A stretch of DNA of 22,888 nt from a virus. The stretch covers positions 1 through 22,888 of the IMG/VR virus record IMGVR_UViG_3300025138_000387. The stretch is one strand, 5' to 3'. A program made the position numbers and the translations under genes. Of this stretch, positions 1 through 22,888 are shown one piece after another (positions within the stretch are counted from its first letter, which is position 1; the number at the start of each line of letters is the position of its first letter). The notes under the pieces were generated by a model. It did not search any database, was not told the origin of the DNA, and saw only the letters and a program-made list of their open reading frames with translations.

Positions 1-239
1 TAGTGTCTGTAAGTCACACTAAGACGATCGTTATCGCTATCATTATCGTAATTATTAGAACTAGAATCGTGTCTGTAGTCATTGTCTCTGTTTTCTGTTT
101 CGATTCTGACATCGACTTCACCAGTTCTGCATGAGTTGGTTCCATTAGTTAAATACTCGTTTTTTGGATATGCAGGTTTTGCAAACAAAGTTAAACATAT
201 AAACATTATAATTAGTAGTGTAGTAAATTTGTAATTCAT
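1..239 (-). CDS. Exported protein of unknown function, partial (3' end beyond left edge)
   Basis: The frame is open from an ATG at 239 to the left edge (79 complete codons). Upstream of the ATG is a near-perfect ribosome binding site, GGAGG with 8 nt spacing, which fixes the start. The first about 20 residues form a hydrophobic export signal (TTLLIIMFICLTLFA), followed by a polar chain rich in Asn, Asp, Arg and Ser with one Cys at residue 37. The Cys at residue 15 lies inside the hydrophobic stretch after Ile, so it is not a convincing lipobox. It lies 18 nt downstream of an i-spanin-like gene. It could be that protein's outer-membrane or periplasmic partner, but no o-spanin signature is visible. 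The reading frame is well supported; the function is unknown. Confidence 0.75.
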   Translation of the reverse strand, partial: MNYKFTTLLIIMFICLTLFAKPAYPKNEYLTNGTNSCRTGEVDVRIETENRDNDYRHDSSSNNYDNDSDNDRLSVTYRH

Positions 240-257
240 CCTGAGAACCTCCATACA

Positions 258-557
258 TTACCTATTTAAATCTTTTATATCGTAGCTGTGTTCTCTAACT
301 TGATCAGCTAATTGTCTATATAAATTCTCTGCCATCTGCCAAGTAGATTCTGCAGAAGTTAGTCTTGTGTTTTGATCTGTAAGTTTTTCTTGTGCAACTT
401 TTAAATCTCTTTGAAGATTTATTATTTGAGTTTGATTGTCGTTGATTGTGTCTGTTAGATTAACAATATATCTAACACCAGTGAACGTTCCAACTAATAC
501 AGAAGCTATTACGGGTACTAATATAAAATTCTTTTTGAATAGTTCTGCTATTGACAT
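258..557 (-). CDS. i-spanin-like membrane-anchored coiled-coil protein
   Basis: This 99-residue protein has a short N-terminal tail, one membrane segment at about residues 11-33 (FILVPVIASVLVGTF...), then a charged, Gln/Asn-rich helical region to the end that looks like a coiled coil. This is the architecture of Rz-type inner-membrane spanins, which help disrupt the outer membrane at lysis; sequence identity to a named spanin was not recognised. I chose the ATG at 557 because GAGG sits about 10 nt upstream. The earlier ATG at 566 has that GAGG only 1 nt away. The start overlaps the end of the Cys-rich ORF by 10 nt. It is far from the endolysin at 11054-11530, so a different membrane or cell-envelope role is also possible. 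Confidence 0.6.
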   Translation of the reverse strand: MSIAELFKKNFILVPVIASVLVGTFTGVRYIVNLTDTINDNQTQIINLQRDLKVAQEKLTDQNTRLTSAESTWQMAENLYRQLADQVREHSYDIKDLNR

Positions 558-706
558 GACAAACATTCCTCACCACTGTTAGTAGGAAAGTCGCATATAC
601 ACTCACTGCATGAGCATGGCCCATACATGTCTGAATGTTCTTCTTTGCTGCAATGACAAGGACAATTACATGTCTTACATCTATTTAAATCTTTTTCTTG
701 AGCCAT
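548..706 (-). CDS. Cysteine-rich miniprotein (52 aa), putative metal-binding
   Basis: Translation from the ATG at 706 gives a 52-residue protein with 11 cysteines (residues 10, 13, 15, 17, 19, 31, 33, 36, 38, 48, 51) and His at 18 and 24. The spacing forms clusters CxxCxCxCHC, CxCxxCxC and a final CxxC. It has no signal peptide, so a cytoplasmic zinc-binding or metallothionein-like role is more natural than a disulphide-rich secreted one. The start is preceded by a GGGGAT-like element close to the ATG. The 3' end overlaps the next gene by 10 nt, typical of this tightly packed strand. No family was recognised. Cysteine at 21% of residues in regular clusters is unlikely by chance in AT-rich noncoding DNA, so I regard it as a real gene. 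Confidence 0.65.
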   Translation of the reverse strand: MAQEKDLNRCKTCNCPCHCSKEEHSDMYGPCSCSECICDFPTNSGEECLSCQ

Positions 707-769
707 ATCCCCGATTCCCGTTTCTATTAGAACGAGTATTTTATCAAGAATAAGGTGAAGATAAAAGGT

Positions 770-1408
770 TTATTTTTTATTTATTTCGTAAAACATTTTG
801 TCGCTATCTTCTGTAATCCAATTTTTGTTTTCAACGTTCCACTCTGTAGTTTGAACATTATAGTCTGGAATATCGCTATTAAATGTAAAGTTAGAAATGT
901 TCCACAGAATACGATTATTAGGCTGAATTGCATAATTACCGTTATCAAGAGCCAATACATGGCCACACTTGTGTTGATCAGGGATTTCACTATGTTCTGT
1001 ATCCAAAATATTACTTTCTGGATGAGCCCAATCAATTGTAAATAGATATTCTCCATAATAAAAATTTTTATCTTTACCAAAATATTTTCCACGTTGAGAG
1101 GTTAGATAACCAAAGCTATGAACACTAGGATAATAACTAAAACTGTTCCACAATTGTAACTCGTCGACTTGCATATCGGGCACCTTGGATCTGTCATGCG
1201 ATTTTTGGAAAAACGCAGAGATAGGCAATCGAAAAAAGATTGCGCCATTCGGTAACATAATGTGAAATAATGTGGCAGCTCCTGACATACTTGTGAGACC
1301 AAAGATAACACACTCTTCACTTTCTCCTTGATGTGATTTAAAGTCATATAAATATTCCTTCCTTACTTTACAATAAACGGGTGGTATATCTGCATTTAAA
1401 TAAGCCAT
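770..1408 (-). CDS. Conserved phage protein of unknown function next to PolA
   Basis: The 212-residue protein begins MAYLNADIPPVYCKVRKEYLYD and is soluble, with no signal peptide or membrane segment. Its ATG overlaps the polymerase stop codon (TAATG at 1408), so translation is probably coupled to polA and the product probably acts in replication or early takeover. The N-terminal 70 residues (GLTSMSGAATLFHIMLPNGAIFF...) look like a compact beta-rich domain. I recall related sequences beside replication genes in other marine podoviruses, but no biochemical function is known to me. Alternative frames inside it (781-1092 and 1102-1347) lack support and are treated as shadows. Confidence 0.85.
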   Translation of the reverse strand: MAYLNADIPPVYCKVRKEYLYDFKSHQGESEECVIFGLTSMSGAATLFHIMLPNGAIFFRLPISAFFQKSHDRSKVPDMQVDELQLWNSFSYYPSVHSFGYLTSQRGKYFGKDKNFYYGEYLFTIDWAHPESNILDTEHSEIPDQHKCGHVLALDNGNYAIQPNNRILWNISNFTFNSDIPDYNVQTTEWNVENKNWITEDSDKMFYEINKK

Positions 1409-3270
1409 TATTTAATCTCCCCCCAATTATCTCCTTTTTCATAATCAACTTTGTTAGGAACTTGTAGTTCAACTGCTGATTCCATTATAGAAATAATTTC
1501 TTCAGCCTTCTTATCAGATTCTACAGAAATATCAACCTCATCGTGAATTTGAATGTGAGGTACAATACCATTTTCATAGAGTGCTACCATACTTTTCTTT
1601 GTCATATCTGCTGCCGATCCTTGTATTAATTTATTTAAAGCTTTGTACGTAAACGCACGTTTTAATGGCTCATCATATTCTTTCCTAGCCATTTCAAGTG
1701 GTAGTGGTTTAAATACACCAAACTGTGTAGGTTGCCATAGATCAAAATGACACGCCCTACCTCCTAAAGTTCTAATTTTACCACGATCATTTGCTTTACG
1801 AGATACATTGTCCATCAATTGTTTAACAAACGGTGCTTTGGTATGGTATTGTCTAATCAATTTTTCAGCTGATTCTTTTTGTAAACCAAGTTCTGACATT
1901 AATTTATTTTTTCCCATTCCATACATTAACCCAAGGTTAATTGTTTTAGCTTGCTTACGTTCGATCCCTGCCATGTCTGCTACGACTTGGTGGAAATCTG
2001 CATCACCTGTATTGTATGCATCTACAATTTCATCAACACCATCTAAGTTTTGTAACTTTGCATAGTGTACTAAAATTCTAGGTTCTTGTTGTGAGTAGTC
2101 AAACGTTCCCCATTTAGTTTTTTCTTCTGGAATAAATATAGATCTAATCATCGGTCCGATCTCCGGGTGCCTCGCTGGAATCTGCTGTAAGTTTGGATTA
2201 CTCATAGAGAATCTACCAGTGACGGTTCCACCTTGATCTGATCGTATTTGATTTATGTCTGCATGGATCCTACCCTTATGTGCATGCTTTGTAATAGAAT
2301 CTATAAAAGTTGTATGCGCTTTATTAATCTCTCTTGCATCTGCAATTGATCTTGCTAACTCATGAGGATGATTTTGTAAAAAGTTTTTAGTAAAACTAGG
2401 CTCATTACTTTTTTCAGTTCTATCATAAGGTAGTTTTAATTTATCAAATGCTTTAGCGATAGATCTTGCTGCATGTATTTCTACATCAATACCTGTTAAC
2501 TCTTTGATTTTACTAAGTATTTTTTTCTCTCTTACAATTAAATTTTTCTTTAATTTAGCTGCATGTTCAAGATCAACTCTTACACCTTTGAATCTCATGT
2601 CAACCAAACAAGGAAATAATTTAGTCTCAAGATTAAATACATCCATAAGTTCTTGATTTACAAGTTCTATACTTAATCTTTGCCATAACTTTAATGTAGC
2701 TTCAGCATCACGTTCAGCGTACTCACCTACATACATCGCAGGAAGTTTCCACATATCTGCTTTAGGATTAAGATCATAACTTTTAGCTGCTTCTTGTAAA
2801 ACTTTTTCATCTTTACCAAGGCCTACATAATGTTTTGCTAAAGTATTTAATGCATAAGACATTCTATTCTCATCAATTAATGAAGCTGCAATCATAGTAT
2901 CAACTATCTTACCTCTGATTTTTATACCAGCAGATCTTAACCAACAAACATCATACATTGCATTGTGAAATATAAAGGTAGTTTTCTCTTGATTAACTAG
3001 ATCTTGAACCCACTGTAAAACAAGTTTTCTGTCCATATTTCCACCACCTTCGTGTCCAATTGGATAATAACCAGACCAGCCTTCTATGGCTACTGCAACG
3101 CCAGCAATGTGGCCTTTTCCAACAACACTACCTGACCCTTGGGTCATTAAATGTGGATCATAAGTTTCTAAATCAATAGCAACTTCTTTACATCCAGATA
3201 AATCTTTTAGTTCGTCTGGTGCAACCCATTCAGTTTCAGGTGCAAACAATGGCATTTGGGTTCTTCTCAT
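1408..3270 (-). CDS. polA: Family A DNA polymerase (PolA/T7 gp5-like) with 3'-5' exonuclease
   Basis: The 620-residue enzyme has an N-terminal DnaQ-like proofreading domain (DLE at 33-35, FHNAMYD at 101-107, YAERDAE at 184-190) and a family A polymerase domain. Motif A is DYSQQEPR at 391-398 (catalytic D391), motif B contains R438 and K442 with NLGLMYG at 445-451, and motif C is HDE at 576-578. The catalytic residues are present and there is no 5' nuclease domain, as in T7-like phage polymerases. Residue 446 is Leu where E. coli Pol I has Phe762; Leu at this site is a recognised marine-virus class. It replicates the phage genome. It overlaps DUF3310 upstream by 4 nt and the unknown gene downstream by 1 nt, so it sits inside one operon with the helicase and primase. 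Confidence 0.97.
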   Translation of the reverse strand: MRRTQMPLFAPETEWVAPDELKDLSGCKEVAIDLETYDPHLMTQGSGSVVGKGHIAGVAVAIEGWSGYYPIGHEGGGNMDRKLVLQWVQDLVNQEKTTFIFHNAMYDVCWLRSAGIKIRGKIVDTMIAASLIDENRMSYALNTLAKHYVGLGKDEKVLQEAAKSYDLNPKADMWKLPAMYVGEYAERDAEATLKLWQRLSIELVNQELMDVFNLETKLFPCLVDMRFKGVRVDLEHAAKLKKNLIVREKKILSKIKELTGIDVEIHAARSIAKAFDKLKLPYDRTEKSNEPSFTKNFLQNHPHELARSIADAREINKAHTTFIDSITKHAHKGRIHADINQIRSDQGGTVTGRFSMSNPNLQQIPARHPEIGPMIRSIFIPEEKTKWGTFDYSQQEPRILVHYAKLQNLDGVDEIVDAYNTGDADFHQVVADMAGIERKQAKTINLGLMYGMGKNKLMSELGLQKESAEKLIRQYHTKAPFVKQLMDNVSRKANDRGKIRTLGGRACHFDLWQPTQFGVFKPLPLEMARKEYDEPLKRAFTYKALNKLIQGSAADMTKKSMVALYENGIVPHIQIHDEVDISVESDKKAEEIISIMESAVELQVPNKVDYEKGDNWGEIK

Positions 3271-3506
3271 GAGTAGTCCCTTTCTAATATCATTTCTAAA
3301 TAGTGTATAGCTTTCTTCACGTCCTCTTCCTTTCCCTTGTATTGATGTCTACAGATATATTTTATAGCGTTGCCTTCTGCGAAAAGCAAATTATTTTCAT
3401 TAATAAATTCTGCAGGTTGTATTTTCATGTTCTTGTAATGTTTCCCGCCCACTTGTTTATCTAGTGAATCGTAGTTAGTTCCTTTAAATATATCTTTATT
3501 GGTCAT
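3267..3506 (-). CDS. DUF3310 (SaV-like) family protein
   Basis: The 79-residue protein carries the DUF3310 signature: DKQVGGKHYKNMKIQPAEFI near residues 16-35, then EGNAIKYICRH and KKAIHYLEMILE. The family is common in tailed phages, usually among replication or nucleotide metabolism genes. I believe T7 gp1.7 (a nucleotide kinase) contains a related domain, but this protein is much shorter and kinase activity cannot be claimed from the sequence. It overlaps the helicase stop (3503) and the polymerase start (3270) by 4 nt each, implying translational coupling within the replication operon. Confidence 0.9.
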   Translation of the reverse strand: MTNKDIFKGTNYDSLDKQVGGKHYKNMKIQPAEFINENNLLFAEGNAIKYICRHQYKGKEEDVKKAIHYLEMILERDYS

Positions 3507-5011
3507 AATATATAAGCACGATCAAAGTCTTTTGGATCTACAATATGTAATTCACGCTTCGCTCTTGTTGCACCTGTGTAAAATAATCGATGTAATTCAT
3601 CTGGATCATTACTTAAGGTTTCAAGTGCAGCGCCTGTTAGATCTTGCATCAATAAAACTTTATCAGCTTCTCCTCCCTTTGCTCCATGTATGGTTGACAT
3701 TGTTATACGAGGATTTTTATTTATAGCTTCTCCATTCGCCCTCATGTTACGAATGTAGTTTTCAGTAATGGTATCCAATCCTTCAAAAGATTCAAACCAA
3801 ACTTTATCTGTTATTAATCCATGTTTTTCTTGGCATTCTTTTAGTGTGTACTTACTTTCTGAATGCAATGTTTTTCCTTTTCTAAAACCTTCAAGAACAT
3901 TTGCTCCAAGATATTCATATATATTTTTAATTTCTAAATGATTTAACATTTCTTCTTTACGCCAACTTTCCCAATTGTTTAAAGCTAACAATAGTTTTAA
4001 AGGAATAGAGTTCCTACCTTTGTATTGATAGTACCAACCTTGTAGTTCACATAATTCTTTTACAGGATCTAGAAAATAGTTTGCCGAAGATAATACTAAC
4101 CAATTGCCTTGACCCATGTCAACTTGAGTAACATCAGAATATCTTTTTAAAATACCTTCTTCATCTCTAGGTTTATATTTTTTATCAAACCTATTTTGTA
4201 CTTTGTTTATTATATGTTGTGATAGTTCATGGATAGGTCCACCTGGTATTCTATATGATTGGTCTAATACTTTAATGTCATTAACTTCTTCTTTCAAAGC
4301 TATAAAATGATCTACATCAGCTCCTGCCCATTTGAAGATTGCTTGATCATCATCCCCTGCAATATAAGTTTTCTTTGCTCTACTCCAAAGTTTTCTAACC
4401 ATTTCCCATTGTATTAAAGATAAATCTTGTGCTTCATCTATAAATAATACTTCAAAACTAGGAGCAATATCTTGATCAATAAAATCAATTAAAAGATCAT
4501 TAAAGTCTTTTAAACCTTTTTCTTTTTTAAATCGTTCTAACTCTTCTGCTAATAAAAATAATGTGCTTCTCTCTATGTCTAATATATTTTGTCTTGAATC
4601 ATAGTACTCTAATAGATCCATACGTTTAACGGCTGCCGTGTTAATAATTGTTAAGTATTCATTATCTGAATTAAATGTACCATCATCACTTGAAAACTTC
4701 GCAGTCTTAATAGGTATGCCACATTTCTGTCCAAATTCCTTATAATCTTCAAACTTCATCATCTTTTCTTTAGTCATTCCTAAAGCTCTAAATGCATAAG
4801 AATGTAAAGTTCTGAAGTTATCTAGATCATTATCCACATCTAGACTAAACTTGTCAGCTGCTCTATTGGCAGCTTCAGTTGCTGCTTTCTTTGTAAAGGA
4901 AAAGTAACCTATTTGTTTAGGTCTAATCCCCTGTTTTATGAACTCGTCGACCAAGTTTAACAACGTTGTTGTCTTGCCTGTTCCCGGTGGTCCTAGTATT
5001 ATTGTTTTCAT
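3503..5011 (-). CDS. UvrD/Rep-type superfamily 1 DNA helicase
   Basis: The 502-residue protein has a full SF1A helicase motif set. Walker A is GPPGTGKT at 7-14, motif Ia is FSFTKKAA near 37-44, and TLHSYAFRALG follows at 68-78. The Walker B DEAQD is at 192-196, motif III GDDDQAIF at 219-226, motif IV includes QSYR at 251-254, motif V is STIHGAKGGEAD and motif VI TGATRAK at 479-485. It should unwind duplex DNA 3'-5' during replication or recombination, using ATP. At about 500 residues it is compact compared with UvrD or Rep (about 700) and closer in size to phage helicases such as Dda. The RBS (AAAGGA) and the first 89 nt overlap the preceding small ORF. Confidence 0.93.
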   Translation of the reverse strand: MKTIILGPPGTGKTTTLLNLVDEFIKQGIRPKQIGYFSFTKKAATEAANRAADKFSLDVDNDLDNFRTLHSYAFRALGMTKEKMMKFEDYKEFGQKCGIPIKTAKFSSDDGTFNSDNEYLTIINTAAVKRMDLLEYYDSRQNILDIERSTLFLLAEELERFKKEKGLKDFNDLLIDFIDQDIAPSFEVLFIDEAQDLSLIQWEMVRKLWSRAKKTYIAGDDDQAIFKWAGADVDHFIALKEEVNDIKVLDQSYRIPGGPIHELSQHIINKVQNRFDKKYKPRDEEGILKRYSDVTQVDMGQGNWLVLSSANYFLDPVKELCELQGWYYQYKGRNSIPLKLLLALNNWESWRKEEMLNHLEIKNIYEYLGANVLEGFRKGKTLHSESKYTLKECQEKHGLITDKVWFESFEGLDTITENYIRNMRANGEAINKNPRITMSTIHGAKGGEADKVLLMQDLTGAALETLSNDPDELHRLFYTGATRAKRELHIVDPKDFDRAYIL

Positions 5012-5138
5012 ATTTTTTTAGTTTCCTTTCTGTCATACTTAACTTTGTTTCTGTTTTCTCTAGTTTTTCCTTAAGGTCTTTTATTATTAATCTAAATCTT
5101 AAATGCCAATTTACCCCAACATCATAGTCATATGCCAT
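4923..5138 (-). CDS. Small coiled-coil ORF overlapping the helicase start
   Basis: The 71-residue ORF starts at an ATG that overlaps the HNH endonuclease stop (TAATG at 5138). It fills the otherwise noncoding 127 nt before the helicase ATG. Residues 14-45 are highly charged and helical (LKEKLEKTETKLSMTERKLKK), a likely coiled coil. The last about 30 residues are read in a different frame over the helicase Walker A region, so that tail is constrained by two proteins. No family was recognised. The coupled start and helical composition favour a real gene, but the low-complexity Lys/Glu run and overlap keep confidence moderate. Confidence 0.5.
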   Translation of the reverse strand: MAYDYDVGVNWHLRFRLIIKDLKEKLEKTETKLSMTERKLKKYENNNTRTTGNRQDNNVVKLGRRVHKTGD

Positions 5139-5683
5139 TAAAATAATTCTTTCAGTAAACCTACTTTAAATATTTGTTCTTTAGTTCTTACTCTTAACCC
5201 TTTAGAATTTTCAGAACGAGTTACAAATCTTAAATTTTGCAATCGATAGTTCCAAGGCTTACCATCAATATGATCAACAACTGTTATGTCATAATCATAA
5301 GGATCTAATTCTCCTGGATTTAAAAAGGCTCTGGCTACTAATTTATGAATACAAATACTTATGTTTTTTCTTTTTAAAGAATTTTTTCTTGAATCAATTG
5401 TTTGTAACATTACATATGGATATTCAATAGTATCTCTAATAACTACATGTTGAGTTTTAATTTTACAATTTTTCCAATTAGTATCTATGATATAAGGAAA
5501 ATCACCTGTGTTTAATCTTTCATCAAACATCCAAAAAGGGTGTTTTCCTCCTGTTGGTTTAATAAAATATCTTTTAGAAACTACATTATGATTAGGAATA
5601 ATATCTGCGACATCTATAGTTTTATTATCTATATCTAAATGAGAATGTTCTTTTTTAAAAAAATCTAATTGTTTATCATTCAT
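5138..5683 (-). CDS. Free-standing HNH homing-type endonuclease
   Basis: The C-terminal half of this 181-residue protein is an HNH nuclease domain. IHKLVARAFLNP (112-123) leads into VDHIDG (136-141), then NYRLQNLRFVT and SEN (145-159), giving the His138-Asn-Asn pattern of HNH_3-type phage endonucleases. The first about 100 residues are less recognisable and may bind target DNA. It lies exactly between the primase and helicase genes, joined by 1-nt overlaps on both sides, a usual position for homing endonucleases in phage replication modules. It probably nicks or cuts DNA at a site in related phages. No intron boundaries were seen in the adjacent genes, so it looks free-standing. Confidence 0.9.
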   Translation of the reverse strand: MNDKQLDFFKKEHSHLDIDNKTIDVADIIPNHNVVSKRYFIKPTGGKHPFWMFDERLNTGDFPYIIDTNWKNCKIKTQHVVIRDTIEYPYVMLQTIDSRKNSLKRKNISICIHKLVARAFLNPGELDPYDYDITVVDHIDGKPWNYRLQNLRFVTRSENSKGLRVRTKEQIFKVGLLKELF

Positions 5684-7227
5684 TAAAAGTCATCCTGTTG
5701 ATATGGAACTTTAGATAAACTTGCATCTATCTTTTTCATTGTTTTAATTTTTATTAATCTTGGTTGTTGTTTTTTAATACTTACTCTTATCTCTTCTACA
5801 AAAACATCATCATGGTATCCTTGTTCTTGAGTTAACCTTTTAATTAAATTACCTGTTTTAGTTTTGTCCATCTCCCAATGATTCTTCTTAGCAAAGTTAT
5901 AAAAGTCTTCCATTCTAAAATAAGTAAACTCTCTACTGTCATCAGTGTATGGAAGTTTGTTAAATATATCATCCATTGTTCTAGCTAATTGTCTATTGGT
6001 TGTCCAATCTTGAAGTAGTCCTATCATTTCATTTATAGGGTCTAGAGATTCTAAAGGTTGAATCTGTTGTAGGTTTTGCATCATTGGCCTTAAAAATAAT
6101 TCTTTCCAATCTTTTGGTTTTGGAACAGGCACTATTAAGTTAGCTTGATCTAAACATGCTAATGCAAATAAAGGTGGACTATAAAGTTGTTCTGATTTTA
6201 ATTCTATTCTAGTTTTATCAACATCTAAAAACCATTGTGGTGGATTAGAGGTATACTTTGTTAAGTTACCTAGAGCTGGCATTTCTTCTTCTCCAAACCC
6301 TACTCCAAATCTTTTTGTTCTACATAAACCAGATTGACATACAGAGTTTATAGGTGCATCCTTACATCTATACTTGTCATAACCTTTTCTATTTATTGAT
6401 TTAATTAACTGTTGAACCTCACTATTACTTAGTGGTGGCTCCATGTATTTCATATTAGCTTTTACAATTTCATCTTCCCAACTATCTGGATTAGATTGTT
6501 TGTAATAAACTGCTACATTAAATAATGCATTATTTCTAGACCCCTCACCAAAACCTATTGATGCCAATTTGTTTAAGCAAGGAGGTCCATACGGAAAAGC
6601 TTCTTCTATTTTTTTTTCTTCAATCTTAATTTCTTCAATTTCTTTTTTGGTTTTTGAGTAAACATCATAGAGCTGATAAAATTCCTCAAGTGCACAACCG
6701 GTGCCATTATCGTTGATAGCATATCGTAGTCCTTTCATGTTATTGTGGTAAGGTAAGTTTAAGAAATTACCAGTGTCACCACGTTCCACTAATATCTCTG
6801 TTTGTTTAGGGAAGATTTCTGAACCTTCATATCCTAAAACTACTGCAAATTTTTTAAGAGTATTCTGCATAAGAGCTGCAGAAATATTTTCTTTGGTAAA
6901 TAAAAAGACGTGTGCTCCACCAGATTTAGATCGGCAGACTATTAAAGGGAGTTTAAGATTCCTAACACTTTTAATGAGGCTAATGTGATCAAGATCGTAT
7001 TCGTCAATATCAATGCACCCCCACCTACAATCATTGTTTTCTGTGATAGGGATAATCCCAAGGGCAGGTCCTTCTCCCCCAAGGTGATTTGTCCAGAGTT
7101 CGTCGGTAACGGGTTTACGAACAATAAAAGCTTTTCCTTTTTGCTTTCCATTTTCTCCACGTTCTCCAGGTTGGTATTGTCCATATGCTATCGTTAATCC
7201 ACTAAAAATTTGTTTGAACTTTTCCAT
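5683..7227 (-). CDS. AEP-superfamily primase (primase-polymerase) with PriCT-like and Cys-cluster regions
   Basis: The 514-residue protein has an N-terminal archaeo-eukaryotic primase core: metal-binding DID at 73-75 within CIDIDEYD, the nucleotide-binding SKSGGAH at 100-106, and a later LVERGDTGNFLNLPYHN block. Residues about 225-285 (EGSRNNALFNVAVYYK to VQQLIKSINRKGY) look like a PriCT helical domain. They are followed by a C288-x8-C297-x4-C302 cluster ending RTKRFGVG, probably a metal site. The C-terminal about 200 residues were not recognised. It should synthesise primers for PolA, replacing a DnaG/T7 gp4-type primase. The start is supported by AAGGA 5 nt upstream, just after an intercistronic hairpin. 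It heads the HNH-helicase-DUF3310-PolA gene string. Confidence 0.88.
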   Translation of the reverse strand: MEKFKQIFSGLTIAYGQYQPGERGENGKQKGKAFIVRKPVTDELWTNHLGGEGPALGIIPITENNDCRWGCIDIDEYDLDHISLIKSVRNLKLPLIVCRSKSGGAHVFLFTKENISAALMQNTLKKFAVVLGYEGSEIFPKQTEILVERGDTGNFLNLPYHNNMKGLRYAINDNGTGCALEEFYQLYDVYSKTKKEIEEIKIEEKKIEEAFPYGPPCLNKLASIGFGEGSRNNALFNVAVYYKQSNPDSWEDEIVKANMKYMEPPLSNSEVQQLIKSINRKGYDKYRCKDAPINSVCQSGLCRTKRFGVGFGEEEMPALGNLTKYTSNPPQWFLDVDKTRIELKSEQLYSPPLFALACLDQANLIVPVPKPKDWKELFLRPMMQNLQQIQPLESLDPINEMIGLLQDWTTNRQLARTMDDIFNKLPYTDDSREFTYFRMEDFYNFAKKNHWEMDKTKTGNLIKRLTQEQGYHDDVFVEEIRVSIKKQQPRLIKIKTMKKIDASLSKVPYQQDDF

Positions 7228-7249
7228 ATATTCCTTTTTTCTTTCTTTG

Positions 7250-7275
7250 TAAAGGGGATCTTACGATCCCCTTTA
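7250..7275 (-). terminator. Strong intercistronic hairpin (11-bp perfect stem, 4-nt loop)
   Basis: Positions 7250-7260 (TAAAGGGGATC) pair perfectly with 7265-7275 (GATCCCCTTTA) around a 4-nt loop. The hairpin fills most of the 56-nt gap between the 256-aa gene and the primase. On the transcribed minus strand it is followed by only three Ts of its own stem and then ACAAAG, so it is not a strong intrinsic terminator. Partial termination, mRNA end protection or processing would explain it better and could lower primase expression relative to the upstream abundant proteins. Confidence 0.55.
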
Positions 7276-7283
7276 AGTTAAAT

Positions 7284-8054
7284 TTAGTACGGCGTACTAT
7301 CTTTAGCCTTCTCTTCCACATCTGCTTTTGTTTGCACGTTCCCTTTAGAGACATTTCCGTTAAAGTCTTTAGCCATTAGGTATAAAGACTTATCTTCTTG
7401 TCCCATGATTCTGTCTTGTGTAACAGACCAACCATACCAAGAACCTTTATCGTTCTTTTGTAGTACAGATTGGAGATTGTACACAACCCCATGCATTGGT
7501 GGTATTGCAAATCCACCCTTACCGTCAGCTATTTGTATGGTTTTCATCATAGAATTCCATTTTTTACTAACGTTAAGTTGTGTTGATTTCATAGTGATCA
7601 ACGCAGGTGTAAATCCACCTGTTTTAGTTTCAACCAAAACATAATAAGAAGCTGTCTCTTCTAAATAGTTACCGTTAGGTAATCTAATTTTAGATCCATC
7701 TCTCTTACCTGTTTGGATTACCGGACTATTCGGTAGGTGGATAGCAACCGGAGCACCGGGTCCATCTCCTCTATCCGACCATTCTGGATAATCCTTTTTG
7801 TAGTAACAAGGAATAATCTTGATACCTTTTTTACCATCGAACAATTCGCTGGTAACAGTATTGTAGATATTGCCTGGTTTAGCACCGTCTACATACTTCG
7901 CATCACCTTCAGTTACCTGTGGTGATAGTTGTCCTAAGATTCTGATAAACGGTAACGCCATATCTTCTTGCGTCATGTTCTCAAAACCTTTTTGCAGGTC
8001 ATCACCAAATAGTGAAACTGAACCTGTGTCTTTTTTAGTTACTTCATTACTCAT
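7284..8054 (-). CDS. Conserved phage replication-region protein, possibly ssDNA-binding
   Basis: This 256-residue soluble protein begins MSNEVTKKDTGSVSLFG, with MALPFIRILGQLSPQ near residues 32-46. It then has a beta-rich central part containing GIKIIPCYYKKDYPEWSDRG, and ends in an acidic, charged tail (DVEEKAKDSTPY). Small acidic-tailed proteins early in replication operons are often single-stranded DNA-binding proteins, and this would supply one otherwise missing in the window, but no OB-fold motif can be proven by eye. Related sequences occur in other phages next to primase and polymerase genes. The start has GGAG about 9 nt upstream. Its first 17 nt are identical to those of the preceding gene. 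Confidence 0.85.
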   Translation of the reverse strand: MSNEVTKKDTGSVSLFGDDLQKGFENMTQEDMALPFIRILGQLSPQVTEGDAKYVDGAKPGNIYNTVTSELFDGKKGIKIIPCYYKKDYPEWSDRGDGPGAPVAIHLPNSPVIQTGKRDGSKIRLPNGNYLEETASYYVLVETKTGGFTPALITMKSTQLNVSKKWNSMMKTIQIADGKGGFAIPPMHGVVYNLQSVLQKNDKGSWYGWSVTQDRIMGQEDKSLYLMAKDFNGNVSKGNVQTKADVEEKAKDSTPY

Positions 8055-8067
8055 TACACATTCTCCA

Positions 8068-8631
8068 TTATTTTCTGGTTATTTTAGTTTTATCTTTAAT
8101 CCATGTATTAAAGACATCAGAGGGCATGTCGAGACCAGCCCCGACACGCTCTTTGAATAGGGCAGTTAATGTAGCCCAAGCCACATCAGATTTCTGTTCT
8201 GGTTGAAATCCATTTTCTGCCGCAAGGTTAAGCAACTGCTCCGCCTTGTCATCTTCTCCACGACCAAAAGTTACAAAGATATTGTTTTTAATAATATCCT
8301 CTAACTTGTTGTCCCGAAGCCATTGATAGGCTGCAACTCTTTTAGCTTCATCTTTTGGAAGAGTGCACCTAAATTCTTTTTTAACTTTAACAGACGAACC
8401 ATCGTCTAGTTTAATTTCACTTAAACCCTGCTCGGCTAATAATTCTGGTATTACTATTGAACCAATATTATCTGCTTTTTCTTTTAATTGTTTTAAGTGT
8501 TCTTCAGCTGAAGCTACTTGGTCTTCTATCATTTTTAATTTATGACATTCAGCTGCGATTGTAGATATCTCTACATTGTCTAAAAGATCTTTTGAATCAT
8601 TTAGCATCATGTTTGTTACTTCATTACTCAT
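8068..8631 (-). CDS. Conserved phage coiled-coil protein of unknown function
   Basis: The 187-residue protein has an N-terminal helical region (about residues 20-50, AAECHKLKMIEDQVASAEEHLKQLKEKAD) likely to form a coiled coil. This is followed by a mixed domain with LAEQGLSEIKLDDGSSVKVKKEFR and a predicted C-terminal helical part ending VFNTWIKDKTKITRK. Similar proteins occur in phage replication or recombination modules. A Gam-like or single-strand annealing accessory role is possible, but nothing in the sequence proves it. AGGA lies upstream of the ATG at 8631. It shares its first six residues (MSNEVT) with the downstream 256-aa protein. Confidence 0.85.
   Translation of the reverse strand: MSNEVTNMMLNDSKDLLDNVEISTIAAECHKLKMIEDQVASAEEHLKQLKEKADNIGSIVIPELLAEQGLSEIKLDDGSSVKVKKEFRCTLPKDEAKRVAAYQWLRDNKLEDIIKNNIFVTFGRGEDDKAEQLLNLAAENGFQPEQKSDVAWATLTALFKERVGAGLDMPSDVFNTWIKDKTKITRK
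8615..8631 (-). repeat. 17-bp direct repeat at the 5' ends of two adjacent genes (other copy 8038-8054)
   Basis: The coding-strand sequence ATGAGTAATGAAGTAAC is identical at the starts of the 187-aa and 256-aa genes, encoding MSNEVT in both. The two proteins are otherwise unrelated to the eye. The repeat could be a duplicated translation-initiation segment or a trace of recombination. Confidence 0.9.
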
Positions 8632-8634
8632 AGT

Positions 8635-9042
8635 TTATCCTTTCTGATATAGATCGAAATTAATTGGGTAGTACTTAGCCTCTCTTCGATCCCATTTCAA
8701 GAGGTTAAATTTTCCATTTGTATTATCACTTACTATAGCACATGAAATTCCTATTACTGCTGGATCTCCTGTCAATAGTACGTAATCTTGTTCTCTAAAA
8801 TCTCTTAAGTTTTTTTGCATTTTAAAAACAAAAGGACTAGAGCTAAATATAATTTGAGAATCTGGACCAAAGTTTGGTAAACAAATTACTAAGTAACCAA
8901 AATCAGATGCACCTAATATATTTATATTAGCGGGTGGATGTTGTAATACATAAACGAAATTTTCTTTAGGATTTTCTTTTTTAAATAATAAAAAATCTGC
9001 TAAAGATTTTGGTTTATATAATTCAAATATTTTATTTTTCAT
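8635..9042 (-). CDS. Conserved phage protein of unknown function (YVLQHPP / GDPAVIGI motifs)
   Basis: This 135-residue soluble protein is the first gene of the leftward replication block. It contains motifs I recall as recurring in a widespread phage family of unknown function: FVYVLQHPP at about 29-37, a glycine/proline-rich beta region, RDFREQDYVLLTGDPAVIGISCAI at about 79-102, and KWDRREAKYYPI near the C-terminus. It has no signal peptide or membrane helix. It starts about 40 nt downstream of the predicted start point of the leftward promoter at 9083-9112, so it is probably expressed early. Its function is not known to me. Confidence 0.87.
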   Translation of the reverse strand: MKNKIFELYKPKSLADFLLFKKENPKENFVYVLQHPPANINILGASDFGYLVICLPNFGPDSQIIFSSSPFVFKMQKNLRDFREQDYVLLTGDPAVIGISCAIVSDNTNGKFNLLKWDRREAKYYPINFDLYQKG

Positions 9043-9075
9043 TTTTTAACTTTCTATTTTAATTCTATTATGCTC

Positions 9076-9106
9076 TTGACAGAACATATAATAGTATTTA
9101 TATAAT
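9076..9106 (+). promoter_or_regulatory. Sigma70-type promoter for the SNF2 gene
   Basis: TTGACA at 9076-9081 is a perfect -35 box. TATAAT at 9101-9106 lies 19 nt away and TATATA at 9099-9104 lies 17 nt away; either could serve as the -10. Transcription would begin near 9112, giving a 5' leader of about 20 nt before the ATG at 9133. Confidence 0.75.
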
Positions 9107-9112
9107 TGTCAA
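9083..9112 (-). promoter_or_regulatory. Overlapping leftward sigma70-type promoter for the replication block
   Basis: On the minus strand a perfect TTGACA (plus 9107-9112) is followed 18 nt later by TATGTT (plus 9083-9088), a 4/6 match to the -10 box. An alternative TATATG lies at 16 nt. It reads toward the gene starting at 9042. It is physically interleaved with the SNF2 promoter, so polymerase binding at one should exclude the other. Confidence 0.55.
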
Positions 9113-9132
9113 CTAGAAAGAAGAAAATAATT

Positions 9133-10566
9133 ATGAATTATAAATTTAAAACAAAACCTTATGCACATCAAATTACTGCATTAGAAAAATCATGGGATAA
9201 GGATGAGTATGCTTATTTTATGGAAATGGGTACAGGTAAGTCTAAAGTATTAGTAGACAATATTGCCATGCTTTATGATAAAGGTAAAATAAATGGCGCA
9301 TTAATTATAGCACCAAAAGGAGTTTATAGAAACTGGTTTTCTAGTGAAATTCCAACACATTTAGTTAGTCATATACAACCTACAATGGTATTATGGACTG
9401 CTTCAACATCCAAAGCAAAGGATAAAGAGTATCAATCATTATTTGAAACAGGACATGATCTACACATCCTAGTCATGAATGTTGAGGCATTCAGTACTAA
9501 AAAAGGTTTGGAGTTTGCGGGTAAATTTTTAAGAACCCATAGAACTTTAATGGCTATAGATGAATCTACCACTATAAAAACTCCCACAGCTAAACGTACT
9601 AAATCTATTTTAATGCTTGGTAAACAAGCAAACTACAGAAGAATACTTACAGGTTCTCCTGTAACAAAATCACCATTAGATTTATATACCCAATGTGCTT
9701 TTTTAAGTGAGCATTTATTAGGGTTTTCTTCCTTTTATACCTTTAGAAATAGATATGCGACTATGTTAGATAGAAACTTTGGTGGACGTAGGGTTCAAAT
9801 TATTGGAGGTTATAAAAGATTAGACGAACTGTCAGAGATATTAAAAGCCTTTTCTTATAGAGTTCTTAAAGAAGATTGTTTAGATCTACCAGAAAAAGTT
9901 TATATTGAAAGAGAAGTAGAATTAACTGAAGAACAAAAACAAGCTTACTCTACTATGAAATCCGCTGCTCTCGCTTTACTAAAAGGTAAAATGGCTACAG
10001 CTCCACATGTACTAACTCAAATGATGCGACTACATCAAATCACTTGTGGTCATTTAAAGAATGATGACGGTACAATAACAGAGATTAAAAATAATAGACT
10101 AGATGAATTGTTAAATGTTCTTGATGAAGTAGAAGGTAAAGTAATTATTTGGGCTAATTATATTTATGATATTGAACATATTGTTTCTGCTATTAAAAAA
10201 AAATATGGTTTGGAATCTGTAGTTCAATACTACGGTGCGATCTCTTCAGATGAAAGACAAAAAACAATTGATCGTTTTCAAGATCCCGATTCCGACGCAC
10301 GATTCTTTGTTGGTAATCCACAGACCGGTGGATATGGTATTACGTTAACTGCAGCTAATAATGTAATTTACTATTCTAATGGTTATGATCTAGAGAAACG
10401 ATTACAATCAGAGGATAGAGCACATAGAATTGGTCAGAAAAAATCGGTAACATATGTTGATCTTATAGCACCAAAAACCATAGATGAAAAAATTAGAAAA
10501 GCGTTAAGAGATAAAATAAATATCGCTAGTGAAATTTTAGGAGAAGAACTAAAAGATTGGATTTAA
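9133..10566 (+). CDS. SNF2-family (SF2) DEAD/DEAH-like helicase/ATPase
   Basis: The protein is 477 residues from the ATG at 9133 and is the only clear plus-strand gene. Motif I is MGTGKS (G33-S37), motif Ia APKGVYRNW follows at about 60-68, motif II is DES at 143-145 (the DExx box) and motif III LTGSP at 172-176. The C-terminal lobe has VIIWANY, TGGYGITLTAANNVIYY and SEDRAHRIGQ at 426-435, the RxxRIGQ-type motif VI of SNF2 proteins. It should be an ATP-driven dsDNA translocase acting in replication, recombination or protein displacement. I prefer 9133 over an in-frame TTG at 9106 because AGAAAGAAG lies just upstream and the TTG sits in the promoter -10. It is flanked by its own promoter and terminator. 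Confidence 0.93.
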   Translation: MNYKFKTKPYAHQITALEKSWDKDEYAYFMEMGTGKSKVLVDNIAMLYDKGKINGALIIAPKGVYRNWFSSEIPTHLVSHIQPTMVLWTASTSKAKDKEYQSLFETGHDLHILVMNVEAFSTKKGLEFAGKFLRTHRTLMAIDESTTIKTPTAKRTKSILMLGKQANYRRILTGSPVTKSPLDLYTQCAFLSEHLLGFSSFYTFRNRYATMLDRNFGGRRVQIIGGYKRLDELSEILKAFSYRVLKEDCLDLPEKVYIEREVELTEEQKQAYSTMKSAALALLKGKMATAPHVLTQMMRLHQITCGHLKNDDGTITEIKNNRLDELLNVLDEVEGKVIIWANYIYDIEHIVSAIKKKYGLESVVQYYGAISSDERQKTIDRFQDPDSDARFFVGNPQTGGYGITLTAANNVIYYSNGYDLEKRLQSEDRAHRIGQKKSVTYVDLIAPKTIDEKIRKALRDKINIASEILGEELKDWI

Positions 10567-10658
10567 AAAATTGGGATAGTAGCAGGTCTCTGGTACTCCT
10601 TTGTACCTAGATTGGTTCGGAGTTTTTTTTGTTTAGTGGCCGTAAGCAAATCAATCAC
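10563..10658 (-). CDS. Possible 31-residue microprotein after speD (uncertain)
   Basis: On the minus strand the frame from a GTG at 10658 is open for 31 codons to a TAA at 10563-10565. The predicted C-terminus LRTNLGTKEYQRPATIPIF looks protein-like rather than random. It begins about 9 nt after the speD stop and its stop overlaps the SNF2 stop on the other strand. Against it: no ATG, no clear RBS, and the same DNA holds a plus-strand terminator and inverted repeat. It may be a gene remnant or a spurious frame. Confidence 0.22.
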   Translation of the reverse strand: MIDLLTATKQKKLRTNLGTKEYQRPATIPIF

Positions 10659-10664
10659 TGCTAC
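10579..10664. repeat. 7-bp inverted repeat enclosing the convergent intergenic region
   Basis: GTAGCAG at 10579-10585 is perfectly complementary to CTGCTAC at 10658-10664, enclosing 72 nt. Inside are GGTAC (10592-10596) with GTACC (10603-10607) and the terminator stem. The whole could fold as a closed multi-branch RNA on either strand. It lacks tRNA arms. Confidence 0.5.
10595..10630 (+). terminator. Intrinsic terminator of the SNF2 gene
   Basis: ACTCC at 10595-10599 pairs with GGAGT at 10619-10623, and eight Ts follow (10623-10630). The loop is long (19 nt) and part of the first arm can instead form the GGTAC/GTACC hairpin, so the two folds compete or could form a pseudoknot. The T8 run 57 nt after the SNF2 stop supports termination before the convergent speD gene. 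Confidence 0.6.
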
Positions 10665-10666
10665 AA

Positions 10667-11044
10667 TTAAATATCTTGTAATCCAGTTTCGCGGTTAAGG
10701 AACTTGTATTCTATTTTAGTTATGTCAAAATCTTCTTTTATTTTATTACAAATATCTTCTACATTTAATTCACCACAACTATAAACATCAAATTGCATTA
10801 GTGCGGGATTAACTTCATCCCAAATATGCATAGCAATGTGTGATGTTTCAATAATTGCAACGGCTGTAATACCTCGGTTACCTGGCATATCACAATACTT
10901 AACATAAGGACCCATGAATAATTTCATATCGATAGAACGAATAAATTCTTCGAACCAATCTTTTAATTGTTCTTCATCTGTCGGAGCACGTAAAGCTTCA
11001 GCTCTAATAATTAGATGCTTATGCACTAATAAATTATTTTGCAT
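10667..11044 (-). CDS. speD: S-adenosylmethionine decarboxylase homologue (SpeD, class 1B-like)
   Basis: The 125-residue protein matches the short bacterial/archaeal SpeD family. Such proenzymes cleave themselves before a Ser that becomes the pyruvoyl cofactor and classically decarboxylate S-adenosylmethionine for spermidine synthesis. Visible elements are IIETSHIAMHIWDE (64-77), with presumed cleavage before S68, catalytic-type H73 and E77, and FDVYSCGE with C90. The residue before the cleaved Ser is Thr, where Glu is usual (ESH becomes TSH), and the Ser two residues before the His is Ala. Phage SpeD relatives with altered substrate (ornithine or arginine) are known, so AdoMet specificity is not certain. 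There is no speE nearby. It is the last gene of the virion/lysis block, after the endolysin. Confidence 0.88.
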   Translation of the reverse strand: MQNNLLVHKHLIIRAEALRAPTDEEQLKDWFEEFIRSIDMKLFMGPYVKYCDMPGNRGITAVAIIETSHIAMHIWDEVNPALMQFDVYSCGELNVEDICNKIKEDFDITKIEYKFLNRETGLQDI

Positions 11045-11053
11045 TAAAACTAT

Positions 11054-11530
11054 CTACACTAAATCAGTAGCTTTGCCAAGAATAGGTTTGTATTTAGTTT
11101 TGCCCTCTTCTTTATAAGCCCATAAAAACTGTTTTCTGGGTTTTTCTATAACATAACTACAATGGCACCATCCACTTGATGGCTCACCTTTTTTGTAGAA
11201 CTCAAGAATCATTTGATCAAAATCAAGGTTCTTATATACCCAATCACAAAGTTCCGCATTGTCCACACTTGGACATTCAAAATCCACAGCTTCCGCATCA
11301 CAATGCTGACTATTAATTGAACTACCTATTGCAACTGACAACTCTGGAGATCTATAACAGCTGGTGACTACTACTGGACCGAAGTGATCTCTGACAGGTT
11401 GTAAAATATTATCACAAATTAATTTTAATTTTGCTATCTGATCTGAATTAGGATTGTTATCAATTCCCTTACGAACAGCGGTGTCTGATTTAATTAATTC
11501 TTGAAGTGTAAAATTTCTACTTAGATTCAC
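11054..11530 (-). CDS. Peptidase M15-family endolysin
   Basis: The 158-residue protein fits the Peptidase_M15_3 fold of phage and bacterial peptidoglycan D-Ala/L-Ala peptidases. It begins with FTLQELIKSD, typical of this family, followed by VVVTSCYRSPELSVAIG (53-69). The zinc site is SQHCDAEAVDF (H76 and D83) and WCHCSY (H123), giving the H-D-H ligands. It should cut cell-wall peptide cross-links at the end of infection. No signal peptide is present, so release would rely on a holin; the 71-aa gene two positions upstream is a candidate. It overlaps the preceding small exported ORF by 14 nt. The usual Gly before the ligand Asp (HxxGxAxD) is Glu80 here, a modest deviation. Confidence 0.92.
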   Translation of the reverse strand: MNLSRNFTLQELIKSDTAVRKGIDNNPNSDQIAKLKLICDNILQPVRDHFGPVVVTSCYRSPELSVAIGSSINSQHCDAEAVDFECPSVDNAELCDWVYKNLDFDQMILEFYKKGEPSSGWCHCSYVIEKPRKQFLWAYKEEGKTKYKPILGKATDLV

Positions 11531-11726
11531 AGTAATATCCTCCTACAGCTTGCTTGTTATGAAATGCTTGTATCCAAATCTGTCCATTGCCTTGAGAATA
11601 ATTTGGATTCTTAACGTAGTATACTATCTTATCGTAGAGTTGAGAACAAGACATTCCTGGTGGAACAGGAATGGGTTTAAATTCATATAAAGTACTTGAT
11701 AGTACAATTATTAAAATGAGTTTCAT
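11517..11726 (-). CDS. Small exported or membrane-anchored protein between holin-like and endolysin genes
   Basis: This 69-residue ORF begins with a hydrophobic segment (MKLILIIVLSSTLY), then a Pro-rich stretch and a polar domain with two cysteines (C27 and C66) that could pair in the periplasm. It overlaps the holin-like gene upstream by 1 nt and the endolysin downstream by 14 nt, so it belongs to the lysis cassette. It may be a signal-anchored lysis accessory or spanin-like factor. No family was recognised. Confidence 0.75.
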   Translation of the reverse strand: MKLILIIVLSSTLYEFKPIPVPPGMSCSQLYDKIVYYVKNPNYSQGNGQIWIQAFHNKQAVGGYYCESK

Positions 11727-11941
11727 TAACTTATAAGTTTATCTGCCCCAAAGAGTATAGCAGTTCCCGCTGCTGCTAAGAGAACCCAATAGATCTTGTC
11801 TATTTTACCGCCCAATTTCTCAACGTCTTCGTGAAGGTGTTTTAAATCTTGCTTGGTTTTTAAAATTTCTTTTTTAATTCCTGACATATGTCCGTACATT
11901 GATATTATATGTTCTCTTGTGTTTTTGGGTTCTATAGCCAT
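11726..11941 (-). CDS. XhlA/holin-like membrane protein with N-terminal coiled coil
   Basis: The 71-residue protein has a charged helical N-terminal part (about residues 20-47, KKEILKTKQDLKHLHEDVEK) and one C-terminal membrane segment at about 50-67 (IYWVLLAAAGTAILFGAD). This order is that of hemolysin XhlA-type phage proteins, which take part in lysis with a holin or act as one. It sits 2 nt after the large internal virion protein and immediately before a small exported ORF and the M15 endolysin, supporting a lysis role. A single membrane span would make it a class III-like holin or accessory. Direct pore formation is inferred, not shown. Confidence 0.7.
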   Translation of the reverse strand: MAIEPKNTREHIISMYGHMSGIKKEILKTKQDLKHLHEDVEKLGGKIDKIYWVLLAAAGTAILFGADKLIS

Positions 11942-11943
11942 TG

Positions 11944-14900
11944 TTAACTATTAAAGGTTATGTCGTTTTGAAAGAGGTCTTTTCCTCTTGTTAATGTATT
12001 TGTATTTCTTAAATTAGAATTAACAGGTGAAAGTTTTGGAGTTAATCCTTGAGCTGCTGCATTAGATGGTGGTAGTTGTAATGGTTGAATAGAGGATACA
12101 GATTCAGTTTCAATCTCAACATCTCTATCCCTATAAAAAGATAAATCTCCATCTTCTAAACTAATTCTTCTATTATTATTAATCAATTCATTGATACTTG
12201 GTAATGCTTTAAAATAAGGATTGGGTATATCAACACCTTCTTTTTCATTTAAGTCTCTAGTAATCTCATTTATTTTACTGACAAAAAATTTACCAGGTCT
12301 TTCTGGTGTAAATACTCCTTGGAATAGATCATTTAAAGTATCTTTATCAATTCCTCTCCTACTAACTTTATTTTTTATTTTATATTCTGGAATTCCTAAT
12401 ATTCTTGCAGCTTTAATATTTGCATACATTTCTTTTAAGGTATGAAATTTTCTAGATTCTGCATATTTATATCTTCCCATAATATCTTGAGGAGAAACTC
12501 TCCCTCCTTTTAATAAAGGACCAATAAACAAAGCACCATCTTTTTTTAAATCGCTTGCAAATTTAGTAGTCATATAAGTTAAAGATCTTATAGGATTACT
12601 TTGTATTTGTCGACCACCCCATAGACTTCCAATCTCATCTGAAAGATTATATTGTTGGCCATACTTATCTGTTTTTCCTGTAGCAGAATCACTTAATCTT
12701 TTTAATTGAGAAATAGAACCAGGTGATAAAGATTTACCAACATGTAACATTCCTTTTCCAATCTTAACCATAGTCTCATCTTCCTCACTCCACACTCTTC
12801 TTCCTCCCCTACCATAACCTTTTCTAAATGTTGAATCAACTAAAGCTTCTGTAAAAATAGATTCTGTTGTGTAAGGTTTTAATAATTCTTGAGAACTTTC
12901 CAACATACCTTGACCCAATGATTGCATTAAAGTTTCTTTATCTTGAATACCTTCTCCCAATTGAGTTACAATTGCATTAAATGGTCTGATTAATGTATCA
13001 TAAGCATTCATATAACTAAAATCTATATATTTTAAATTACCATCTTTATCTCTACCTGTTGGAACTAATGTAGAATTTTTTGACCATTCAGGTACAAATT
13101 TTCTTAATGCATTTAATTCTTCATCAGTTACATCATTTTTAGCTTTAAACATTTCAACCATTCCATAAGGAACAGCTCCAACAGTTGCACCAAAACTAAA
13201 TAATCTTTTATATCCTAAACCTACAAGTTCTGGAATTCCACTTGTAATCTCATCAATAGATTGTTGAAAAATATTATGACCTGTTCTCATAATCTCTAAT
13301 GGGAAAGCAATAAAGTTTCCAAAAGGAGTTTGTCTCAATGCTCTACCTGTTCTACCAATATAAGCATAGTTAGGCACTTGGTTTCTCGTTAAATTACCTG
13401 CAACTTCATCTAAAAAATTACTTAATACTTGTTCTTGATTAGCACCACTTTTTATATAATCTATTCTAGGAGATTTTTTTATAAAGTAATCAGCAATAGC
13501 TTGACCATTAGTACCTAGTGATTTTATGGTTTCGGGATCTCCATCTAAAATTTTTAAAATATTATTACTATTAATACCTAAATTTTTAGTTAATCCATCA
13601 TATCTATTTCTTTCTAAACTCCAATTAATAATTTTCCAAAAGTCATCTTCAGCTACATATGCATCTTGCATTTTAGCATAAGCTTTCAATAAACCTTTTT
13701 TACTTTTACCAGCTAATGCACCTGGTAATTTATTATATAAACCTTTTTCAACTGCCGCAGGATCTTTTAATACATCTCTCAATAGTCTTTGAGTTTCTCC
13801 AATTTGTAAATTTGAATCTGTTACACCAACTTTTAATAATCTTTCAGCTAATTCAACATCCGCCTGTCCCATAGTTCCAAATATTCTTTTACCTGTTAGG
13901 TCATAAGCTTGTTTCATTACTCCTTTACCACCCAATGATTTAGGTAATAACATTTTAATATCTCCGTAGTTAGGGAAAGCAGCACCATTTGCAGCCACAA
14001 AAGAACCCGCACTGATGAGGTTTCTTACATGAGTTAATGGAGATAGAATTGTTTTTGCAATTTGAGAACCCGCTTTTGGAGCAAGAACTGCGTATTTATA
14101 AAAAGTACCTACTCTACTTTTATTTAACCAATCACTTGTAACTTGAAAAACTTGATCATAAGTGGGTGCTTTAAGGTATGTACCATCTAACGCATTTGGA
14201 ATTTGAGTATCATTAACATATTTTTTCCATTTGTTTGGATTAGATAATTCAGACATAGCTTCACTACTAGATTTTGCTAATTGCTCATCTAGTATTACTA
14301 AATCTTTAATACCTTTATCTCCTAATTCTATTAATCTACCTCTTTCTGCACGAGCAGCTTCCATTCCAAAACCATATTTACTTTTTAGTATTTGATCTTG
14401 TAATTCATCTGCAGATCTTACAAATCCATTGGGACCAGATCCTTGTTTAGCAACCGTATTTAAGAAATCTAATGTATAATTTAAGTTTGCTTGTTTTCCA
14501 ACCGTTGCAAAAAAACTATAAGATGGATCTTTGATCACACCAAATAATTCTTCTTGCCAAGCATTTAATTTTTTTGTTTTTAAAATAGAATCATCCATTC
14601 TAACATTTCTTAATTCTTCTTTTGCTACATTTGAATTATTCATGTCATATGGAGTTACTTCATCATTTGCTATTTTCTTTGCAAAATTTCTTACTTCATC
14701 ATCTGCTTCTTTTGCTAAAGTGTCTGCATCAATTGGTCTTCCTGCTCTTTGTAATTCTTCTATTCTAAATTGAATATATTTATCTTTACTTCTGTCAATA
14801 ATTTCTTCGGTAGGTTTATATGTACCAAATCCAAATAATCCTTTTTGTTCATATTTTTGATATAAAGTATTTGTATATCTACCAAAATTATCTGAAATTC

Positions 14901-16317
14901 CTTTAGCAGTAACATCATCTAAGTTTTGTAAGTATAAACGACTTGACATATTATCAATAGAAAGTCTAGCTTCTACCAATGCGCTTCTTAATTTATTAGA
15001 ATCTCCACCAACTTTTTGTACTTTGTCTAACATATTTTTAAAAATAGAAGTTTCTTCACCTGCTTTTACATAATCATCTACAGTAAATGCACCTTTATCT
15101 GTTATACGTTTAGATAATTCTTCAAAGTCTTTTATCTCTGGAAATTTATTTTTTAGTTTTGTAAGTTTTTCATTATTTAATAATAATCTTTTACTTATAG
15201 TTTCTTCGGTTATTTCTTTACCATTATCTATTCCTCTTCCTAAATCAACCAATTCTTCTTCAAGTTTTTTAAATTCTTTAACGGCTTGTAATTCTTTGGT
15301 TGCTCTTTTTTTAGCTTCTGGTTTTAATAGTCTTTCGGAATTAGTACTTGTTGGACTTACTACTTCTTGTAAATCATTTTTAAATATCTCTTGTCCTGTT
15401 CTAGTTTCTTTAACTCCTTTTCTTGTATTAAGATATTGATTATAAAATTCATCTCCTAAATTTTTAAGAGAAGTGTCAATTTTTTTAGTAATTTGATTAG
15501 CCTGCATTGCAGCTGCTTTTTTCATACCTCCAAAATATTCTGAAGCTTCAAATGTACTAGCAGGTCCCGTTCCTTTAGCAGTTAAACCAAATTCACCAAA
15601 CGTTTCAAAATCTCTTTTTATAGCGTTAGATGAATACTCATCTAATACTTTATCTCCAGAACCTCTTAATGCTTTAACACCTTTTGCCGCACCAATAATT
15701 CCTAAATTAAATAATGCACCTTCGGTACCAAACTTTAATCTGTTTTTTAATTTTCTATATGCATCTTGCCTACCACTTTCTTTTTCTTCAGTATCCATCA
15801 TTGTTAATGCATAAGGTTCTAATGATGTACCTCTTGCCATATCAGCAAAAGTTCCAATATCCTCATCTGCTACTAATGCTTCTCCAACACCACCACCTAC
15901 AACACCTCCTGCAGTAGGGGTCATAATTTTAGAGCCTATTTTACTCATGCTTAAATACTTATTGGCTTGTTTGGCTTGTAATGCTCTAGTGGCTAAAGCT
16001 GAACCTATTTTATAACCTTGAACAGCCGGTATACCTATTTGTGTAAGTGCTTGTGTAATTCTTCCAATGGTTCTCGCTTCAGCCTCGTCGTCAAAAGGAT
16101 TGACATCATCGAACCATTTCTCAACACCTTTAGCTGTATCTGTATCACCAATTAAATCGAAAAGTTCTGCACCTAAAGATACAAAACCTTTTGGAATATT
16201 CCAAAGACCTGTTGCAACACCTGCTAATGCAGATTCAAAAAAACCTACTTCTTCTTCTTTTTTTTCTTCTATGACAGTTTTAAGAGTTAATGGTTTACCT
16301 ATTTCTTTTAAAGCCAT
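11944..16317 (-). CDS. Large internal virion (ejection) protein
   Basis: At 1457 residues this is the largest gene. It is rich in charged helical segments, with hydrophobic stretches near residues 24-50 (VGFFESALAGVATGLWNIPKG), in the middle (KTILSPLTHVRNLISAGSFVA) and further on (LFSFGATVGAVPYGMVEMF). Size, position after the other structural genes and before lysis genes, and membrane-active segments fit the podovirus internal virion proteins that are ejected to form a DNA channel (T7 gp16 is about 1318 aa). No lytic transglycosylase or protease signature was recognised, so peptidoglycan cutting cannot be claimed. AAGG lies upstream of the ATG. The upstream structural gene ends 8 nt before. 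Confidence 0.8.
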   Translation of the reverse strand: MALKEIGKPLTLKTVIEEKKEEEVGFFESALAGVATGLWNIPKGFVSLGAELFDLIGDTDTAKGVEKWFDDVNPFDDEAEARTIGRITQALTQIGIPAVQGYKIGSALATRALQAKQANKYLSMSKIGSKIMTPTAGGVVGGGVGEALVADEDIGTFADMARGTSLEPYALTMMDTEEKESGRQDAYRKLKNRLKFGTEGALFNLGIIGAAKGVKALRGSGDKVLDEYSSNAIKRDFETFGEFGLTAKGTGPASTFEASEYFGGMKKAAAMQANQITKKIDTSLKNLGDEFYNQYLNTRKGVKETRTGQEIFKNDLQEVVSPTSTNSERLLKPEAKKRATKELQAVKEFKKLEEELVDLGRGIDNGKEITEETISKRLLLNNEKLTKLKNKFPEIKDFEELSKRITDKGAFTVDDYVKAGEETSIFKNMLDKVQKVGGDSNKLRSALVEARLSIDNMSSRLYLQNLDDVTAKGISDNFGRYTNTLYQKYEQKGLFGFGTYKPTEEIIDRSKDKYIQFRIEELQRAGRPIDADTLAKEADDEVRNFAKKIANDEVTPYDMNNSNVAKEELRNVRMDDSILKTKKLNAWQEELFGVIKDPSYSFFATVGKQANLNYTLDFLNTVAKQGSGPNGFVRSADELQDQILKSKYGFGMEAARAERGRLIELGDKGIKDLVILDEQLAKSSSEAMSELSNPNKWKKYVNDTQIPNALDGTYLKAPTYDQVFQVTSDWLNKSRVGTFYKYAVLAPKAGSQIAKTILSPLTHVRNLISAGSFVAANGAAFPNYGDIKMLLPKSLGGKGVMKQAYDLTGKRIFGTMGQADVELAERLLKVGVTDSNLQIGETQRLLRDVLKDPAAVEKGLYNKLPGALAGKSKKGLLKAYAKMQDAYVAEDDFWKIINWSLERNRYDGLTKNLGINSNNILKILDGDPETIKSLGTNGQAIADYFIKKSPRIDYIKSGANQEQVLSNFLDEVAGNLTRNQVPNYAYIGRTGRALRQTPFGNFIAFPLEIMRTGHNIFQQSIDEITSGIPELVGLGYKRLFSFGATVGAVPYGMVEMFKAKNDVTDEELNALRKFVPEWSKNSTLVPTGRDKDGNLKYIDFSYMNAYDTLIRPFNAIVTQLGEGIQDKETLMQSLGQGMLESSQELLKPYTTESIFTEALVDSTFRKGYGRGGRRVWSEEDETMVKIGKGMLHVGKSLSPGSISQLKRLSDSATGKTDKYGQQYNLSDEIGSLWGGRQIQSNPIRSLTYMTTKFASDLKKDGALFIGPLLKGGRVSPQDIMGRYKYAESRKFHTLKEMYANIKAARILGIPEYKIKNKVSRRGIDKDTLNDLFQGVFTPERPGKFFVSKINEITRDLNEKEGVDIPNPYFKALPSINELINNNRRISLEDGDLSFYRDRDVEIETESVSSIQPLQLPPSNAAAQGLTPKLSPVNSNLRNTNTLTRGKDLFQNDITFNS

Positions 16318-16325
16318 AGTTTACC

Positions 16326-17609
16326 TTATTCATTTTCTGTGGAAATTTTTACTTCAATGTAAGTTCCGTCGTCTTTTCCCTTGTATATTTTTCCTTGTTT
16401 ATCATAGTATAATCTATCTTCTTCTATAATAGTTTTTTCAGTAAGTGGTGCAAAATCTGATAAATTTTTTCCTGCATTTACTATAGTTTCTGCTAAACCT
16501 TTAATTATTACAGGGGAATCAGGTGCTCCTGGACTGTTTTGTATATCCAAAGCGTACCCATCAATTATTTTTTGTTTTGTAAGATTGTTAGTAGCTTCTC
16601 CTGTTCTTGTTGCTACTTTAATAGCTTCATCTTGAGACATGTATTTTGATAATTCTTTTATATTTTTTTCAATTTGACCTGGTTCTAATTCTCTAAGGGC
16701 TGCTTGGAAGCCCAAAGCTTTTGCTTGTCTATCTCCAGCTCTTTCTGTTGCTTGTAATGCAGATATACCTTCGAGAGCAGGTGCCCCCGCTTTACCAATT
16801 GATTCACCTATACTTTGACCACCCGGTTGTGCTAATAAGTTTGCACCAAATTTTGCAAGTTCTAAATATTTTGCTCTTTTTAATTCTTCTTTATTACCAC
16901 CTAAATTTTCTTTAAACATATCCATATATTCTTGAATAATTTCTTTATCGGATTTAGGTGTTTCTAAACTTAATCCTGCACCATTACCTGTACCTGTTCC
17001 ACTACCTTTTTCTGATTCTTCTATTTTATCCGATATTATTTTTTTTGTACTAATATCTTCATTTACATTAGTAGAAATAATATTACCTTTTTCATCTCTA
17101 ACAGTGTTAGAAGCCCTATCTATAATACTTCTTTTTGTATTATAAGGTGTTATATCAGAAGTATCACCAATCCCTGTAATAAAAGAACCTGCTTTAAGTA
17201 AAGGGTTAAGAATAAAGTTACCTGCAAAATCATTAGTTAATCCTACTAATTCTTGTCCCATAGTATCAACAGAACTTACTAAATTGTCATAATTATATAA
17301 ACGTTTTTCAGCATCTTCTCTTGTTTCGTTTGGAGGGGGTGCCCCAAGAAATTTTGATAAACCAGAACGGTTATCAACATTACCCATTCTTTCATTGACT
17401 ATTTTCATTTGAATCTCTATAGTTTCATTAGGAAATTCTTTCATTACTTGATCAATAATTTCTTCTTTTGAAATATCCCCACTAACTGAACCGGCATCTT
17501 TATAACCAACTCTACCACCTTCATTATAACCTAGTCCTGATGCAATACCCATTCCATAACTAGATACAGGACCACCTCTGAACATTGGTCTTCTTAATAT
17601 TTTACTCAT
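16326..17609 (-). CDS. Virion structural protein with GGRxG motif
   Basis: The 427-residue protein begins with a low-complexity segment: RRPMFRGGPVSSYGMGIASG (6-25), then GGRVGYKDAG (31-40). This style recurs in the 515-aa neighbour and, in my memory, in many marine phage structural proteins. A middle region is Ala/Gly/Leu-rich and helical (YLELAKFGANLLAQPGGQSI to ALRELEPGQIEKN). The C-terminus is beta-like (IYKGKDDGTYIEVKI). No enzymatic motif is visible. Its place between an Ala/Gln-rich protein and the large internal protein suggests an internal virion or ejection component. The ATG overlaps the preceding stop at 17609. Confidence 0.78.
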   Translation of the reverse strand: MSKILRRPMFRGGPVSSYGMGIASGLGYNEGGRVGYKDAGSVSGDISKEEIIDQVMKEFPNETIEIQMKIVNERMGNVDNRSGLSKFLGAPPPNETREDAEKRLYNYDNLVSSVDTMGQELVGLTNDFAGNFILNPLLKAGSFITGIGDTSDITPYNTKRSIIDRASNTVRDEKGNIISTNVNEDISTKKIISDKIEESEKGSGTGTGNGAGLSLETPKSDKEIIQEYMDMFKENLGGNKEELKRAKYLELAKFGANLLAQPGGQSIGESIGKAGAPALEGISALQATERAGDRQAKALGFQAALRELEPGQIEKNIKELSKYMSQDEAIKVATRTGEATNNLTKQKIIDGYALDIQNSPGAPDSPVIIKGLAETIVNAGKNLSDFAPLTEKTIIEEDRLYYDKQGKIYKGKDDGTYIEVKISTENE

Positions 17610-18358
17610 TATCTCATTGCACCCATTAAGCCAGCTGCACCAATTCCTAGTCCAAGTAATTGCTGTGAAGCACTAGGAGGAGGAGTTGATTGAGATTGAG
17701 TTGCTGCAGGGAAACCACCAATAACTGAAGCTAGTTGTGGTCCAACTAATCCTAGTCTAGTGTAATCTGCGAACGCCGCTTCTCTAGCTGATTCTTGTTG
17801 AGCAGATAAACCTGCTTGTTGTATTTGTCTTTGTTGACCACCTAATTGAGTTTGGTAAGTACCAAGTCCTTGTTGTGCTTGTAAATCCGCGGATCTTGCT
17901 TGTTGTGCTTGTTGGAATCCACCTTGTCTTAACTGTGCTTCTTGCATTGCTCTTGCCATATCGGCTGTTGCTTGGTATTCACCCATCATCGCCGCTTCTC
18001 TACCACCACCAAAAGCTCCAACACCAACTGCTGAATCTCTTAAAGAACCTAAACCTTTTTGTTGTTCTCTTTGCATTGATGCAAGAGAAGTATCAATAAC
18101 TTGTTGTTGATAGGGAGACATATAAGACTGAATTGAACCAGCCCCAGTTCCCGCTCCTGTACCTGTTAACGCATTTAAACCTTGAGCTGCAGTTGCTGCT
18201 TGTTGCTCTAATCCTGATTGACCTTGTATAAATTGCGAACCGGTGTACGTGGATGTAGGAATTCCTTGGTTAAGTAAACGTAAACCTTCGGTTGTTACAC
18301 CAAGGCCAGCGGTTTCTACAAAAGGTTCCCTATACTGTCTTGTTATTGTTTCGGCCAT
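17609..18358 (-). CDS. Gln/Ala/Gly-rich putative internal virion protein
   Basis: This 249-residue protein is dominated by Gln, Ala and Gly. It has SYMSPYQQQVIDTSL at about 78-92, a glycine-rich VGVGAFGGGREAAM near 111-124, a long Gln-rich helical central part and a hydrophobic C-terminal end (LLGLGIGAAGLMGAMR). Composition and order resemble the small ejection or DNA-transfer proteins of podoviruses (for example P22 gp7/gp16/gp20-type products), without a firm match to any. It overlaps its neighbours by 1 nt on both sides. It probably enters the host envelope with the large internal protein. Confidence 0.78.
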   Translation of the reverse strand: MAETITRQYREPFVETAGLGVTTEGLRLLNQGIPTSTYTGSQFIQGQSGLEQQAATAAQGLNALTGTGAGTGAGSIQSYMSPYQQQVIDTSLASMQREQQKGLGSLRDSAVGVGAFGGGREAAMMGEYQATADMARAMQEAQLRQGGFQQAQQARSADLQAQQGLGTYQTQLGGQQRQIQQAGLSAQQESAREAAFADYTRLGLVGPQLASVIGGFPAATQSQSTPPPSASQQLLGLGIGAAGLMGAMR

Positions 18359-18885
18359 TAATATCCTTTTTTAGCTAGTTTAGGTAAACCTCTAATTAAG
18401 CCCCCTTTACGAGCAGATACATCTCTGAAGTCATCACCTCTAACAACTTTTTTAATTTTTTTAGAAGTAGATCCAGATAGTTCTGGTTTAGAAATATTAA
18501 TTTTCATGTCCAACCCTTTACCTGTAATTAAAGGTTTTTTCTTTTTCTCTCCTTTTAAAAGAGTAGAATATTTTTTACCTTTATGTGTAAAAGTATCTTT
18601 ACCAGATTTTTTAGCTAATTTAAAAGCAGCACCTTTTTCAGATAACTGTTTACTTTTATCTCCAACTCTAGCTCTTTCTCTGTTAGACATTTTTTTTTGA
18701 GCTTTAGATCTTTCAGCTTTTGTTTCTGTAGAATATTCTAATTTTCCTTTTTTAGATTTATCTCTAGTTGATGTAAAAGTTTTTTTACCTTCACCTTTAC
18801 TTTTTTCAAATTGTTCTCCAAAAGTAGGAATGTATTTTTTTCTTACATTATCAACCTTACTTCTTATTTTTTTCATTATTCCCAT
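18358..18885 (-). CDS. Highly basic structural protein with TFTxKGKKYST motif
   Basis: The 175-residue protein is extremely Lys/Arg-rich along its whole length. It contains AFKLAKKSGKDTFTHKGKKY (87-106), a motif I have seen near the ends of other marine phage structural proteins, and an earlier imperfect echo (EGKKTFTST followed by GKLEYST, about 32-53). The C-terminus has GGLIRGLPKLAKKGY. Its charge suggests binding to packaged DNA or to acidic partner proteins inside the capsid. It has no membrane segment or enzyme motif. It is tightly linked between the 515-aa and Gln/Ala-rich structural genes, so a virion component is likely. Confidence 0.75.
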   Translation of the reverse strand: MGIMKKIRSKVDNVRKKYIPTFGEQFEKSKGEGKKTFTSTRDKSKKGKLEYSTETKAERSKAQKKMSNRERARVGDKSKQLSEKGAAFKLAKKSGKDTFTHKGKKYSTLLKGEKKKKPLITGKGLDMKINISKPELSGSTSKKIKKVVRGDDFRDVSARKGGLIRGLPKLAKKGY

Positions 18886-20432
18886 TATACTTTTGCCTCC
18901 AAATTATTCATTAAGTTATACATTCTCTTCGCTCCTTTATTCACACTTCCACCACCAGCAGCTCTTACAGCATCGGCAGTCATTACGAATTCATTTTTAG
19001 ATAATCTTGCGGGTACATCATCTGCTCTTTCTTTTGATCCTACAGGAATAAACCCTCCTTGTCTATAATCCATTTCCATTGGTCTTCCACCCATTTTTAA
19101 TCCCATTAAACCACCTTTAGCTTTAAAATCTGGAACAGGTCTTCCTTTAGATGAATCTCCATAAAGACTTGTAGTTGTATCTACAAACATTCCAGGCATT
19201 GCTTCATAGTCTGATTTCTTAATTCTTATCGGACCGTCTTCACCCATGATTGTTATATACTCTTCGAAATCTGAACTACTTGCATCCATTCCACCACCTT
19301 TGGACTTAACCTTACCACCTTTTTTAAATCTCATCATTGGAACAGGTTTTGCATTACCCGACATTGGTGTACCATAAAACATTTCTAATCCTTCTTTCAT
19401 AGTAGTTAAATTTTCTGGATCAAAACCATCATCACCTTTCATTGCTTCTATAAAATCTGCCATAGTCATTGCTTCTTCATCATCACCTGTTTCTGCTTTT
19501 ATATTAATAGCTGTAATACCTGCACTTGGTGGTGCTTTTTGTTTTCTTTTAGTCCTTTGTACACTTTTACCATATCTATATCCTGCTCTCCCACCTTTTT
19601 CCATTCCCATAATACCATAAAAATCTTCGTAATATTCTTCTGGAGAATTATAACCTAATGGAATTCCTTCTTCTATAAATTCTTTAACAATTGATGGATT
19701 AATTCCTTTATAATCAGGATTTTTCATATCATATAAATCTCCTGTTGTTGGAACCCCAGGCTCATAAGCCATCTGCATAATGCCTTCTTTCATTTGATCC
19801 TCATTAACATTTTCTACTACTTCTCTCATTGAAATAAAATCTGGTTCTACATTACTTGATCCACCACCATATAAACCTATTCTCCCACCATCGGCATAAC
19901 CGTAGCCGTCTAGCATTTCATTTACATAGTCAGCATCATATCCTGCATTCATAAATATATCATAGATAGCACCTCTTCTGGCTTTTCTATCTCCAATACC
20001 TTGTTCTTTTAACATTCTATTGTATTCATCTAATTCTTCTTTAGCAATTTCTGCTTGTTTAATTCCTGTGTCTATTCCGGTTTGAGCTGCTAGTGTTGTT
20101 AAAGGTCCTTTTTCAGCAAGTGTTCTCGCACCTCCTTGAAGCATACCTTTAAATGTATCTGGATCAGGTCCTGTTGGTCCTGCAAAATCTCCTAACATTT
20201 GAGGAGCTGCGGATAGTGCTGAAGTTATTGCAACATCTTTTAAACTTGCTTCATCATCACTTAAAAATTTTGTTCCACCTGCCATTAAAGCTTTATACAT
20301 TGCAGGATTACTTTGAGCAAAAGCACCTAACCCTAACCCAGCACCCGGTATCATAGCCGCTAAATAAGGTACAAAAGGTCGTACCTCTTTAGGTATAAAT
20401 TTTTTAACTTTTTTACGTAATCCTGAAAACAT
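18885..20432 (-). CDS. Virion protein with repeated GG(R/K)xG motifs and DDVPARLSKNEFV C-terminus
   Basis: The 515-residue protein starts with a basic, hydrophobic segment (KFIPKEVRPFVPYLAAMIPG, 11-30) and continues with a helical region. It then has spaced glycine motifs: GGRIG at 182-186, GGRAG at 280-284, KGGKVK at 371-376 and GGLMGLKMGGR at 440-450. Near the end, DDVPARLSKNEFVM (471-484) resembles the DTVPAxLTPGEFV motif seen in tape-measure and other phage structural proteins. Acidic segments separate the motifs. It is the first gene after the 96-nt gap with two predicted promoters. It is likely an internal or tail-associated virion protein; the precise role is unknown. Confidence 0.78.
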   Translation of the reverse strand: MFSGLRKKVKKFIPKEVRPFVPYLAAMIPGAGLGLGAFAQSNPAMYKALMAGGTKFLSDDEASLKDVAITSALSAAPQMLGDFAGPTGPDPDTFKGMLQGGARTLAEKGPLTTLAAQTGIDTGIKQAEIAKEELDEYNRMLKEQGIGDRKARRGAIYDIFMNAGYDADYVNEMLDGYGYADGGRIGLYGGGSSNVEPDFISMREVVENVNEDQMKEGIMQMAYEPGVPTTGDLYDMKNPDYKGINPSIVKEFIEEGIPLGYNSPEEYYEDFYGIMGMEKGGRAGYRYGKSVQRTKRKQKAPPSAGITAINIKAETGDDEEAMTMADFIEAMKGDDGFDPENLTTMKEGLEMFYGTPMSGNAKPVPMMRFKKGGKVKSKGGGMDASSSDFEEYITIMGEDGPIRIKKSDYEAMPGMFVDTTTSLYGDSSKGRPVPDFKAKGGLMGLKMGGRPMEMDYRQGGFIPVGSKERADDVPARLSKNEFVMTADAVRAAGGGSVNKGAKRMYNLMNNLEAKV

Positions 20433-20444
20433 AAGTCTCTTTAT

Positions 20445-20472
20445 ATTATATTGTTGAAATGCAAGATAGCAA
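20445..20472 (-). promoter_or_regulatory. Sigma70-like promoter P2 before the 515-aa structural gene
   Basis: On the minus strand TTGCTA (plus 20467-20472) is followed after 16 nt by a perfect TATAAT (plus 20445-20450), 12 nt before the ATG at 20432. The leader would be very short, so this site is less certain than the upstream one. Confidence 0.45.
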
Positions 20473-20498
20473 CCCTTGAATATATGCTAGTATTGTGC

Positions 20499-20527
20499 AT
20501 TTTACTTGTTTTTTTGTTAATAGTCAA
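20499..20527 (-). promoter_or_regulatory. Sigma70-like promoter P1 before the 515-aa structural gene
   Basis: On the minus strand TTGACT (plus 20522-20527) and TAAAAT (plus 20499-20504) are each 5/6 matches to consensus at the optimal 17-nt spacing. The -35 begins just after the stop codon of the 82-aa gene. It lies in the only sizeable gap of the virion block (20433-20528). Confidence 0.6.
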
Positions 20528-20528
20528 T

Positions 20529-20777
20529 CTAGAATATATTAACGCCAGCACCTAAAGGTATACTTTCCACAGTTATATCTACGTCTCTACGTACATGTTC
20601 TGGTTTAGTATCGCTATTAGGGTCTTGTACATCTGCTAATGCTTCTGCATCAGAGTTATATTCTTTTTTTGTTATCATATTAGTTAATGTTACTTTAGTT
20701 TGAGGAGTGATTATTGGTATTTTTTTACCATCAATTACTTCATATCTAATTGATGCTTCTGTTTCTATAAATGACAT
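20529..20777 (-). CDS. Small conserved-looking protein of unknown function (82 aa)
   Basis: The 82-residue soluble protein begins MSFIETEASIRYEVIDGKKI and looks beta-rich, with an acidic centre (DAEALADVQDPNSDTKPE) and a hydrophobic end (IPLGAGVNIF). Its ATG overlaps the stop of the 111-aa gene (TAATG), with GAGAGGA just upstream as RBS. It sits among small tail-region genes and may be a minor virion or assembly protein. No family was recognised. Confidence 0.78.
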   Translation of the reverse strand: MSFIETEASIRYEVIDGKKIPIITPQTKVTLTNMITKKEYNSDAEALADVQDPNSDTKPEHVRRDVDITVESIPLGAGVNIF

Positions 20778-21112
20778 TATATATCCTCTCTGTTAATTTC
20801 TAATATAGCACAAGTGCCTTTAAATATATCAGCAGTTGCTGCTTGTAATTGTAGTTTATCATTTTCTTCTAAAATAATAGATCCATCAGATATTGATTTA
20901 GAGTTTCCAGCATTTACAGTGTGCTCTGCAAATTGAAAAGCTGTTGCTACAGAACTATCATAAACAAAAGCTTTTATTTCTGTATTTCCTGATCCAACAT
21001 TTGCTGTGTGGATGTTTTGTATAATTGCTCTTGAGTTTGATGGAACTGTATATATATCAACTACACCTGTAGAATCTAAATCAAACTGTGCATTTTTATA
21101 TATATTAGCCAT
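20777..21112 (-). CDS. Small beta-rich putative virion protein (111 aa)
   Basis: The 111-residue protein (MANIYKNAQFDLDSTGVVDI...) has short alternating hydrophobic segments and Asn/Ser/Gly turns, suggesting a small beta-sandwich. IYTVPSNSRAIIQNIHTANV (20-39) and EENDKLQLQAATAD resemble tail or decoration proteins found next to tail genes in other marine phages. It has no signal peptide and no enzymatic motif. It overlaps the 57-aa gene upstream and the 82-aa gene downstream by 1 nt each. A virion role is inferred from context. Confidence 0.78.
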   Translation of the reverse strand: MANIYKNAQFDLDSTGVVDIYTVPSNSRAIIQNIHTANVGSGNTEIKAFVYDSSVATAFQFAEHTVNAGNSKSISDGSIILEENDKLQLQAATADIFKGTCAILEINREDI

Positions 21113-21285
21113 TAGTTTCCTGAAGATTTAAACCAAGTAAATCTCTCACCTTCTTCTTTTAATTGTGTTAAAAAAGTAGAATTTAATTGTTCTACAATAG
21201 TTGTCAAGGCTCTATTAATTTGTCTTTGATTATCCTCACTATATTCTTTTTTAGGTTCTGGTAATCTTACTACTACTTTTGTCAT
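21112..21285 (-). CDS. Small protein of unknown function (57 aa) after the tail protein
   Basis: The 57-residue ORF runs from the ATG at 21285, overlapping the stop of the gp10-like gene by 1 nt, to a TAA overlapping the next ATG at 21112. It starts MTKVVVRLPEPKKEYSEDNQ and is then predicted helical (RQINRALTTIVEQLNSTFL). Overlaps on both sides make it a firm gene despite its size. It would fit a small structural adaptor or assembly factor. I recall similar tiny ORFs at this place in marine podoviruses, but no function. Confidence 0.8.
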   Translation of the reverse strand: MTKVVVRLPEPKKEYSEDNQRQINRALTTIVEQLNSTFLTQLKEEGERFTWFKSSGN

Positions 21286-22888
21286 TATCTTCTTCCATCT
21301 GGTTGTAGATCAGCTTGGAATGTACCAAATCTCCATGATTGTCCTGATCCTATATTTTCTATTTTAATAGCGGCATATCTCCCTCTTGCTCTTGTATCTA
21401 CTTTAGTTGTAGATGAGTTAATTGTAAAGGGACTTAATGCAGTAGTATTATTAGGGTCGGCAGGGTAGTCTGCAACTGAAATAGCAACTTCTACATCTCC
21501 TGTTAAAACTTTAAAGTTAGGTAAAAATCTCCGCATAGCTAAAAAATATTCTCCTATACCTTGATCAGTTTGTAAAGCAAAATCATAAGATTCGATAAAA
21601 GAAGTCAAAGTAGTTGTAGTTCCATCAGGATTAATTTGATCTGTTCCTACTTCTTGTTCAAAGAATAAAGTTTGACCTAAACCAGATTCTCCAACAACAA
21701 TAGGGAATGTTCCTGTGTTATTACTTTTAAATGCAGTGGCATAAGGTTTTGGATAAATTAAAGAATCAATCCAAGCTGTTCTTATAGAATTTTCATTTAC
21801 TCCTGTGTACCAATTACCCATAGGAGTAGGTTGACCTGTTTGACCATAGTTATAAGTTACAGATCTATCATTAAAATCTGATCCAGCAGATGGATACCAC
21901 CAAGTAACTTCTGTAAATAGATTATTAATTCCTGCATTAATTTGTTGACCTTTAGTAGTTGCCGCATCATCATAAACATAATCCTCAACTGAACAAGGTA
22001 GTGAGTTTACTGTACCATCAAATGCAAAGAAACCATTATTAGACATCCAGTAAGCAACACCATCAATTTCAATTGCTGCATTCTTACCAATCAATCCACA
22101 GTTAGTACCAACTTGTTCGAACCCAAATGTAAAAGGTGCTCCAACAAATTTCATTGTATACAATGAGTTGTCAGTCCAAACTAGAATATTTTCTTTAGCG
22201 GTCAACGCTCCTATAATTTTAGTTCCATCTTGAAGTCTTTGAGATCCAGCACTGTTAACAGCTAGAATATCATATTCATTAATTTCTTCTTGGTTTGCAA
22301 ATCTAATAAACATATCATCTTGAGTAGAAGGATCGCCAATAGTTACTTCAGTTCCAAAATGAATTAAGTGTCTAGTGGTTGGTGATATTAATGTTAGTCT
22401 TGAAGCTGTTGGGTTACCTACTCCTGTTGCAATTGCTGTTCTGTAATTAGTAGTAGTTGTAGATGCTCTTGTTGTTAACCTTGCTGTAATACCAGAATCC
22501 CAAGTAAAAGTTTTACCATTAGCAATGGTTGCAACCAATACTTGACCAAAATTGTTTAAAGACCAAATACCTGGTTCTAAGGTCACGGTCGACGCTTCGA
22601 CAGCATTGCCCCACCCAGTAAAATCCGTTGCATTTGTAACCACTGCAGAGTTACTGTGAGCTGCTTCTGTTGTACCTAATGCTCCTCTTGTTGCACCTGT
22701 AAAAGTATTTGTGCCTTTACCTGTATAGGTAATAAGTTCTGTGCCAATAGCAATTGTTCCTACTGTTGGAAAACCTGCATTAGATATAACTGGAATTATA
22801 TTTACACTATCATTTATTCCAGAAGATAAAGTATTTGTTAATGCTCCTGCAACTGTTCCACCAAATTGTCCGATACCAAATCCATAAC
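21285..22888 (-). CDS. Tail protein, P22 gp10-like DNA-stabilisation/tail-hub type (partial, 5' end beyond right edge)
   Basis: The frame is open from the right edge to the TAA at 21285-21287, at least 533 residues. A GTG at 22643 is not the start: reading continues upstream as YGFGIGQFGGTVAGALT through GATRGALGTTEAAHS. The protein is beta-rich, with repeated strands such as NILVWTDNSLYTMKFVG, AYWMSNNGFFAFDG and GNWYTGVNENSIRTAWIDS. These are typical of propeller-like tail proteins in the packaged-DNA stabilisation (P22 gp10) or tail-tube family. It would close the head-tail junction and hold DNA in place. The exact family is inferred from pattern; a tail-knob or T7 gp12-like protein is the main alternative. 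Confidence 0.75.
   Translation of the reverse strand, partial: YGFGIGQFGGTVAGALTNTLSSGINDSVNIIPVISNAGFPTVGTIAIGTELITYTGKGTNTFTGATRGALGTTEAAHSNSAVVTNATDFTGWGNAVEASTVTLEPGIWSLNNFGQVLVATIANGKTFTWDSGITARLTTRASTTTTNYRTAIATGVGNPTASRLTLISPTTRHLIHFGTEVTIGDPSTQDDMFIRFANQEEINEYDILAVNSAGSQRLQDGTKIIGALTAKENILVWTDNSLYTMKFVGAPFTFGFEQVGTNCGLIGKNAAIEIDGVAYWMSNNGFFAFDGTVNSLPCSVEDYVYDDAATTKGQQINAGINNLFTEVTWWYPSAGSDFNDRSVTYNYGQTGQPTPMGNWYTGVNENSIRTAWIDSLIYPKPYATAFKSNNTGTFPIVVGESGLGQTLFFEQEVGTDQINPDGTTTTLTSFIESYDFALQTDQGIGEYFLAMRRFLPNFKVLTGDVEVAISVADYPADPNNTTALSPFTINSSTTKVDTRARGRYAAIKIENIGSGQSWRFGTFQADLQPDGRR

Follow-up and report, generated by a model that had tools for sequence, protein, structure and literature searches.

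In a SAR11-type ocean phage, the gap between two divergent gene blocks contains a 37-base stretch that opens with TTGACA and closes with the same hexamer facing it on the other strand. What does such an arrangement do: does it fire in both directions, switch between them, bind a repressor, or serve something other than transcription? The stretch belongs to a tailed-phage fragment of 22,888 nucleotides, which we analysed at its full length (the window). The window is close to the complete phage 023Pt_psg01 (81% identity for SNF2, 84% for DNA polymerase), and the Pelagibacter phages HTVC027P and HTVC023P are more distant relatives. SAR11 phages of this group are very abundant in the sea; we found no published promoter map for them in the literature.

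The facing boxes and their setting

The facing boxes are present exactly as an original prediction, made from the sequence alone, had placed them: TTGACA at 9076-9081 on the plus strand and at 9112-9107 on the minus strand, with 25 AT-rich bases, GAACATATAATAGTATTTATATAAT, between them. Start codons at 9042 (-) and 9133 (+) bound a 90-bp non-coding gap, and the pair lies entirely inside it. The placement between the SNF2 gene and the replication block was likewise right. The SNF2 gene is the only rightward gene adjoining the site, and the adjoining gene on the left, encoding a 135-residue Pam3 gp32-like protein, is the head of the replication block. Core elements resembling -10 boxes exist in both directions, as had also been claimed, though they are imperfect by the standards of E. 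coli. The elements of the site and its flanking genes are as follows.

9076..9081, plus strand: -35 box TTGACA of the rightward (SNF2) promoter; TTGACA or, rarely, TTGACT in 81/81 clade members chosen by protein
9099..9104, plus strand: -10 box TATATA of the rightward promoter, spacer 17; TATA at spacers 16-18 in 96/108 unique relatives
9101-9106, plus strand: alternative rightward -10 box, TATAAT, spacer 19, read from the sequence
9107..9112, minus strand: -35 box TTGACA of the leftward (replication block) promoter, from sequence and conservation
9085..9090, minus strand: -10 box TATATG of the leftward promoter, spacer 16; TATA at spacers 16-18 in 73/108 unique relatives
9088-9083, minus strand: alternative leftward -10 box, TATGTT, spacer 18, read from the sequence
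9111..9132, plus strand: predicted 22-nt 5' leader of the SNF2 mRNA, from the -10 position and a CA initiator
9043..9077, minus strand: predicted 35-nt 5' leader of the leftward mRNA, from the sequence
9133..10566, plus strand: gene for an SNF2-type helicase, 477 aa (Pfam SNF2-rel_dom and Helicase_C)
8635..9042, minus strand: gene for the Pam3 gp32-like protein, 135 aa, heading the leftward replication block (domain match)
1408..8631, minus strand: rest of the leftward block (Pam3 gp33-like, gp34-like, AEP primase, HNH endonuclease, UvrD-type helicase, DUF3310-like protein, DNA polymerase A)

Counted from the gap, the leftward block runs through the Pam3 gp32-, gp33- and gp34-like genes to AEP primase, UvrD-type helicase and DNA polymerase A. 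Replication-type proteins are encoded on both sides of the site. An A-rich AGAAAG precedes each start codon, at 9115-9120 (+) upstream of the SNF2 ATG at 9133, where it is conserved in relatives, and at 9055-9050 (-) upstream of the leftward start codon at 9042.

How unusual is the pair in its own sequence? The pattern TTGACA-N23..27-TGTCAA occurs once in the window and in 0 of 100 dinucleotide shuffles. TTGACA alone shows no enrichment (14 copies against 17.9 expected) and is hence uninformative; a generic promoter scan found 67 promoter-like sites against 87 in shuffles, and we take scanner matches as no evidence.

Conservation of the facing boxes among relatives

The conservation counts come from sets chosen by SNF2 protein similarity alone, with the gap read afterwards; DNA-pattern searches, which would bias such figures, served specificity only. 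The facing boxes were found in 81/81 readable sequences of the window's clade (77 perfect, 4 one letter off), a count that takes in the window itself and one SAR11 single-cell contig. A second clade has them in 76/76, of which 52 are perfect and 24 differ by a single letter. A third clade has them in 50/78 sequences and another geometry in 22/78, and in one subclade about one third of the members show no leftward box that can be recognised at this distance. Absence of the facing boxes from related genomes had been named beforehand as evidence against the prediction; we looked for it, and the counts do not refute the claim.

The boxes are nearly invariant: only 26 of 1296 box letters differ across 108 unique motifs, and nearly all changes turn TTGACA into TTGACT. 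The interior is far more variable, with a mean identity of 0.41-0.75, depending on the set, among unique motifs of equal length. Aligning 68 unique 25-base forms, a collection that includes pattern-chosen loci, gave 1.8-2.0 bits for the box columns against 0.16-1.4 for the interior; the columns directly beside the boxes reach 0.5-1.4 bit, and the arms have no symmetrical extension. Interior length ranges over N21-28 and is mostly 24-26.

The pair also persists when its neighbours change. The relatives L010/L011, L019 and L071 carry a small rightward ORF between the pair and SNF2, and the pair remains upstream of the inserted ORF; in L013, L015 and L017 the leftward neighbouring sequence differs and the pair is retained. 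Together, these comparisons strongly support the view that the facing-box site is a functional element. The insertions before SNF2 follow position 4837 in L010/L011, 307 in L071 and 4790 in L019, and encode a lysine-rich protein of ~50 aa in two lineages and a protein of ~64 aa ending in CPCCGK.

When viral contigs were searched with a pattern of the two boxes and both TATA cores, free of flanking letters, 114 of the 118 hits fell at the SNF2/replication boundary, and another DNA-pattern search placed 112 of 121 at this gene boundary. In bacterial genomes a pattern containing the -10 boxes matched 33 places. One belongs to a SAR11 single-cell genome and is this phage type; of the remaining 32, 10 fall between divergent ORFs, compared with 6.8 for random positions, and we claim no general bacterial design. 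Pairs of the TTGACATATATAGGATTTTATATTAAAAATGTCAA type (N23) also occur in contigs with no SNF2 match (L180 7719-7759, L190 4385-4425 and L174 4594-4634), in L180 and L190 between short divergent ORFs; these are perhaps the same design in another phage group.

The single-cell relative bearing the pair is a 59.5-kb contig from Pelagibacteraceae bacterium AG-422-I02, which is in line with a SAR11 host for the phage group. This contig (QCMS01000007.1, 59,509 bases) is of full-phage size and carries the replication module together with the promoter pair, so that AG-422-I02 was probably an infected cell.

Two probable overlapping promoters and the alternatives

The spacing of the -10 cores points to promoters in both directions. 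The counts of TATA at spacers 16-18 given above, rightward and leftward, compare with 8.7 in shuffled interiors, a control that ignores kinship. In the window the hexamers are separated by 17 bp rightward (TTGACA-N17-TATATA) and 16 bp leftward (TTGACA-N16-TATATG), both within the 16-18 bp of sigma70-type promoters and both conserved. The leftward -10 is the weaker, with TATA at 16-18 in 27/40 unique motifs of the window's own clade. The commonest form, TTGACA-N3-TATATA-N8-TATATA-N2-TGTCAA, gives spacers of 17 rightward and 16 leftward, and for interiors of 24, 25 and 26 bases exact TATA is commonest at spacers (+/-) of 16/16, 17/16 and 17/17, which are within sigma70 tolerance. Interior length may therefore be able to drift while both promoters stay within tolerance. 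TATATA and TATATG suit alphaproteobacteria, because most analysed promoters there lack the final T of TATAAT (PMC8407463).

In 023Pt_psg01 the gaps between genes are enriched in TTGACA, with 8 copies against 2.3 expected, and at three other places the box is followed by a -10-like hexamer 16-17 bp on. A 408-bp gap of this phage without annotated genes (10194-10601) holds a TTGACA-N17-TATATA opposite to the strand of the surrounding genes, a possible antisense or small RNA promoter.

On this evidence the 37-base stretch is very probably a real double promoter, and the claim of two overlapping divergent promoters gains support from box conservation and from -10 spacing in both directions. HTVC027P, a phage of the same type, has no RNA polymerase gene and depends on that of its host (PMC12753301), and host polymerase would read both superimposed promoters. 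The A that follows TGTC lies 6-8 bases past the last -10 base of either promoter, the commonest distance being 7 for the rightward one and 8 for the leftward; we therefore predict starts at 9111 (+) and 9077 (-), 34 bp apart. From A9111 or nearby the rightward promoter would drive the SNF2 helicase, and from near A9077 the leftward promoter would drive the Pam3 gp32-like gene and the replication block. Read on the opposite strand each -35 box is TGTCAA: 9076..9081 contains the predicted leftward start and 9107..9112 the predicted rightward one, so that each -35 would cover the CA initiator of the opposite promoter ~34 bp away.

Given the usual footprints (-55 to +20), polymerases in the two orientations would cover practically the same ~75 bp, coinciding within ~1 base. 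We infer from this geometry that simultaneous binding is excluded, as the original prediction had it: polymerase would occupy the site in either orientation, never both at once, and alternate between them. Overall we are confident, from sequence comparison, in a reading of the site as two complete, outward-firing, overlapping sigma70-type promoters with mutually exclusive binding, for which co-expression of the replication arms is the likeliest purpose: one short gap would compactly express the module's two arms at a set ratio.

What exclusive binding would mean for the phage is a further question. It had been suggested that the site forms a simple binary switch between SNF2 and the replication block. 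On such a reading, strong exclusive firing would commit the phage to expressing one or the other, perhaps with a regulator to flip it. With consensus hexamers at both -35 positions, the two promoters might have the strength to interfere, and in E. coli strong activation of a bidirectional promoter one way can repress the other; however, the promoters tested there showed little competition at basal level (PMC12825309), and the importance of exclusion may depend on promoter strength. A domain search of the genes flanking the site recognised no domain of the transcription-regulator type. The early genes of HTVC027P are all of unknown function (PMC12753301), which suggests that SNF2 and the replication genes may both be expressed later. 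With replication-type proteins encoded on both arms, expressing them together at a fixed ratio is the more economical reading, and we consider a switch unlikely and unsupported by the present data.

Could the rightward promoter alone be real, with TGTCAA maintained for the start region it provides and transcription of the leftward block beginning elsewhere? The rightward -10 is indeed the better conserved, and almost every relative outside the HTVC023P group retains TTGAC on the plus strand. However, leftward -10 cores at 16-18 stand about eight times above shuffles. Furthermore, several lineages lose TGTCAA with the rightward promoter intact, so that TGTCAA appears dispensable for rightward firing, and what these lineages have instead is a new -35-like box for the leftward direction, 16-17 bp from the -10. 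This makes a solitary rightward promoter distinctly unlikely.

The perfect inverted hexamers, their centres 31 bp (about three helical turns) apart, could also be the half-sites of a palindromic site for a phage or host repressor, and had been put forward as a good operator candidate. An operator would be expected to have fixed half-site spacing and conservation beyond the -35 hexamer. Instead, strict conservation covers the six -35 bases and goes no further, and the distance between the arms varies over 21-28 bp (mostly 24-26), tracking the -10 spacing, as a rigid operator is not expected to do. The hexamer is found singly before -10-like boxes elsewhere in 023Pt_psg01, and HTVC027P-type relatives have TTGACT and TTTACT boxes 39 bp apart around one TATATA: the promoter logic is kept and the palindrome lost. 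Spacing and conservation thus disfavour the operator, which we regard as very unlikely. Finally, it is scarcely credible that the AT-rich inverted repeat is a replication origin or other DNA element rather than promoters: it adjoins replication genes and the GC skew of 023Pt_psg01 turns at this junction, but the turn coincides with the change of coding strand at SNF2, the box spacing obeys sigma70 rules, and the element stays with whichever gene comes first in the rightward unit.

Related geometries and neighbouring observations

The strongly supported promoter reading makes the facing-box site, as judged from its sequence, a variation on already known overlapping divergent promoters. Well-known examples are Tn10 tetA/tetR and E. 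coli bioA/bioB, whose overlapping divergent promoters have known operators (for TetR and BirA, respectively). As in the phage, two divergent promoters share the same few dozen bases between functionally linked genes; the window site differs in having no evident operator or regulator and in that both of its -35 hexamers are full consensus. The bioA/bioB promoters were among those tested in E. coli (PMC12825309). In the bidirectional class described by Warman and Grainger, divergent starts are 7-25 bp apart and -10 bases are shared or overlapping (PMC10268837). The window resembles this class in that one short sequence directs divergent sigma70 transcription in exclusive orientations (PMC12825309, PMC10268837), but it falls outside: its predicted starts are ~34 bp apart, its -10 boxes are separate (9085-9090 and 9099-9104), and the overlap is that of the -35 of one promoter with the start of the other.

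The HTVC027P clade, with a different geometry, does fit the class: there the same gap reads TTGACT-N17-TATATA-N16-AGTAAA, with one common palindromic -10 between two facing -35-like boxes. Another lineage, around L607, resembles it in sharing one -10, though its leftward box is less certain. In HTVC023P-type phages the promoter-like boxes, read by eye, appear back-to-back. Both HTVC027P and HTVC023P have the same syntenic SNF2/replication gap, at which both records begin, but the facing TTGACA pair is absent from both. A tree built from 111 SNF2 proteins separates the HTVC027P-type and L607-type groups, the ones with a shared -10, and places each among facing-box relatives; it requires the facing-box label to change five times (by a quick method, with geometry called by pattern). 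A possible extension, which we offer tentatively, is that the gap is one docking platform with two orientations, each -35 doubling as the opposite start, that competition for occupancy fixes the ratio of SNF2 to replisome, and that the gap has been rebuilt repeatedly between separate and shared -10 forms.

From the site come two start predictions that are exact enough to test and are conserved in hundreds of contigs, and also an evolutionary series: one and the same divergent gap has separate -10 boxes in some relatives and a single shared -10 in others. Such a series could help to explain the origin of bidirectional bacterial promoters, and whether polymerase competition is under selection.

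Several features of the neighbourhood deserve mention in their own right. The HNH endonuclease gene at 5138-5683 (-) lies between the primase and UvrD-type helicase genes; it looks like a homing-type insertion, because no gene is annotated in the equivalent gap of 023Pt_psg01 (3347-3469). A perfect 11-bp hairpin, TAAAGGGGATC-TTAC-GATCCCCTTTA, occupies 7250-7275 in the gap that separates the primase gene from the Pam3 gp34-like one; it is possibly a processing or termination signal within the replication block. Beyond SNF2, an S-adenosylmethionine decarboxylase gene (10667-11044, -), a likely auxiliary metabolic gene, adjoins an M15 peptidase endolysin.
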